From Cryobacterium cheniae (lineage in GTDB: Bacteria > Actinomycetota > Actinomycetes > Actinomycetales > Microbacteriaceae), in the NCBI RefSeq assembly GCF_004403395.1, contig NZ_SOGN01000044.1, positions 124,446 through 188,445 on the forward strand: 64,000 bases of DNA, in the 5' to 3' direction. The position numbers and the translations under genes are program-made. Shown here in pieces: positions 1 through 64,000 of this stretch; the stretch's first letter is position 1, and each line of letters opens with the position of its first letter. Below the pieces are notes generated by a model. That model saw only the letters and a program-made list of their open reading frames with translations. It had not been told where the DNA came from and searched no databases.

Positions 1-2
1 TG

Positions 3-698
3 CTGGGTCCCGACTACGCGCGGGAAGCGGAGCGCCGGGCGGACAGCCTGCTCGTGCGGGAGGTCGACGCGGCGCGGACGCACGCCGGGCTGAACATCGG
101 CGCGCTGGTCCTGCACGGGTCACCGGCCTGGACGCTCGCCGCCGTGCCGACATCCGGCGACGTCCTGGTCGTCGGAACCCACAAGACAGGCTCCCTGCGC
201 GGACGCGTGCTCGGCTCGCGGAGCGTTCAAATCGCCGCGGCCGCCGGTTGCACGGTCGCCGTGGTGCCGGAAACCACCGGCGACGGTCGGCGCGGAGTCG
301 TCGTGGGGGTCGACCGCTTCGAAGGGTCCACCTCGGCCGTCTGCCGCGGAGCCCGAGAGGCGCACCGGCTCGGCCAGGAGCTGATCCTCGTGCATGCGCC
401 GTCAATTCTGGGTGCGGAGCCCGGATCCCCGGCCCTGCCCGAGTCCACCCGGGCGGCAGAGCACGTGCTCCAGGCCGCGGCGACACTGGCGGCCACGACC
501 ACCCCCGGCGTGCTCGTGCACCCCCGGCTGGTGCACCTTCCGCCGGCCGAGGCTCTGCTCGATGCCGCCGGCGAGGCGGCCCTGCTCGTGCTCGGAGTCT
601 CACATCCGCGGCCCGCGACCCAGTCGGTGATCGGTTCGGTCACCCACGACGTTTTGATGAACATCAATCTGCCGGTGCTGATCGCCCGATCCGACTGA
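3..698 (+). CDS. Universal stress protein (5' end outside window)
   Basis: The reading frame is open to the left edge, so this is the C-terminal ~230 residues of a longer protein; an internal GTG at 54 could start it but has no ribosome-binding site and would cut the first Usp domain. Two Usp-type alpha/beta units are visible: one ending in a VVPET strand, and a second that begins GVVVGVDRFEGS and ends in LPVLIARSD. The nucleotide-binding loop of the second unit is not canonical. It converges with the neighbouring tandem-Usp gene, 14 bases away. Known for the family: cytoplasmic stress proteins, often ATP-binding, induced by starvation or hypoxia. The specific role is unknown. Confidence 0.85.
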   Translation: MGPDYAREAERRADSLLVREVDAARTHAGLNIGALVLHGSPAWTLAAVPTSGDVLVVGTHKTGSLRGRVLGSRSVQIAAAAGCTVAVVPETTGDGRRGVVVGVDRFEGSTSAVCRGAREAHRLGQELILVHAPSILGAEPGSPALPESTRAAEHVLQAAATLAATTTPGVLVHPRLVHLPPAEALLDAAGEAALLVLGVSHPRPATQSVIGSVTHDVLMNINLPVLIARSD

Positions 699-712
699 CA
701 CGGACCGTTTGA

Positions 713-1606
713 TTACCGGGGTTCGGGGCCCGGTCCCGCTTCGGTCGCGTCGGTGCCGGTCACGGCGGCCCTGATCACGGCGACCGGGCAGGGCATGGTC
801 AGCACGATCACGTGGCTGACGGAACCCAACCAGAAACGGGCGAACCCCTGGCGACCGTGGCTGCCCACGACGAGGAGCCGGGCACCGGTCCCCGCCGTCA
901 CGAGAGCGTCCACCGGCAACCCGAGGTCGAGCCGCAGGTCGAGGTCCAGGTCCGGGTAGCGTTCGGCCAGTCCGGCCACCGCTTCGGCGAGGACGAGGCG
1001 GTCCGCCTCATCGGGCTCCATCGGCCAATCGATCATGGCACTGTCCTCGGTCCACGGCGCCGGTGCGCTCCAGCAGTACAGGGCCGTCAGCCGCTCGCCC
1101 AGTCTGTCCGCCTGCTCGGCGGCGAATCGTACGGCGGCGAGTGACGCCTCGGAGCCGTCCACTCCGACGACGACCCCGGCGCCGCCCTTTTCCTCCTGCT
1201 CGGGCACGACGACGACGGAACCGGCGGCGTGCGCGGCGATCTGCGCGGCATGGGTGCTGAAGACATAGTCGCGAAACCGACCCAGGGCATGCGAACCAAC
1301 GACCAGGAGCTCAGCGCCGACGGCCCAGTCGGTGAGCGCGCCGGTGGGCGAGCCCTCCAGGACCGTCGTGTGGAAGGTCAGGGCTGGCGCGACGCTCAAG
1401 GCCTCCTCGGCTTCACGCGTGAGCAGAGAGTGGGCCTGATCGCGGGCCGAGTGCAGGAACCCGGCCGGTGTCGTGCCGAAGGTCGCATCGACGACGTGCA
1501 CCAATTCGATCTCCAACCGCCGGGGACGCGCATAATCGATCGCCCAGTAAAGCGCAGCGCGGGCCGCCGGTCGGCCGCTGATCCCCACTACGACACGGTC
1601 GTCCAT
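713..1606 (-). CDS. Tandem-domain universal stress protein
   Basis: A 297-residue protein with two Usp domains (about 1-140 and 145-285). The second carries the canonical ATP-binding loop G-2x-G-9x-GS (GSHGRQGF...LGS); the first has a degenerate GSHALGRF loop, so probably only one site binds nucleotide. I place the start at ATG 1606 because TGGAGGAGG lies seven bases upstream; the frame continues further upstream but that part has no Usp similarity. It is the last gene of a minus-strand run that begins with two GAF-ANTAR regulators, which suggests stress-linked expression. The exact ligand and role cannot be told from sequence. Confidence 0.9.
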   Translation of the reverse strand: MDDRVVVGISGRPAARAALYWAIDYARPRRLEIELVHVVDATFGTTPAGFLHSARDQAHSLLTREAEEALSVAPALTFHTTVLEGSPTGALTDWAVGAELLVVGSHALGRFRDYVFSTHAAQIAAHAAGSVVVVPEQEEKGGAGVVVGVDGSEASLAAVRFAAEQADRLGERLTALYCWSAPAPWTEDSAMIDWPMEPDEADRLVLAEAVAGLAERYPDLDLDLRLDLGLPVDALVTAGTGARLLVVGSHGRQGFARFWLGSVSHVIVLTMPCPVAVIRAAVTGTDATEAGPGPEPR

Positions 1607-1709
1607 TCGGGCCTCCTCCAGTCCCCGGCACAGCGGGCAGAAAGGTACACGATGTCGCGCGCCGAGCCGTTGGACCAGTGCCGAAAGTCCCGGCCGCGGC
1701 CTTGCCCGA

Positions 1710-2048
1710 TCAGTAGTCGAACTCGTCGAACTGGGGAGAGTCCAGGCCGTCACCCGTCCACGAGGCGCGACCCGAGGCCGTGCCGGCCCGAGCCTTGTGG
1801 CGGAGAGTGTCCACCGTGTCCGGCTCCAGCAGCTCCGAAAGACAGGATTCGACGGTGATGCAGCCCAGTCGGCCGGATCCACCGATCAGGATCTGGACCC
1901 GACCGACGAGGCCGGTGTCGTCGATGATCGGAAGGTCGACGACATCGACCTGGGGGCGGAGGCTCAGCGCCTCTGCGTAGTACATGACGGCGACCGCAAG
2001 GTCATCGCCCGTGACGACTGACCCGCCGGGGTGAAATATGCGCTTCAT
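1710..2048 (-). CDS. Hypothetical small protein
   Basis: A 112-residue protein I cannot assign. It starts MKRIFHPGGS, has a glycine-rich middle (LIGGSGRLG) and an acidic, aromatic end (SPQFDEFDY). No signal peptide or membrane segment is seen. Start choice: ATG 2048 has CAGGGG eight bases upstream, while a GTG seven codons earlier has no ribosome-binding site. It sits 79 bases after the second GAF-ANTAR gene and about 100 bases before the tandem Usp gene, so it is probably in the same transcript. A role in stress response is inferred from position only. Confidence 0.6.
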   Translation of the reverse strand: MKRIFHPGGSVVTGDDLAVAVMYYAEALSLRPQVDVVDLPIIDDTGLVGRVQILIGGSGRLGCITVESCLSELLEPDTVDTLRHKARAGTASGRASWTGDGLDSPQFDEFDY

Positions 2049-2111
2049 GGTAGGCCCCTGCTTGCTCACGGATAAGGCACGTGCAGCCGGGGTCCAGGGC
2101 CTTCCTTCATA

Positions 2112-2131
2112 GTAGTCCTTGCCGGGACTAC
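2112..2131 (-). other. 7-bp stem with 6-nt loop at an ANTAR gene stop codon
   Basis: In the minus-strand transcript GTAGTCC-CGGCAA-GGACTAC forms a perfect 7-bp stem with a six-base loop. It overlaps the stop codon (2128-2130) of the second GAF-ANTAR gene. ANTAR proteins are known to bind paired stem-loops with hexanucleotide loops, but this loop lacks the usual A at position 1 and G at position 4. No uridine run follows, so it is not a classical terminator. Function is unproven. Confidence 0.4.
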
Positions 2132-2844
2132 AGGGTCAGAGCGCGCTTCACTACCTGTTCGGCAACCTCGACCAGCGGCCGGCCGTTGTTGCGGGCATAC
2201 TGACGCAGGATCGCGAAGGCCCCGTCCATATCGACAATGTGCGTGAAGGCGACGACGCCTTTGGCCTGCTCGATCAGTACGCGGCTGCTGAGCGCGTGCT
2301 GCAATTGAGCCCGAGCCACGTCGCCCTCTCTGATGGCACGCTCCTGGAGGATGCCGATCGTGGCGGTGTCGGCCAGCGCCTGGACGGTGCGCAGGTCTTC
2401 CGTTCCCAGGCCACCGAGGCGATCCCAGAAGAGATTGAGCGATCCGATGGTCGTCGCGCGCAACCGCAGGGGAACCGAGTGCATCGATTTGAAGCCGAGT
2501 TCGAGGGCTCCCGCCCGGAACCGTGGCCACGCCGGGGCGAGGACATCGAGGTCGGGGATGGCCACCGGTTTACCCGTCGTGAAGCACTCGACGCAGGGCC
2601 CGTTGTCGGCCCGCAGCTGGAGGATCTCGATCAGCCGGCTGCGTTCGTTGGTCGAGGCCACGACCTCGAGATCGTTCTCGTTGCCGGCGCTCAGGATGAT
2701 TCCGACCGCGGAAGCCTCGAAGAGGGTGGCGCACGTGTCCACGAGGGTCTGCAGCAGGTCAACGACGTCGTACCCGACGACGAGCGTGTCGGCCAGCGTG
2801 ACGAAGGTCTCTACCAGCTGACCCTCGCGTGTTCTCGTCACCAT
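2128..2844 (-). CDS. GAF and ANTAR domain protein (second of a tandem pair)
   Basis: A 238-residue protein. Residues ~15-165 form a GAF sensor domain (DNGPCVECF, SVPLRLRATTIGSLNLF), and ~175-235 form an ANTAR RNA-binding domain (SSRVLIEQAKGVVA...FAILRQYARNNGRPLVEVAEQVV). ANTAR proteins of this layout, widespread in actinobacteria, bind paired RNA hairpins and prevent transcription termination; the GAF ligand is unknown. It follows the upstream GAF-ANTAR gene by only nine bases, so the two are co-transcribed. Substrate RNAs cannot be named; a hairpin at its own stop codon (2112-2131) is one candidate. Confidence 0.9.
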   Translation of the reverse strand: MVTRTREGQLVETFVTLADTLVVGYDVVDLLQTLVDTCATLFEASAVGIILSAGNENDLEVVASTNERSRLIEILQLRADNGPCVECFTTGKPVAIPDLDVLAPAWPRFRAGALELGFKSMHSVPLRLRATTIGSLNLFWDRLGGLGTEDLRTVQALADTATIGILQERAIREGDVARAQLQHALSSRVLIEQAKGVVAFTHIVDMDGAFAILRQYARNNGRPLVEVAEQVVKRALTL

Positions 2845-2853
2845 AATTCCATC

Positions 2854-3564
2854 CTAGGACCCGTCGAATTCTGAAGTAAAATCAAGTTTTCGAGCCACCA
2901 CATCGTCCGCCACCTCGCGGACGGTGCGAGCGTGGGAGAACGCATAGCCCTGGAGGAGCAGCAGGGCGTCTGAGGCTCCCAGGTTCAGTTGGGCCAGCAC
3001 CATACCCGTCGCCTGGTGCACGACGCGTCGAGAGTAGCCCTCGTCGGCGTCAGGGTCCGGCTTCATCGTCTGCGCGAGCAGGACACGCCGAAGAACCTGG
3101 CGGGCCGCGATCCCGACCATCGTCGTGGCGTCGGCGATCTGCGGCCCGGTCAGGGTGCGGGGGCGGCGGGAGTAGAGATCGACTGCGCCGATGTCCAATG
3201 ATCCAACGACCATGGGGAAGGCGAACACGCCTCCCACATCGGTCCCGTCGAGCGTCTGCACGAAAACCGGCCAGACCGGGTTGCCGTGCTGACGGATGTC
3301 GCCGGAGAGCACCGGGACGTGGGTCGCCAGGGCATCCCAGCACGGACCTTCGCCGAGGTCGAACTGCAGTTCGTCGAGCCGGGCGGCGGACGCATCGCTC
3401 GCGCACACAGTTTCGGTGCCGAAGGGACCTCCGAGGGTGGAGATCGCCACGCCCGTGACGGGCAGCACCCTCAGAAAAGGCGAACACAGATCCGTGCCGT
3501 TCAGGTGTGCGTTGGACAACTCCTCGACGGCGAGGCCGAAGGATCGACGATCAGGCAGCGACAT
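2854..3564 (-). CDS. GAF and ANTAR domain protein (first of a tandem pair)
   Basis: A 236-residue protein with an N-terminal GAF domain (~25-160; FDLGEGPCWDAL, GGVFAFPMVVGSLDIGAVDLY) and a C-terminal ANTAR domain (~170-230; HQATGMVLAQLNLGASDALLLLQGYA). The start at ATG 3564 is decided by AAGGGGGTGATC six bases upstream. It differs by one base from full complementarity to the 16S rRNA tail and predicts very efficient initiation. A perfect palindrome CCGAGCGCTCGG (3590-3601) just upstream could be an operator. It shares sequence pattern but not close identity with the downstream copy, so the pair is an old duplication or two separate regulators. Likely an RNA-binding antiterminator. Confidence 0.9.
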   Translation of the reverse strand: MSLPDRRSFGLAVEELSNAHLNGTDLCSPFLRVLPVTGVAISTLGGPFGTETVCASDASAARLDELQFDLGEGPCWDALATHVPVLSGDIRQHGNPVWPVFVQTLDGTDVGGVFAFPMVVGSLDIGAVDLYSRRPRTLTGPQIADATTMVGIAARQVLRRVLLAQTMKPDPDADEGYSRRVVHQATGMVLAQLNLGASDALLLLQGYAFSHARTVREVADDVVARKLDFTSEFDGS

Positions 3565-3764
3565 GTCGCTGATCACCCCCTTCATGTTCCCGAGCGCTCG
3601 GCTCAGCGGGACAGCGATGCATCCCCTCGCGTGCAGCGACTTTCGATAGCCGCGCCCGTTTCAGGTTATCGCGCGGAACCCCGAAGCGTGCAGCGATCGG
3701 CGACCCTGCGCCGGGTCACCCCGCGGCGGCGGGACCACCGTCATGGTGGGGCTCCCGGCCGCGA

Positions 3765-4490
3765 TCAGTCGACGAGCCGGCGCAGCGTCTCCAACACGAC
3801 CGCGGCGGAGCGGTCGGCCGCGTCGTCGACGTGGGCCAGGTGGTCGTCGATCGGTCCGCACAGGTCGGAGATACCGCGAATGGCCACGAACGGCACCTTG
3901 TGTGCGAAACAGGTCTGGGCTGCGCCCACGGACTCCATGTCGGTGGCGAGGACCCCGGGGAACAGCACACGGAGGAGCTCGGCGCGCTCCTCGCTCACGA
4001 AAGCGTCGTTGGAGACCAGCAGCCCGCGATGCACGACGAGCACCGAACCATCGGGCATCCGGGCTGAGGGCACGGCGAGGCGGAGCGCCGCAGGCGCGCC
4101 CTCGTAGCGGGCCGGCATGCCGGGCACCTGGCCGAGCGCGTACCCGAAGACGCGTGCGTCAGCGTCGCTGTTCAGGTATTCGCTGCCGATGACCACCTCT
4201 CCCACCTGGACCTGCGCTCCGATCCCGCCGGCCGAACCCGCGCTGATCACCAGCGGCGTCGCCGCGGGGTCGTCGGAGCGTGCGAAGAGGAGTGCGGATG
4301 TTGTCGCACCGGCCGCGTTGACCAGCCCGATGCCGCTCTGCACCAGCAGCACCTCGCGCCCGGCCAGGGTGAGGCGGTGTCGGCGGGCCATGCCGACGGT
4401 GACCGGCGCGGTGACGGCGGTGGCGGCCGCCAGGAACGGAGCGGCCTCCTCCTCCATCGCGACCAGAATGATCGCGTCGACGGGGCTCAT
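3765..4490 (-). CDS. mtnN: 5'-methylthioadenosine/S-adenosylhomocysteine nucleosidase
   Basis: A 241-residue cytoplasmic enzyme that cleaves adenine from S-adenosylhomocysteine and methylthioadenosine; with SAH it yields S-ribosylhomocysteine for LuxS. Visible signatures: the N-terminal [12 protein letters not shown] (catalytic Glu region), the glycine-rich [20 protein letters not shown], and the catalytic Asp in RGISDLCG. Length fits the family. ATG 4490 overlaps the luxS stop as ATGA (4487-4490), so it is translationally coupled. The first part of the longer open frame overlaps luxS and is not counted. Function is secure from motifs and the luxS neighbour. Confidence 0.93.
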
Positions 4491-4954
4491 GCTGTGACGG
4501 TGGTCCAGCCGTCGCGGGCGGCCAGGAACGCCCTCACCGCGTCTTGGGCGGCCGTCAGCGAGTGGTTGGCTCCCCAGCCGCACTGCACCTCATTGGCGGC
4601 CGGCACCTCGGTGGCGCCGAGGATGTCGATCATGGTGGCCTCGATCAGCCCGAGAACCTCTGCGTACTCCGGCTGCCCCTGCAGGATGAGGTAGAACCCG
4701 GTCTGGCAGCCCATCGGCGAGAAGTCGATGACGCGGGTGGAATGGTTGCGGGAGTGCTCGGCGAAGAGGTGCTCGATCGAGTGCACCGCCGGCATCTCCA
4801 GGTGCAGCGCGTTGGGCTGCGTGAAACGCACGTCGTACTTCACGATGGTGTCGCCCTGCGGCAGCACCTTCGTGTCGGCCAGGCGCACGTAGGGCGCGAC
4901 GACCGTGCGGTGGTCGAGGTTGAACGACTCGACGTTCATGCGTGGCTGGTTCAC
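4487..4954 (-). CDS. luxS: S-ribosylhomocysteine lyase (AI-2 synthase)
   Basis: A 155-residue LuxS that splits S-ribosylhomocysteine into homocysteine and DPD, the AI-2 precursor. The metal ligands are present: HSIEH (HxxEH) near residue 58 and the Cys of [10 protein letters not shown] near 125, plus the catalytic Cys in [11 protein letters not shown] 4954 is chosen because GGGAG lies at proper spacing; an in-frame ATG five codons later lacks one. It forms a two-gene operon with mtnN, giving the two-step detoxification route for SAH. Whether AI-2 serves as a signal here is not shown: no Lsr-type receptor or transporter is in the window. Confidence 0.95.
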
Positions 4955-5028
4955 GTGGTCTCCCTGAAAACTGTCGTGGCACTCGGCTCGGGCTCATTCG
5001 CGACGCACGTGATCAGGGGTTTTATTTG

Positions 5029-5101
5029 TGGGCCCTACCGGGCTCGAACCGATGACATCCACGGTGTAAACGTGGCGCTCTACCAACTGAGCTAAAGGCC
5101 C
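5029..5101 (-). tRNA. tRNA-Val(TAC)
   Basis: The minus strand folds as a complete 73-nt cloverleaf: acceptor GGGCCTT with AGGGCCC (one G-U pair), a D-arm starting GCTCAGTTGGTAGAGC, anticodon stem CCACG/CGTGG with loop TTTACAC (anticodon TAC), and T-arm ATCGG-TTCGAGC-CCGGT. The discriminator is A and CCA is not encoded. It lies between luxS and the peroxiredoxin gene. Confidence 0.95.
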
Positions 5102-5174
5102 CTGACACAACGGCCGGTGAAGGCCGTGCACCATCATACAGATTCTGCGCGCCGGATGAACTGCAGCCGGGGGT

Positions 5175-5642
5175 TCACACCGGCTGGAGCTCGCCGATCG
5201 CCGCCCGGTAGGCCTCCAGCGACCGAGGCTCACCCGGCGCGGTGATGAAGCTGGCCCGGATGATCCCCTCACGGTCGATCAGGAACGTGGCCCGGTTGGC
5301 GAAGCCCTTCTCCTCGAGGAAGACCCCGTATTCCTTCGCGACGGCACCGTGCGGCCAGAAGTCGGCCAGGAGATCGAAGGTGTACCTCTCCTGCTCCCCC
5401 CAGGCGCGCAGGGCGTGACGGGAATCGACCGAAATGCCGAGCAGTTCCACCTCGTTGGCGGCGAACAACGACAGGTTGTCCCGCAGCTCGCACAGCTCGC
5501 CGCTGCAGACCCCGGAGAAGGCGAGGGGGAAGAAAACCAGGGCGACCGACTTCTTTCCACGGAACTCGCTGAGCTGAACCCTCTCCCCGAACTGGTTGAA
5601 GAGCTCGAAATCAGGAGCCTGAGTGTCATTTTCCAACGCCAT
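5175..5642 (-). CDS. Peroxiredoxin, AhpE/Bcp-like
   Basis: A 155-residue thioredoxin-fold peroxidase expected to reduce hydroperoxides or peroxynitrite in the cytoplasm. The active-site block is [19 protein letters not shown]: the peroxidatic Cys is in GVC and a second Cys four residues later could act as resolving residue, as in actinobacterial AhpE. The conserved Arg lies in [13 protein letters not shown] 5642 has AAAGGAAG eight bases upstream; the longer open frame before it is not part of the protein. It is divergent from aceE across ~255 bases. Confidence 0.9.
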
Positions 5643-5897
5643 GGAGCGCTTCCTTTCGTGCGCCCACTGGAACAGTGCAAGGCGACGCCACAGCCTAGTC
5701 CCGCCACCTGCGGGATCCAAGATGACCGTTCCGGGACCCCCCGATTCCCGGCACGAACGGCGCTCACCGATCGTGCACAGACCGGAGGCATAATCTGTAG
5801 GCTTGCGTGGTGCCACCGGTCGTGTCCCGACCGCCACCCGGCACCGCTAACCCGGCAGATTCGTTCCTATGTTCTGCCCAACAGAGAGAGGTCGAGT
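5643..5897. promoter_or_regulatory. Divergent promoter region, peroxiredoxin / aceE
   Basis: A non-coding 255-base spacer between two divergent starts. CATAAT at about 5789-5794 is a reasonable -10 for aceE, about 100 bases before its GTG, but I see no convincing -35. The aceE leader ends in GAGAGG six bases before the start. No clear operator palindrome was found. Confidence 0.3.
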
Positions 5898-8624
5898 GTG
5901 ACTGTCAACGACCAGGACCCGTATTCGGTTAACAGCACGGATTCGGACCCGGAGGAAACGGCCGAATGGTCGGATTCGCTGGACGCGCTCGTATCGGCCC
6001 ACGGCCACCAGCGTGGTCGGGAGATCATGCTCACGCTCCTGAAGCGCTCCAAGGAGCTCCACCTCGGCGTACCCATGGTGCCGACCACGGACTACATCAA
6101 CACCATCGCCGCCGGCAATGAGCCCGACTTCCCCGGCGACGAAGACATCGAGCGCCGGTACCGCGCCTGGATCCGCTGGAATGCCGCCGTCCTGGTCCAC
6201 CGCGCCCAGCGCCCCGGCATCTCCGTCGGCGGCCACATCTCGACCTACGCGTCATCCGCCGCCCTCTACGAGGTCGGCTTCAACCACTTCTTCCGCGGCC
6301 AGGACCATCCGGGCGGCGGAGACCAGATCTTCATCCAGGGACATGCCTCCCCCGGTACCTACGCTCGTGCTTACCTCGAGGGCCGCCTGACCGCCGACCA
6401 GCTCGACGGATTCCGTCAGGAAAAGTCACACGCCGCCAACGGCCTGTCCTCCTACCCGCACCCGCGTTTGATGCCCGAGTTCTGGCAGTTCCCGACCGTG
6501 TCCATGGGACTCGGACCGATCAACGCCATCTACCAGGCACAGACCAACCGGTACCTCACCAACCGCGGAATCAAGGACGCCAGTGACCAGCAGGTCTGGG
6601 CGTTCCTCGGCGACGGCGAGATGGACGAGGTCGAGAGCCGCGGGCAGCTGCAGGTTGCCGCCAACGAGGGGCTCGACAACCTCAACTTCATCGTCAACTG
6701 CAACCTCCAGCGCCTGGACGGCCCGGTGCGCGGCAACGGCAAGATCATCCAGGAACTGGAAAGCTTCTTCCGCGGTGCCGGTTGGAACGTCATCAAGGTC
6801 GTCTGGGGCCGCGAGTGGGACGAACTGCTCGCCCGCGACACCGACGGCGCCCTCCGCGACCTGATGAACGCCACGCCCGACGGCGACTACCAGACGTACA
6901 AGGCCGAAAGCGGAGCCTACGTGCGCGAACACTTCTTCGGCCGGGACCCCCGCGCGCTCAAGCTCGTCGAGGGCTACACCGACGACGACATCTGGAACCT
7001 CAAGCGCGGCGGCCACGACTACCGCAAGGTGTACGCGGCGTTCAAGGCGGCCTCCGAGCACAAGGGGCAGCCCACCGTCATCCTGGCCAAGACGGTCAAG
7101 GGTTACGCCCTCGGCCCGAGCTTCGAGGGCCGCAATGCGACCCACCAGATGAAGAAGTTCACCCTCGACAATCTCAAAACCTTCCGCGACAGCACACACA
7201 TGCCGATTACGGATGCCCAGCTCGAGGAAAACCCCTACCTCCCGCCCTACTTCAAGCCCGACGAGAACGACGAGGCGATCCAGTACCTGCACGAGCGTCG
7301 CCGCGCGCTCGGCGGCTACGTGCCGGAGCGGCGCAGCAAGTACACGCAGATCAACCTGCCCGATGACGCGACCTACGCCCCCACCAAGAAGGGCTCCGGC
7401 ACGCAGGAGATCGCGACCACGATGGCCTTCGTCCGGCTGCTCAAGGAGCTGCTGCGCGCGAAGGACTTCGGAAACCGCATCGTGCCGATCATTCCGGACG
7501 AGGCCCGTACCTTCGGCATCGACGCGTTCTTCCCCAACGCCAAGATCTACAACCCCAACGGGCAGCAGTACACCTCGGTCGACCACGCGCAGCTGCTGGC
7601 GTACAAGGAGAGCCCACAGGGTCAGATCCTGCACGTCGGGATCAACGAGGCCGGCGCGATGGCCGCCTTCACCAACGTGGGCACCGCCTACGCGACGCAG
7701 GGTGAACCGCTCATCCCGGTCTACGTGTTCTATTCGATGTTCGGTTTCCAGCGCACGGGTGACGCCATGTGGGCCGCGGGTGACCAGATGGCTCGCGGCT
7801 TCATGATCGGCGCCACTGCCGGCCGCACCACCCTCACCGGTGAAGGCCTGCAGCACGCCGACGGCCACTCACCGTTGCTGGCCTCGACGAACCCCGCCGT
7901 GGTCTCGTACGACCCGGCTTACGGCTACGAGATCGGGCACATTGTGCGCTCGGGGCTCGAGCGGATGTACGGCGGAACGCACACCGACCCCAACGTCATG
8001 TACTACATCACCGTCTACAACGAACCGCAGGTGCAGCCGCGCGAGCCCGACGACGTGGACGCGGACGGCATCGTGCGCGGCATCCACCGCGTCAGCGTGT
8101 CTGATCTGGCCGGTCCGAAGGCGCAGCTCCTGGCCTCGGGCGTTTCCGTGCCATGGGCCCTTGAGGCGCAGGCACTGCTCGCCGAGGACTGGGGGGTGTC
8201 CGCCGACGTCTGGTCGGTCACCTCATGGGCGGAGCTGCGTCGCGATGGCCTCGCAGCCGAGGAACACAACTTCCTCTACCCGGAGGACGCACCGCTCATC
8301 CCGTATGTGACCGAGAAGCTGGCCGGCACCACCGGCCCGTTCATCGCCGTCACCGACTTCATGCACGCGGTGCCGGACCAGATCCGACAGTTCGTGCCCG
8401 GTGACTTCGCGACCCTCGGTGCCGACGGGTTCGGTTTCTCCGACACCCGTCCCGCCGCCCGCCGCTTCTTCAAGATCGACGGCCCGTCGATGGTGGTGCG
8501 TGCACTCGAACTGCTCGCCCGCCGCGGCGACGTCGACCCCGGTGTCGTCGGCCAGGCCATCGCGAAGTACCGGTTGCACGACGTCACGGCGGGGACCACC
8601 GGTTCCGCCGGGGGCGAGAGCTAA
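5898..8624 (+). CDS. aceE: Pyruvate dehydrogenase E1 component (homodimeric type)
   Basis: A 908-residue ThDP-dependent E1 that decarboxylates pyruvate and acetylates the lipoyl domain of E2, feeding acetyl-CoA to the TCA cycle and fatty acid synthesis. Signatures: [13 protein letters not shown]...[16 protein letters not shown] (ThDP/Mg site), [16 protein letters not shown]-type N-terminal region and C-terminal [10 protein letters not shown]. Length matches AceE (~890-920). The start is GTG 5898 with GAGAGG six bases upstream; the much longer upstream open frame overlaps the peroxiredoxin gene and is ignored. The next gene, fasR, starts eight bases after the stop, so E1 and the fatty-acid regulator are probably co-transcribed. 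Confidence 0.95.
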
Positions 8625-8632
8625 CCGCCCCC

Positions 8633-9838
8633 GTGGCCCCCACACCGAAGACGAAGGAACAGACGCTCAACTGGCTGCGAACGATATCCGGCGAGCTGTC
8701 CACGGCGACCCTGAAACGTCTCGAGGACACGCTGCCCTGGTACGGCGATATGCCGCCAGGGCGGCGGTCCGCCGTGGGCCTGGTCGCCCAGGCCGGGATC
8801 ACGTCGTTCATCTCCTGGTTCGACGACCCTCGATCCACACCCTGGATCGCGGCCGACGTCTTCGGTGCCGCCCCACGTGAACTTCTGCGCTCGATCAGCC
8901 TGCAGCAGACCCTGCAGCTGATCCGCGTCACGGTCGAGGTGGTGGAGGAGCGGGTCAAGGACGGCGGAGAGATGCTGCGGGAGGCCATCCTGTTGTACTC
9001 CCGCGAAATCGCCTTCGGAGCGGCGGATGTCTACGCCCGGGCCGCCGAGGCGCGCGGTCTTTGGGACGTGCGCCTGGAAGCCCTCGTGGTGGACTCAATC
9101 CTGAGCGGCGAGTACGACGACGAACTGCCCAGCCGGATCGCCGCGCTCGGCTGGCACGGGCACGGCGAGGTCTGCGTGCTCGTGGGCACGACGCCCAAGA
9201 TGCTGGACGTCGACCAGCTGCGTCGCTCGGCCCGCCACATGGCCGCCGACGTGCTGATCGGGGTGCAGGGCAACCGACTCGTCCTGGTCGTCGGCCGGGC
9301 CCACCCGACATCCACCGACACGGATGACGCGATCGGTACGGCATCCGCCCTCAGCTTCATGGAGATCGCGGTGCAGCTCGAACCGAGCTTCGGCGCCGGT
9401 CACCTGGTGCTCGGCCATGAGGTACCGAACCTGGTCGACGCGTCCAAAAGCGCCAAAGCCGCCCTAGCCGGCTTCGCCGTGGCCCGGTCCTGGCGCAATG
9501 CCCCCCGCCCGGTGCAGGCCGACGACCTGCTCCCCGAACGCGCCCTGGCCGGAGACCCGCTCGCCCGCGCGACCCTGATCCACCGCATATACCGCCCGCT
9601 GCAGGCACATTCGACCGAGCTGCTCACCACGCTTTGGTGCTACCTGGACAACGGCCGATCCCTGGAAGCAACGGCGCGGGAACTCTTCGTGCACCCGAAT
9701 ACCGTGCGCTACCGCCTGAAACGGGTGTCCGAGGTGATCGGCTACGACGCCACGGGGGCCCGCGAGGCCCTCATCCTGCAGGCCGCGCTCATCATCGGGT
9801 CGATCAGCGACCACGACGGCTCGACCCGCCGGCGGTAG
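8633..9838 (+). CDS. fasR: PucR-type transcriptional activator of fatty acid synthesis
   Basis: A 401-residue regulator without an N-terminal DNA-binding domain. The last ~60 residues hold the PucR-family helix-turn-helix (TLWCYLDNGRSLEATARELFVHPNTVRYRLKRV shortened here to LEATARELFVHPNTVRYRLK). It is encoded directly upstream of fabD-fabH-acpP-fabF, the classical position of FasR, which activates this operon and is released by long-chain acyl-CoA in relatives. GTG 8633 follows the aceE stop by eight bases. A possible target site lies at 9875-9896. Identification rests on domain plus position. Confidence 0.88.
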   Translation: MAPTPKTKEQTLNWLRTISGELSTATLKRLEDTLPWYGDMPPGRRSAVGLVAQAGITSFISWFDDPRSTPWIAADVFGAAPRELLRSISLQQTLQLIRVTVEVVEERVKDGGEMLREAILLYSREIAFGAADVYARAAEARGLWDVRLEALVVDSILSGEYDDELPSRIAALGWHGHGEVCVLVGTTPKMLDVDQLRRSARHMAADVLIGVQGNRLVLVVGRAHPTSTDTDDAIGTASALSFMEIAVQLEPSFGAGHLVLGHEVPNLVDASKSAKAALAGFAVARSWRNAPRPVQADDLLPERALAGDPLARATLIHRIYRPLQAHSTELLTTLWCYLDNGRSLEATARELFVHPNTVRYRLKRVSEVIGYDATGAREALILQAALIIGSISDHDGSTRRR

Positions 9839-9874
9839 CGGCGCCGCCAGAGACGGCAAACCTGCGGGATCCGA

Positions 9875-9896
9875 CAAACGTTCCCCGAATAGTTGG
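9875..9896. promoter_or_regulatory. Candidate FasR operator upstream of fabD
   Basis: CAAAC at 9875-9879 and GTTGG at 9892-9896 form an imperfect inverted repeat 48-69 bases before the fabD start, in the only sizeable gap between fasR and the fab operon. FasR of relatives binds upstream of fabD. The match to any published consensus was not computed. Confidence 0.3.
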
Positions 9897-9943
9897 TGGA
9901 TCTCCGACACGCCGGTGACAACCGAGCTTGGGAGACTGGACCA

Positions 9944-10870
9944 ATGATTGTTGTCGTCTGCCCCGGTCAGGGCTCGCAAACCCCCGGTTTTCTCGAACCA
10001 TGGCTGCGGGACCCCACCTTCGCCGCCGGACTGGACGAGATCTCCGCGGCCTGCGGAATCGATCTGGTCCGGCACGGCACCGCGAGCGACGCCGACACCA
10101 TCCGCGACACCCGGATCGCTCAGCCCCTCATCGTGGCCGCCGGTCTACTGACCCTGGACGCACTCCTCGCCGACGGGCGTCGTGACCGCATTGCCGGAAT
10201 CGCCGGGCACTCGGTGGGCGAGATCACGGCTGCCGCCGGCGCCGGCATCCTCAGTGCGGCGGACGCCGTGCGTTTCGTGCGCGAGCGGGGTAACTCCATG
10301 GCGGAGGCCGCCGCTCTGGAACCATCCGGCATGAGCGCCGTGCTGGGCGGGGATGAAGCCGAAATCCTGACGCGTCTTGACGAGCTCGGTCTCGCGCCGG
10401 CCAACTTCAACGGCGGCGGCCAGATCGTCGTGGCCGGCTCCGCCCTGGCCCTGGCCGCCCTCGGTGAGAACCCGCCGTCACGAACCAGAGTGATTCCGCT
10501 GCAGGTGGCCGGTGCATTCCACACGCGGTATATGCAGCCGGCGGTGAGCCACCTCAGCCAGGTCGCCGCGCAACTCGTGCCCGCCGACCCGTCGCTTCCG
10601 ATCTGGACGAATCATGACGGCAGCGTGATCTCCAACGGCGCCCGGTTCGTGGAGTTACTGGTTGACCAGGTGTCCTCGCCGGTACGGTGGGACATGTGCA
10701 TGCGTTCATTCGCCGATGCCGGCGTGACCGGGATCATCGAGGTCGCACCGGCCGGCGCTCTTGTCGGCCTCGCCAAACGAGCACTCAAGGGTGTGCCCAG
10801 CGTCGCGATCAAGACGCCGGACGATCTGCCCGCTGCGTTCGACCTGATCGACCAGCAGAACCAAGTCTGA
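9944..10870 (+). CDS. fabD: Malonyl-CoA:ACP transacylase
   Basis: A 308-residue FabD that moves the malonyl group from CoA to acyl carrier protein. The N-terminal CPGQGSQ, the catalytic Ser motif GHSVGE near residue 88 and the catalytic His in AGAFHTRYM near 190 are all present. ATG 9944 has GGGAG nine bases upstream. It heads the fabD-fabH-acpP-fabF operon and is separated from fabH by 12 bases. Confidence 0.95.
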   Translation: MIVVVCPGQGSQTPGFLEPWLRDPTFAAGLDEISAACGIDLVRHGTASDADTIRDTRIAQPLIVAAGLLTLDALLADGRRDRIAGIAGHSVGEITAAAGAGILSAADAVRFVRERGNSMAEAAALEPSGMSAVLGGDEAEILTRLDELGLAPANFNGGGQIVVAGSALALAALGENPPSRTRVIPLQVAGAFHTRYMQPAVSHLSQVAAQLVPADPSLPIWTNHDGSVISNGARFVELLVDQVSSPVRWDMCMRSFADAGVTGIIEVAPAGALVGLAKRALKGVPSVAIKTPDDLPAAFDLIDQQNQV

Positions 10871-10882
10871 CCGAAAGAGAAT

Positions 10883-11887
10883 ATGTCCAATCCAACACTC
10901 CAGCAGTCGCACGGTCCCCAGTACACCCGGATCCTCTCTGTCGGTGCCGCCCGCGGCGACCTCCTCGTGCCCAACGACGACCTGGTCGGACCGATCGATT
11001 CGTCCGATGAATGGATTCAGCAGCGCACCGGCATCATCACCCGCACCCGGGCAAGCCAGGACGTCGGGGCCGTCGACCTGGCGACGGATGCCGCCCGCGA
11101 GGCCATCGAGCGCTCCGGCATCGAGCCGCACCTGATCGACGCCGTCATCGTGGCCACCATCAGCAACAGCCGGCAGACGCCGTCCATTGCCGCCGTGGTC
11201 GCCGATCGGGTCGGCGCCAACCCCGCCGCCGCCTACGACGTCAACGCCGCCTGCGCCGGATACACCTACGCCGTGGCGCAGGCGGATTCACTGATTCGAA
11301 CAGGCACAGCCCACTACGCCCTCGTCATCGGCGCGGAGAAGCTGTCCGACCTCGTCGATCCCACAGACCGCAGCATCTCGTTCCTCCTCGGCGATGGCGC
11401 GGGCGCCGTCGTCATCGGCCCGAGCGACTACCCGGGGATCGCCCCCACCGTGTGGGGCTCCGACGGGTCCAAGGCCGATGCCATCACCATGAATCACACC
11501 CTGCAGGAATACCGTCGTGGCGAATCCGAATGGCCCACCCTGCGCCAGGAAGGCCAGACGGTCTTCCGCTGGGCCGTCTGGAACATGGCGAAGGTGGCGA
11601 AGGAGGCTCTCCAGGTCGCAGGAGTCAGGAGCGACCAGCTCGCCGCCTTCATCCCACACCAGGCCAACATGCGCATCATCGACGAATTCGCCAAGCAGCT
11701 GAAGCTCCCCGACTCCGTCGTCATCGCCCGCGACGTCGCCACCACCGGCAACACCTCGTCGGCGTCGATCCCTCTGGCCACCCACCGCCTGCTCGAAGAG
11801 CACCCCGAACTCAGCGGAGGCCTCGCCCTTCAGATCGGCTTCGGCGCCGGACTGGTGTTCGGCGCGCAGGTCGTCGTGCTTCCCTAG
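10883..11887 (+). CDS. fabH: 3-oxoacyl-ACP synthase III
   Basis: A 334-residue FabH that condenses an acyl-CoA primer with malonyl-ACP to start fatty acid elongation. The Cys-His-Asn triad is visible: NAACAGYTYA (~Cys120), HQANMR (~His259) and TGNTSSAS (~Asn289). Length and motif order fit the family; in actinobacteria it usually prefers branched primers. ATG 10883 follows a weak GAAAGAGA. It lies between fabD and acpP. Confidence 0.95.
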   Translation: MSNPTLQQSHGPQYTRILSVGAARGDLLVPNDDLVGPIDSSDEWIQQRTGIITRTRASQDVGAVDLATDAAREAIERSGIEPHLIDAVIVATISNSRQTPSIAAVVADRVGANPAAAYDVNAACAGYTYAVAQADSLIRTGTAHYALVIGAEKLSDLVDPTDRSISFLLGDGAGAVVIGPSDYPGIAPTVWGSDGSKADAITMNHTLQEYRRGESEWPTLRQEGQTVFRWAVWNMAKVAKEALQVAGVRSDQLAAFIPHQANMRIIDEFAKQLKLPDSVVIARDVATTGNTSSASIPLATHRLLEEHPELSGGLALQIGFGAGLVFGAQVVVLP

Positions 11888-11951
11888 ATTTCACTCAACC
11901 CCCCTCTAAACTGAGTCTCGGTCATACGAGACACCCCCAAGGAGAAATAAC

Positions 11952-12203
11952 ATGGCACTGTTGTCCACCGAAGAAGTTCTTGCCGGCCTGGCCGAACTCA
12001 TCAACGACGAGACTGGCATCGCGACCGACACGGTTGAGATGGGGAAGTCATTCACCGACGATCTGGACATCGATTCCATCTCGATGATGACCATCGTCGT
12101 CAACGCTGAAGAAAAGTTCGACGTCAAGATCCCCGACGAAGAGGTCAAGAACCTCAAGTCCGTCGGCGACGCCGTCGACTTCATCGTCAAGGCTCAGGTC
12201 TAA
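11952..12203 (+). CDS. acpP: Acyl carrier protein
   Basis: An 83-residue acidic ACP. The phosphopantetheine attachment Ser lies in DDLDIDSISMMT; DSI replaces the common DSL. The EEKFDVKIPDEEVK recognition helix follows. ATG 11952 has AAGGAGAAATAAC at good spacing, one of the strongest ribosome-binding sites in the operon, as expected for an abundant protein. A strong hairpin follows 12 bases after the stop (12216-12245). Confidence 0.95.
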   Translation: MALLSTEEVLAGLAELINDETGIATDTVEMGKSFTDDLDIDSISMMTIVVNAEEKFDVKIPDEEVKNLKSVGDAVDFIVKAQV

Positions 12204-12215
12204 TCCACAAACGAA

Positions 12216-12245
12216 CAGGCCGGTCGGCGTTCGCCGACCGGCCTG
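12216..12245 (+). terminator. Stem-loop between acpP and fabF
   Basis: CAGGCCGGTCGGC-GTTC-GCCGACCGGCCTG gives a perfect 13-bp stem with a four-base loop. There is no uridine run after it and fabF continues downstream in the same direction. It may be a partial terminator or a 3' stabiliser that lets acpP mRNA outnumber fabF mRNA. Confidence 0.7.
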
Positions 12246-12293
12246 ATCTGTGGGTGATGCCCACGTTTGCACGCCTCACGGAGAGTTAACGTT

Positions 12294-13529
12294 ATGACCA
12301 AAAAAATCGTCATCACCGGCATCGGTGCGACCTCCCCTCTCGGCGGCACGGCCGCCGACAGCTGGTCTGCCCTGCTCGCCGGCGAATCGGGGACGAGCAC
12401 TCTCGACCACGAATGGGTGGCTCGAACCCAACTTCCGGTGACCTTCGCCGCGCAGGCCAGGGTTCCGTCCATCGACGTCCTGGCCCGTCACGAGACCAAG
12501 CGTCTCGACCCCTCCAGCCAGTTCGCGCTGATCGCCGGGCGTGAAGCCTGGGCGGATGCCGGCTCCCCCGAGGCAGACCCCGAACGGTTGGCCGTCGACT
12601 GGGCCACCGGCATCGGCGGAGTCTGGACTCTCCTCGACGCGTGGGACACCCTCCGCGAACGCGGTCCGCGTCGCGTCCTTCCGATGACCGTGCCCATGCT
12701 CATGCCGAACGGCCCCGGAGCGGCCATCGGCATGGACCTGCATGCCCGTGCCGGAATCACCACGGTCGTGTCGGCGTGCGCCTCGAGCACCGAGTCGCTC
12801 GTGAACGCTTACAACCGCCTGCAGGCCGGGCTCGCCGACATCGTCATCGCCGGTGGTTCCGAGGCCGCGATCCACCCGCTGCCGATCGCATCCTTCGCTG
12901 CCATGCAGGCTCTGTCCAAGCGCAACGACGACCCTGCCACGGCGTCGCGCCCCTATGACATCACCCGGGACGGCTTCGTCCTCGGCGAGGGCGCCGCGGC
13001 GCTCGTCGTCGAGACGGAAGACCATGCCAAGGCCCGCGGCGCGCGCATCTACGCCGAGCTTCTCGGCGGCGCCGTGACGAGTGACGCGTACCACATCACC
13101 GCTCCGGACCCCGAGGGTACGGCGGCGGCCCGCGCGATGATCACCGCGATAAGCAATGCCGGCGCGAGCCTCGCGGATGTTTCGCACATCAACGCGCACG
13201 CGACCAGCACGCCGGTCGGCGACATCGCCGAGTACAACGCCCTGCGCCGCGTCTTCGGCGACCTGCTCGACGGCATCCCGGTGTCGGCGACCAAGGCCTC
13301 CACCGGCCACCTCCTCGGCGGTGCCGGGGCGATCGAGGCCCTGTTCACGGTTCTCGCTCTGAACGAGCGCATGGCCCCGCCGACCATCAACCTGCAAAAC
13401 CAGGACCCGAGCATCCCGCTCGACGTCGTGACCATGCCACGCACGCTGCCGGCCGGCGACCTGCTTGCCATCAGCAACTCGTTCGGTTTCGGCGGCCACA
13501 ACGCCGTCGTCGCGTTCCGTTCGAACTAG
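12294..13529 (+). CDS. fabF: 3-oxoacyl-ACP synthase II
   Basis: A 411-residue elongating ketosynthase. The catalytic Cys is in VSACASSTES near residue 165; the two His are in INAHATSTP (~305) and STGHLLGGAGAIEA (~340). NSFGFGGHNA near the C-terminus is typical. ATG 12294 is chosen over an upstream in-frame ATG because GGAGAG precedes it and the upstream stretch adds nothing conserved. Last gene of the fab operon, followed by a terminator shared with the converging DUF3145 gene. Confidence 0.95.
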   Translation: MTKKIVITGIGATSPLGGTAADSWSALLAGESGTSTLDHEWVARTQLPVTFAAQARVPSIDVLARHETKRLDPSSQFALIAGREAWADAGSPEADPERLAVDWATGIGGVWTLLDAWDTLRERGPRRVLPMTVPMLMPNGPGAAIGMDLHARAGITTVVSACASSTESLVNAYNRLQAGLADIVIAGGSEAAIHPLPIASFAAMQALSKRNDDPATASRPYDITRDGFVLGEGAAALVVETEDHAKARGARIYAELLGGAVTSDAYHITAPDPEGTAAARAMITAISNAGASLADVSHINAHATSTPVGDIAEYNALRRVFGDLLDGIPVSATKASTGHLLGGAGAIEALFTVLALNERMAPPTINLQNQDPSIPLDVVTMPRTLPAGDLLAISNSFGFGGHNAVVAFRSN

Positions 13530-13560
13530 TTCCGCCCGGCGGAACACCGTCGGAACCCGC

Positions 13561-13590
13561 ACGACCCCGATCGGCAACGGTCGGGGTCGT
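13561..13590. terminator. Bidirectional terminator after fabF
   Basis: ACGACCCCGA at 13561-13570 pairs perfectly with TCGGGGTCGT at 13581-13590 around a ten-base centre. It lies between the converging fabF and DUF3145 genes. A second short hairpin, GTTCCGC-CCG-GCGGAAC, lies about 20 bases earlier. Confidence 0.7.
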
Positions 13591-13620
13591 CTGCGTTCGG
13601 GGCCGGTTGCGGCGCCGCCA

Positions 13621-14142
13621 TCAGCCCACCTGGTGCAACCACACCACGGAGTTGAAATCGCTGGCCTGCCGGAACGGTTCGAGCTCGTCGTCCCAGGCCT
13701 GCCCGAGGGCAAGGCGCAACTGACGGTGCAGGTCGAGGGCATTCGTTCCGGCCAGTTCCATCGCGTGCCGCAGCCGGTCCTCGGGGATCACGACGTTCCC
13801 GGCTGTATCCGTCTGGGCGAAGAAGATCCCCAGGTCGGGGGTGTGCAGCCAGCGCCCCCCATCGGTGCCGGCACCGGCGTCCTCGGTGACCTCGAAGCGG
13901 AGATGATCCCAACCGTGGAGCGCCGAGGCGAGCCTCGCGCCGGTTCCCCGGGTGCCCTCCCAGAAGTACTCGGCGCGCTGCGACCCGCGGAGCACGGGCT
14001 GCTCGGACCAGTCGAATCTAACGGGCAGGCCCAGGGCATGACCCACCGCCCACTCCACATGGGGACTCAGCGCGCGCGGCGAAGAGTGCACGTAGATGAA
14101 ACCCCGCGCAGTCGCTGCCTGCCGAGCTTGTGAAGCCACCAT
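13621..14142 (-). CDS. DUF3145 family protein
   Basis: A 173-residue protein typical of actinobacteria (ARGFIYVHSSPRALSPHVEWA at the start, shortened here to YVHSSPRALSPHVEWA; ending FNSVVWLHQVG). It has no signal peptide or membrane segment. Function is unknown in the family. Start ATG 14142 has GGGAGAA five bases upstream; the longer frame upstream lacks similarity. It regularly neighbours the fab operon in related genomes (recalled, not checked here), which could mean a link with lipid metabolism. Confidence 0.85.
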   Translation of the reverse strand: MVASQARQAATARGFIYVHSSPRALSPHVEWAVGHALGLPVRFDWSEQPVLRGSQRAEYFWEGTRGTGARLASALHGWDHLRFEVTEDAGAGTDGGRWLHTPDLGIFFAQTDTAGNVVIPEDRLRHAMELAGTNALDLHRQLRLALGQAWDDELEPFRQASDFNSVVWLHQVG

Positions 14143-14323
14143 CGTTTCTCCCGTTCTGTCAGGTGCGTCTTCCCCAACGACCTGTGAACGAAACAATGCG
14201 GCGTGCTGTGAACTTGTCGAGACCAATCCCGTCAACGCGCAGCGCCAGGCGCTACTCCCCTGAATTATGCCTCAGCGACCCGTGCGATCACAAGGCGTGA
14301 GCCGGGACTGGCTCCCCGCTCGC

Positions 14324-14335
14324 TATACTCAGTAT
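14324..14335 (+). promoter_or_regulatory. Promoter -10 overlapping a small palindrome, PadR gene
   Basis: TATACT (14324-14329) is a good -10 about 34 bases before the PadR start codon. It overlaps the inverted repeat ATACT-C-AGTAT (14325-14335). This arrangement suits autorepression by the PadR protein, as is common in the family. No -35 was identified with confidence. Confidence 0.45.
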
Positions 14336-14362
14336 GGTTATTGCCCGACCACTGGAGGTCCC

Positions 14363-14977
14363 ATGTCTGTACGCAGCTGCCTGTTGGCGATCCTGACGAT
14401 CGGTCCGGCCTACGGCTTCCAGTTGCACGGCGAACTCGAGTCCAGAACCGCCGGCCGGAGAGCGGTCAACGTCGGGCAGATCTACGGCACCCTCGAACGG
14501 CTGGTGAAGCAGGGATCCGTCGAGTCAGCCGGCACCACCGAGGACGGCCTCCCCCTGTACCGGATCACCGCGCTGGGCCAGGCCGAAGCGCTGCACTGGC
14601 TGACCGTCACCGAGAGCGCCCCCGGCGACGAGTGGAACGACCTGGTCGACCGGGTCCTGATTGCCGCCTCCCTCCCTGACCCTCAGGCGTTGGGCATCGA
14701 TGCGCGGAGCATCGTTGCCGGGTACCGTCGGAGCTGGCAGGCGGTCGCCGAGCGCGCGGTCGTCGGCTCGGTAAGCATGACCGCCGTCAGCACCGCCTCC
14801 GCACGCATCGGGGCGGAACGCCTGGCGAGCGAGGCCCGGGCGGCACTGGCGGCCGCCGCGCTGTCCTGGCTTCGGGACGTGGACGCGTTACTCGCCGACA
14901 GTCCCTCCGACGCCTTGCGGCACGGACTGAACGACGTGCGGCCGAGGCGCGGGCGACGACCGGCATCCGTCGCCTGA
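14363..14977 (+). CDS. PadR family transcriptional regulator
   Basis: A 204-residue protein with an N-terminal winged helix (residues ~1-85: SCLLAILTIGPAYGFQLHGEL, then VNVGQIYGTLERLVKQGSVES) and a helical C-terminal half for dimerisation. ATG 14363 has GGAGG five bases upstream; the earlier open frame crosses the promoter and is not coding. PadR proteins usually repress a nearby transporter or detoxification gene, but no such partner is adjacent. The target is unknown. Confidence 0.85.
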   Translation: MSVRSCLLAILTIGPAYGFQLHGELESRTAGRRAVNVGQIYGTLERLVKQGSVESAGTTEDGLPLYRITALGQAEALHWLTVTESAPGDEWNDLVDRVLIAASLPDPQALGIDARSIVAGYRRSWQAVAERAVVGSVSMTAVSTASARIGAERLASEARAALAAAALSWLRDVDALLADSPSDALRHGLNDVRPRRGRRPASVA

Positions 14978-15013
14978 CCCGGGGCGACCAGCAAACCAGT
15001 ACTGTCGTGGCTG

Positions 15014-16792
15014 CTACTTCGCCTGTGCGTAGCTGTCCACCTTCGCTACGGTCAGCAGGAAGTCGACCGGGAAATCGCCGAACAGGTGCCGGCCGGCGGT
15101 GTGCGCCGCGCGCCGGATGATCTCCTCGACGGTATCGGCCAGCGCGGCAGGCGTGTGCACCATGACCTCGTCGTGCAGGAAGAAGACCAGGTGCGGGGCC
15201 CGGCCGAATTCCGCCCCGGCAACGGCCGCACCACCCAACGGCAGCATCCGCAGCTCTCGCCGCAGCTCCGCCATCCAGCACAGCGCCCATTCCGCCGCGC
15301 TGCCCTGGACGATGAAATTCCGGGTGAAACGGCCCCAGTCGCGCGCCTGGCTACGCGCCCGGCGTTCGTCGGCAGCCGTGGCCTGTGGGTCGTAGGCCTG
15401 CGCCTGGGTGGCCAGCCAGCGCTCCCCGGGCAGCGGGGAGGAGCGTCCGAGTCTGGTCGTGACGCTCTCGCCGCGTTCCCCGGCTCGAGCGGCCGTCTCG
15501 GTGAGCGCGAGCGCGCTCGGGAAGGCCTTCGCGAGCCGCGGCAGCAGCCGCCCGCTCTCCCCGCTGGTGGCGCCGTACATGGCCCCGAGCATGGCGACCT
15601 TCGCGTGGTCGCGGGTCTCCACGACACCCTCGGCCACGATCCCGGCGTAGAGGTCCGTGCCTCGGCCGGCCTGAGCCATGGCCGTGTCGGCCGACAATGC
15701 GGCGAGGATGCGCGGTTCCAGTTGTGCGGCATCCGCGACCACGAGTTTCCAGCCCTCATCGGCGACGACGGCCCCGCGCACCTGTTTGGGCAGCTGCAGG
15801 GCTCCCCCGCCTCGGGTGGCCCAGCGTCCGGTGACGACCCCGCCGGGGATGTACTCGGGGTGGAACCGACCGTCGACGATCCAGGTGTCCATCCAGTGCC
15901 AGCCGTTCGCGCTGAGCAGCCGGGCCAGCTTCTTGTACTCGAGCAGGGGCGCTATCACGGGGTGGGTGAGCTCCTTGAGCTCCCACGCTCGGGTGGACGC
16001 CACCCGCAGGCCGACCTGCTGCAGGGCCCGCATCAGGTCGGGCTGCGAGTCGGGGTTGAGGCCGGGCTCGCCGAGGCTGTCGCGGATGCGCCCGGCGAGG
16101 TGTTCGAGGCGCTCCGGCCGGATGCCCGGGGCCACGCGGGGGCCCAGTTCGCGGGTCAGCAGGGCCTCGTGCACGTCGGTTCGCCACGGCAGGCCCGCGA
16201 ACCGCATCTCGGCGGCGATGAGCGCCCCGGCCGACTCCGCGGCGAGCAGCAGCCGGAGCCGTCCGGGTGCCCGGCAGCTGCGGACGGCGTCGAGCTGACG
16301 CCGGAATTCCGCCTGCGCGCCGGCCCCGGAGGCGCGGCCGGTGTCGCCGTCGGTTTCGCTGTCGCTGTCGCCGTCACTGTCGCCGTCGAACAGGTCGAAA
16401 AGGGTCACCCCGGATGCGGCCGCGTCCGGTTCTAAGGCAGGCGCCCGGTCCCAGCGGCTCGGCTCGGCCCGGGCCAGCGCGCTAGCCTGGGTGAGAGTCG
16501 ACTGGCGCAGGATCGCATGGCACAGGCGTAGGTCGTGCGCCCGCTGCACCCTGACCCCGGCCGCCAGCAGTGGTGGGTACATACGAGCGGTGTCCTCCCA
16601 CACCCACCGGGGCCGGTCGTGCTCCTGATCGCGCACGTAGCCCGGGAATTCGTGGACAGGCACACGGAGTGCGGGCCCGGCGAGGGTGCCGTCCGCGTCG
16701 AGCGGCAGCACGAGGATCTCCCCGTTGCCCGTTCGACTCGCCAAAAGGTGCACCTCCCCATTCTGCCGGGTCGGGGCGGGCGAGGCGGGCAT
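15014..16792 (-). CDS. Bifunctional 3'-5' exonuclease/DNA polymerase (PolA-like)
   Basis: A 592-residue family-A polymerase of the actinobacterial type, lacking a 5'-3' exonuclease. Residues ~1-170 form a weak exonuclease-like domain; ~185-590 form the polymerase (LNPDSQPDLMRALQQ, GGVVTGRWATRGGGALQLPK, VADAAQLEPRILA with the catalytic Asp, and HDEVMVHTP with the second Asp). The two are joined by an acidic Gly-Asp-Ser repeat linker near residue 135. It is intact while two other replication/repair genes close by (dnaE2 and a 5'-3' exonuclease) are broken. Start ATG 16792 is uncertain. It follows a phosphoribosyltransferase gene by 14 bases. Confidence 0.85.
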   Translation of the reverse strand: MPASPAPTRQNGEVHLLASRTGNGEILVLPLDADGTLAGPALRVPVHEFPGYVRDQEHDRPRWVWEDTARMYPPLLAAGVRVQRAHDLRLCHAILRQSTLTQASALARAEPSRWDRAPALEPDAAASGVTLFDLFDGDSDGDSDSETDGDTGRASGAGAQAEFRRQLDAVRSCRAPGRLRLLLAAESAGALIAAEMRFAGLPWRTDVHEALLTRELGPRVAPGIRPERLEHLAGRIRDSLGEPGLNPDSQPDLMRALQQVGLRVASTRAWELKELTHPVIAPLLEYKKLARLLSANGWHWMDTWIVDGRFHPEYIPGGVVTGRWATRGGGALQLPKQVRGAVVADEGWKLVVADAAQLEPRILAALSADTAMAQAGRGTDLYAGIVAEGVVETRDHAKVAMLGAMYGATSGESGRLLPRLAKAFPSALALTETAARAGERGESVTTRLGRSSPLPGERWLATQAQAYDPQATAADERRARSQARDWGRFTRNFIVQGSAAEWALCWMAELRRELRMLPLGGAAVAGAEFGRAPHLVFFLHDEVMVHTPAALADTVEEIIRRAAHTAGRHLFGDFPVDFLLTVAKVDSYAQAK

Positions 16793-16806
16793 CCGTCGCA
16801 AGGACC

Positions 16807-17496
16807 TCAGGTGCTCACGTCGTCCGGAGGGAGGGGGACATCCGCCTCGGCCCACGCCTCCTGGAGTAGCTGGACCGTCTCCTCGTCGGTGAGTTGGTGG
16901 AAGTCGGCGTAGAACGGGCCGATCGCCCAGAACTCCTGCGGGGCGTTCAGCACGACGACGACATCCGTGTACTGCCGCATCTGGCCGACCAGGTCCGCCG
17001 GCGCGACGGGGACCGCGAGCACCGTCAGCGCGGCACCCTGCCGTTTGAGTGCGGCGAGGGCTGCTTTGGCCGTGGCTCCCGTCGCGAGGCCGTCGTCCAC
17101 GACCACGGCGACACGGCCCCGCGGGTCGATCGGCGGGCGGCCGCCGCGATAGAGACGGCGACGTCGTTCGATTTCGGCCAGCTCATGCCGGCGGGCCCGT
17201 GCCAGACCCACCGAGTCGCCCCCGGTGGCGGCGAACACATCCTCGTTGACGATCATCTGCGGACCTGCGTCGTCGACGACCGCCCCCAGCGCGACCTCCG
17301 GATAGCCCGGCGCCCCGATCTTGCGCACCAGGATGAGGTCTAGCGGTGCGCGCAGGCGCCGGGCGACCTCGACTGCCACCGGCACGCCGCCCCGCGGCAG
17401 GGCGTAGACCACCGGGTCATCGATCTCCAGCGCGGTCAGTCGTTCGGCCACCTGTTCGGCCAGCCGTCGGCCGGCCTCGCTCCGATTCGTGAACAT
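16807..17496 (-). CDS. Phosphoribosyltransferase-domain protein
   Basis: A 229-residue cytoplasmic protein with the PRPP-binding loop VVVDDGLATGATAK near residue 135 and an N-terminal block YALPRGGVPVAVEVARRL with LVRKIGAPGYPE that is typical of stand-alone 'putative phosphoribosyltransferase' proteins. The base or substrate accepted is not known for this group. It lies directly upstream of the exonuclease/polymerase gene in the same direction. The start at ATG 17496 is plausible. Confidence 0.85.
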   Translation of the reverse strand: MFTNRSEAGRRLAEQVAERLTALEIDDPVVYALPRGGVPVAVEVARRLRAPLDLILVRKIGAPGYPEVALGAVVDDAGPQMIVNEDVFAATGGDSVGLARARRHELAEIERRRRLYRGGRPPIDPRGRVAVVVDDGLATGATAKAALAALKRQGAALTVLAVPVAPADLVGQMRQYTDVVVVLNAPQEFWAIGPFYADFHQLTDEETVQLLQEAWAEADVPLPPDDVST

Positions 17497-17842
17497 CAGG
17501 CTCCCGCCCGGCGGATTGCTCGTGCAGCGTCCGCCACGCCCGATTCTGCCGCCGGGGCCGGCCTTTGTCGAGTGCGGCTCGATTGCACCGGACGTGGGGC
17601 GGTGCAGGCGAGCACAGGACCTGGTGGATCATAGTTCCATCCACTGGAAAGGCGTTCCAGCCGCCGGTGCGGTGACCGAAGCCTGCCGTTGTGTCGGGCG
17701 TCCGCCGCACCGCTGTCGACCACTGGACTCCTCCGGGTGCCGACGGCACACTCGATTGCACCAGAACACTGACGGCACCATCGAACGGGACCTGGATCAG
17801 CTTGCGTATCGACGACTCGCCACCTTGACTGCACGGACCGGC
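17497..17842. other. Non-coding or decayed 346-bp spacer
   Basis: The stretch between two divergent genes shows no convincing coding frame, RNA gene or terminator. Two short similar words (GAGTGCGGCTCGATTGCACC and CACTCGATTGCACC) occur about 170 bases apart but do not make a clear structure. Confidence 0.3.
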
Positions 17843-18263
17843 ATGATGACCGGCATCGTCGTCCTGCTGTCGCTCGGCATCCTGTTACCGGGCACGGCCG
17901 GTGCCTCCGCCGAGGACTGCCCCGAGGGCATCGCGCCGATCGTCGACGTGAACGGGAATCCGCAGTGCGTGGCGGTGGATGGGACCGATCCCGAACCGAC
18001 AGCACCGCCGACGACGCCGCCGACTCCCCCGCCGACCGACCTCCCAGAGCCGGAAGAGCCGGCTCCGCCGGAAACTGAGCGGAGCCCCCTGCCCCCGCTT
18101 CCATTCCGCCCACGGGGTCCCCGCTGAGCAGAAGGACACCGGCACATCGACGCCGGCGGTCGTGCCCCCGGAGCCGCCCACGAACGCCGGCACGACCGGG
18201 GTGATAGTGCTCTCGGTCCGGCCGTTCATCACCGTCCGCAGGCGGCCGAGAGCGCTCGGCTGA
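17843..18263 (+). pseudogene. Small secreted proline-rich protein, frameshifted
   Basis: From ATG 17843 the frame encodes a hydrophobic signal peptide (GIVVLLSLGILLPGTAGASA), a short Cys-containing mature start (EDCPEG) and a Pro/Thr/Glu-rich tail that stops at 18127. The +1 frame then continues the same composition (VVPPEPPTNAGTTG) to 18263, so one base appears to have been lost or gained near 18110. An upstream TTG would give a more basic signal-peptide start. No function is recognised. It may equally be an intact short protein ending at 18127. Confidence 0.4.
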
Positions 18264-18290
18264 CCCGCCCCCGGGGCAACCGGAGAAACC

Positions 18291-20400
18291 ATGAACGCGA
18301 CCACCGGATTCCCGCACCTGCACGTCGCCAGCGCCGACTCCACCCACTACGGGGTGACGATGCCGGTGCGCCTCGTCGACCAGGCCGCCGCGCAGGGCAG
18401 TTCGTTCCTGGCGGTGACCGAAACGGTCTGTCTGGCGCGGTCAAGCACCTGCGCGCCGGTTCCGGTGCCGTCGCCCTGGCGGCCGCACATGCCCGCCTGG
18501 CCCACGAAATGGCCACGGTGGAGAGACTCGGTTTCTCCGGCTACGTCCTCACCGCGGCGCGGGTCGCGGACCTCATCCGGAAGATGGGCATCCGGATTCA
18601 GGCGCGCGGGTCCGGGGTCGGCTCGGTGCTTCACTACGCCCTGCACACCTCCTCGGTGGAGCCGATCGCCAACGGGCTGCTCTTTGAGCGCTTCCTCTCC
18701 CCTGAGCGGCAGTACCTGCCCGACATCGACCTCGACGTCGAGTCGGCCCGGCGGCACGACATCTACCGGGCCGTCTTCGACTTCTTCGGTGCCGACCGGG
18801 TCAGCCTGATGTCAATGACGAACGCGTACCGCGGCCGGGGTGCCGTGCGGGACGCCGGCCTGGCCATGGGGTTGTCGGGCGACACGATCGATGCGATTCC
18901 CAAGCAGATGTGGCGCTTCAATGCACGCGATTTCCGCCGCGCCCTGGTCGAGAAGCCCGAGCTGGCTGAACTGGCCGCCGACGTGCGCCGGTCGGAGCAC
19001 CTGGACCTGCTGGTCGACCTGACCGCGAAACTCGACCGGCTCCCCCACCATTTCTCCGTGCGCCCTGCGGGGTCATCCTCTCCGACGCATCGTTGCCGGA
19101 CCGCACCCGGGTGCAGGCGTCCGGGATGGGGCTGCCCATGTCCCAGCTCGACAAACACGACATGGACCCGATGGGCCTGATCAACCTGGACATCCTGGGC
19201 GTGCGCATGCAGTCGGCCATGGCCCATGCAGTCGAGGAACACCGGCGCCTGTCGGGCGAGGGGATCGACCTCGACCGGATCCCGCTGGAAGACCCGGCGA
19301 CCTTCGAACTGATCCGCTCCACCCGCTCTCTGGGCGTCTTCCAGCTGAGTCCCCCGGGCAGATGGAGCTGGTCGGGAAGCTGCAACCCGAGGTCTTCAAC
19401 GACCTGACCGTGGAGATCTCCCTGTTCCGGCCAGGCCCGATGCAGAACAACATGCCCCTGCACTACCTGCAGGCCCGGCACGGGGAGGTTGCCCCCGACT
19501 TCCTGCACCCGAGATTCGAACTCATTTTGCGGGAGACGCGGGGCGTGGTCATCTTCCACGAGCGGGTGATGCGCCTCCTCGACGAACTCACCGGCTGCGG
19601 GCTCGGCCGAGCGGATGTGCTCCGTCGCCACCTCGGGAAACCCGGCGATCTGCCCCGCATCGAGGCGTTCGTGCGGGAGCGCGCCTTGGAGCGAGGGTTT
19701 CCGCCCGTCGTGGTGAGCCAGATCTGGCCGGTGCTCGCCGGGTTCGGCAGCTTCGGTTTCGCCAAGGCGCACGGGGCGGCGTTCGCCCTTCCGACTTCCC
19801 AGTCCGCCTGGCTGAAGGCGCATCACCCGGCGGAGTTCCTGGCCGGTCTGCTCACCCACGACCCCGGCATGTGGCCCAAGGACCTGATCGTGGCGGAGGC
19901 GCGGTTACTCGGCGTCCCCGTGCTGGCCCTGGACGTGCAGCGGAGTGCGCTCGGATACCAGGTGGAGGAACTCGTCGACGGGCGCCGCGGCAGCCGTCTG
20001 GCTCTCCCGGAATGGGCCGGGGGCACCGAGGCGGAACGAGCCCGGATCGTGCAACACCAGCCGTTCACGTCCTTGCAGGACTTCCAGGGTCGGTTGCGGC
20101 CGAAGCGGCGTACCTTCGAGGCCCTCGCCCGGCTGGGGGTGACGCCGGCCTCGCGGCTGCAGAACCTGCCGGGCGGCACCGAGGTGCTCATTGCCGGTGT
20201 ACGCCGGGCGTCCAACACCCCCCCCGATGCGCAGTGGCCGCCGGGTGGTCTTCGTCAGTCTCGATGACGGCACCGGGCCGGTGTCGAACGTGGTCTTCTG
20301 CCCCGACGCGCAGCAACGCGTCGGCTGCTCGAAGTCGCTCGTCAGGGCCGGCACGGGAGGGCTGTCACGGTTTGCGGACCGCGCACGACGGCTGACGGGC
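18291..20400 (+). pseudogene. dnaE2: Error-prone DNA polymerase DnaE2, multiply frameshifted and deleted
   Basis: Pieces of a DnaE2 polymerase (mutagenic repair with ImuA/ImuB) occur in order but in shifting frames. They are the PHP start FPHLHVASADSTHYG; then, joined by a large deletion, AHARLAHEMATVERLGF and ARGSGVGSVLHY; PDIDLDVESARR; HFSVRP/CGVILSDA; MGLPMSQLDKHD; FQL/SPGQMELVGK; EISLFRPGPMQNNM; SFGFAKAHGAAFALPT; and finally RRVVFVSLDDGTG. Frame changes fall near 18420, 19065, 19350 and 20215 (inside a C8 run). Two of them read as single-base losses (CTGGAG to CTGAG; CCCC to CCC). About 250 residues between the PHP and palm regions are missing. It cannot make a working polymerase. Confidence 0.88.
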
Positions 20401-20444
20401 GATGGGACGATCCCCAGATGCCCGGATGAGGGGAAATCCGATCG

Positions 20445-20466
20445 GATCAGTACCAGATCAGTACCA
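20445..20466. repeat. 11-bp tandem duplication across a stop codon
   Basis: GATCAGTACCA occurs twice back to back (20445-20455, 20456-20466). On the minus strand it duplicates the codons for the final Trp-Tyr and stop of the secreted muralytic protein, so the gene end is untouched and the extra copy lies just after the stop. Confidence 0.8.
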
Positions 20467-21399
20467 GTTGTTGGCCTCGGAATGGGCCCAGGCACCGCAC
20501 GGGGTGCCGTACCCGGCCTCGATGTAACCGAGGCCCCAGGAAATCTGGGTGGTCGCGTTCGTCGCCCAGTCGGATCCCGCGGTCGCCATCTTGCTGCCGG
20601 GCAGGGCCTGCGGGATGCCGGTGGCTCCGCTCGGGTTGTACGCCGTGTACGACCAGCCGGATTCCCTGGTCCAGAGGTCCACGAGGCAGGAGAATTCCGA
20701 CTCACCCCAGCCGTACTTCGAGGCGGCCATTGCCTGCGCCGTCGCTTTGGCTTCGGCGGGCGAGTTGCCGCCGGCGACGGGCTGGGTCGCCACTGCCACA
20801 TCGGCAGCGCGCGCAGCAGCGCCGGCCTCAGCCCGGGCGGCAGCCTGGGCTTGGGCTTGGGCTTGGGCTTGGGCCTGGGCGGCAGCCTCGGCCTGGGCGC
20901 GAACGGCTTCTGCTGCTGCGGCCTCGGCAGCAGCGCGGTCTACCTCGGCCACCGCCGAGCGGGCCGCGACGGTCGCTTCCTTAGTCTGCCCGGTCAGCTC
21001 GATGACGGTGTCCGTCTCCAGCGACTTGTAGTCCCCGAGCGCGGCAACGGATGACGCCAACGGGGTCGGATCCACCTTGTTCGCCATGGTGGTGATCACC
21101 GTTCCGGCGTCAAGGAGGGTGCTCTCCGCATGGCTGTGGGCCGTCTTTGTGGCGATGGCGGAATAGACACTGAGCTGCTCGTGCCGAAGCCCCGTGCTCT
21201 CAGAGAGCTCCGCCGTGGCGGCGACGTTGGCGGAACTGGCCGCGGATGCCTGCGACACCGCGCCGATTCCCACGATCATTCCGAGGAGGCCGAGCGCCGC
21301 TCCGGTTCCGAGAGCGACGGACCTGGTGTGCGAACGTTTGCGTTTGGCGTTGATTTCGCGGCGGGCGGACAGAGGTGAACGGGGTGAAGCAAAGCGCAT
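20458..21399 (-). CDS. Secreted protein with lysozyme-like / aggregation-promoting-factor C-terminal domain
   Basis: A 313-residue exported protein. Residues ~1-55 are a basic n-region and signal segment (TGAALGLLGMIVGIGAVSQASA). Residues ~60-200 are helical and include an Ala-Gln repeat. The last ~100 residues are the muralytic-type domain (WGESEFSCLVDLWTRESGW, PSGATGIPQALPGSKMA, SWGLGYIEAGYGTPCGAW) with the catalytic-type Glu in TRESGW. The protein probably cuts or remodels peptidoglycan. ATG 21399 has GGAAG close upstream. No c-di-AMP riboswitch, common before such genes, was recognised. Confidence 0.82.
   Translation of the reverse strand: MRFASPRSPLSARREINAKRKRSHTRSVALGTGAALGLLGMIVGIGAVSQASAASSANVAATAELSESTGLRHEQLSVYSAIATKTAHSHAESTLLDAGTVITTMANKVDPTPLASSVAALGDYKSLETDTVIELTGQTKEATVAARSAVAEVDRAAAEAAAAEAVRAQAEAAAQAQAQAQAQAQAAARAEAGAAARAADVAVATQPVAGGNSPAEAKATAQAMAASKYGWGESEFSCLVDLWTRESGWSYTAYNPSGATGIPQALPGSKMATAGSDWATNATTQISWGLGYIEAGYGTPCGAWAHSEANNWY
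20845..20880. repeat. Hexamer tandem repeat coding for Ala-Gln units
   Basis: Six copies of YTGGGC run from 20845 to 20880. On the coding strand they encode an alternating Ala-Gln stretch in the secreted muralytic protein. In-frame copy-number change would alter only linker length. Confidence 0.9.
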
Positions 21400-21575
21400 G
21401 ACTTCCAAAAAGCGATGCGGCCGGGCTATGTGATCCTCGGCGCACCTGATCGGTGGACTCACGGCGAGAGGCAACCGTGCGGACGAAGTTTCCAGTGTGC
21501 ACGCACTTCCTGAACAAATGCTCATTTAATGCTGGCAAACTCATCAGAGCTTCGGCGCTGTGGGAGGATGCCGCC

Positions 21576-22261
21576 GTGACCGAATCACGCCAGCGCCGGA
21601 TGCTCCTCGACACCGCTGGTCTGTACTTCCGGGCGTTCCACACGGTTCCCGACACCGTGAACGCATCGAACGGGATGCCCATGAACGCTGTTCGGGGACT
21701 GCTCGATATGATCGCGCGGCTCGCCTCTGAGTTTCAACCGAGCGAAATCGTGGCCTGTTGGGACGACGACTGTTCCAGGTCGTCGACGACTCCCGCAACG
21801 TGCGGGTGATCTATACCGGCCGCGGCATGGCCCGGCTGGAGATCCTCACCGACGCCACCCTGACCGCCAAGACCGGGGCGGCCCCCGCGCAATACGCTGA
21901 CTTCGCCGCCATGCGCGGCGATGCCTCCGTCGGACTGCCTGGCGTGGCCGGCCTGGGTGAGAAGACCGCGGCGACGCTACTGGCGGACTTCGGCGACCGG
22001 GACGGAATCCTGGCGGCCGCCGCCGATCCGGGTTGCCGGCTGGGCGCGGCCGTGCGCGCGAAGATTCTGGGAGCCGCGGACTACCTCACGGTGGCCCCGG
22101 CCGTGGTGAACGTGGTGCGCGACCTCACGCTGCCGGCGTTCGACGCCCGCATCCGCTCGCGCACGCCCGAACAGGTTGCCGAGCTGGAGCGACTGTCGAC
22201 CGAAAGGGGGCTGGCGCCCTCGGTGAAGCGCATTCGAAGCGCCTTCGACAGACTGGCCTGA
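21576..22261 (+). pseudogene. 5'-3' exonuclease, internal deletion with frameshift
   Basis: From GTG 21576 (GGGAGG eight bases upstream) the frame encodes a FEN-type 5'-3' exonuclease start (RRMLLDTAGLYFRAFHTVPD, EIVACWDDD). At ~21770 it jumps out of frame to FQVVDDSRNVRVIYT. The rest (DFAAMRGDASVGLPGVAGLGEKTA, the H3TH region) is intact to 22261. In normal proteins about 90 residues with several catalytic Asp/Glu lie between these blocks. The joint keeps a short CTG homology, suggesting a microhomology deletion. It would be inactive as a nuclease. Confidence 0.85.
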
Positions 22262-22308
22262 CCGGTCTCGTGACCGCGGAGTGTCAGGCGGGCCGGTGGA
22301 GCACGCGG

Positions 22309-22752
22309 CTATGCGGTCCCGGCGCCGCCCTCGGCGAGGAACGCGAGCCGGCGCAGAGTCTCCACATTTCGCGTCCTGATGACCGAGTCGCGCAGGAACA
22401 GGGGCACGAACCGGCCGGGGCCGGCGGTGGCCTCCTCCGTGATGCGTACGACGCATCCGTCGCCTCGTGCCTTCACGTCCAGGGCCACATGGGCCTCACC
22501 GATCGGCCAGCCACGGGCCTTGAACAGCGCGTGCCGGGGTGGGTCCCACTCCAGAGCAGACGTGGAGTCGTCGATCAGGGCCGGCCAGACGCCCACCGAG
22601 TGATGGATGGCGCTTCCTGGTGTCGGCCACGCCGCGTCGACGTTGCGCATGCGGGATGCTCCGACGACCCAGCTCGGGTACAGCCAGCCGTCTGCCAGAA
22701 CGGTGAATACGTTCTCGGGTGGGCAGTTCATGCTGCGGTAGTTCACGGCCAC
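22309..22752 (-). CDS. SRPBCC (polyketide cyclase-like) family protein
   Basis: A 147-residue START/SRPBCC-fold protein (VNYRSMNCPPENVFTVLADG, WLYPSWVVGA, LEWDPPRHALFKARGWPIGEA). Members bind hydrophobic ligands; the ligand here is unknown. GTG 22752 is chosen because AGGTGA precedes it. It begins eight bases after the FAD oxidoreductase gene stop, so the two form an operon and may act on the same lipid-like substrate (inference). Confidence 0.75.
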   Translation of the reverse strand: MAVNYRSMNCPPENVFTVLADGWLYPSWVVGASRMRNVDAAWPTPGSAIHHSVGVWPALIDDSTSALEWDPPRHALFKARGWPIGEAHVALDVKARGDGCVVRITEEATAGPGRFVPLFLRDSVIRTRNVETLRRLAFLAEGGAGTA

Positions 22753-22760
22753 AGTGTCAC

Positions 22761-24257
22761 CTATTTCTCGTTGGTCGGGGACAGATCGGGGACTGTGCGC
22801 ACCCCGAGTTCGGATCGCAGTGCGCTCAGGGCCGCGTGCCAGCCGGCCAGTCCGTGCACGCCGGGGCCCGGCGGTGTGGACGATGAACACAGGTACACGC
22901 CGTGCAAGGGGGTGCGCCATGGGTCCGGGGAGAGAACCGGTCGACGCACGAGTTGGGTCAGACTAACCTCTCCGGCCGAGATGTCACCGCCGACATAGTT
23001 GGGATTGTGCTGTTCCAACTGCGTCGCGGTGCGCCCCGCGCTGGCCAGGATCGTGTCGCGGAAACCCGGGGCGTAGCGCTCGATCTGACGCACGATCGCT
23101 TCGGTCTGATCGATGGTGGAGCCGCGCGGAACATGCGTGTACGCCCAGAGGGTGTGCTGCCCGGCCGGAGCGCGACTGGGGTCGATCCCGCTGGGCTGGG
23201 ACACGAGAACGTACGGCTCCTCGGCGTGCCGACCGCGAGCGACGGTGTTCTCGGCACGCCGGATCTGCGCCCGGGTACCGCCCACGTGCACCGTTCCCGC
23301 CGCCCGCAACCCGGTCGCCTGCCAGGGCACAGGATCCGACAGCGCGAAGTCGACCTTCGCGACGCCGTTGCCGTAGCGGAAGGCGCGCAGCCGTCTCGCG
23401 TAGGCGTCGGGCAGCTCACCCTCGGCGAGCCGCAGCAGCGCCCGAGGCGTGAGATCAAGCATCACCACGCGGGCCGGCGGCAGGTCGCTCAGCCGCCGCA
23501 CCTCGGTCGACGTGACGATCTCGCCGCCGTGAGCGAGCAGGTCGTCGACCAGCGCGGTCACGATCGCGCCACTGCCGCCGACCGGGATCGGCCAGCCGCC
23601 CGCGTGCGCATACGTGGCGAGGGTGAGGCCCGCACCCGCGGTGGCGAGGCTCGGCAGCGCCCTGATCGTGTGTGCACTGACGCCGGTGAGCAGGGCGGGT
23701 GCGGTCTCCCCCGAGAAGCGCAGGTCCCAGAGCGGGCTGCTGCCCTGCTCGAGAACGCGCAGGCCGAAACGCAGGGCCGTGACCGGATGGTTCGGCAGCC
23801 GCAGAAGCTGCGCGCCGGTGAACTCCGCCACCCGCTCGGAATGAGCCACGAGGGGCGCGAAAAGCCGGTTCCAGGCCGCGCCGTCCCGGCCCAGCTCGGC
23901 GACGGTGCGCGTGAGGCTACGGTAGGCGAGGCCGGCGGTGCCGCCCGGCAGCGGGTGCCCGTAGGAGACCTCCGGAACGGCCAGTTCGATCCGGTCCGCG
24001 AGCCCGAATCGTTGGAAGAATTCCGAGGCCAGGGCGAGCGGATGCACGGCGGAGCAGACGTCATGGTGGAAGCCGGGCAGGGTGAGTTCCGCCGTGGCGG
24101 CACCACCACCGACGCGGGCGGACTTCTCGTAGACGCGCACCGAGAGCCCGGCCCGGGCCAGGGTAATCGCGGCGGCGAGGCCGTTGGGCCCGGAGCCGAC
24201 CACGATCGCGTCGACCTCCGCCACTCCCCGCCGCACAGTCACCACGTCACTCTCCAC
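22761..24257 (-). CDS. FAD-dependent oxidoreductase, phytoene-desaturase-like
   Basis: A 498-residue flavoprotein with the N-terminal Rossmann motif VVGSGPNGLAAAITLARAG, an EKSARVGGGAATAE acidic end to the second strand, and a C-terminal FAD motif GVYLCSSSTPPGPGVHGLAGWHAA. This layout is shared by carotenoid desaturase/isomerase-type oxidases. No other carotenoid gene is nearby, so the substrate is open. GTG 24257 is used but its ribosome-binding site is weak. Co-transcribed with the downstream SRPBCC gene. Confidence 0.8.
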   Translation of the reverse strand: MESDVVTVRRGVAEVDAIVVGSGPNGLAAAITLARAGLSVRVYEKSARVGGGAATAELTLPGFHHDVCSAVHPLALASEFFQRFGLADRIELAVPEVSYGHPLPGGTAGLAYRSLTRTVAELGRDGAAWNRLFAPLVAHSERVAEFTGAQLLRLPNHPVTALRFGLRVLEQGSSPLWDLRFSGETAPALLTGVSAHTIRALPSLATAGAGLTLATYAHAGGWPIPVGGSGAIVTALVDDLLAHGGEIVTSTEVRRLSDLPPARVVMLDLTPRALLRLAEGELPDAYARRLRAFRYGNGVAKVDFALSDPVPWQATGLRAAGTVHVGGTRAQIRRAENTVARGRHAEEPYVLVSQPSGIDPSRAPAGQHTLWAYTHVPRGSTIDQTEAIVRQIERYAPGFRDTILASAGRTATQLEQHNPNYVGGDISAGEVSLTQLVRRPVLSPDPWRTPLHGVYLCSSSTPPGPGVHGLAGWHAALSALRSELGVRTVPDLSPTNEK

Positions 24258-24334
24258 TCGTCATGGGAACAGTCTCCCCCTGACTTGGCATCAGACCAAT
24301 CAAGCGCCCCCGGGTGTTGAGTTCAGGTTGGTGA

Positions 24335-24415
24335 CTTCTGGGTCGGTCGGCTCCACGATCGGTGATCGTCGGGTACTACGAGGATGGTCCGAACCTGGTG
24401 ACCATGGCGATGAAG
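24335..24415 (+). pseudogene. Fragment of a deazaflavin-type nitroreductase
   Basis: A short frame reads VIVGYYEDGPNLVTMAM, which matches the central block of deazaflavin (F420)-dependent nitroreductase-like proteins as I recall them. Neither the N-terminal nor the C-terminal part of such a protein is found around it. It is a relic of about 27 codons, with low confidence. Confidence 0.35.
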
Positions 24416-24508
24416 CCAGGGACTCCTCTCGTCGGCCACCATGGGCGGCAAAGCCCAGAGGGGTGCCTGGAGGGCGGCCATCTGCATGGTCTCACGAGCA
24501 CGAGTCTG

Positions 24509-24913
24509 TTACTCACGCCCAGATTCGTATCCGATGAGCCAGTGGAGTCCATGACGGTCGATGACCTGTCCGTCCGAAGCGCCCCAGGGCTTTGGGGCAA
24601 GCTGGTCAACGATCTGGCCGCCGACTGCGAGTTTGTCGAACCACTCATGGAGAACTTCGGGTTCGGCGGTCCCCAGCAAGGAGAGCCTGATGCCTTCAAG
24701 CCGGACACTCTTCTCGCCTGCTGCCGCATCAGATCCCATCACCGCAACTACGCCGTCGAGCACGCCGTGAGCTATGGCATTCGGCGGGCCGTCGCTGCGA
24801 CCGAAATCCTCGTAGGTGTGAAGGGAGAGCTCTCCACCGAAAACATCTGCATAGAAGCCGAGCGCTTCGCGCGCTGTACCGGGAAAAGTGACATAGATCT
24901 GTGGCGACGTCAT
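24509..24913 (-). CDS. VOC family protein, PhnB-like
   Basis: A 134-residue glyoxalase-fold protein (IYVTFPGTAREALGFYADVFGG, ending WGASDGQVIDRHGLHWLIGY) of the PhnB/3-demethylubiquinone-methyltransferase-like group; the enzyme activity of this group is generally not known. ATG 24913 matches where family members begin; a TTG eight codons upstream is an alternative, and neither has a clear ribosome-binding site. It is isolated among gene fragments but looks intact. Confidence 0.75.
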   Translation of the reverse strand: MTSPQIYVTFPGTAREALGFYADVFGGELSLHTYEDFGRSDGPPNAIAHGVLDGVVAVMGSDAAAGEKSVRLEGIRLSLLGTAEPEVLHEWFDKLAVGGQIVDQLAPKPWGASDGQVIDRHGLHWLIGYESGRE

Positions 24914-25081
24914 GTGCAGAGCATACAGATCGACCAACCACGGATCTTCGTCTTGTTATTGAGGACATCAAGAGCGTGAGGCGATCCAGAAACGACCGTG
25001 GAATGGGGAGTTTGAAGGGTGGAGGGCCCCACACCAACGACAATGCCGGAACACCACTAGCTATGCCCGAAAGGACCTACC

Positions 25082-25310
25082 GTGGTCTACGAACGGGAGC
25101 GTGAGCGGCGAAACGATGCAGTGTTCGCCGAACACAAGAGCGCCGTCGCTGCCGGGGAGAAGCGTGTTTTCCGCACGACCAGCACCGGCGAGCTGCACAG
25201 CTATCCAGGTGATGAGATCGGGTTCAGCCCCGGCCGCGGCCAGGTTCAGGTCAGCACGTGGTGGGGTATGGGATCATCATGGTCTTCCTCGGAATCATGT
25301 TCGGTACGGC
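25082..25310 (+). pseudogene. Truncated hypothetical membrane protein
   Basis: A frame from 25082 encodes a charged start (VYERERERRNDAVFAEHKSA) and GDEIGFSPGRGQVQVS. After a one-base shift near 25262 a hydrophobic helix follows (GIIMVFLGIMFGTASLP). The sequence then runs into the manganese-catalase fragment on the other strand. I do not recognise the family; it appears frameshifted and cut at its 3' end. Confidence 0.35.
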
Positions 25311-25480
25311 ATCGCTGCCGCACCTCGAAAATTCATCGCCGGAAACAGGTAGTGCATCATGGTGCGCATCTCACCGAACTGGCCGCCCAAACCTTGCTGA
25401 ATAGTATTCGCAGCCGCGAGATCAGGCTCATCCTGCTCGATGTCGTGAATATGGTGTTGCACGTGAAAATGCATATTCAT
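25295..25480 (-). pseudogene. N-terminal fragment of a manganese catalase
   Basis: The minus strand from ATG 25480 encodes about 61 residues that match the start of Mn-catalases: HFHVQHHIHDIEQDEPD, then GLGGQFGEMRTMMHYLFPAMNFRG, with the first metal-binding Glu in GEMRTMM. It stops at 25295, long before the ~290-residue family length, and the rest is absent. Peroxide detoxification by this gene is therefore lost. Confidence 0.6.
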
Positions 25481-25851
25481 CCCTGTGGATCGTCGACGAA
25501 AACACCGGACCGGAAAATCTGTCGTCCGGAAACCCGAAACTAGCTCCATACGGTGCCGCCGGATTTACACCCACGCTGACGCCGAGTTTCGCGCGACGGT
25601 ATTGAAGTGCAATCGCGCCTGCCCGGCACGTCCCACCTCGAGGAACCGGATGACGAGAACGTGGCTGCGCGTGCACGCCAGGCTGTCCGAAGTCATGGCG
25701 TGACGAAGTTGACTTGATCCCCCGGTGGACAGCCGGAATTGTTCGCGTCTGCACTGATCCTGAGTTGCTCGTCCCAGAAGCGCACAGATTTAGGTCCGCG
25801 CCCTTGGTGACGGGCACGTCATACCGATCCGGCGTGACCTACACTGGCGCA
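25481..25851. other. 371-bp region without recognisable gene
   Basis: No frame here has convincing coding character on either strand. TACACT at 25840-25845 lies seven bases before the lipid kinase ATG and could be a -10 giving a leaderless mRNA for that gene; no -35 is evident. Confidence 0.3.
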
Positions 25852-26832
25852 ATGAATGCTGTCACACCTCAGACCGCCGCTGTCATCTTCAACCCCGTCA
25901 AGGTTGATCTCGACGTGCTCAAGGGCGCCGTGAATGCGGAAGCTGCTGCCGCGGGGTGGGCTGAGAGTGTCTGGTTTGAAACGTCCGTCGACGACGTCGG
26001 CCAAGGCGTGACCGCTGAAGCGCTTCAGCTTGGCGTTGATTTGGTTATCGTCGCCGGCGGTGATGGCACCGTGCGCGCGGTCGTCGAGGCTGTTTGTGGG
26101 CATGACGTGCCCGTTGCGCTTGTGCCCTCAGGCACGGGCAACCTTCTCGCCCGCAATCTGAAGATGACGCTCAACAATCTTCCCGAAAGCGTGCGCATAG
26201 CCTTCTCCGGTGAGGATCGCGCCATTGATTTGGGCATGATTCGTATTGAGCGCGAAGACAAATCCCGTGATGAGCATGCTTTTGTGGTGATGGCCGGTTT
26301 GGGTCTCGATGCGAAGATGATCACGAACACCGACGAAGATTTGAAGAAGAAGGCAGGGTGGGCGGCGTACGTGCAAGCCATTGCCACGTCTTTGCGCGAC
26401 CCGGATGAACTTCATCTGCGATTCAAAATCAACGATGACGCAGCCAAACGCGCGACGGTTCACACCCTTATTATCGGCAACTGCGGGTCACTGCCGGCCA
26501 ACATTCTGCTGATGCCCGAAGCGGTGCTGGACGACGGATTGTTTGATGTGATGATGACCCGACCAGGCGGCGTTCTGGGATGGATTCGAGTATGGGTGAA
26601 AGTGGCCTGGACAAACGGCATTGTTCGTCGAACAAAGGCGGGCAGAGCCCTCGCCGGGGAACGAAAAAACGATGGCGACCTGCGCTATGAAACCGGCTCG
26701 CAGTTCACCGCCCGCTTCTCCCGACCGGAGGAAATCGAACTCGACGGCGACGGATTCGGCAAGGCGATCGCATTCAAAGCTTGGATCGAGCCCCGCACAC
26801 TTCGCGTGCGTACATCTGTCACCAAGGATTGA
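25852..26832 (+). CDS. Diacylglycerol kinase-family lipid kinase
   Basis: A 326-residue protein with the catalytic-domain signature of the DAGK/sphingosine kinase fold: IFNPVKV at the start, VIVAGGDGTVRAVVEAV near residue 65 and PSGTGNLLARNL near 90. The C-terminal beta-sandwich ends near EIELDGDGFG. It likely phosphorylates a membrane lipid such as diacylglycerol or a polyprenol, using ATP. ATG 25852 has no ribosome-binding site; a -10-like TACACT just upstream suggests a leaderless transcript. GC is lower and codon use less extreme than in neighbours. Confidence 0.88.
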   Translation: MNAVTPQTAAVIFNPVKVDLDVLKGAVNAEAAAAGWAESVWFETSVDDVGQGVTAEALQLGVDLVIVAGGDGTVRAVVEAVCGHDVPVALVPSGTGNLLARNLKMTLNNLPESVRIAFSGEDRAIDLGMIRIEREDKSRDEHAFVVMAGLGLDAKMITNTDEDLKKKAGWAAYVQAIATSLRDPDELHLRFKINDDAAKRATVHTLIIGNCGSLPANILLMPEAVLDDGLFDVMMTRPGGVLGWIRVWVKVAWTNGIVRRTKAGRALAGERKNDGDLRYETGSQFTARFSRPEEIELDGDGFGKAIAFKAWIEPRTLRVRTSVTKD

Positions 26833-27434
26833 ACGCCGTCAGCGGTGTCCCGGTGCCACTTGAGGACCGCAAGAACCATCACAGGCAGCCAATTGAGCGA
26901 TAGAGCTGCTTCGTTTCTTCGGCATGCGTACCCATCGGACGGTGCTGAACATCGTTTGGTTAGTGTGCGGATATTGCGGAAGTCTCGCCGCGGAACACGT
27001 AGTTTAGAAATCTCTCAGACTGACAACTCTTCTTCATCCGGTTATGCCCGATGTCGACAACTTACATAACGCTTCTGTCGAGTGCGGCTCGGTGGTACCG
27101 CGAGTCTGGCCTTGACCTCATGCGCGCCGCTGATCGGCGGGCAGGCAGGCTGGCCAGCACCTTCGAAAGTGCATCCGTTTGCAGGAGCGTTTCTACAACC
27201 TGAAACGGCCCGTTGTACCGAGTCTCGGGTGTGCTGTCAGCAAGCGGGATCGTAAGCGATAGCCGCAATCGCAGCCGAACCATGCTCTTGTTCCGCACGA
27301 CCCGTCAAATTGATGCGTGTGAACGGCGTGGAGAGCCATCACGTCCTCGCCGACCGGGCTGCCCGTGGCAGCGTACGGCAACGCCGCCCGGTGATCGAAA
27401 ACATTCATCGGATCTCGCACACGCGTGAACGCGG
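26833..27434. other. 602-bp region without recognisable gene
   Basis: Moderately lower GC than the surroundings. Short open frames on both strands show no family similarity and no ribosome-binding site. I see no RNA gene or strong hairpin. It lies in the decay zone and may be eroded coding DNA. Confidence 0.3.
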
Positions 27435-27761
27435 TCATGCGCTCACCAGCCGGGCGGATCCGGACTCTGCCCTTGATGACAAGTGCGTGACCACATCCCG
27501 AAGCGCTGTGAAGGTTGACCAGCGCATACCGCCGCCGATTTCCATCAACTCGAAACTCTCGTTTCGTTGCTCCACACAGCCGAGGAGTCCCCCCAAACTG
27601 CCTAGTCGAGGCTCGCGGCGCACCAGCCAACCGTACGCAAAAACCTGCGTGATGGACATGCCATGACTAGAGCAATAATTCGCCGCGTCTTCGGTTGGAT
27701 CGGCAGACGTCGTGCTATCGGATGCACCCTCGGGGCCTGGGCAACGCCAACTCTCACGCAC
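27435..27761 (-). CDS. Hypothetical small protein with duplicated 5' region
   Basis: A 108-residue frame whose GTG start (27761) has GAGGAG at good spacing, inside the duplicated module described at 27737-27825. The C-terminal half (ESFELMEIGGGMRW, TALRDVVTHL) has the look of small globular actinobacterial proteins of unknown role; an internal ATG at 27659 could be an alternative start. No membrane segment. Existence as a gene is supported mainly by the ribosome-binding site and protein-like second half. Confidence 0.4.
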   Translation of the reverse strand: MRESWRCPGPEGASDSTTSADPTEDAANYCSSHGMSITQVFAYGWLVRREPRLGSLGGLLGCVEQRNESFELMEIGGGMRWSTFTALRDVVTHLSSRAESGSARLVSA

Positions 27762-27825
27762 TTATGCTCCTCGGATCGTTGCGGATTAACCGCTGCCGAG
27801 GTCTGGGGCAACAATTTGACCCTAG
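27737..27825. repeat. 89-bp duplicated 5' module, copy A
   Basis: About 85% identical by eye and without gaps to 28284-28372, in the same orientation. On the minus strand it holds a GCGG/CCGC hairpin, a ribosome-binding site (GAGGAG), the spacer CATAA and a start codon followed by CGTGAGAGTTGG. It forms the leader and first codons of the small gene 27435-27761. Confidence 0.85.
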
Positions 27826-27935
27826 CGCCCAGCTTTGAGCACCTGATGAAAGCAGGCGTTCTCGACGACGGTGGCAACCGTCGCATCGAAGCCACGGCGG
27901 GTGAGATTCGGGATGCTCCGGCAAACTTTATGGAG

Positions 27936-27972
27936 CAGGAGGTCCCCTGCGCGGAGCGCAGGGGACCTCCTG
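27936..27972. terminator. Strong bidirectional hairpin
   Basis: A 17-bp perfect inverted repeat (27936-27952 with 27956-27972) around GGA, containing AGGTCCCCTGCGC. It lies 47 bases after the stop of the small membrane protein gene (minus strand), and on that strand is followed by CTCCATAAAGTTT. It is most likely its terminator. Confidence 0.85.
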
Positions 27973-28018
27973 TATGGACGCCGCGTCAATGGCGGGTCCG
28001 GTATGCGCAACGAGTTAG

Positions 28019-28297
28019 CTAACGGCGGTCGTCGCGCTCGTCACGGTCATAGTTCTCGCGGCTTCCCGATTTGGCCAGGCCGCGGCTGATCATGTAACCG
28101 ATGGTGAGGAGCGTTGCGAACAGCCACACGGAACTGGCGCCGAAGCCTTGTCCGTCGTCTCCGTTATCGACCATGGCGGATGCGATGAACATCGCGACGA
28201 GGAGCAGGATGTAAGCGATGAATTCGGTGGTCTTGAAAGCAGCCTTCGTCTCGGTTGAAACGCGAGCGATGCGCCATCGGTGACTGGGCAAGGCCAA
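28019..28297 (-). CDS. Small conserved membrane protein
   Basis: A 92-residue protein with a conserved start of the mature frame (VSTETKAAFKTTEFIAYILL) and two hydrophobic helices (~25-45 and ~58-75) followed by a charged tail (SGSRENYDRDERDDRR). Such proteins are common in actinobacteria and lack a known role. The start is uncertain: TTG 28297 is used, but the well-placed ribosome-binding site points to ATG 28308, which is in another frame. A single-base change may separate the original start from the conserved part. Ends in a strong terminator. Confidence 0.65.
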   Translation of the reverse strand: MALPSHRWRIARVSTETKAAFKTTEFIAYILLLVAMFIASAMVDNGDDGQGFGASSVWLFATLLTIGYMISRGLAKSGSRENYDRDERDDRR

Positions 28298-28372
28298 CTC
28301 TCACGCATTTATGCTCCCCCGATAGCTGCGGATATACCGCTGCCGAGGTCCGGGGCAACGATTAGACCTTAG
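28284..28372. repeat. 89-bp duplicated 5' module, copy B
   Basis: Second copy of the module at 27737-27825. The minus strand has GGGGGAG-CATAA-ATG and the same CGTGAGAGTTGG codons, in front of the small membrane protein. Both copies keep the central GCGG-5nt-CCGC hairpin although its loop differs (ATATA here, ATTAA in copy A). Confidence 0.85.
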
Positions 28373-28479
28373 GGCGGAGATGCCTGTGAGTCACTCTCGG
28401 TCATCATCAGGGACTGTTGATATTCCACAGCTTCGCAGAGTCTTCAGGGTTACCTGTTCCCTTCGGCTCCCTCGAGATT

Positions 28480-28640
28480 CCGGGAGGGCCGGTCAGCCCG
28501 AGCCGCGACGCTCTCGAGAGAGCTGAGATCGAATTCACGGATGCTCAGCTTCGCATCGGGCACTGTACCCAGCACCTCCGCAATCGCAACCTCGCCGTTG
28601 GCGGGATTGCGCACCGCCAGGACCTGCCGGGGCACGCCAG
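28480..28640 (-). pseudogene. Fragment of a short-chain dehydrogenase
   Basis: The minus strand encodes [17 protein letters not shown] and [19 protein letters not shown], matching the second strand and following helix of SDR proteins of the protochlorophyllide-reductase-like group. The N-terminal nucleotide-binding TGxxxGIG and the catalytic YxxxK region are missing. It is a fragment of ~55 codons abutting a TetR fragment on the other strand. Confidence 0.6.
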
Positions 28641-28965
28641 CAAAATCTTCGACGGCATCGAGAAGTATCCCGAGTTCGCACGATTCATCATCTGGTACCA
28701 GCTCGAAGGATCGGGCACTCCCAACCCTGCGCTGGTCGAGACCACCGCCAAGAAGATCGCGACGAAAATCGCAGGGATACGGGCGGCGCAGGCTGCAGGC
28801 ATCGTCACCAGCAAGTTCGAGCCGATCGAATTGCTCGGCCTGGTGCTTCAGCTGGCCAGCAGCCGGAGTGATGGCACGCCGGAGTTCGTCGCGCGAGCCC
28901 CCACATATTCACGCACCAAGCGCAGGCAACTGTTCGTGGATGCCGTTACGGCCTTCGTGGAATAA
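28640..28965 (+). pseudogene. C-terminal fragment of a TetR regulator
   Basis: The plus strand encodes the ligand-binding half of a TetR-family protein ([22 protein letters not shown], then [17 protein letters not shown], ending RRQLFVDAVTAFVE). The DNA-binding N-terminal domain is absent; the frame upstream runs through the inverted SDR fragment. It cannot act as a repressor. Confidence 0.65.
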
Positions 28966-29050
28966 GGGAATAGTGGATGTCGAAGCACACAAACCGATTC
29001 ACAGGAGCATCGCCCGACTGCCAGCGCGGAGCGAACCAGAGGAGTGCACC

Positions 29051-29839
29051 ATGCGTGCAACCAGCGAAAACAACAGCAGCAACGCGTCGGTGGAGACCGT
29101 CGCTGGGAACACCAGTCCGGCGGCGTTCCGTGCCGGTGGAATCGCGGTCGTCATTGCCGGGCTCGGAGGCCTCACATGGTTTGCGCTCGAGCTCCTGCCG
29201 CCAGTTCTCGGCTTCGACGACACCGACAACCCTGCGGTGAGCCTCGATTATCTGCGCCAGTATCCGCAGTTTTACCCCCTCGCCGGGGTTGTGCTCTTCA
29301 CCATGGCAATCGCGTTCGTCGTGGCGAGTTTCGCCGTCTCAGATGCGCTTGCACCACGCACAAGCAGCATCACTCGCCGAAGCCTGAGCGCACTCGGTCT
29401 CATATCGGCTGCATTCCTCTTCATGCACGGGGTTTTGCGCGCATCGGTGGGGCCGTTGCTCTACATCGACGGGATGAACAGCCGATGGGGCGAGTCCGTC
29501 TACCTCACCATTCAGATGTTGGGAACCCACGGTTTCGCCCAAGCGAGCCTCCTCACACTCTGCGTCTGGGCCGTGGGCATCAGTGTCGCCGGGGCGCGCT
29601 CCCACGTCCTGCCGATCTGGCTATGCGTCCTGGGAATCGTCACCGGCCTCCGGATCGTGATGCTCATCGCCGGTCCTCTCCTGACGGCAACAAGTATCGA
29701 CTTGCCCGAGGTTGTCTGGCTGTCCTCGGTGGCACTGATCCCGCTGGGAATGCTTTGGTGGCTCGGGCTCGGCGTTGTGCTGCTGGTCAAGTCCCGCCAC
29801 AACCGCGAGCAGGGACCGGTCAATTCGGCAATGACATAG
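29051..29839 (+). CDS. Polytopic membrane protein of unknown function
   Basis: A 262-residue protein with about six to seven hydrophobic helices (AGGIAVVIAGLGGLTWFAL, YPLAGVVLFTMAIAFVVASF, VALIPLGMLWWLGLGVVLLV) after a hydrophilic Asn/Ser-rich start. ATG 29051 has AGAGGAG seven bases upstream; upstream reading frame overlaps the TetR fragment. No family recognised. It stands alone between the decay zone and the hexapeptide protein. Confidence 0.75.
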   Translation: MRATSENNSSNASVETVAGNTSPAAFRAGGIAVVIAGLGGLTWFALELLPPVLGFDDTDNPAVSLDYLRQYPQFYPLAGVVLFTMAIAFVVASFAVSDALAPRTSSITRRSLSALGLISAAFLFMHGVLRASVGPLLYIDGMNSRWGESVYLTIQMLGTHGFAQASLLTLCVWAVGISVAGARSHVLPIWLCVLGIVTGLRIVMLIAGPLLTATSIDLPEVVWLSSVALIPLGMLWWLGLGVVLLVKSRHNREQGPVNSAMT

Positions 29840-29912
29840 CACCCTGCCGAGAGGTTCCCCTAGTGACGTGCCACCCCAACTCCTGAGAGGCGACTCGAAG
29901 CTCCGGCGCCGA

Positions 29913-30311
29913 TCAAGCTCGGCCGGTTGACCGTGCACTGACGTCGGTGAATTCCGGGACCTGAATTTCGTGGTCGATCACCGCGCCGTCGGCGATGAAC
30001 GCCCCGCGGCCGATGTTCGTATGGCTAGCCAAACGCGCCGCGTTGCCAACGATCGCATCGGCGCCGACATGCACATTCGCCCCGACGAAGACCCGAGCGC
30101 CAATGATCGCCCCGTGTTCGATCCAGCTCCCCTGCCCGATCCACGATTCAGGCCCGATCTGGGCGTCACTCTCAACATAGGTGGCGCTCGACACGTAGGC
30201 ACTCGGGTTCACCTTGGCACTCGGTGACACCAGTCCACGCCCATTCTCGTGCCGCCGATACTTCGATACTTCACCCTTCTCCAGTTCCACTTCTACGCTC
30301 ATTCTTGCCAA
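29913..30311 (-). CDS. Hexapeptide-repeat (left-handed beta-helix) protein
   Basis: A 132-residue protein made almost wholly of hexapeptide turns (VNPSAYVSSATYVESDAQIG, then SWIEHGAIIGARVFVGANVHVGADAIVG in shorter repeats), the fold of gamma-carbonic anhydrases and acyltransferases. It is too short to assign an activity. The start is TTG 30311: GAGGAGG lies six bases upstream, whereas the ATG three codons later has no site. It lies downstream of the acetoin operon, about 130 bases after the reductase stop, and may be co-transcribed. Confidence 0.75.
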   Translation of the reverse strand: MARMSVEVELEKGEVSKYRRHENGRGLVSPSAKVNPSAYVSSATYVESDAQIGPESWIGQGSWIEHGAIIGARVFVGANVHVGADAIVGNAARLASHTNIGRGAFIADGAVIDHEIQVPEFTDVSARSTGRA

Positions 30312-30440
30312 TTTCGGCCTCCTCGGCTGACGAATTGAATGGTTGTCTCCGGTTTGAATTATTTGTAAGGAAGGCTTTCGGCGCCGCCGAGTCCAGGGAC
30401 GGGCAATGCTGACGGGAACCACATCAAGCACTCGGGGCGA

Positions 30441-32616
<2,176 letters not shown>

Positions 32617-32620
<4 letters not shown>

Positions 32621-33630
32621 GACTTGTTCCCCCTCGGGTTGCGGCGGCCGACGGCGTCGAGTGTCTGCCGGATAGCGCCGATGACGTCGTCCGCAGACGG
32701 CAACGCGGCAGTCTCCAGTGGTTTCGAGTACGGCATCGGCACCTCGGCCATGGCAACGCGGCGAACCGGTGCGTCCAGATAGTCGAAGGCACCGTCTGAG
32801 ATCGTGGCGGCGATCTCGGCACCGATTCCATAGGTGAGCCAGTCGTCCTCGAGGATGACTGCGGCGTGGGTCTTCATCACGGACTCCACCACGGTCTCGC
32901 GGTCGAGGGGACGCAGGCTCCGGAGATCGATGACCTCGATGTCGAGTCCATCGGACTCGGCGAGTTGCTCGGCGACCTGGGCGGCCACGTACGCCATGCG
33001 CGAGTAGCCGATCAGGGTGATGTCCCTGCCGTGTCGGGTGACGGCGGCCTTGCCGATCTCGGCCGGGATGTCCTCGTCGGGTACCTCGCCCTTGGTGTTG
33101 TACAGCGACAGGTTCTCGAGGAAGAGCACCGGGTCGTCGTCGCGGATGGCCGCGAGCATCATCGCCTTGGCATCGGCGGGGGTGCTCGGGGCGAGGACCT
33201 TCATACCGGGCACGAACGCGTAGAACAGTTCGATGTTCTGCGAGTGAGTGGCACCGAGCTGCTGGCCACCGCCGCCCGGGGTGCGGATGACGAGAGGCAC
33301 GCGCGCCTGCCCGCCGAACATGCCGTAGATCTTGGCGGCGTGGTTCACGATCTGATCGAGCGCGAGCAGGCTGAAGTTGATCGTCATGATCTCCACGACC
33401 GGGCGGAGCCCCAGCATCGCGGCACCGATCGCGGCGCCGGTGAAGCCCTCTTCGGCGATCGCGGTGTCCCGCACCCGCTTCTCGCCGAATTCATCGAGCA
33501 GCCCGGCGGTGATCTTGTAGGCACCGTCGAAGAGGCCGATCTCCTCACCCATCAAGAAAACGTCGGCGTCGCGGTGCATCTCGGATCGCAGCGTGTCGTG
33601 CAGTGCCTGCCGATAGGTCATGATGCTCAT
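32617..33630 (-). CDS. acoB: Acetoin dehydrogenase E1 beta subunit
   Basis: A 337-residue transketolase-like beta subunit (ALHDTLRSEMHRDADVFLMGEEIG, VRDTAIAEEGFTGAAIGAA, TPGGGGQQLGATHSQ). It completes the ThDP site of E1 with the alpha subunit. ATG 33630 overlaps the E1-alpha stop (ATGA, 33627-33630); an upstream in-frame start would lie inside acoA. Spacing and overlaps on both sides show a tight acoA-acoB-acoC unit. Confidence 0.87.
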
Positions 33631-34763
33631 CGGGTGATCTCCTGTTCCGGGAATGGTGCCGGCTCGAAGAGGCACTGCCCGGGCAACCTGTGGGAGTCGT
33701 TGGCCACAGGTGTGGCGTAGGTGTAGTCGAACAGGGTCGACACGTCAGGGAACGGACTCGCTTCCGCGAAGGCCGCGGCCGCGATGGCTCGCTCGATCGC
33801 GTCGTCGTTGATGACGGTGATCTCCGTTTCGGTCAGGAGGCCGTCGTCGACCAGGTGGGCGGCGAAGGTGACCAGGGGGTCGCGTTCCTTGGTGAGCGCA
33901 ATCTCCTCGGCACCCCGGTACTTGCCGGGGTCGACCACGGAGTGCCCGCGCAGCCGTTCGGTCAGGACTTCGAGCAGGAACGGCTTACCGCCGCGCGCCA
34001 CCGCAACCGCCCGCTGAGCGGCCTCGAACACGGCGACGGGGTCAAGGCCGTCCACCCGTTCGGCCGCCATCCGATAGGAGAATGCGCGTTTGTACAGCTC
34101 GGGCTCGGCCGAGGACTTGTCGACCGTTGTGGCCATTCCCAGCCGGTTGTTGATGACGACGTAGACGATGGGCAGATTCCAGAGCGCAGCGATGTTGAGC
34201 GACTCATGGAAGGCGCCGATGTTCGTGGTGCCGTCGCCCATGGTGCACATGACGATCTCATCCACGCCGCGGTAGTCGATGGCGAGTGCCGCTCCGGTGG
34301 CCAGCGGAATCTGGCCGCCGACGATTCCGTAACCGCCGAGCATTCGCTTCTCAAGGTCGAACATGTGCATCGAGCCTCCCCAGCCCTTGGAGACGCCGTC
34401 TGACCGGCCGAAGAGCTCGGCCATCACGCGATTGGGGTCGATTCCCCGCGTCAGCGCGTAGCCGTGTTCGCGGTAGTTGGTGAACAGGTAGTCGGTGGGC
34501 CGAAGGGCTGCCATCAGGCCGACGACGGCGGCTTCTTCGCCCAGGTTGAGGTGGCAATAGCCGCCGATCAAGGCCTGAGTGTAGGCGCGGGCCGCTCGCT
34601 CTTCGAAGCGACGGATGAACACCATCTGCCGGTAGAAATCGACGGCGCGCTCCCCGGCGACGGTGTCGGTCCCCGCGGGCTGCTCCGCCACAGCGGTGGG
34701 GGTCGTGCCCTGGTGGGCACCGGAGTTCGGGGGCGCCACGGTAGTTCGCTGTCGAGTAGACAT
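33627..34763 (-). CDS. acoA: Acetoin dehydrogenase E1 alpha subunit
   Basis: A 378-residue ThDP-dependent alpha subunit: FIRRFEERAARAY, GGSMHMFD, and the ThDP/Mg motif GDGTTNIGAFHESLN ending in VINN. It splits acetoin oxidatively into acetyl-E2 and acetaldehyde. First gene of the operon, divergent from a TetR gene across 133 bases with a perfect palindrome. No dihydrolipoamide dehydrogenase (E3) gene is present, so the housekeeping E3 must serve. A pyruvate dehydrogenase identity is the alternative, but aceE already provides that. Confidence 0.85.
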   Translation of the reverse strand: MSTRQRTTVAPPNSGAHQGTTPTAVAEQPAGTDTVAGERAVDFYRQMVFIRRFEERAARAYTQALIGGYCHLNLGEEAAVVGLMAALRPTDYLFTNYREHGYALTRGIDPNRVMAELFGRSDGVSKGWGGSMHMFDLEKRMLGGYGIVGGQIPLATGAALAIDYRGVDEIVMCTMGDGTTNIGAFHESLNIAALWNLPIVYVVINNRLGMATTVDKSSAEPELYKRAFSYRMAAERVDGLDPVAVFEAAQRAVAVARGGKPFLLEVLTERLRGHSVVDPGKYRGAEEIALTKERDPLVTFAAHLVDDGLLTETEITVINDDAIERAIAAAAFAEASPFPDVSTLFDYTYATPVANDSHRLPGQCLFEPAPFPEQEITR

Positions 34764-34819
34764 AGCGGAACTCCCTTCTCGGCCTTCGTGAGGTCGCGGT
34801 TGAGGAGTCGAATCGACTT

Positions 34820-34841
34820 AATGATACGACGTCGTATCATT
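34820..34841. promoter_or_regulatory. Perfect 22-bp palindrome, probable TetR operator
   Basis: AATGATACGAC at 34820-34830 is followed directly by its exact reverse complement. It lies midway between acoA and the divergent TetR gene and overlaps AT-rich promoter-like words on both strands (TATCAT, TATAAC). A flanking inverted pair ATAACG/CGTTAT (34844-34876) is also present. It is very likely the binding site for the TetR protein. Confidence 0.8.
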
Positions 34842-34896
34842 CTATAACGACGGGTACCGTGGATGTACAGCGTTATCGACAAACCGAAGGACACCA

Positions 34897-35508
34897 GTGG
34901 AAACCGCGCACCCAAGCCTCGAACGTAAGCGTGGCCGCCCCACCGAGGCCGGTCGCATCGAACGACAGGAGCAAATTCTCGACGCCGCCTTGCCGATATT
35001 TCTTGAGCACGGCTACGGCAATGCGACCGTGGACCGGATCGCCGAGGCCGCCCGTGTGACCAAACGCACGATCTACAGCTACTTCGGCAACAAGGACGGC
35101 GTCTTCACCGAGATGCAACGCCGCCTGGCTGCGACCGTCAGCGGCGAGGCACTCGATCCCGACAGCCTGGCGACGCTGGCCACACGCATCGTCCTCGCGC
35201 TGCACTCCCCACGGATGATCGGCCTGCATCGCCTGGTCATTGCCGAGTCCCTGCGGTTTCCCGATCTGGCCCGCACGTTGCACGACAACGGCGACATGCG
35301 GCACGTCGCCCGGCTCGCCGAGCACATCGAACTCGAACACGGCGAAGAGGCCGCCGATCGCGCCGAGGCGCTTTACTCGTTGCTGCTGGGCGAGGATTAC
35401 CGGCGGCGCCTGCTCGGACTTTTGGAGCCGATTACGGCCGAGGCGGCCGCCACTCACGCCCGCTCCGCGCTTGAGCTCCTCGGGCTCGCGAACGCTGCGA
35501 AGCGATAG
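34897..35508 (+). CDS. TetR family regulator of the acetoin operon
   Basis: A 203-residue regulator with an N-terminal TetR helix-turn-helix (QILDAALPIFLEHGYGNATVDRIAEAARVTKRTIYSYFGNKDG in part) at residues ~23-70 and a TetR_C-type ligand domain. GTG 34897 has GAAGGA upstream. It diverges from acoA and the intervening 22-bp palindrome is its likely operator. Control of acetoin use and of its own gene is inferred from arrangement; the inducer is unknown. Confidence 0.88.
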   Translation: METAHPSLERKRGRPTEAGRIERQEQILDAALPIFLEHGYGNATVDRIAEAARVTKRTIYSYFGNKDGVFTEMQRRLAATVSGEALDPDSLATLATRIVLALHSPRMIGLHRLVIAESLRFPDLARTLHDNGDMRHVARLAEHIELEHGEEAADRAEALYSLLLGEDYRRRLLGLLEPITAEAAATHARSALELLGLANAAKR

Positions 35509-35511
35509 GCC

Positions 35512-35949
35512 GTGAACCTCCGAATCAAGCGCGTCTACGACGACGCTGCCGTGGACGATGGCTGCCGCATCCTCGTTGACCGACTCTGGCCGCGCGGGGT
35601 CACGAAAGAGCGGGCGCAGCTGGATGCCTGGCTCAAGGAGATCGCCCCGTCGCCGGACCTCCGCACTTGGTGGAACCACGACCCGGAGCGCCAGGACGAA
35701 TTCGCCATCCGCTATCGGGCCGAGCTCGACGGCAACCCGGCAACGATGCAGGCCGTGATCGAGCTCCGCGAGTTTGCGGCGCAGGGCGGGACCTCGACCC
35801 TGCTCTACGGCGCCAAGGACCCCGAGGTCAATCACGCCCAGATCCTGGCCGACTACCTCGGAGCATCGACGCACATCGGAGACTCGGTAGCGGATCTCCG
35901 TTCAACTCGAATGCCGGACGGACCGCTGCCGTCGGTGCACGGGTCATAG
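35512..35949 (+). CDS. DUF488 family protein
   Basis: A 145-residue protein with the family's hallmarks: RVYD at the start, ILVDRLWPRGVTKERAQLDAW, WWNHDPERQDEF and TLLYGAKDPEVNHA. The C-terminal ~25 residues are not conserved. The biochemical role of DUF488 is not established. GTG 35512 starts three bases after the TetR stop, so it is translated from the same mRNA. Confidence 0.85.
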   Translation: MNLRIKRVYDDAAVDDGCRILVDRLWPRGVTKERAQLDAWLKEIAPSPDLRTWWNHDPERQDEFAIRYRAELDGNPATMQAVIELREFAAQGGTSTLLYGAKDPEVNHAQILADYLGASTHIGDSVADLRSTRMPDGPLPSVHGS

Positions 35950-36033
35950 CTGGCCTGTACCTGCACGCCGAGATACTCGGCGAATCCTCGGAGCCCCGGA
36001 TCCTCATGTCGGCGAGTGGATGCTCGGCGGAGG

Positions 36034-37470
36034 TCACACCCCCTCGATCGCTTGCAGACGGCCGGACCGCACCGCCGTGGCGAACGCCTCGTAGTCCCGG
36101 TCGTTCTGGTCGGCGTAGCGCTCGGAGAAGTCGGTCACCGACTTGTCGAATTTGTCGCTCTTTCCGAGGTAGGCCGCGATCGCGATGGGGTCGCCTGAGC
36201 GGGCGTGTGCCCGCGCGAGGGTCCAACCGCAGACCCGGGCGTAGACGGACATCCCGAGCGGATGCATCTCCTCGACCACGGCCGACCCCTTCATATCGCG
36301 CAGCTGCCGCCAGTACAGGAAGCGGTTGGTGCCCTGCAGGCCTTTCGTCCAGCCGAGGTAGATGTCGCTGGAGGCCTGCATCATCCGTTGGCCCTGCACG
36401 ACCCGTTCCCCCGGCTGCTTGTAGCGGCTCTTCGGCAGGTGGTCTTCCAGAACGGATGCCGTGGCCTCCTTGACCTGGAGGAACAGTGGGTCATGCTCGT
36501 CGCGTCCCTCGAGCAGAGCGATGAAGGCGCGGGTTCCGACGCTGCCCACGCCGACGACTTTGCGGGCCACGTCGACGACCCGGAAACGCTCGAGCAGGTG
36601 ACGACGGTCCTCTTGCAGGGTGGCCCGATAGGAGCGCAACTGCGCGTTGAGCGCGTCCCAGGTCTCCTCGGCGGACATGCCGAACGTGTCGTAGAGTTCG
36701 CGGACGGGAACAACGACCGGCGGTTGGCTGACGATCCGGTATCGCCCGTCCACGTACTCGGCCAATTTGGAGAGCGCCTGCACGCTGTCCCGAGTGCGGG
36801 CCTTCTCGGCCCACCGTTGGGCGTTCGTTCCGATGGCCTTCGCGACTTTCCGCTGCTTGCCCTTCTGAGTTCTGACGGCCATCTCGGCGGCGGCGATCAG
36901 CTCGTCGTCGGACATTCGGGCGTACCAGATGCCCATGGTGCCCATGGTTGCGAACCCGGCCATGGCCTCGCGGTAGGCCCGCACTGCCGTGCGCGTCACA
37001 TCAAGCGTGTCCGCCGCGCTGAAACCGTTGTTCCGGGCCGCGATCGTGAAGCTGGCGGACATCCGGAGCACGTCGTACTCGAAGGGCCCGGGGAGTGTTT
37101 CGTCGAAGTCGTTGAGATCGAACAGGAGCGACCTCTCGGGAGAGGCGAACACACCGAAGTTGGAGAGGTGGGCATCCCCGCAGAGCTGGGCGTTCAATCC
37201 AGCCCGTGCGGTGTCCTTCAGGTCCTGGGCCATGATCTTGGCCGTGCCGCGGTAGAAGGTGAAGGGAGAAGCCAGCATCCGGCCGTGCCGCACCGGGACC
37301 AGGTCCTGCTCCCTGGAGGCATCCTGTTCCTCCAAAAGTGTGACCGGGTCCGGCCGGTCGGCGGCGGGAACCCAGCCACGGAGACTGGTGAGGGGCGTTC
37401 GCTCACGCGCGCTCTTGCCGCGCGTCTTCCGTTCCTCGACGCTCAGGTGTTCGACGTTGCGTGGGGTCAT
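36034..37470 (-). CDS. DUF2252 family protein
   Basis: A 478-residue protein of the DUF2252 family, which has a protein-kinase-like fold: FYRGTAKIMAQDL, then LCGDAHLSNFGVFASPERSLLFDLNDFDET with the HLSNFG and DLNDFDE motifs that recall the kinase catalytic and metal-binding loops. Substrate unknown. ATG 37470 has GAAAGG upstream. It stands alone and converges with the DUF488 gene. Confidence 0.85.
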   Translation of the reverse strand: MTPRNVEHLSVEERKTRGKSARERTPLTSLRGWVPAADRPDPVTLLEEQDASREQDLVPVRHGRMLASPFTFYRGTAKIMAQDLKDTARAGLNAQLCGDAHLSNFGVFASPERSLLFDLNDFDETLPGPFEYDVLRMSASFTIAARNNGFSAADTLDVTRTAVRAYREAMAGFATMGTMGIWYARMSDDELIAAAEMAVRTQKGKQRKVAKAIGTNAQRWAEKARTRDSVQALSKLAEYVDGRYRIVSQPPVVVPVRELYDTFGMSAEETWDALNAQLRSYRATLQEDRRHLLERFRVVDVARKVVGVGSVGTRAFIALLEGRDEHDPLFLQVKEATASVLEDHLPKSRYKQPGERVVQGQRMMQASSDIYLGWTKGLQGTNRFLYWRQLRDMKGSAVVEEMHPLGMSVYARVCGWTLARAHARSGDPIAIAAYLGKSDKFDKSVTDFSERYADQNDRDYEAFATAVRSGRLQAIEGV

Positions 37471-37757
37471 GATCGGCGACCTTTCTGCGGCCGCGGCGGC
37501 GGCTGCGACTGCGGGAAGTGGATTCCATCACGATTGCGTGGCCGCGATCCGGAGTCAACGGCCAGCGGCGGCTGACCCGTTCGGGCGCGGTCCGGGGCAG
37601 ATTGCAGCGCCGGTTCGGAGACCAGCCGTCACGGTTCGTCAGCTGGACGGTGACGTTTGGACCGCGACAGCGCGGGTTCCCGGATGACGGCTGGAGTGCT
37701 AGGTTCGACTCGTTTCAACCAGTTTGCCCGGGTGAGTGGTCGAGGAGGTTGTGAAGT

Positions 37758-38216
37758 ATGACGGCAGAAACCCAGCAGGGATCAGGGGACGACGATCTGG
37801 GACCGATCGATTTTCTTGCCATCGAGTTTCCACAAGGCCGTCTCACGGCTTCGGGCTTTGAGAAGCTGCTCTCTCTAGCCGACCAGGGCATCGTTGGAAT
37901 CCTGGACATGGAGTTCATCGCCAAGGATGCCGACGGCAAAAGCAAAAAGGTCGACGTCTGGCAGTTCGCAGTCCCCGCCGATGTCGACCTGGCTGCCTGG
38001 GCGGGGGCATCGTCTGGCCTGCTTGATGACTCAGACGTCGATGAGATAGCTGCGTCTATGCAGCCTGGAAGTGTCGCCGTAGTCGTGATCTACGAAAATC
38101 GTTGGGTCCTGGGTCTGGTGGATGCCTGGCGGCACGACGGCGCGAGGCTGATCGCCAATGGTGGGATACCCGCCGGCGACCTTGTGGCTGCCCTGGATGC
38201 GACTGAGCGCACCTGA
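37758..38216 (+). CDS. DUF6325-like protein
   Basis: A 152-residue acidic soluble protein (PIDFLAIEFPQGRLTASGFEKLLSLADQGIVGILDMEFI in part; AVVVIYENRWVL). It resembles the actinobacterial DUF6325 family that commonly precedes a SHOCT-domain protein, as here. GAGGAGG lies upstream of ATG 37758. Function unknown; the conserved pairing suggests the two act together. Confidence 0.7.
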   Translation: MTAETQQGSGDDDLGPIDFLAIEFPQGRLTASGFEKLLSLADQGIVGILDMEFIAKDADGKSKKVDVWQFAVPADVDLAAWAGASSGLLDDSDVDEIAASMQPGSVAVVVIYENRWVLGLVDAWRHDGARLIANGGIPAGDLVAALDATERT

Positions 38217-38277
38217 CCGACCTCAACGATTTCTTGTGACTGAACCCCGCGACGAAACCGACGACAAGGAGAGCATT

Positions 38278-38586
38278 GTGGGCCTTTTGAAGACCGCAGC
38301 TACGGCTGCTGTCGCCAGTTCCGTTCACGGACGGGTGCAGCGGCGGCAGCAAGCCCGGTGGGCTGCCCAAGACCAGTCCGCGGCGGGTGTGCCGGCCCCG
38401 GCACCGCCAGCTCAGTATGCGACGCCGGCACAGCCGCAGCAGACTTACGCCGACTCCACCCCGGCGCCGCCGGCGGGCGCGAGCGACCGACTCGCCCAGC
38501 TGAAACAGCTCGGTGAGCTGTTGTCGGCGGGACTGCTGACCACCGCTGAGTTCGAGCAGGAGAAAGCCCGCATCCTGAGCGTCTGA
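38278..38586 (+). CDS. SHOCT-domain protein
   Basis: A 102-residue protein with an N-terminal Ala-rich helix (LLKTAATAAVASSVHGRVQRRQQ), a Pro/Ala-rich middle and a C-terminal SHOCT helix pair (LAQLKQLGELLSAGLLTTAEFEQEKARIL). SHOCT motifs mediate oligomerisation. GTG 38278 has AAGGAGAG seven bases upstream. Second gene after the DUF6325-like gene. Confidence 0.8.
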   Translation: MGLLKTAATAAVASSVHGRVQRRQQARWAAQDQSAAGVPAPAPPAQYATPAQPQQTYADSTPAPPAGASDRLAQLKQLGELLSAGLLTTAEFEQEKARILSV

Positions 38587-38700
38587 AATCGCCGACAGCC
38601 GCATGAACGAGTGCGGGTCGAGCCACTACCGAATCGGCCTACCCCCCCCTCCTGAACTCGGCGTCCTCCCTCGTCGTCATTGCCGTCTCAAGACCGGCCA

Positions 38701-38756
38701 ACGACCCCAGTGAACGTCTCGACCCGAGCGTCTTGACTTCGGCCGATCCCGATCAC
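38701..38756. repeat. Island-end repeat, copy 1 (partial, ~56 bp)
   Basis: Matches the first part of the 161-bp repeat at 39178-39338 (shared ACGACCCCA and GAACGTCTCGACCC words, then ACGTCTTGAC-type sequence) in the same orientation. The match fades after about 56 bases. Confidence 0.7.
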
Positions 38757-38769
38757 TCGCAGGTGGCAC

Positions 38770-39048
38770 CCAGCCCCCCGTTGACGATCGCGACGTGCAC
38801 CACCCGTTGGAAACGCCGCTGGGACCGTCTGGGGCCATCTGAACAGTGCGGGTCTCCCAGCCATTCGGGAGGACCGCGGTCGTGACGTTGACACCCTGCG
38901 CGTAGAAACCGTGGTCCATGTGAGACTGCGACCACTCCCCCAGGTTGGCGTCGATGAGCGTCGCCAGCAGCAGGGACCCGAGGCTGTCGGTCCCGGAGAG
39001 GGCAAGCTCGACGTCGACTTCGCCGCCTGAATCGAGATGCACGGACAC
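38770..39048 (-). pseudogene. Fragment resembling a nucleotidyltransferase-type protein
   Basis: The minus strand encodes VSVHLDSGGEVDVELALSG and a block (FYAQGVNVTTAVLPNGWETR, VSNGWC) that recalls the central part of DUF6036-like nucleotidyltransferases, some of which are antitoxin-system parts. The N-terminal catalytic GS motif and the C-terminal part are absent. It lies between repeat copies 1 and 2. Family assignment is from memory and tentative. Confidence 0.4.
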
Positions 39049-39147
39049 CTCATACGCGGAGCCACCGTCACATTGCGCTCAGCGGAGGTCAGTGTTCCTG
39101 TCCCCACCTCGGCGAGGGCGGCGTTGCTTGCGGGCCAGTTTCCGCAC

Positions 39148-39180
39148 CGGGTGGGTGGGACTTGAACCCACGACCGGCGG
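39148..39180 (-). other. 3'-half tRNA remnant, left island end
   Basis: The minus strand shows a perfect T-arm (GTGGG-TTCAAGT-CCCAC) with an acceptor-like CCACCCG after it and CCGCCGGTC before it, but no 5' half. It shares CCG-CGGTC--GGGTTCAAGTCCC with tRNA-Met at 60278-60351. It directly abuts repeat copy 2 and looks like an integration scar. Confidence 0.6.
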
Positions 39181-39338
39181 TTTGCGACGACCCCATCGAA
39201 CGTCTCGACCCAAACGTCTTGACCTCGACTGATCTCGATCTGACCGGGAGTTCCCTGCAATGTCGGATCCAATTCCATCGGGACACCTCGACCTACCTAG
39301 GTCGGTCTCGACGCAATAAACGTTGAACAAACGTGCGC
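39178..39338. repeat. Island-end repeat, copy 2 (161 bp)
   Basis: Aligns without a single gap to 59888-60048; by my count about 130 of 158 compared positions agree. It contains an inverted pair CGACCTA-CC-TAGGTCG and ends in AATAAACGTTGAACAAACGTGCGC. It supplies the last codons and stop of the efflux pump gene on the minus strand. Confidence 0.9.
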
Positions 39339-40328
39339 GGCGCGGCCTTGACCGGTGAGCCGAGGTACGAGGCGCACGAGGACCACCATACCGACGAGCT
39401 CCACGAGTGTCTGGGTCACCACAGCCAGTGCGGCCAAGGAGAGGGTTTCAGGCAGCGCAAGTGCCAGCGGGAGGACTACCAGAGAATTCCGGGTGGATCC
39501 GCTGAAGACGAGCGCTCGGGTCGCCGGCACGTCCAGGTGAGCGAGTCGACTCGCGGTCAACCCGACGACGACCATGATGAGCAGGAAGGCGATGTACAGC
39601 GGGACGACCGGCAGAAGCGAGACAACCTGCGTGCCCACGGCTGCGATCTGGGATCCGATCACCACGGTCAGGGTGGTCATCATCAGCGGGACCATAAGAG
39701 CCTGCATGACGGCTTCGATCGCCCGCCCGAACCGGTGCCGACGGCACACCCATTGAACGGTGGCCGCCGCCAGCAGGGGAATCACGATCAGGCCGAGGAA
39801 CGCCTGGAGGAACGGCTCAATCGCTATCATCGACACGGTGTCCGGGCCGGCGAACAGCAGCAGGTAGCCGGGGAGCAGAACAATCTGCAGCAGCATCAGC
39901 AGAGGTGTTGCCGCCAGGAGTCGATCCCGTGCCCCGCCGGCCAGACCGGTGAACACGATCACATAGTCAACACACGGTGTCAGCAGAACGAGCAGGGCGC
40001 CGAGGAGCAGAGCCCGGTCACCGGCAACGAATCGGGACAGGCCGAACGCGACCACCGGAACGACGACGAAATTGACGGCGACCACGGTGCCCAGAAAACG
40101 GATGTCCAGAAAGGCCCGGCCGATCTGAATCATCGGCACACCGAGGAACGTGGCGAACAGAAGCAGGCCGAGCACCGGATTGATGCTCAGGGCCAGACCG
40201 GGGGCAACCGTCGGTGCAAGCCAACCGACTACACCGCCGAGCAAGATCGCAGCGAGGTACAAAGCAATCTGCCGGCGCTCCATCCACTGCATTAGTCCGA
40301 CCATCGACCAACCGTACAGCGCCCGCAC
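39297..40328 (-). CDS. ACR3/bile-acid-symporter-type efflux permease
   Basis: A 343-residue membrane protein with about ten helices (IALYLAAILLGGVVGWLA, LGLLLFATFLGVPMIQIGRAF, LLLGALLVLLTPCVDYVIVF, and later VFSGSTRNSLVVLPLALALP). The conserved Cys in LLTPCVDYV matches the essential Cys of ACR3 arsenite exporters. It probably exports arsenite or a related anion, but metal-sensor neighbours point to Cd/Pb/Zn rather than As. The start (GTG 40328) is uncertain. Its C-terminal ~12 residues are encoded by repeat copy 2, so the original end may have been replaced. Divergent from the CmtR-like gene. Confidence 0.8.
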   Translation of the reverse strand: MRALYGWSMVGLMQWMERRQIALYLAAILLGGVVGWLAPTVAPGLALSINPVLGLLLFATFLGVPMIQIGRAFLDIRFLGTVVAVNFVVVPVVAFGLSRFVAGDRALLLGALLVLLTPCVDYVIVFTGLAGGARDRLLAATPLLMLLQIVLLPGYLLLFAGPDTVSMIAIEPFLQAFLGLIVIPLLAAATVQWVCRRHRFGRAIEAVMQALMVPLMMTTLTVVIGSQIAAVGTQVVSLLPVVPLYIAFLLIMVVVGLTASRLAHLDVPATRALVFSGSTRNSLVVLPLALALPETLSLAALAVVTQTLVELVGMVVLVRLVPRLTGQGRAAHVCSTFIASRPT

Positions 40329-40411
40329 GCTCGCGTCGTCTGGGTCGATGTCCTCCCCCGGTAACGACCAACGAACGATGAAGAATCTGCATTGAGCGCT
40401 ATCATCGTCTT

Positions 40412-40798
40412 ATGGCGATCAAATCTTCAGTTCCGGCCGATGCGTGCGGGCGACTCGATCCTGCAGCTGCACTGTTCCACTCCCTCAGCGACCCGACCCG
40501 GTTGAGCATCGTGAAGCGAATGACCGGCGGCGAGGTCCGGGTCAGTGACCTTACCGGTGAGCTGGGCCTGGCCCAATCCACGGTATCGGCGCACGTTGCG
40601 TGCCTGCGTGATTGCGGCCTGGTGGAAGGCCGCATGCAGGGCCGCAGCGTGTATTACTCGCTGTCCCGTCCGGAGTTGTTTGACATGCTCGCCCAGGCCG
40701 AGGTCCTCCTCGCCGCGACCGGCAACGCGGTCAGCCTGTGCCCGAACTACGGCACCGGCAGCACCGCCGCCGCCCCGAGGGAGGAGCACGCACGATGA
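40412..40798 (+). CDS. cmtR: ArsR/SmtB-family metal sensor, CmtR-like
   Basis: A 128-residue winged-helix repressor (VSDLTGELGLAQSTVSAHVACLRDCGLVEGR). The metal-site cysteines match the CmtR pattern: Cys-x3-Cys in the recognition helix (ACLRDC) and a C-terminal Cys in SLCPNYG. CmtR senses Cd(II)/Pb(II). ATG 40412 is close behind a TATCAT -10-like word, so the mRNA may be nearly leaderless. Its stop overlaps the ATPase start (ATGA), and it diverges from the efflux permease, so it probably represses both sides. Confidence 0.85.
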   Translation: MAIKSSVPADACGRLDPAAALFHSLSDPTRLSIVKRMTGGEVRVSDLTGELGLAQSTVSAHVACLRDCGLVEGRMQGRSVYYSLSRPELFDMLAQAEVLLAATGNAVSLCPNYGTGSTAAAPREEHAR

Positions 40799-42747
40799 GT
40801 GATGCCTGTGGTTGCAGCGACGAGAAGATCGGGACCGAGGAATCCGAAGAGGAGGAGGCCGTCAGTTTCTGGCAGGTGAGCGAAGTCCGGGCGGCGGCGG
40901 CCTCCGGCGTACTTCTCCTTGCCGCGTGGATCGTCTCGCTGGCCGGTGGCCCCCAGATACTGATACTGCCGCTGGAAATCACGGCGCTGCTGGTTGCCGC
41001 GTGGACGTTCGTTCCGTCCACCCTCCGGCGGCTGTTCACTGGCAGAATCGGGGTCGGCACGCTGATGACGATCGCCGCCGCAGGTGCGGTCGCGCTCGGG
41101 CAGGTCGAGGAAGCAGCCATGCTGGCCTTCCTCTACGCGATCTCCGAAGGGCTCGAGGAATACTCCTTGGCGAAAACCCGCCGGGGTCTGCGCGCTCTGC
41201 TGGACCTGGTCCCGGCCGAGGCGACGATCCTGCGGGACGGCGCCGAGGTCACTGTCTCCCCGTCAACACTCACCCCCGGGGACCGCATGGTCGTGCGGCC
41301 CGGGGAACGTCTGGCAACCGACGGCAGGATCATTATCGGCCGCACGTCCCTGGACACCTCTGCGCTCACCGGAGAATCCGTCCCGGTCGAGGCCGGACCA
41401 GGGGCCGAAGTCTATGCCGGGTCCATCAACGGCACAGGCCCGCTCGAGGTCGAGGTCACCAGCACCGCCGAGAACAACTCGCTGGCCAGGATCGTTCAGA
41501 TCGTGGAGGCCGAGCAGTCCCGCAAGGGTCCCGGCCAGCGTCTGGCCGACTCCATCGCCAGCAAGCTGGTTCCGGGCATCCTGATCGTTGCGGTCCTCAT
41601 CATCATCTTCGGATTCATCGTCGGCGAACCACTGTTGTGGTTCGAACGTGCGCTGGTCGTCCTCGTCGCCGCCTCGCCGTGCGCCCTGGCGATCTCCGTC
41701 CCGGTGACCGTGGTCGCCTCCGTCGGCGCGGCCAGCCGCATGGGGGTGCTCATCAAGGGTGGGGGCGCCCTGGAAACCCTGGGGAAGATCCGCACCATTG
41801 CGCTGGACAAGACCGGGACCCTCACCCGCAACAAACCGGCCGTGATCGACGTCGCCACCACCGGATCCGTTTCCAGGGACTACGTCCTCGTCCTCGCGGC
41901 CGGCCTGGAATCCCGCAGCGAACACCCGCTCGCCCGCGCCATTCTGGCCGCGGCCCCGAACCGGGCGGAGATCACTGACGTGGATACCGTCCCCGGCGCC
42001 GGCCTGGTGGGCCGGCTGGACGGGCGGCGTGTGCGTCTCGGCCGTCCGGGCTGGATCGACGCGGGCGCCCTGGCCGCCGACGTCCAGCGGATGCAACAGG
42101 CAGGCGCAACCGCTGTCCTCATTGAGGACGACGGGCAGGTCATCGGAGCCATCGCAGTCCGTGACGAGCTGCGTCCCGAAACCCGGCAGGTCATCGACCG
42201 GCTGAACGCATCCGGATACACCACGGTCATGCTCACCGGCGACAACCTGATCACCGCCACCGCCTTGGCGAACGCCGCGGGCATCACCGAAGTCCATGCC
42301 GACCTCCGCCCGGAGGACAAAGCGGAAATCATCCGCACCCTCAAGGCCCGCCAGCCCACGGCCATGGTCGGCGACGGCGTCAACGACGCACCCGCCCTCG
42401 CAACCGCCGACACCGGCATCGCCATGGGCGCCATGGGCACCGACGTCGCCATCGAAACCGCCGACATCGCGCTGATGGGCGAGGACCTGAACCACCTACC
42501 CCAGGTGCTCGACCACGCGCGGAGAACCCGGAACATCATGCTCCAAAACGTGGGCCTGTCCCTGCTGCTGATCACCGTGCTCATACCCTTGGCTCTTTTC
42601 GGTACGCTCGGCTTGGCTGCCGTGGTCCTGATCCACGAACTGGCCGAAATCGTCGTGATCGCCAACGGCGTCCGGGCGGGACGACTGAGCCGCACCACCG
42701 CGCCGAGAGCCGCGCAAACCGCGCCGGCCTTGGAACCGGCTGCATGA
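40795..42747 (+). CDS. Heavy-metal-translocating P-type ATPase (Cd/Zn/Pb type)
   Basis: A 650-residue P1B ATPase without an N-terminal HMA domain but with a Cys-rich start (ACGCSDEK). Visible: TGES actuator motif, the metal-transporting SPC in LVAASPCALAISVP, phosphorylation DKTGTLTRN, the nucleotide-binding HP in SEHPLARA, and GDGVNDAPA. It exports divalent soft metals with ATP. ATG 40795 overlaps the cmtR stop and has GGGAGGAG upstream. The cmtR-ATPase pair matches the mycobacterial CmtR/CtpG arrangement (recalled). Confidence 0.9.
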   Translation: MSDACGCSDEKIGTEESEEEEAVSFWQVSEVRAAAASGVLLLAAWIVSLAGGPQILILPLEITALLVAAWTFVPSTLRRLFTGRIGVGTLMTIAAAGAVALGQVEEAAMLAFLYAISEGLEEYSLAKTRRGLRALLDLVPAEATILRDGAEVTVSPSTLTPGDRMVVRPGERLATDGRIIIGRTSLDTSALTGESVPVEAGPGAEVYAGSINGTGPLEVEVTSTAENNSLARIVQIVEAEQSRKGPGQRLADSIASKLVPGILIVAVLIIIFGFIVGEPLLWFERALVVLVAASPCALAISVPVTVVASVGAASRMGVLIKGGGALETLGKIRTIALDKTGTLTRNKPAVIDVATTGSVSRDYVLVLAAGLESRSEHPLARAILAAAPNRAEITDVDTVPGAGLVGRLDGRRVRLGRPGWIDAGALAADVQRMQQAGATAVLIEDDGQVIGAIAVRDELRPETRQVIDRLNASGYTTVMLTGDNLITATALANAAGITEVHADLRPEDKAEIIRTLKARQPTAMVGDGVNDAPALATADTGIAMGAMGTDVAIETADIALMGEDLNHLPQVLDHARRTRNIMLQNVGLSLLLITVLIPLALFGTLGLAAVVLIHELAEIVVIANGVRAGRLSRTTAPRAAQTAPALEPAA

Positions 42748-43100
42748 GCGCCGAAGCCATGCTTTCCAGCGGAGTTTCCACCGACCTGGTTGATTATTGC
42801 AGCCCTGGCCTTGACCTTCGCCGCGCAACCGGAACGGCGGCTGACTAGCGGGAGGTGACCCTCAGGGATCGCATATTTCGTTGGAGGATCACGCCGATGA
42901 CCACGAGCGTCAAGAGTGTAGCGCTGAGCCCGCGCCAGGGAGCGCGTCGTGCTCGGATCATTCCTGGACAGCTGTGTCGGTGGCCCCGCGACGGTCCTCG
43001 AAGGTCGAGATCTCGAGCTTCTCCCCGTTGCGGAAGAACGTGGGTCCGGAAGTCTGCCGCTCGCGAGTCCGGCTGCTCTCCCCCTACGCTCTGCGTTTCG

Positions 43101-43220
43101 AAGATCGTCATCCGGCTCAGTCCCGAGATCGCCGCCATCTCCATGTCCGGCTCCAGTGTCATCGTCGCGGTCAACGCGTTGCTGCTCCTGATCTGGGGGC
43201 GGAACGCAGGGGCACCATGA
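43101..43220 (+). pseudogene. C-terminal fragment of another metal P-type ATPase
   Basis: The plus strand encodes IRLSPEIAAISMSGSSVIVAVNALLLL, which matches the last transmembrane helix and end of copper-type P-type ATPases. Nothing else of such an enzyme precedes it; 42,748-43,100 has no clear gene. It overlaps the 3' end of the sensor kinase gene on the other strand. Relic of a lost second pump. Confidence 0.55.
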
Positions 43221-44301
43221 CCGTGAAGCTGGCTCCACGCGCGGTCCCTGCCGATGAGGCCGTCACGTCCCCGCCGTGTGCACGCGCTATTTCTCGGGCG
43301 ATCGTGAGACCGATCCCCGATCCGGCGGAGCGGGGGGTCTGTCCTGGCACCCGGTAGAACCGCTCGAAGACACGGTCTGTGTCTTCCGCGACCAGGCCCA
43401 CTCCCGTGTCGGTCACGACAACCTCACCACGACCGTCGGCGCCATGCGCCGTGATCGTGACGGCACCGCCCGCCGGGGTGGCGAGCAGGGCGTTGCCGAA
43501 AAGGTTGGTCAGCACCTGGGTGATCCGGTCCGGGTCCACGTGCACGAGCAGCGGCGTGTCGACGTTGAGTGTCAACGCCACGCCCGCATCGTCGAATTGC
43601 GGAGCGAGCCGGTTGGCCGTGCGACGAGCAAGATCGGCAAGGTCCGCATTAACTGGATGCAGGTCGAGTCGCTGTTCTTGAGCGCGCGACAAGCTGGACA
43701 GGTCATCGGAGAGGCGGTGCAAGCGGCGCAATTCGTCACTGAGGGAGGCAAACGTGTCGGGGCCGGCGGTGAACACGCCATCGATCAGCCCCTCGACGTA
43801 GCCGTCCAGGACGGTCAAGGGGGTTCGCATCTCATGCGCAACCTCACCGAGCAGCCGGGTGCGCCGGGACTCCGTATCGGCCAGGGCCTCAGCCAGCGTG
43901 TTGACGTCGGTGGCCAGCGCTGCCAGTTCCGGCTCGGAGGGGACGGGAACTCGACCCCCATACTTTCCGGCAGCGATCAGCTTCGTCGCGGCCCGCACCG
44001 CGTTGAGCGGGCGAAGTAGGCGCCCCGTGACTGCCGCGGCCACAAAACCTGCGGCGATGACGCTGGCCAGCACGCCGACGATCAGCGAGGTCGTGAGCGC
44101 GGACAGGAAGGCGGAGCGCACGCTGGTCGCATCCATGACCCCCATCGACATACCGGTGCCCTCACTGTCCATCATCATGCCCAGCCGGTCTTCGAACAGT
44201 CGGGGGGCAAGCAGGGAGATGGTCAGATAGGCCACCAGTCCGCCGACCACGGCAATGGCGGCATAGGAGATGAACAGGCGCAGCGAGAGACGCATCTTCA
44301 T
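43171..44301 (-). CDS. Sensor histidine kinase
   Basis: A 376-residue membrane kinase: helix 1 (~9-30), a short periplasmic loop rich in Met (MMMDSEGTGMSMGVMD), helix 2 (~65-90), HAMP (~90-145), HisKA with phospho-acceptor LGEVAHEMRTPLTVLDGY near 156, and an ATPase domain (NLFGNALLATP, DTGVGL, GSGIGLTIA). The Met-rich sensor loop suggests a soft metal such as copper (inference). It overlaps the response regulator gene by ATGA (44298-44301) and is translated after it. Confidence 0.9.
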   Translation of the reverse strand: MKMRLSLRLFISYAAIAVVGGLVAYLTISLLAPRLFEDRLGMMMDSEGTGMSMGVMDATSVRSAFLSALTTSLIVGVLASVIAAGFVAAAVTGRLLRPLNAVRAATKLIAAGKYGGRVPVPSEPELAALATDVNTLAEALADTESRRTRLLGEVAHEMRTPLTVLDGYVEGLIDGVFTAGPDTFASLSDELRRLHRLSDDLSSLSRAQEQRLDLHPVNADLADLARRTANRLAPQFDDAGVALTLNVDTPLLVHVDPDRITQVLTNLFGNALLATPAGGAVTITAHGADGRGEVVVTDTGVGLVAEDTDRVFERFYRVPGQTPRSAGSGIGLTIAREIARAHGGDVTASSAGTARGASFTVMVPLRSAPRSGAATR

Positions 44302-44990
44302 CGGGGCCCGGCCACGAACTTGTAGCCCACGCCCCGCACTGTGGCGATCAGGTGTGGATCGCCGGCATCGTCGCCGAGTCGAGCGCGCAAACTGCGGATG
44401 TGGACATCGACGACGCGCTCGTCGCCGTAAAAATCGTAGCCCCAGACTTTTTCAAGCAGTTGTGCCCGAGAGAACACTCGCCCGGGCTCGGTGGCGAGTG
44501 CGGCGAGAAGGTCGAACTCTAGGCTCGACAGCCCCACTGAGACTCCATTCGCCTCGACCTCGCGGTGAGCCGGTTTGATGGACAACCCGTCGAAACGAAG
44601 CAGGGCGTCTCCATCGGTCCGGTCCCCTCGATTGTCACGACGCAGCATCGCCTTCACTCGGGCCGTCACCTCGCGCGGGCTGAACGGCTTGGTCACATAA
44701 TCATCCGCACCCACACCCAGCCCCACGAGCTTGTCGACCTCCTCCGCCCTGGCCGTGACGAGGATCACGTACGCGTCGCTGAACCCGCGCAACTGCCGGA
44801 GGACCTCCAGCCCGTCGATCCCCGGCAGCATCACGTCCAGGAGCACGAGAACGGGAGGGTCTTTGCGGAGTGCCGCAAGCGCCTCGGTGCCGTCCGCAGC
44901 CTCCGCTACGTCATACCCTTCCGCTTCCAGGTAGCCGCGCAGGACGGTCCTGATCTGTGCCTCGTCATCAACAACCAGGACTTTCTGCAT
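44298..44990 (-). CDS. OmpR-family response regulator
   Basis: A 230-residue regulator. The receiver domain has KVLVVDDEAQI, phospho-acceptor Asp in LVLLDVMLPGIDG and Lys in VTKPFSPREV. The winged-helix output domain is ~130-228 (SLEFDLLAALATEPGRVFSRAQLLEKVWG, DVHIRSLRARLG). ATG 44990 has AAAGGGGTGAG upstream. First gene of the pair with the kinase. Likely controls the adjacent small membrane and Met-rich proteins and perhaps metal pumps. Confidence 0.92.
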   Translation of the reverse strand: MQKVLVVDDEAQIRTVLRGYLEAEGYDVAEAADGTEALAALRKDPPVLVLLDVMLPGIDGLEVLRQLRGFSDAYVILVTARAEEVDKLVGLGVGADDYVTKPFSPREVTARVKAMLRRDNRGDRTDGDALLRFDGLSIKPAHREVEANGVSVGLSSLEFDLLAALATEPGRVFSRAQLLEKVWGYDFYGDERVVDVHIRSLRARLGDDAGDPHLIATVRGVGYKFVAGPR

Positions 44991-45077
44991 CGCTCACCCC
45001 TTTCTCCTGATTATCGCCGCCCACCGGCACTGACTCCGCATTACGCCCAGAAACTCGGCGAGCGGCCCCCTCAGGCC

Positions 45078-45338
45078 CTACCCTTCGAGGACCTTCAACC
45101 GTTCTCGGTACTCCGTTTCATTCAATTCACCCTTCGCGAAGCGATCATCGAGGATTTGACGCGCTTGACTCCGCTCGCCTTCCCCTCGGCCTGCCCGAGA
45201 ACCTCCGCGCGACACACCGCGATCCGTTCCGCCCGCAAAAGACATCACGATCCAGACAACGAGAAGGATGACTGCGACGAGCATGAGCAGCCCTACCGGC
45301 CATCCCCACGCCATGTTGTAACCGTTTCCCCACATCAT
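45078..45338 (-). CDS. Small membrane protein with SHOCT domain
   Basis: An 86-residue protein: one transmembrane helix (~12-33, PVGLLMLVAVILLVVWIVM), a Gly/Arg/Ser linker and a C-terminal SHOCT motif (ARQILDDRFAKGELNETEYRERLKVL). AGGAGAA precedes the start. Such proteins often accompany metal-stress two-component systems in actinobacteria; here it lies 87 bases upstream of the regulator gene on the same strand. Confidence 0.85.
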   Translation of the reverse strand: MMWGNGYNMAWGWPVGLLMLVAVILLVVWIVMSFAGGTDRGVSRGGSRAGRGEGERSQARQILDDRFAKGELNETEYRERLKVLEG

Positions 45339-45394
45339 TTCTCCTGCTCCTTCAATTCTTGTTCACTTTTTGACATTGATACAGTCCGTGGCGG

Positions 45395-45940
45395 TCAGGT
45401 CGTTGCCATTCCCGGGCCCATTTCTGTGCCTGTGCCCATTCCGATACCCGAGTGCATACCCATTCCCGAACCCATGCCCATCCCCTCACCTGGGGTGTGG
45501 GTAGCGTTCAGCATCGTGTCGATGCGGCTCGTCATCTGGTCCACGGCTGCCGCTCTTTCATCAGATGACAGAGTGCTGTTGGAGTCGAGATTGGTTTTGA
45601 GTTCCGAGACCATTGCGTCCTTGAGTCCAGAAACCGATTTGCCCTCAGCTTCGGCTATGTCCGCGAGGGACTCACCCGACTGCAGCCGCTGCTGCAGCTC
45701 CGTCTGGCTCAGGCCGAGGGAACTCGCGACCGCGATCATGGGCGAACTCTGCCCAAATCCCCTGCCGCCCATGTGGTCAGACTGGTGATCGTCAACTGTT
45801 GACGAGTTCGTCGATGACGGCCGGGGAATCGTCCCCTCACCGGTTGAGGCCTGCGCGGCGGCAACACCCCCAGTGACAAGCGCTCCGACAAGCCCGAGTC
45901 CCGCAATACCAGCGGTCATTTTCTTCCGATTGAATGTCAT
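45395..45940 (-). CDS. Secreted protein with Met/Gly-rich tail
   Basis: A 181-residue exported protein: signal peptide (KKMTAGIAGLGLVGALVTGGVAAAQAS), a helical middle (SLGLSQTELQQRLQSGESLADIAEAEGKS) and a C-terminal tail made of Gly-Met pairs with a His (EGMGMGSGMGMHSGIGMG). Clustered Met/His tails typically bind Cu(I) or Ag(I). ATG 45940 is preferred over GTG four codons earlier. Next to the SHOCT protein and two-component system, so a periplasmic-side copper sink is a reasonable guess. Confidence 0.75.
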   Translation of the reverse strand: MTFNRKKMTAGIAGLGLVGALVTGGVAAAQASTGEGTIPRPSSTNSSTVDDHQSDHMGGRGFGQSSPMIAVASSLGLSQTELQQRLQSGESLADIAEAEGKSVSGLKDAMVSELKTNLDSNSTLSSDERAAAVDQMTSRIDTMLNATHTPGEGMGMGSGMGMHSGIGMGTGTEMGPGMATT

Positions 45941-46212
45941 CAGTCTCAGCACCTTTCACTTTCAGCCACCACGTTGGTGTCTACACACCAGCATGCAGAC
46001 CGCGCATGAAGCGCCAGCCTCCGAGAGTGTGAAGGTTCGATGAAACGCACTGACCCGGCTCCAACTGCTCCGCCCAGACCCCCACCGAAGCGGTGAATCC
46101 TGAGGGCGTGCACCAAGCTAACGACCTCAACTCACAGTGACAGGCACACCGCGGGCGATCAGTCGATGCCCCAAGTCGATTCGAGCTCGAGATCGAGATC
46201 GAGCACGTTGAG

Positions 46213-46359
46213 TCATTCAATGGCCACAACCCGAGAGTGCACTAGGGCATCCCAGACCACCCCAACCGGGTCGTGCATAAACGTTCGCGCTTCAAGTACC
46301 AGGGCGGCGGAATGCCGGTCCGACAGGAGCGCGTGGTCGGCGATTGGGAGTGCGCTCAT
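46213..46359 (-). pseudogene. 48-codon remnant of a GH15-family N-terminus
   Basis: An ORF starting at ATG 46359, overlapping the hydrolase-OsmC stop as ATGA, encodes LPIADHALLSDRHSAALV, a close match to the start of GH15 glucoamylase/trehalase-type proteins. After residue ~21 similarity ends and a different sequence (ARTFMHDPVGVVWDALVHSR) runs to a stop at 46213. The remaining ~550 residues of a GH15 enzyme are absent. The rest of 45,941-46,212 shows no gene. Confidence 0.5.
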
Positions 46360-47645
46360 GCCTGGACTCCGACATCCAGATCATCGCTGATCGTTGTGGG
46401 ACCTCGACCGTCGTCGACGACGGTCGTGTCGATGACGATTTCCGAGTGCAGGGTGCGGTGTACGGGGCATTTGTCGGCGATTTCGCGTAACCGCTGACGC
46501 TGCTCGTCGTCGAGGTCACCGTCGAAGCGGATGACCCGTTCGATGCGGTCAACCTGGCCGGTTTCGGTCTCGCAGTTGCTGCAGTCCTGCGCATGGATTC
46601 GGGAGTGCCGCAGCGAAACGGTGACCTTCTCCAGCGGCCACTTCTTGCGCTCGGCATACATCCGCACTGTCATCGAAGTGCAGGCGCCCAGGCCGGCCAG
46701 TAGGAAATCATAGGGCGACGGGCCGCTGTCGGTGCCGATGGGAGCGGGCTCGTCGGCGGCCAGCCGGTGCCGACCGATCATGATCCGCTGGGCGAAAGCC
46801 CCGGTCCCGGTCTCGGCCACTACGACGAGTCCTTCAGCCGGGTCTTCCGATGTGGACGATGCAGCCGGCTCCGGGAGCGGGGCGACGGCGTAACGGCCGG
46901 CCCAGGTGGCGAGCATGGCGGCCGCGTAGGCGGCATCCGCCGGCTTCGTCAGCAGGTGATCGGCCCCATCGAGCGCCACGAACGATTTAGGGTGCCTGGC
47001 TGCCTCATAGATGCGACGCGCGTTGTCGGCATCGACGGTGGTGTCGGTCGGCGAGTGCATCACCAGCAGTGCCGCGCCCAGGTTGCGAATACGCTCGGCC
47101 TGAGGCTGGGCGGCGATGTCATCGAGGAACTGGCGACGGATGCGGAAGGTGCGGCCGGAGAGTTCCACCTCAGCCTCCCCGCACGCTTCGATCTCGGCGC
47201 GGCTCTCGCGCAGCAGGTGTGCGAGGTGGTCGGGATCGGCCGGCGCCCCGATCGTCGCCACGGCCCGCACCTCGGGGATGCGGTGGGTGACGGCGAGCAC
47301 GGCGGCCCCGCCCAGCGAGTGCCCGATCAGCAGGGACGGCGCCGCGTGGTGCTCACGCAGATAGTTTGCGGCGTTGACCAGATCCTCGATGTTGGAACTG
47401 AAATTGGTGTTGGCGAAGTCTCCCCCGGACTGTCCCAGACCGGTGAAGTCGAACCGGAGCACCGCGATCCCGAAGTCGGTCAGGGCCCGGGAAATCCGGG
47501 CTGCCGCGAGCACGTCCTTGCTGCACGTGAAGCAGTGCGCGAACAGCGCGTAGGCCCGGGGCTTCGACTCCGGCAGGTCCAGACGCGCCGCCAGGGGCGA
47601 CCCCTGGGAGCCGGTGAACTCCAGTCTCTCGCTCTGCCTGCTCAT
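46356..47645 (-). CDS. Alpha/beta hydrolase-OsmC fusion protein
   Basis: A 429-residue two-domain protein. Residues ~1-255 are an alpha/beta hydrolase with nucleophile in IGHSLGGAAV, acid near SPTDTTVD and His in DGADHLL. Residues ~280-420 are an OsmC/Ohr-like domain with the two redox cysteines (LGACTSMTVRMYAERK and DKCPVHRTL). OsmC proteins reduce organic hydroperoxides; the hydrolase may free or repair acyl substrates. This fusion is known in bacteria. Good length for the fusion family. It ends in an ATGA overlap with a GH15 remnant. Confidence 0.9.
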   Translation of the reverse strand: MSRQSERLEFTGSQGSPLAARLDLPESKPRAYALFAHCFTCSKDVLAAARISRALTDFGIAVLRFDFTGLGQSGGDFANTNFSSNIEDLVNAANYLREHHAAPSLLIGHSLGGAAVLAVTHRIPEVRAVATIGAPADPDHLAHLLRESRAEIEACGEAEVELSGRTFRIRRQFLDDIAAQPQAERIRNLGAALLVMHSPTDTTVDADNARRIYEAARHPKSFVALDGADHLLTKPADAAYAAAMLATWAGRYAVAPLPEPAASSTSEDPAEGLVVVAETGTGAFAQRIMIGRHRLAADEPAPIGTDSGPSPYDFLLAGLGACTSMTVRMYAERKKWPLEKVTVSLRHSRIHAQDCSNCETETGQVDRIERVIRFDGDLDDEQRQRLREIADKCPVHRTLHSEIVIDTTVVDDGRGPTTISDDLDVGVQA

Positions 47646-47713
47646 GCGTTGTCCGTTCTGTAGTTGATCGTTCTGTGGTCGATCATCGATCCTGGCCTGG
47701 CTCTTGTCCCCGA

Positions 47714-47796
47714 ACGAATTCGACGGAGATTTTCCGATTTTCGGCCCATTTGGGCCCGAAACCGGGCTCCAGGGCCAAAATCTCCGTCGAATTCGT
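47714..47796. repeat. 83-bp palindromic element (20-bp perfect arms)
   Basis: ACGAATTCGACGGAGATTTT (47714-47733) and its exact reverse complement (47777-47796) enclose 43 bases that contain a second hairpin (GGCCCA/TGGGCC). The right arm covers the stop codon of the haloacid dehalogenase gene. It resembles REP/MITE-like palindromic units, and could also work as its terminator. Confidence 0.85.
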
Positions 47797-48494
47797 CAGG
47801 AGCGGTGGGCGGGGTGAGGGTCGGGGGCGAGCTGGGTGGCCAGTTCACCGAGAGCGCTGAGGGTGTGGTCCGGTGCAGTGAAGAAGCTGGGGTAGGTCTC
47901 GCCGGTGCGGTTCAGCCATGCGGTGCGGAGGCCCGCCTGGGCTGCCCCATGGATGTCCCAGGGGTGCACGGCGACCAGGAGGAGGTCGGACGGCTGGACC
48001 CCACAGGCATCTGCGGCGTACTCGTAGGCGGCCCGAACCGGCTTCCAGGCCGGGGCGTCCTCCACCGTGAGCAGGGCCTCGAATTCGCCCCGGAGGCCCG
48101 ACCGGGTCAGGAGGGACTCTGCCACCTGCGCGGATCCGTTGGAGAAAGTCACGAGGCGCAGCCCCGCACTCTTCAGGCCACGGATGCCGTCGGCGATGTC
48201 CGGGTGCAGGCTCAACGTTTCGAATCCGTCCATCACGTGGCGTACCGCGTCGTCGAGGCTCTGGGTGAGGGCGACGTCGCGGAGTACTCCGCACAGGAGC
48301 TCGGAGCCGATCATCGAGAATTTCGCGGTCCCGCCCGCGGCGGCCAGGGCGAACCCGTCCCGCAGCAGCGTGGCGAACCAGACCCTGGCCAGGGAGGCCG
48401 GGGCGCCGACCTCCACGAACCGGGCGCTCAGGGGGGACATGTCGGAGAGGGTCTCGTTGACGTCGAACACGATCACTGAGGGCGTGCTGGTCAT
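47796..48494 (-). CDS. Haloacid dehalogenase type II-like hydrolase
   Basis: A 232-residue HAD-superfamily protein with nucleophile Asp in VIVFDVNETLSD, Ser/Asn in VTFSNGSAQ, Lys in APAWKPVRAAYEYA and the acidic end VAVHPWDIHGA. This is the L-2-haloacid dehalogenase pattern; the true substrate is uncertain. AAAGGAA precedes ATG 48494. It starts just after the broken Crp/Fnr gene on the same strand. Confidence 0.85.
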   Translation of the reverse strand: MTSTPSVIVFDVNETLSDMSPLSARFVEVGAPASLARVWFATLLRDGFALAAAGGTAKFSMIGSELLCGVLRDVALTQSLDDAVRHVMDGFETLSLHPDIADGIRGLKSAGLRLVTFSNGSAQVAESLLTRSGLRGEFEALLTVEDAPAWKPVRAAYEYAADACGVQPSDLLLVAVHPWDIHGAAQAGLRTAWLNRTGETYPSFFTAPDHTLSALGELATQLAPDPHPAHRS

Positions 48495-48549
48495 AGTGGG
48501 TTCCTTTGGTCAGTGCGGGTGGTGCCGGTCGTGCGGCCTCGCTGGTCGG

Positions 48550-49108
48550 TCACTCCGTGCGCCGGACGACAACGCTCAGTGCGGAGGCATCCTGGATGAT
48601 GATGCGTCCCCGGCCCCGACGGATCAGGTCGCGGGCGGCGAAATCGGCCATGGTCTTGGAGCGCCAGATCGGTCAGTCGCTCCTCGAGCTGGGCGACCTG
48701 TTCGCCCAGCAGACGGGAGATGCGCACGGCGATGCGCGGATCGGAGAGGAAATACTGTCCGACCTCAGCCACGGTGAGCTGGCAGATGGCCGCGTCCTCG
48801 ATGGCCTCCGCATCGTTGTCGTACATGCGCTGGCCAACGAGTGACGTATCGCCGAAGACGGCGCCGGGTTCGAGGATGGCCATGGTCAGGGCCTTGCCGT
48901 CTTCGGTCACGCGGAAAACGCGCACCCGCCCGGCCTTGAGGATGAAAAGCGCGGTGACCGGCTGGCTCTGGCTGAAGACGAGTTCCCCGGCCCGGAACAA
49001 CCGGGCCGGGGTCATCAAATCCATCGCATCGATCTCGGCTTGGCTGAGGTCCGCGAACAGATCCACCTCGGTCAGGCACCTGAACGGTTCTGCGGGTGTC
49101 GATATCAA
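48550..49108 (-). pseudogene. Crp/Fnr regulator lacking its helix-turn-helix
   Basis: From TTG 49108 (GAGAGG upstream) the frame encodes a normal cyclic-nucleotide-binding-type domain (LFADLSQAEIDAMD, FILKAGRVRVFRVTEDGKAL, LEPGAVFGDTSLVG) and the dimer helix to ERLTDLAL near residue 147. There it jumps frame to TMADFAARDLIRRGRGRIII, the end of the DNA-binding domain, finishing at 48550. The ~50 residues with the recognition helix are gone. Read straight through, the frame ends at 48491 with a nonsense tail. It can no longer bind DNA in the family's way. Confidence 0.8.
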
Positions 49109-49198
49109 CGGGTTGGCCTCTCGTGCGTGCGGCGACCAGGGACGCCGGTCCCGATCGGGGCCGCACTCATCTCGTCTCCGCAGGTTTCACGCAATTGC

Positions 49199-49568
49199 TC
49201 ACGCTCGGCTCGTGAGGATACGCACGGCCGTCAGCCTCAGAATAGCCCCGTAGATCAGGTGCCCCATCAAAGAGAACACGCTGGTCATGTCCAGGACGAA
49301 GAGGGGCATCCCCAGCATCAGGAGCATCATCACCAGCGGTCCGAGAACCCACCAGATGGTTGCCGAACAGAACCGTCAGGCCCGAACCGATCATGATCGA
49401 GATTATCAGGTGCAGCCAAAAACCAACCAACGCCGACGAGGAGCCGACCATGGACGCGAGCATCGGCAGCATGCCCATCAACATGCCGAAGACCGCACCG
49501 CCGGCCAGTCCCCCGAGCACCCCGGCCAGGCCGCGCCGACCCAAGTGGCGGAGAGGGCAGCGGGGCAT
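49199..49568 (-). pseudogene. Frameshifted polytopic membrane protein
   Basis: The frame from ATG 49568 encodes hydrophobic helices (AGVLGGLAGGAVFGMLMGMLP, ALVGFWLHLIISIMIGSGLTVLFG) up to ~49350. The next frame continues seamlessly as WWVLGPLVMMLLMLGMPLFVLDM and MGHLIYGAILRLTAVRI to 49199. One base is missing or extra at the joint. Family not recognised. It sits upstream of the crp pseudogene. Confidence 0.6.
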
Positions 49569-49767
49569 AAAAGCCGGAGGAACGCGAATTCTGCGATCTC
49601 GGACACACCCCCCAAGCAAACCCAACCCATGTGCTCGTCCGGCGTGCGTTCAACGTGAACAGGCGGCGGAACTGTGGAGAAAGCCGGGCGTCCCCAGGGT
49701 GGCGGTGCTTGTGGTGAGCCGCCGGTAAATAAACACGGAACTCTTCTCAAGTTTAAAAAGGAACTTT

Positions 49768-49812
49768 ATGCTAAAAATTATTTGGGTCATGAATGACCCG
49801 AGCTCACGCTGA
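49768..49812 (+). CDS. Possible 14-residue leader ORF before the radical SAM gene
   Basis: AAAAAGGA lies six bases before ATG 49768, which opens a 14-codon ORF (MLKIIWVMNDPSSR). It overlaps the palindrome 49784-49799 and lies in a strikingly AT-rich patch (49,730-49,790) in otherwise GC-rich DNA. TATGCT (49767-49772) could alternatively be a -10, in which case the ORF would not be transcribed in full. Confidence 0.3.
   Translation: MLKIIWVMNDPSSR
49784..49799. promoter_or_regulatory. Palindrome upstream of the radical SAM gene
   Basis: GGGTCAT-GA-ATGACCC is a perfect inverted repeat beside an AT-rich promoter-like patch about 100 bases before the radical SAM start. It suits an operator for a dimeric regulator, possibly Crp/Fnr- or NO-responsive given the island content. 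Confidence 0.5.
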
Positions 49813-49894
49813 CGGAAACCCCGAAGCAGCTCGAAACCACAGGCGCGACCAACCGGCATCAGCCGGACACGGACGCCTGGGCGAGGAACCCCGC

Positions 49895-51070
49895 ATGACC
49901 GAATCCCCCCGCAAACGCCCAGTGCGATTGCTGCACCACGACGCCGCCGAACGGCCCTTCATCGTCATCTGGGAGGTCACCCGAGCCTGCCAATTGGTCT
50001 GCACCCACTGCCGCGCCGACGCCATCCGCAGCCGCAACCCGTTCGAGCTCAGCACCAAGCAGGGCAAGGAGCTGCTCGACGACCTGGCCGCGTTCGGCAC
50101 GCCACGCCCACTCATCGTGCTTACCGGCGGCGACCCCTTCGAACGGCCCGACCTGCCCGAACTCGTTGCCCACGGCACCGGGCTTGGGCTGAGCATGGCC
50201 CTCTCCCCCTCGGTGACCCCGAAGCTCACCCGCTCGGTGCTCGTCGAACTGCACGACGCCGGAGCGAAGGCCATCTCGCTCTCGCTGGACGGGGCGACCG
50301 CCGCCTCCCACGACGCATTCCGAGGCGTGAACGGCGTATTCGACGACACCATGGTCGCGGCCCGGATGGTGCGCGAGGTCGGCTACCGGCTGCAGATCAA
50401 CACGACGGTTACCGCCGCCAACGTGCACGAGTTGCCGTCCATTCTCAAAACCGTGCTCGAGCTTGGCACCACACTCTGGAGCATCTTCTTCCTGGTACCG
50501 ACCGGGCGCGGCAAGCTGCTGCAGGCACTGAGCGCCGATCAGGTGGAAGAGGTGCTGCACTGGATGCACGACGTCTCCGACCTTGTGGCCATCAAGGCGA
50601 CCGAGGCGCCGCACTACCGTCGAATCGCGATCCAGCGCGCCGGTGTGGCCGACCTCGACGCGACCTTCCCTGTGGGCCCGCTGCGGGCCGAGCTGCGTCG
50701 GGACACCGCCGACCTCCTGACGGGAGACGAGCCGAAACGGCGCGCCGCCCGGGCCCCGATCGATGTCAATTCCGGCCGCGGCTTCGCCTTCGTCGACCAT
50801 GTCGGCCTGGTCTACCCGAGCGGGTTCCTGCCGGTCGCTGTGGGCTGTGTTCGCGACCAGCCGTTCTCGGAGATCTACCGTGACGCCGAGCTGCTGCAAG
50901 ATCTACGCTCGCCCGACAAGTTCGGCGACCGGTGCGGCCGCTGCGAGTTCCGCACGGTCTGCGGCGGGTCACGGTCGCATGCCTATGCCGTCACCGGCGA
51001 TCCACTCGCTGCCGACCCAAGCTGTGCCTTTGAGCCGGCGATGCCGGACGAGCCGGCAGAAGCTCACTGA
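49895..51070 (+). CDS. Radical SAM/SPASM protein
   Basis: A 391-residue radical SAM enzyme with the cluster motif Cys-x3-Cys-x2-Cys at residues 32-39 (RACQLVCTHCRAD), TGGDPFERPDL near 80, and a C-terminal SPASM/twitch region with four or more Cys (CGRCEFRTVCGG, DPSC). The pattern resembles the actinobacterial TIGR04053 family, which is related to heme-modifying AhbD/NirJ-type proteins (from memory). GAGGAA precedes ATG 49895. It neighbours NO reductase and a broken heme gene, hence a role in heme or a peptide modification is possible but unproven. Confidence 0.82.
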   Translation: MTESPRKRPVRLLHHDAAERPFIVIWEVTRACQLVCTHCRADAIRSRNPFELSTKQGKELLDDLAAFGTPRPLIVLTGGDPFERPDLPELVAHGTGLGLSMALSPSVTPKLTRSVLVELHDAGAKAISLSLDGATAASHDAFRGVNGVFDDTMVAARMVREVGYRLQINTTVTAANVHELPSILKTVLELGTTLWSIFFLVPTGRGKLLQALSADQVEEVLHWMHDVSDLVAIKATEAPHYRRIAIQRAGVADLDATFPVGPLRAELRRDTADLLTGDEPKRRAARAPIDVNSGRGFAFVDHVGLVYPSGFLPVAVGCVRDQPFSEIYRDAELLQDLRSPDKFGDRCGRCEFRTVCGGSRSHAYAVTGDPLAADPSCAFEPAMPDEPAEAH

Positions 51071-51086
51071 CCGACTGACGCAGACA

Positions 51087-51124
51087 GAACAATGCCCGGC
51101 CGATTCCTCGGCCGGGCATTGTTC
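51087..51124. terminator. Bidirectional terminator
   Basis: A 17-bp perfect stem (GAACAATGCCCGGCCGA with its complement) around TTCC lies between the converging radical SAM gene and the NO reductase operon. Confidence 0.88.
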
Positions 51125-51144
51125 GTGCGGGAGTGCTAAGCAGG

Positions 51145-51417
51145 TCAGGGCAGGTTGTGCTTGCCGCCAACCCACTGCAGGGCGCCGATCAGGGCCACGC
51201 CGACCCCGGCCATGCCCACGAACATGCCGAGCATCATCCAGAACAGCAGCGGTTCCAAGCCGGCGACGATGGCGTCCGTGCGCACGATGGTGCCCACGAG
51301 AAAGCCGAAGATCGGCGCGAACAGGCCGATGAACGATCCCACCAGCATCAGGCGGATGCACCGGGTGCGATGGGCGGGTGAGGCCGGGCGGTTCTTCTCC
51401 CGCAGAACGTCGCTCAT
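51145..51417 (-). CDS. Two-helix membrane protein of the NO reductase operon
   Basis: A 90-residue protein with a basic start (REKNRPASPAHRTRC) and two hydrophobic helices (~22-45, LMLVGSFIGLFAPIFGFLVG; ~55-82, FWMMLGMFVGMAGVGVALIG). The start overlaps the slipin stop by ATGA. Family unknown. As the last gene of a four-gene coupled operon it may be an assembly or complex subunit; no direct evidence. Confidence 0.75.
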   Translation of the reverse strand: MSDVLREKNRPASPAHRTRCIRLMLVGSFIGLFAPIFGFLVGTIVRTDAIVAGLEPLLFWMMLGMFVGMAGVGVALIGALQWVGGKHNLP

Positions 51418-52205
51418 GAGGGGCTCCCGACCGGCATGGTAGCGGGGACCGAAGCGGACATCTTGTTGAGGAACGGACCGATGATGTCCATCGGCAGCGG
51501 GAAGACCACGGTGGAGTTGTGGTCGGCGCCGAGCTCGAGCAGAGTCTGCAGGTAGCGCAGTTGCAGTGAGGCGGGGTTGCGGCTGAGGATTTCGGCGGCC
51601 TGACCGAGCTCCTCCGAGGCCTGCAATTCACCGTGCGCGTTGATGATTTTTGCACGGCGATCCCGCTCGGCCTCGGCCTCGCGTGCCATGGCCCGTTGCA
51701 TCGCCTGCGGAATCTCCACGTCCTTGATCTCGACGACCTTGACCTGGACACCCCACGGTTCGGTCTGGGCGTTTATATTGCGGGCCAGATCCTCGTTGAG
51801 GTCGGCGCGGTGCGCCAGCAGGGTGTCCAGGTCGGCACGGCCCACGACCGATCGCAGCGTGGTCTGCGCCATCTGCGAGGTGGCCATGGCATGGTTCTCC
51901 ACGCCCATCACCGACAGGACCGGGTCGGTCACCTGAAACAGCACGACCGCGTTCACCCGGGCCGGCACGTTGTCCTTGGTAATGACATCCTGCGGAGGGA
52001 TGGTGAGGGTAACGATGCGCAGGTCGACCCTGATCATGCTGTCGATGCCGAGGAAGACGATCTGCACACCCGGCTGGCGGATCGGGCGGAGCCGCCCGAA
52101 CCTGAACGACACCCCGCGTTCGTACTCCTGCAGCACCTTGAACGAGGCCGCCAGCCAGATCAGGAAGAGGCCCCCCACAGCGAGCGTGGTTATCAGGATC
52201 GCCAT
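51414..52205 (-). CDS. Slipin (SPFH/stomatin-family protein)
   Basis: A 263-residue SPFH protein: N-terminal membrane helix (~2-22), then EYERGVSFRFGRLR, PPQDVITKDNVPARVNAVVLFQV and the coiled-coil MAREAEAERDRRAKIINAHGE in part. Stomatin-type proteins form ring or scaffold assemblies in membranes and influence partner membrane proteins. The start overlaps the upstream stop by one base (TGATG) and its stop overlaps the next start (ATGA). Tight coupling to a quinol NO reductase suggests it organises that enzyme (inference). Confidence 0.88.
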   Translation of the reverse strand: MAILITTLAVGGLFLIWLAASFKVLQEYERGVSFRFGRLRPIRQPGVQIVFLGIDSMIRVDLRIVTLTIPPQDVITKDNVPARVNAVVLFQVTDPVLSVMGVENHAMATSQMAQTTLRSVVGRADLDTLLAHRADLNEDLARNINAQTEPWGVQVKVVEIKDVEIPQAMQRAMAREAEAERDRRAKIINAHGELQASEELGQAAEILSRNPASLQLRYLQTLLELGADHNSTVVFPLPMDIIGPFLNKMSASVPATMPVGSPS

Positions 52206-52966
52206 CAGCGGTTCTCCCCGCGGGTCCAGTCGGGGTCCGCGCCGACGCGGCCAGGGCCGGCTTCCATTTCCAGTTCGGCCCAGCGGGCCGAGAACGATGA
52301 AGGCACTGTGTTTCCTTTCGGTTCAACGGGGTCCGGGGCACGCCGGCCGGTTTTTCTGATGGTGCCGTAACCGCGGGCGCCCTCCGCCTGGCGGGCGGCC
52401 TCCCGTGTGGCGATGCTCTCGTCGAGGCTCTCGTGGCGCAGGTGCTCGGGAAACCCGGCCGGGCTGCGCCGCAAGTGCGACCAGAGCGGCCAGCTGCCCA
52501 CGGCGATGATGATGGAGGCAGCCGCCAGGATCACGAGCTCGACACCGGTGCGCTGCTGCAACATCGTGGCCAGCGGCCATGCCAGCCCGAGCACCACAAC
52601 GGCACAGGCGATACCACGGTGGAATCGCTCAGCCTCCGAGCTCGGCCACGGATCGATGTTGCGGGAGACCTGGCGGCCGGTGTCGGACGTAGTGCATGTG
52701 TCTTTCACCGGGCAGGGGTTGCAGACCGTGGGACTGGCCTGATATCGCGTGACCCGGTTGTCCGGGTCGAAGGAGATCGGCCACAGCCACTGGTCTTCCG
52801 AGCACTTCCACGCATCGTGGTCTTCGTGGTAGCTGAAGGCCCCCGCTCGCGCTGCGGTCGTCGTGGTGGCGGTTCGCCGGGCGAGCAGGTCCAGGACGTG
52901 TGCCACGACCAGCAGAAAGCCGCCGTAGACGAGCGCGAACCAGATCTCCGAATTGATCTCCTGCAT
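52205..52966 (-). CDS. Membrane protein with Cys motif, NO reductase operon
   Basis: A 253-residue protein: helix 1 (~8-27, WFALVYGGFLLVVAHVLDLL), a ~90-residue soluble segment with clustered cysteines (AWKCSED; TVCNPCPVKDTC), two more helices (~118-160) and a charged tail. The Cys cluster could bind a metal or Fe-S centre. Family unknown to me. It overlaps the norZ stop by one base (TAATG) and the slipin start by one base, so translation of all is coupled. It may be an accessory subunit of the NO reductase. Confidence 0.75.
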   Translation of the reverse strand: MQEINSEIWFALVYGGFLLVVAHVLDLLARRTATTTTAARAGAFSYHEDHDAWKCSEDQWLWPISFDPDNRVTRYQASPTVCNPCPVKDTCTTSDTGRQVSRNIDPWPSSEAERFHRGIACAVVVLGLAWPLATMLQQRTGVELVILAAASIIIAVGSWPLWSHLRRSPAGFPEHLRHESLDESIATREAARQAEGARGYGTIRKTGRRAPDPVEPKGNTVPSSFSARWAELEMEAGPGRVGADPDWTRGENR

Positions 52967-55380
52967 TAGAAGCCGTCCACCGGGCGGTCCGGGTTGGACT
53001 CCGGTGTCGCGTCCACGCTCGACCGGGCATCCGATGCGTATCCCAGCGTCGGTTCTGCGCTGTACGCGGTGACGGGTACCGATGGTTGGGCCTCAACGAA
53101 CAGGGCCTCCATGGGCACCTCCTGGGTGCTGCCCTTGATGCGGTAGCGCACTCCGAGCCAGGCGATCCAGACGAACGGCATGACACCACCGACGATGAAG
53201 AGCACGTCACCGGGCAGCCGCAACCACTCGAGCACGGCATTGCCGGGTTCAGTGATGAAGTTCAGGCTGCGCGCCTCGAAGTAGCCGTCGTTGATGGAGT
53301 GCCACAGCTGGATGACGCCGAGCGGCAGCAGGGTCGCGAAGGTCATCCAGGCCAGGCCGAGGTTCAGGCACCAGAACGACAGCTTTGCGAGCCGGTCAGG
53401 CCAGCGCTCCGGTGGAATCAGGTAGCGAAGGGCGAACAGGGCCAGTCCGACTCCGAGCATCCCGTAGACCCCCATCATGGCTGCGTGGGCGTGATTGGCC
53501 GTTAGCGCGGTGCCGATCTCGTAGTAGGAGATGATCGGCAGGTTGATCAGGAAGCCGAAGACACCCGCGCCGAGGAAGTTCCAGAACCCGACAGCCACGA
53601 GGAACATGACCGCCCAGCGGTGCGGGAACGGGGCCGAGCTACGGGACTCCTGCCGGGCACCGAGCTGCAGGAAACTCCACGCCTCGATGGTCAGGAAGGT
53701 CAGCGGAATCACCTCGAGCGCGGAGAAGAACGCCCCGAGCGCCATGTGCTCCACGGGCGTTCCCGAGAAGTACAGGTGGTGCATGGTGCCAAGGATTCCG
53801 CCGGCGGAGTAGAGGATGACGTCGAGGAGGATGATCTGCATGGCGATCTTGTGCTTGACCACGCCGAGCATTACGAAGATATACGCGACCATGACCGTCG
53901 TGAACAGCTCCAGGAAGTCTTCAACCCAGAGGTGCACCACCCAGAAGCGCCAGAACTCGGCCACGCTTAGATGCACCTCAGTGCCAGCCAGCATCCCTAC
54001 CGCGTAGAACGCGGGAATCGCCAAACCAGAGTAGAAGAACAGCCACGGCAGGTTGAAGCGGTGTTCAGACTTGAGCCGAGCCCGGATGCCGCGGAAGATA
54101 ATGACGATCCAGAGGGTCAGGCCCACTACGAGCATGCCCTGCCAGACCTTGGGCAGATCGATGTATTCCCACTGCATGCCCCAGAAAATCGAGTCCTTGG
54201 CCGCTTCGACGCCGAACACGCTCATCGCCTCACCGACGAAGGAGCCGGCGATCACGACAGCGAGAGCACCGAGCAGCGCATAGGCGAGCCAGTGCTGGCG
54301 CTTGGGCTCCCGGCCGGAAATATACGGCGCTAGGAAGATGCCCGCAGCCAGGAACGACGCGGCCGTCCAGAGCAGCGAGAGCTGCACGTGCCAGGTGCGG
54401 GCGAGGTTGAACGGCAGGATCTGGGCCAGGTCAATTCCGAAGAAGCTAGTGAGGTCCACTCGATAGTGCTCGATGGCCGCGCCCAGGAACGCCTGAGCGA
54501 GGAACATCAACGCGACAACGAAGAAGAACCAGGCCGTGGCGGACTGCGCCGGGGTCACTTTCACCTCGCCCGGCTGCCGGAACGACAACGCCGGGGTCTC
54601 TTCGCCGTGCTGCCAGCCCATCTTTTTGCTCCACCGGCCGTACAGGCCGAAGAGCGCACCGAGGGCGACGAGTAGCGAGATGAGCGAGAGTGCGCTCCAC
54701 ACGATGATGTCAGCGGTCGGCGCGTTGTCAACAAGCGGTTCGGCGGGCCAGTTATTCGTGTACGAGTAGTCGTGTCCCGGCCGCTCGGCCGCGGAGGCCC
54801 AGGCGGTCCAGGCAAAGAACGCCGTGAGCTCGTGCACCTCGGCCTCGTCGGTGATCGCGTACGGGATCAACCCGTACTGCGTCGTCGGGGCTCCGAAGTA
54901 GTCAGCGTAATGCTGGGTGATCTCCTCGAACGCCTCGATCTGCAGATCGGTGAAGACCAGGTCTCCCGAGGCAGCGTCGTAGCGATTGGTACGCATCATC
55001 TCAACGAGTTCACCCTGCGGGTCCTGTACTCCGGAGGCGGTAAGGGCCTCGAGCACAAATTCGGAAGACCGGCGCAGATAGTCGGCCGTGTAGTCCGGCC
55101 CCAAATACCCCCCGTGCCCCATGATCGAGCCGTACTGCTGCAGTCCGCGACCGGCGAAGATCTGCTGGCCGTCGGTGATCTCAGCGCTACTGAAGACGAC
55201 CTCTCCCTGCGAGTCGACCACCTGCTTGGGCTGCGGCATCGAGTCGGTGTATGTCCTCAGTGCGAGGAATCCCATGACGGCGAACCCGAAGACCATGACC
55301 AGGGCAACGCCCTGAACCCACCCCTTCGAGACCATCAACTCCGATCGCACGCGTTTTACCTTGGATCGTATTCGGACCAC
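52966..55380 (-). CDS. norZ: Quinol-dependent nitric oxide reductase (qNOR)
   Basis: An 804-residue single-subunit NO reductase that reduces 2 NO to N2O with electrons from quinol in the membrane. It has the N-terminal cytochrome-c-like extension without heme-binding CxxCH (GRGLQQYGSIMGHGGYLGPDYTADYL) and a 12-14-helix core with heme and FeB ligands in HVQLSLLWTAASF, VHLWVEDFLELF and NHAHAAMMGVYGMLG. GTG 55380 has AAAGGGG eight bases upstream. First gene of a four-gene coupled operon. Probably serves NO detoxification: no nitrite reductase is present. Confidence 0.93.
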   Translation of the reverse strand: MVRIRSKVKRVRSELMVSKGWVQGVALVMVFGFAVMGFLALRTYTDSMPQPKQVVDSQGEVVFSSAEITDGQQIFAGRGLQQYGSIMGHGGYLGPDYTADYLRRSSEFVLEALTASGVQDPQGELVEMMRTNRYDAASGDLVFTDLQIEAFEEITQHYADYFGAPTTQYGLIPYAITDEAEVHELTAFFAWTAWASAAERPGHDYSYTNNWPAEPLVDNAPTADIIVWSALSLISLLVALGALFGLYGRWSKKMGWQHGEETPALSFRQPGEVKVTPAQSATAWFFFVVALMFLAQAFLGAAIEHYRVDLTSFFGIDLAQILPFNLARTWHVQLSLLWTAASFLAAGIFLAPYISGREPKRQHWLAYALLGALAVVIAGSFVGEAMSVFGVEAAKDSIFWGMQWEYIDLPKVWQGMLVVGLTLWIVIIFRGIRARLKSEHRFNLPWLFFYSGLAIPAFYAVGMLAGTEVHLSVAEFWRFWVVHLWVEDFLELFTTVMVAYIFVMLGVVKHKIAMQIILLDVILYSAGGILGTMHHLYFSGTPVEHMALGAFFSALEVIPLTFLTIEAWSFLQLGARQESRSSAPFPHRWAVMFLVAVGFWNFLGAGVFGFLINLPIISYYEIGTALTANHAHAAMMGVYGMLGVGLALFALRYLIPPERWPDRLAKLSFWCLNLGLAWMTFATLLPLGVIQLWHSINDGYFEARSLNFITEPGNAVLEWLRLPGDVLFIVGGVMPFVWIAWLGVRYRIKGSTQEVPMEALFVEAQPSVPVTAYSAEPTLGYASDARSSVDATPESNPDRPVDGF

Positions 55381-55472
55381 GACTGGGCCCCTTTCCTGTT
55401 GCCTGACAATTCCCCGAGTGGGGTACAGCGCCGTGTCAAGGCTAGTGGGTATAAAAGGAGCAATCTGCTTTC

Positions 55473-55482
55473 AATTCGAATT
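55473..55482. promoter_or_regulatory. AT-rich palindrome in the norZ/hemY divergent region
   Basis: AATTCGAATT is a perfect palindrome within TTTCAATTCGAATTTCAA, an AT-rich island in the 160-base divergent spacer between norZ and the hemY pseudogene. It may be the site of an NO- or oxygen-responsive regulator. No published consensus was matched. Confidence 0.4.
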
Positions 55483-55540
55483 TCAACTTTTCGCCGGCGT
55501 AGGCTCGCATGATCACCCCCCGATGACATGAAGGAACTAG

Positions 55541-57011
55541 GTGCTAGAACAACTCCGGACCGAACCGACCCGCGTGACCATCGTCGGCGCCGGAATTAGT
55601 GGCCTCGCCACCGCCTGCTTCCTGCACCACAGCCTCGGCGACGAAGCGCAGATCACCGTGGTCGAGGGCACCGACCGACGGGGCGGAAAAATTTCAACGC
55701 GAACACTCGCGGGCCATCCATTCGATACCGGCCCTGACTCACTGATGGTACGGTCCCCGTGGTGGCGGCTCTGCTCGAGGATCTCGGTCTGTCCGGTGCC
55801 GTAGTGGCACCGGTTGGCGGGGGCGCGCGCATCTACAGCCGCGATCGCCTGCGGTCGTTGCCTGGGGGAACCCTGTTCGGCGTTCCCGGCGGGCTGCTGC
55901 CGCTTGCTTCATTCCCGGCTGCTCTCGCCGCTCGGGCCGGCCCGCGCCGACCTCGACCTGGTGCGTCCCAGCAGCCACCCGGTATCGGCTGACCCGTCGA
56001 TCGGCGAGATTGTGCGCACCCGGATGGGTGCCCACGTGTTCAACCGCCTGGTCGAGCCACTGCTCGGCAGTGTGCACGCGGGCCGGGCCGGCACTCTCAG
56101 TGCCCAGAGCACAGCTCCCCAAATCGCGTCCCTGGCCCAGAGCAACCGAAGCCTCTACCTCGGCATGCGGCGCCGGCCCGCGCCCGCGCCCGCAGCCGGC
56201 GGCAGCGCCGGCCCCGTGCTCGTCACCCTGAACACCGGGCTCGACGACCTGATCGAGGCCCTCGCCGAACAGTTGACGGATGCTACGATCAGGCGCGACA
56301 GCGCTGTGACCGCGCTCACCCACGCACTCACCGCAGAGTCAACGCCCCCCAACGTCGGTGGCTATCGGCTAGACCTCGACGACGGCAGTCTTATCGGGGC
56401 CGACGTCGTCGTGGTCGCCACGCCGGCCTTCGTGTCGGCGGCCGTCGTTGCCGCAGCCAGCTCTCAGCTCGGCGCTCTGCTCGAGGAAATCGAGTACGCC
56501 AACGTCGCCAAGGTCTGCTTGGTCTATCCGCGGTCAGCGTTCCCGGCCGACCTCGCCGGTACTGGGTTTCTGGTGCCACCCGAAGAAGGCAGCCTGATCG
56601 TGGGCTGCACGTGGTCGAGCCTGAAATGGCCACACCTTCGCGGACAACGACGTGGTGCTCATCCGCTGCATGGTCGGCCGGCACGGCGACAACCGCTGGA
56701 CCACCATGACGGAAACCGCCCTCGTGCGACGGGTGCGCGACGAAGTGGACGACGCCATGGGCCTGGTCGGCACGCCCATCGAACAACCCGTGCCGCGCCG
56801 GCCGCGAGGCATGCCCCAATACCTCGTGGGCCACGAAGGCCGACTCGACGTCATTGACACCACGCTGACCGAGCTGCCCGGTCTGTTCCTGACCGGATCC
56901 GCCTACCGGGGTGTGGGGCTGGCCAGCTTCATCGCCGAGCGCACGGCGGCTGCGATCGTCTCCGCCCGAGTTGCCCACGAGGCGACCACCACGAGCGCTC
57001 TCGCTGATTAG
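55541..57011 (+). pseudogene. hemY: Protoporphyrinogen/coproporphyrinogen oxidase, three frameshifts
   Basis: The start is normal (GTG 55541 with AAGGA; FAD motif VTIVGAGISGLATACFLHHS, then GGKISTRTLAGHPFDTGPDSLM). The frame shifts near 55755 (to VAALLEDLGLSGAV), near 55915 (to RLLSPLGPARADLDLV) and near 56635 (to FADNDVVLIRCMVGRHGD). The C-terminal FAD motif LFLTGSAYRGVGLASFIAE is intact. All domains are recognisable, so inactivation is recent. It catalysed a late heme synthesis step; another copy must exist elsewhere if the cell makes heme. Confidence 0.85.
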
Positions 57012-57389
57012 GCAGACCCGCGCCAGCTGACCCCAGCCGGCGTCGACTGCGCGCTGCGCTTGCATGCGCCTAGCGGGACCATCAGAATTCCCGCCGCTGT
57101 GCATCCGTGCCCGAACGCATGGCTGCGGGAGTATCACCTCGCCGGAGACGCCGCGGCTTGTGCGCTGCCCGGTCGCGGTGGTGCGAAAGGTCTTCGCCTG
57201 GCTGGCCGCGATCAGACATTCATGTTCTGCGGGCTCGCCCGCGCTGGAGAGAGATTCCCCGGCGGACCAAGCCAGCGACTCCGTCCCTGCTCATGGCAGC
57301 ACCTCGAGGACGCCGCGGGCGCCCTTCTCGGCATCCCACTGCCCACGTTCGGCCCGGCATCCAGCACCCAGACCCGCACACGCTCACCC

Positions 57390-57700
57390 ACCTTGGCTTG
57401 GAGCGGGAGGGCGGCGTGCTGGTGAAAGACAGCGCCGGCAGCTCCTTCGCGCTCGGCGACATGTGCTCCCACGCCGACATTTCCCTGTCGGAGGGTTTCG
57501 TGGAAGGCGACGCCCTGGAATGCTGGGCACACGGCGGCCGGTTCGATCTGTCCACCGGGCGGGCCCGAACCCTGCCGGCCTCCGAACCGGTTCCGGTCTA
57601 CCAGCTCACCACCGTGGACGGCGATGTCTCCGTCGACGTCAGCAACCAGGTCGACGTGTCGGCCCACGTGGCCTCGACCGAGGGGCTGCTCGACCCAGGC
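57390..57700 (+). pseudogene. Rieske-type ferredoxin, 5' part lost
   Basis: The frame encodes FALGDMCSHADISLSEGFVEGDALECWAHGGRF in two pieces (cluster motifs CSH and CWAH), followed by SEPVPVYQLTTVDGDVSVDV. The family's N-terminal ~35 residues are replaced by unrelated sequence, and the end runs without a stop into a 31-bp tandem duplication. Normal members are ~105 residues and serve Suf or oxygenase electron transfer. The 57,012-57,390 stretch before it holds no recognisable gene. Confidence 0.65.
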
Positions 57701-57706
57701 TCTGCA

Positions 57707-57768
57707 CAGGCTGGGTGCGGCTCGCCTGGACTCGGATCAGGCTGGGTGCGGCTCGCCTGGACTCGGAT
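57707..57768. repeat. Perfect 31-bp tandem duplication
   Basis: The unit CAGGCTGGGTGCGGCTCGCC plus 11 more bases occurs twice head to tail (57707-57737, 57738-57768). Its length is not a multiple of three, so the duplication shifts the Rieske reading frame. It ends on the stop codon of the converging regulator gene. Confidence 0.9.
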
Positions 57769-58568
57769 CAGTCAGCGACGGTCTCCGACGCATCGGTCCA
57801 GCTCTTCGGCAGCTCCACAATGCACAGGTGAGGCTGCACGAATGGTCTCAAGCGGATGGCGTCGCCGTCGTGGCCGAGCGACTGCGCGAGGCCCTTCATG
57901 AGGCCCAGGTGCACCGAGCAAACCACGGCCGGATTCTCCCGCGCCTCCGCCCGGAACGGGCACCCGGTCAGCGCAATGGCTGACTTGTCGGCCTGCAACG
58001 CGGGCTCGAAGCCGATCTCGGTGAGCACACGTAGCAGCGGGGGAACCACGTCGGCGGCAGGGGTGTTGGCGCCGGGCGCTTGCGTGGCGTCGGCGACCGA
58101 TGCCCGGGCGACCGGTCCGTTCGTGGTCAGCCCGTCGGTGGTGCGCTCGCCGGTGCTTGGCTCCCCGGAGGTCACGGCATTCGCCACGGCCGCGTACTGC
58201 GCCGACCAGCGCTCGCCGGCCCGCACCGCGCGGGCGCGGCCGCCATCGAGGTCTTCGGCGATCACCGCGGCGAGGGCCTCCGTGAGCTGCTGCTGGGCGG
58301 TTTCGGTCGACAGCGGCCCCGCGACCGCGCTAAAAAGTACGTGCGGGCGCCCGCGTCGCCCGGCACTGGCGATGGTCCGTTGCACGAGCCCGGCCGTCCC
58401 GAGGTGCTCCAGGTGAAAACGCGCCGTGGTGATGTGCAGCCCGAGGGCCGTGGCAACTGCGCCGACGTCGAGGGGCACTGCGGACTCGGTGAGTAGAGCC
58501 AGTGCACGACGGCGCGGCTCACTGGCCAGGGCGGCATGTTGGGCGTCGTTCTTCGTGGTCGTAACCAT
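57768..58568 (-). CDS. SufR-like Fe-S transcriptional regulator
   Basis: A 266-residue protein: an N-terminal winged helix (~10-75, SEPRRRALALLTES, then GLHITTARFHLEHLGTAGL) and a long C-terminal domain with three well-placed cysteines (ALTGCPFRAEA, AVVCSVHLGLMKG, PHLCIVEL), as in SufR-type regulators that ligate an Fe-S cluster. ATG 58568 lacks a ribosome-binding site. It is near the NO reductase operon and Rieske remnant, so it may sense NO or Fe-S status; the target genes are not proven. Confidence 0.78.
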   Translation of the reverse strand: MVTTTKNDAQHAALASEPRRRALALLTESAVPLDVGAVATALGLHITTARFHLEHLGTAGLVQRTIASAGRRGRPHVLFSAVAGPLSTETAQQQLTEALAAVIAEDLDGGRARAVRAGERWSAQYAAVANAVTSGEPSTGERTTDGLTTNGPVARASVADATQAPGANTPAADVVPPLLRVLTEIGFEPALQADKSAIALTGCPFRAEARENPAVVCSVHLGLMKGLAQSLGHDGDAIRLRPFVQPHLCIVELPKSWTDASETVAD

Positions 58569-58705
58569 GCATTTACAGTAGCAGCGTGCGGTTAAAGCTT
58601 CTTTAGATTCTGGTCGCCAGCCGATGGAAGGCACCCGGACTGTCACTGCGCTCTCTGCGGTGAACACCTTGAAGCCGATGCCCCGGTCGGTGGGAACGAC
58701 GGTTT

Positions 58706-58895
58706 AGTTCACGAAAAGCACGGAGTCCAGAATACGGGTGTCCAGGAAGGCCCGGCCGACCTGGATCAGGCCCCGCCGAGGAACATGGCGAACAGAAGCA
58801 GGCCGAGCACCGAAATTCTTATGGCTGGCGCCTGCGCGACCACCAGTGCAAGCACACCGACTGCACTGCCGAGCACTATCGCAGTGGCCTGCCCA
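58706..58895 (-). pseudogene. Fragment of a second ACR3-type efflux permease
   Basis: The minus strand encodes IVLGSAVGVLALVVAQAP, ISVLGLLLFAMFLGG and, after a frame change, QVGRAFLDTRILDSVLF. This parallels the N-terminal third of the intact permease at 39297-40328, and the DNA is also similar there. Only ~60 codons remain. The rest of 58,569-59,045 shows no gene. Confidence 0.7.
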
Positions 58896-59045
58896 TGTCA
58901 GAGGGAGGTGCCGTGCGTATGGGCCGCCCGAAGATTACGCTAGATGCAGAGGAGGCGGCGTCCTACGACTGAACGTCCCGAATTGGGGCGTTGACACTCA
59001 CTTGTGTACGCTGCGAATCTTCGCATGAGGGACTAGGGAGCCAGC

Positions 59046-59909
59046 ATGATCGCGAACCTCGGGCTGAACCGGCTGCTTTGGGTTGTGACCGGCGGGACGG
59101 CCATCGTCGCCGCAGTCGCCGGCATCCTGAATCCGCGCCTTTACACCGGACTCGTCGCCGAGGCGCTGCTTCCTGGGGCGCTCGCACAGGACATCATCTC
59201 GGTGCTCGCCGGGATCGGCCTGCTCGTGCTCGCCGCGCTTGCCCGTCCCAATCGGCGCCGGCAGCAGCTACTCGCGCTCGGCCTGCTCGGCTACCTCTTC
59301 TACGCGTACGGCATCTACGTGATCGAGCGGGCCTACAACGGCCTCTACCTGGTCTACCTGGCGATCTTCACCCTGGCGTTCTGGAGCGTGGTCTACGGCA
59401 CGGCCAACCTGCGGCGAGAGGTGATGGCGCGGACAACGATGCCGCGCGGGCTGCGGGTTGTCTCCGCTGTCGGCGCGCTACTGCAGCCTCTGATGTTCTA
59501 CCCACTCTGGATAGCAATGCTGATCCCGCTCATGCGCGACCGGGACCAGATCGACTCGCTGTACTCCATCTTCATCCTGGACCTGGGCTTCATCATGCCC
59601 GCGTTCCTGATCCTCGCTGTGCTGGTGTTCCGCAACCGGGGCGCCGGCCTTGTGCTGCTGCCGGCCCTGTATGTGCTGGGCTTCACCCTCATCTTCTCGC
59701 TGGCGCTGGCCGAGCTGGTCAAACCAGTGTTCGGCACCGCGCCGGACCTGCCGGCGCTGGCCGCCGCAGCGCTGCTCTCGGCACTGTTTCTGGTGCTCGG
59801 CGGGCTGCACCTGCGCCGCCTGGAATTACCTCAACTACGCGCAGACACTGTAGAGGTCCGCCCGCCTCTGGAGATTCCGGGAGCCGACGGTTTCCGACGG
59901 CACCGCTGA
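59046..59909 (+). CDS. Polytopic membrane protein of unknown function
   Basis: A 287-residue protein with about eight hydrophobic helices (LLWVVTGGTAIVAAVAGIL, LLALGLLGYLFYAYGIYVIE, LVLLPALYVLGFTLIFSLALAE). AGGGAG precedes ATG 59046. No family recognised. Its last residues (GFRRHR) and stop are encoded inside repeat copy 3, so its original C-terminus may have been replaced, as seen for the permease at the other island end. Confidence 0.78.
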   Translation: MIANLGLNRLLWVVTGGTAIVAAVAGILNPRLYTGLVAEALLPGALAQDIISVLAGIGLLVLAALARPNRRRQQLLALGLLGYLFYAYGIYVIERAYNGLYLVYLAIFTLAFWSVVYGTANLRREVMARTTMPRGLRVVSAVGALLQPLMFYPLWIAMLIPLMRDRDQIDSLYSIFILDLGFIMPAFLILAVLVFRNRGAGLVLLPALYVLGFTLIFSLALAELVKPVFGTAPDLPALAAAALLSALFLVLGGLHLRRLELPQLRADTVEVRPPLEIPGADGFRRHR

Positions 59910-60048
59910 ACGTCTCGACCCGACCGTCGTGACCTCGATTGATCTTGATCCGACCGGGAGTTCCTTGCAATTTCGGGTTTAATTCTATCGGCACACCTCG
60001 ACCGACCTGGGCCGGTCTCGACGTAATATACGTTCAATAGTCGTGCGC
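59888..60048. repeat. Island-end repeat, copy 3 (161 bp)
   Basis: Gap-free match to 39178-39338 in the same orientation, about 82% identical by hand count. Shared blocks include GAACGTCTCGACCC, GACCGGGAGTTCC and GGTCTCGACG; the end is CGTGCGC in both. A shorter echo of its end (ATAAACGTTGGATAAACG) lies at about 60097-60114. Confidence 0.9.
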
Positions 60049-60177
60049 ACATCAAGTCTCAGGCGCGGGCGCTCGCGGCAGGCGGGCACGGCCGCATAAA
60101 CGTTGGATAAACGGTGACCGCGTCAAATATTGGCTTGGCAATCAAAAAATGAAGTACTGATCACAGATCACTTCGAG

Positions 60178-60210
60178 TAGGAGGCCCAGGACTTGAACCC
60201 AGGACCGTCT
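60178..60210 (-). other. 3'-half tRNA remnant, right island end
   Basis: The minus strand reads GACGGTCCTGGGTTCAAGTC then CTGGGCCTCCTAC, closely following the 3' half of the tRNA-Met(CAT) that lies 70-170 bases away. The 5' half does not pair, so it is not a functional tRNA. It looks like a duplicated attachment-site end. Confidence 0.65.
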
Positions 60211-60277
60211 CCTGATGGGTTCGAGTCTCGCTACTTCGGTGGGAACTAAACTACCTGTTCAAAGGCTATTTCTTTCG

Positions 60278-60351
60278 TAGGGCGGCCGGGACTTGAACCC
60301 GGGACCGACGGATTATGAGTCCGCTGCTCTAACCAGCTGAGCTACCGCCCC
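60278..60351 (-). tRNA. tRNA with CAT anticodon (Met, or Ile2)
   Basis: A complete 74-nt cloverleaf on the minus strand: acceptor GGGGCGG with CCGCCCT (one G-U), D-arm GCTCAGCTGGTTAGAGC, anticodon stem GCGGA/TCCGT with loop CTCATAA, and T-arm CCGGG-TTCAAGT-CCCGG. It lacks initiator features, so elongator Met is most likely. Lysidine-modified tRNA-Ile2 cannot be excluded. CCA is not encoded. Confidence 0.93.
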
Positions 60352-60452
60352 AATCGACGCCTCTGCTCTGACGAGTGTGCAACCGATTTTGCGGTGATCG
60401 GGTGGATCACCGGCTCCCACGATACAGGCACTCGAAAGATGAGGACGCCCGG

Positions 60453-61748
60453 CTACTCCGCGCCCCAAGCGGTCGCGTCCGAGGTTACCTCGTCGATGAC
60501 CGGTTCCCCGCGGTAGAGGCATTCAAAGGTGCTCAGGGTGCGGTTGATGTCGTGCGCGCCGATGAGCCGGAGGGACTCGTTCTTGAGGGTGTCCAGATCG
60601 TTGGGTGCGGCCGTCAGCACGGTCGTGAGCTTGTCGGCGAGGTCCTGAGCCTTGCCTGGCTCGAACAGGTAGCCATTTTGGCCGTCGTGTACGAGGTGCG
60701 GAAGCGCCATGGCGTTGGCGGCCACGATCGGCAAGCCGGACGCCATCGCCTCCATGGTCGCGATGCTCTGCAGCTCCGCGATCGACGGCATCGCGAAGAC
60801 GGTCGCGCGGGTGTACGCGGTCGCCAGTTCGGCATCCGTAACGTAGCCGGTGAACGTGACCCGGCCGGTGAGGCCGAGTGTCTGCGAGAGGTGTTCCAGG
60901 TTGCGCTTCTGGTCGCCGCCTCCGACGATCTCCACTTTCACATCGAGCTCGGGTGCGAGCAGGGCCACGGCCTGCAACAGCACGTCGATCTGTTTCTCGC
61001 CGGTCACCCGGCCGACGAAGAGGATGCGGTTCTCGGTGCGGGGCGCGAAGCTGGGCGTGTAGTTTCGGGCGTCGATGCCGCACGAGATTGCCAGCACACC
61101 CTCGAGGCCGGTATAGCGCTCCAGGAACTGGGCGGCACGCAGAGTCGGGGTGGTGACCGCTTCCGCCCGGCCGTAGGTGCGCCTCGCGGCCCGCCAGGCG
61201 GCCTTGATGAGACGATCATGCATGCTCTTGGGCACCAAGGTGAATTCGAGCATATTCTCGGGCATGAAGTGGTTCGTGCCGATGATGCGGATGCCCCGCT
61301 TCGCCGCCTCGATCGTGACGGCGCGGCCCACCATGATGTGGGACTGGAAATGGACGACATCCGGTTTGAACGTGTCGAGAATGCGCCGGGACTCCCGCGG
61401 GATGAACCACGGCAGTGCGTACCGGAGCCAGTCGTGCGGGTACCAGCGCCAGCTCTTCAGGCGGTGCACGACCATCGGCTGGCCTTCGTGTACCTCGGTC
61501 CAAGTGCCGAACTTGCGTGACGCGGCCGGCGCCATGATCTGCACCTCGTGCCCGCGGGCCACCATCCCGGCGGCAAGGCGTTCCGCGAACCGGGCCGCGC
61601 CGTTCACGTCAGGAGAGAAGGTATCTGCGGCGATCAGGATGCGGAGCGGTTTCTTCGACACCGGCTGACTTCGGGTCGATTCGCTCGGCAAATCGGTCAA
61701 ATCTGACAAAAGACACTGTCCCAACGTATGTGTGCCGGAGTTCGTCAT
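60453..61748 (-). CDS. Glycosyltransferase family 4 protein
   Basis: A ~431-residue GT-B transferase: RILIAADTFSPDVNGAARFAERLAAGM near the start, the nucleotide-sugar region FVGRVTGEKQIDVLL, and the EX7E motif in SIAELQSIATMEAMASG. It resembles actinobacterial mannosyl/glucosyltransferases acting on membrane glycolipids or cell-wall precursors; the sugar and acceptor are not known. The start is uncertain: ATG 61748 is used, GTG 61802 or a GTG just before SKKPLRIL are alternatives, none with a clear ribosome-binding site. Confidence 0.85.
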   Translation of the reverse strand: MTNSGTHTLGQCLLSDLTDLPSESTRSQPVSKKPLRILIAADTFSPDVNGAARFAERLAAGMVARGHEVQIMAPAASRKFGTWTEVHEGQPMVVHRLKSWRWYPHDWLRYALPWFIPRESRRILDTFKPDVVHFQSHIMVGRAVTIEAAKRGIRIIGTNHFMPENMLEFTLVPKSMHDRLIKAAWRAARRTYGRAEAVTTPTLRAAQFLERYTGLEGVLAISCGIDARNYTPSFAPRTENRILFVGRVTGEKQIDVLLQAVALLAPELDVKVEIVGGGDQKRNLEHLSQTLGLTGRVTFTGYVTDAELATAYTRATVFAMPSIAELQSIATMEAMASGLPIVAANAMALPHLVHDGQNGYLFEPGKAQDLADKLTTVLTAAPNDLDTLKNESLRLIGAHDINRTLSTFECLYRGEPVIDEVTSDATAWGAE

Positions 61749-61883
61749 CCGGCAAGAATTCATGTTTTCGACGGCGCGCACGCTGACGAGGTCTTCTAGC
61801 ACCTTATTCTAAACCGGTGCCGCAACAGTCATACAGGGGGCGGCGCGCCCACACGAACGCCGAACTGAGAACCGCGGACCGCG

Positions 61884-62798
61884 TCAGTCGCCGGCGAGAG
61901 GGTGGTAGCGCGCCAACAGGAAGACCCCGACGATTGCGATGACACCCGCGATGAGGAATGCGACAGCCGCCCACGGCGGAGCCTGTTCGATCTCACCCAG
62001 AACGACGATGCCGATGCCGACGGCAATCAGCGGATCGATGACGGTGAGTCCGGCGATGACCAGGTCCGGCGGCCCGGAGGCGTAGGCGGTCTGCACGAAG
62101 TAGGCGCCGAGCGCCGCCGCCGCCAGCAGCCCGACGACGCAGGTCAGGGTCAGCCATTCGAAGTTGCCGTTCTGGGTGCGGTTGATGACGACCTTTGCCA
62201 GCGTGGCGACGAACCCGTAGAGGACCCCGGCGCCGACGATGTAGAAGATGGCTTTGAACCGGGTGCGCAGCTTGACGAACGCGACGCCGAAAACGGACAG
62301 CACGACGCCGAGGACGATCAGGATCGTGATCAGGTTTTCGTCGGTGACCGGCTTGTCCACGGCGGTGAAGGCGGCCACGGTGACGAAGAGGCCCACGCCG
62401 CCGACGCACATCGCGATCGCGATCTTCGACGCGCGGTTGACGGGGACCCGCGTGATGCGGGCGTTCAGGATCGATGTGATCACGAGGGCGACGGCGCCGA
62501 GGGGCTGCACCATGATGATGGGGGCGAACGCCAGGCTGGAGAGCTGGAACACGATCGCCAGTCCGAGCATGATCGTGCCGAAAACCCATGACGGCCGGCC
62601 GAGGAGCAGCATCAGCTGGCGCGGGTTGAGCCCGCCGGTGACCTCGGCGGTTTTGGCCTCGACCTTGGTGACGCCGCGGTGCTGGAATTGCGCCCCGAGC
62701 GAGAGGAACACGGCACCGACGAGGGCGAGCGGAATCCCGATGGCCTGACGCGGATTGATTGCGATTTCCGCAGTCAGGTCGGTCAGGTCGGGGTTCAC
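61884..62798 (-). CDS. DMT-superfamily transporter
   Basis: A 304-residue membrane protein with about nine to ten helices (AIGIPLALVGAVFLSLGAQFQ, PIIMVQPLGAVALVITSILNA, VFGVAFVKLR). The repeat pattern is that of EamA/DMT permeases; a relationship to Mg-type NIPA proteins is possible. Substrate unknown. The start at GTG 62798 has a weak ribosome-binding site. Divergent from the deformylase gene across 41 bases. Confidence 0.85.
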   Translation of the reverse strand: MNPDLTDLTAEIAINPRQAIGIPLALVGAVFLSLGAQFQHRGVTKVEAKTAEVTGGLNPRQLMLLLGRPSWVFGTIMLGLAIVFQLSSLAFAPIIMVQPLGAVALVITSILNARITRVPVNRASKIAIAMCVGGVGLFVTVAAFTAVDKPVTDENLITILIVLGVVLSVFGVAFVKLRTRFKAIFYIVGAGVLYGFVATLAKVVINRTQNGNFEWLTLTCVVGLLAAAALGAYFVQTAYASGPPDLVIAGLTVIDPLIAVGIGIVVLGEIEQAPPWAAVAFLIAGVIAIVGVFLLARYHPLAGD

Positions 62799-62839
62799 TC
62801 GAACGAGCCTATCGAGATCCAGCCCGATATCCTTGCTGA

Positions 62840-63406
62840 ATGGCCGTTCGCTCGATAGTTATTTCAGGAGATCCTGTTCTCCATTCCCCCGCCCTCCCCG
62901 TCACCGATTTCGGCGATGATCTGCACGAACTCGTGCAGGACATGTTCGAGACCATGGATGCCGCGCCCGGGGTCGGTCTGGCGGCGCCGCAAGTGGGTGT
63001 GCCATTGCGGCTCTTCACCTACAACTTCCTCGATGACGACGACCACCTGTGGCGTGGCGTGGCCATCAACCCGGAACTGTGGATCACCCCGGTTCCCGCG
63101 GGCGATGCCGACGAAGACGAGGACGTCGAGGGCTGCCTGTCCTACCCGGGCGAACGCTTTCCGCTGCTGCGCTCAGCCTCAGCCATCCTGCGCGCGGTGG
63201 ACCTCGAACAGAAGCCCTTCGAAATCCGCGCCGATGACTGGCTGGCCCGCATCTTCCAGCATGAGTACGACCACCTCGAGGGAACCCTCTACGTGGATCG
63301 TCTTGAACACTTCTACGCCAAGATCGCGACCAAGGTGACCCGCAAGCGTGGCTGGGGTGTGCCCGGGCTCAGTTGGATGCCCGGAGTCGACAACCTGGAA
63401 GACTGA
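62840..63406 (+). CDS. def: Peptide deformylase
   Basis: A 188-residue metallohydrolase that removes the formyl group from new proteins. All three motifs are present: GVGLAAPQVG (~44), EGCLSYPGE (metal-binding Cys, ~98) and QHEYDHLEGTLY (two His ligands and the catalytic Glu, ~147). Length matches type I/II-like actinobacterial enzymes. ATG 62840 is used; a ribosome-binding site is not obvious. Confidence 0.94.
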   Translation: MAVRSIVISGDPVLHSPALPVTDFGDDLHELVQDMFETMDAAPGVGLAAPQVGVPLRLFTYNFLDDDDHLWRGVAINPELWITPVPAGDADEDEDVEGCLSYPGERFPLLRSASAILRAVDLEQKPFEIRADDWLARIFQHEYDHLEGTLYVDRLEHFYAKIATKVTRKRGWGVPGLSWMPGVDNLED

Positions 63407-63451
63407 CCGGCGGACCTGCCGGACAGGCAGACTCGGTCGCCCGCTGCCGGG

Positions 63452-64000
63452 TCAGCCGCGGGCGAGGTCCACGCCGTGGATGCCGTTGTGGAAGCGCAGC
63501 GACGGGAAGACGGCCGTGACCGTGAACCCGACGCCGGGCACAGGCCCCGCCTTGAAAATGCCACCGAACATCTCGGTGCGCTCGCGCATCTGGGTGATGC
63601 CTGCACCGGATACGTTCGCACTGAGTGCCTTGAGGTCGTCGTCGATGGTGTACTTCGTGCGCGCCGCGAAGTCGGCGGCGTCGGCGCTGTCACGGCGGGC
63701 CGCCGCACGGATGCCATCGTCGGCGACGAGCAGGTGCAGACCGTCCTGCGTCCACGTGAGCGTGACCCTGGCCTCGGTGCCTCGTCCGCCGTGAGTGAGC
63801 GTGTTGGCCAACGCGCTCTGCAGGATGCGGAAAATGGCCAGTTCGGCGCCCGGCTTGAGCGGGAACCGCTCGCCGGACTCGGCGAAGACCACGGCGACGC
63901 CCGCGCCCCGCATGACGCGGAACAGGTCCCGCGCAGACTGCAGACCCGGCTGGGCGACGGCGACGGATTCGCCCTCGCGCACGATCGTGAGAACGCGGCG
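63452..64000 (-). CDS. Sensor histidine kinase, C-terminal part (NarL-type partner)
   Basis: Open to the right edge, so only the last ~182 residues are seen. A HATPase_c domain is visible: AELAIFRILQSALANTLTHG (N box, degenerate), LLVADDGI (G1) and GITQMRERTEMFGG (G2), ending GVGFTVTAVFPS. This is the arrangement of HisKA_3/NarX-type kinases that work with LuxR-type response regulators. Signal and partner lie outside the window. Confidence 0.8.
   Translation of the reverse strand, partial: RRVLTIVREGESVAVAQPGLQSARDLFRVMRGAGVAVVFAESGERFPLKPGAELAIFRILQSALANTLTHGGRGTEARVTLTWTQDGLHLLVADDGIRAAARRDSADAADFAARTKYTIDDDLKALSANVSGAGITQMRERTEMFGGIFKAGPVPGVGFTVTAVFPSLRFHNGIHGVDLARG

Follow-up and report, generated by a model that had tools for sequence, protein, structure and literature searches.

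Reduction of nitric oxide (NO) yields the greenhouse gas N2O, and the quinol-dependent NO reductase (qNOR), encoded by norZ, is the textbook one-gene enzyme for this reaction. In the case of cNOR, NorQ and NorD help with cofactor insertion or folding, and SPFH proteins such as HflK/HflC and the stomatins modulate membrane proteases and assembly. The qNOR is described as a single-subunit enzyme whose protons enter from the cytoplasmic side (PMC6713497) and whose electrons come from periplasmic quinol sites (PMC13087809). Other qNORs function from norZ alone and need neither NorQD nor further genes for FeB insertion (PMC9976466). Because qNOR is described in this way (PMC6713497, PMC9976466), a consistent linkage of norZ to additional genes is of interest, and a partner set found across many actinobacterial families, spanning Mycolicibacter as well as soil and cold-living genera, would change the current picture.

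We analysed a stretch of 64,000 nucleotides of the Cryobacterium cheniae genome, referred to here as the window. Four consecutive genes were confirmed on its minus strand, together with the overlaps of 1 or 4 bases that the original prediction had read between them. The first is norZ (52966-55380, 804 amino acids, GTG start). It is followed by a gene for a cysteine-containing membrane protein of 253 amino acids (52205-52966), in the following called the Cys4 partner, then by the norZ-linked ortholog of a slipin, an SPFH protein of 263 amino acids (51414-52205), and finally by a gene for a small two-helix membrane protein of 90 amino acids with a Gly-rich (A/G)P(L/I)FGFLxG segment (51145-51417). 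The TAA stop of norZ sits within a TAATG shared with the start of the Cys gene, the TGA stop of the Cys gene sits within a TGATG shared with the slipin start, and the slipin and two-helix genes overlap in ATGA. At the norZ-Cys junction, overlap was seen in 28 of 47 loci and a distance of at most 20 nt in 18 others, and at the Cys-slipin junction overlap was seen in 36 of 44; across loci, these overlaps exceed chance. A fixed stoichiometry, which had been deduced from the overlaps, is not supported, as overlaps alone do not imply it. Regarding protein families, Pfam and NCBIfam describe NorZ and the slipin (Band_7) and give no accepted family for the Cys protein or the two-helix protein. Among named organisms, C. 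breve is closest to the locus, with 93% for the Cys protein.

NorZ aligns to qNOR structures, e.g. 6qq5, 3ayf and 6fwf, and contains both a fused N-terminal cytochrome c-like domain (PF22085, 2e-53) and a COX1-like core (PF00115, 8e-51). Six histidine ligands (H331, H483, H534, H535, H630 and H632) and E487 near FeB were kept in all 54 actinobacterial and all 11 other NorZ proteins. Likewise, 54/54 actinobacterial proteins retain the quinol-site residues H305, W719, R721 and D725, the counterparts of residues whose importance has been shown in other qNORs (PMC13087809). As a side observation, the actinobacterial proteins carry VEDFLE beside the FeB ligand (window 53908-53937, NorZ residues 482-491) and the others a VEGFFE-like sequence (54/54 versus 0/11); VEDFLE is also present in lineages lacking the partner.

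The genome as a whole and the surroundings of the block offer further observations. This genome also has a narG scoring above the curated cut-off and, in the same gene region, a NirK-like protein scoring below it, so NorZ may take part in a short route of denitrification. The NirK-like multicopper/cupredoxin protein is a long frame near narG (L163, 12054-15113, own contig C42). Beside norZ lies a hemG-like flavin oxidase of the protoporphyrinogen oxidase type (55541-57011, plus strand) that is broken up over several reading frames, representing a pseudogene or assembly errors, followed by a Rieske [2Fe-2S] protein (57107-57901, plus strand) and a winged-helix regulator, apparently SufR-like, with a Cys motif at its C-terminus (57768-58667, minus strand). 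On the other side, a TIGR04053 radical SAM/SPASM protein, NirJ/AhbD-like, is convergent to the block (49793-51070, plus strand), and a similar gene lies downstream in several other loci. Alignment of the regions upstream of Cryobacterium norZ revealed no clear operator.

Within Cryobacterium, norZ is patchy, with 19 of 57 genomes carrying it. The Cys gene was found in exactly those 19, meaning that the two genes are jointly present in 19/19 and jointly absent in 38/38 genomes. Linked slipins, defined as copies of at least 79% identity, occur only in norZ-bearing genomes, in 18 of the 19; in the remaining one the norZ contig stops in the Cys gene. Other genomes of the genus have slipin paralogs only, with about 50% or about 35% identity.

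Outside the genus, two samples were used, one seeded with the Cys protein and thus biased, the other seeded with norZ and fairer. In the Cys-seeded sample, the order norZ-Cys-slipin was unbroken in 41/41 named loci, from genera including Georgenia, Tessaracoccus, Nocardioides, Dactylosporangium, Planobispora, Mycolicibacter and Kocuria. The norZ-seeded sample comprised 395 genomes of the class with 17 intact norZ genes, where a Cys4 gene follows norZ in 15 and a slipin is present in 14, three lineages being without it. The two norZ genes lacking a Cys4 gene are accompanied by a Cys-less partner detected by profile (G821, L140) and, at the same position, by a small membrane-helix protein with no significant match (G587, L141). 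In one additional genome, G093, a NorZ-like C-terminal half (L108, 6248-7582, 46% identical) and a distant N-terminal half (L109, 5874-6887, 36%) were noted, perhaps a split or different type of NO reductase. The norZ-based survey covered the phylum and plasmid-borne qNORs. Elsewhere in the phylum, the slipin is missing from groups f34 and f50, which do carry the Cys protein, and group f48, consisting of two actinobacterial genomes, has norZ and no partner. The partner was absent at 12 qNOR loci from other phyla and at one cyanobacterial fragment, all plasmid-borne, and tblastn found none on plasmids. As a whole, the Cys gene adjoins norZ in all loci found, and an equivalent of the two-helix gene follows the slipin in 27/44. 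The original prediction would have been refuted by accessory genes lying mostly away from norZ; instead, the neighbourhood survey found them dedicated to it. The survey supports a dedicated module of norZ, the Cys partner and the slipin in actinobacteria, for which linkage is well shown.

It could be argued that such genes simply travel together without a physical link of their products: adjacent genes are gained and lost together, and the presence in Cryobacterium is patchy. Against this, the block is kept over many actinobacterial families though its flanks differ (among the 41 named loci, flanking genes are shared only within smaller sets, mostly of close relatives), copies were not found elsewhere, and two of the proteins have a common operon-specific tail, described below. 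Mere co-inheritance appears very improbable to us.

In the case of the Cys4 partner, an alignment of 41 sequences (A1), an AF2 model and the charge pattern point to three transmembrane (TM) helices. The model has a mean pLDDT of 75, with helices at residues 6-41, 111-135 and 141-157. The counts of Lys plus Arg are 0.02 in the N-terminus before TM1, 3.9 in loop 1, 0.4 in loop 2 and 1.7 in the tail, so that by the positive-inside rule the Cys domain and the tail are predicted to be cytosolic. The Cys4 domain occupies residues 44-105 (52652-52837, minus strand), with C55, C82, C85 and C91 invariant in A1 and spaced C-x26-C-x2-C-x5-C. At the start of TM2, a WPxSExxRFHRG motif (residues 107-118, 52613-52648, minus strand) is nearly invariant in A1 and partly kept in two Cys-less partners.

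Homologues of this domain were found by profile comparison. Of the 41 members, every one matches the IS1182 transposase profile NF033551 in its Cys region (best 5e-13), and a search with the A1 profile retrieved transposase-like proteins, the lowest E-value being 6e-20. In the joint alignment with these proteins (A2), the invariant positions include F, Y, L and the four Cys, and the C-x26-C-x2-C-x5-C spacing is identical in the partner and IS1182-type transposases. Assignment of the partner as an IS1182 transposase was rejected, with 37.6 bits against a cut-off of 270 and a match only to positions 347-426 of the 488 in the profile. Modelled alone, the domain reaches a pLDDT of 83 and is mostly beta. 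Fold searches of the PDB with the whole partner and with the Cys4 domain yielded nothing convincing, although this does not in itself establish a new fold. When the partner profile was run against PDB sequences, the only hits were chance ones to a kinase.

A second resemblance concerns the WhiB proteins, which have four Cys with C-x2-C-x5-C as in the partner; the first spacer is 22 and 27 in the two WhiB proteins of this genome and 26 in the partner. Pfam matches to WhiB were obtained for 27/41 members, the best at 0.0022 and all below cut-off (the partner scores 13.9 bits against a Pfam cut-off of 23.6). Judged from these sequences, this is a likeness and not membership. One reading built on it is that NO destroys a [4Fe-4S] cluster held by the four Cys, thereby altering NorZ activity, turnover or clustering. 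The invariance of these Cys in 41 members, the WhiB-like motif with its weak Pfam matches, the predicted cytosolic face and the position next to an NO-consuming enzyme would fit such an NO or redox sensor. However, homology to WhiB does not reach the accepted threshold, the metal may be Zn instead of Fe-S, and no NO-sensing role is known for the transposase relatives. We treat a sensor as a tentative reading of low probability.

The same four invariant Cys, with the C-x2-C-x5-C spacing that this genome's WhiB proteins have too, could instead be taken as an Fe-S centre passing electrons from a cytosolic donor to NorZ. The original prediction had named an undescribed NO reductase assembly or electron-entry module, and these two parts fared differently. 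The Cys4 domain is predicted on the cytosolic side, opposite the periplasmic quinol sites (PMC13087809), the quinol residues of NorZ are fully kept in 54/54 proteins, and one partner clade is missing the Cys domain; direct electron delivery is thus unlikely. Moreover, the homology of the domain is to one from transposases, and it has no ferredoxin match. A complex for assembly, stability or regulation fits better than electron entry. The assembly part remains plausible, and literature searches on NO reductase with partners, SPFH proteins, stomatins, slipins and related terms, in which subscription papers were thinly covered, turned up no published account of the association.

The evolution of the block was followed in a NorZ tree of 66 proteins, built by a quick method that left some deep forks unresolved. 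The actinobacterial NorZ proteins form one clade, in which the partnerless group f48 branches first. Cys-less partners fall in one NorZ clade (support 99), and the loci with a slipin group strongly together. Most simply, the partner would have been gained once, its Cys domain lost once, and the slipin acquired once at a later point and then lost a few times, though the Cys-less form could also represent an independent early state. Because one clade has the partner without Cys4, the membrane part looks like the core of the protein. Both f48 and the qNORs working from norZ alone indicate that catalysis does not in general require the partners.

NorZ and the Cys protein are not homologous, and yet their C-terminal tails have a motif, YxSDRR, in common. 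In the looser form Y-x-S-D it was found in 23 tails of NorZ and 16 of the partner, where shuffling of the tails gives 0.15 and 0.11, respectively; it was not found in slipins. When a DNA pattern for YASDRR was searched in ten whole genomes, 16/17 matches lay in norZ or the Cys gene, and a reversed control pattern gave 3 matches; genome-wide, the motif is almost operon-specific. Within the window, the NorZ tail carries the Cryobacterium version YASDAR (residues 781-786, 53023-53040, minus strand), and the partner tail has diverged to YGTIRK (52352-52369, minus strand). Tails with YxSDRR were also noted at L077, L083, L106 and others. The codons of the motif vary, hence selection acts mostly on the peptide. 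This variation, and the distance of 17-116 nt to the next start in NorZ, speak against a ribosome-binding-site artefact. In five partner genes only, AGGAGA or AGGAGG lies 7 nt before the slipin start, and there the motif may also serve ribosome binding. Loci with the two-helix gene tend to have the motif (24/27, as opposed to 1/17 of those lacking the gene), a contrast drawn from few lineages. It would be natural to suppose that the shared tails have a common binding partner.

In the slipin, a Band 7 domain (residues 24-193, PF01145, 1.5e-36) follows a hydrophobic N-terminus read from the sequence. Given what SPFH proteins do in membrane assembly and the NorQ/NorD analogy, the slipin and the Cys4 partner might aid cofactor insertion or folding of NorZ while staying outside the mature enzyme, and the strict linkage and coupling of the genes would agree with this. 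On the other hand, the block has no ATPase, FeB insertion in qNOR needs no NorQD (PMC9976466), and the tail motif that NorZ and the partner have in common suggests that they interact jointly and lastingly. Such an assembly factor is possible, at odds we consider low.

Altogether, we favour a multi-protein quinol NO reductase module, in which the partner would form a complex with NorZ and the slipin and two-helix protein a scaffold, acting on assembly, stability and clustering. We give this a probability of roughly 0.5. The gene linkage points away from NorZ working as a lone subunit. NorZ would be the catalyst and would still take its electrons from menaquinol. The three-helix partner might pack against it within the membrane and expose the Cys4 domain, with Zn or [4Fe-4S] as its metal, to the cytosol, the proton-uptake side of qNOR. 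The slipin and two-helix protein could act as a membrane scaffold gathering or protecting the NorZ-partner pair, and the cytosolic YxSDRR tails of both would probably bind one common partner, perhaps in this scaffold. The likely effect would be on assembly, stability and clustering of NorZ, with Cys4 as a structural metal site or possibly an NO/redox gauge. A multi-subunit qNOR in which the transposase-type Cys4 domain, recruited into a respiratory subunit, is a cytosolic metal or NO gauge and YxSDRR docks the pair onto the slipin/two-helix scaffold is a more doubtful proposal. If true, the module would allow the action of an SPFH scaffold on a respiratory enzyme to be tested, and would show that a transposase-type Cys domain has been reused in respiration.

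Several known systems resemble parts of this module. The Cys4 domain is homologous to that of IS1182-family transposases, whereas the partner has no catalytic part and holds the domain between membrane helices. Slipin-NfeD and stomatin scaffolds likewise have a small membrane protein after the SPFH protein; here, the small protein has no NfeD match in Pfam or NCBIfam, and the pair is tied to norZ. The cNOR systems (NorC, NorQ/NorD) likewise combine an NO reductase core with extra operon genes, but the norZ block lacks a cytochrome c subunit, an AAA+ ATPase and a VWA protein, and its partners are unrelated in sequence. Finally, the single-subunit qNORs of Achromobacter/Alcaligenes xylosoxidans, Geobacillus stearothermophilus and Neisseria meningitidis belong to the same family, with heme b/b3, FeB and quinol residues kept. 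In contrast to these, actinobacterial NorZ has VEDFLE in place of VEGFFE, mostly a longer tail, and two to three dedicated membrane partners.
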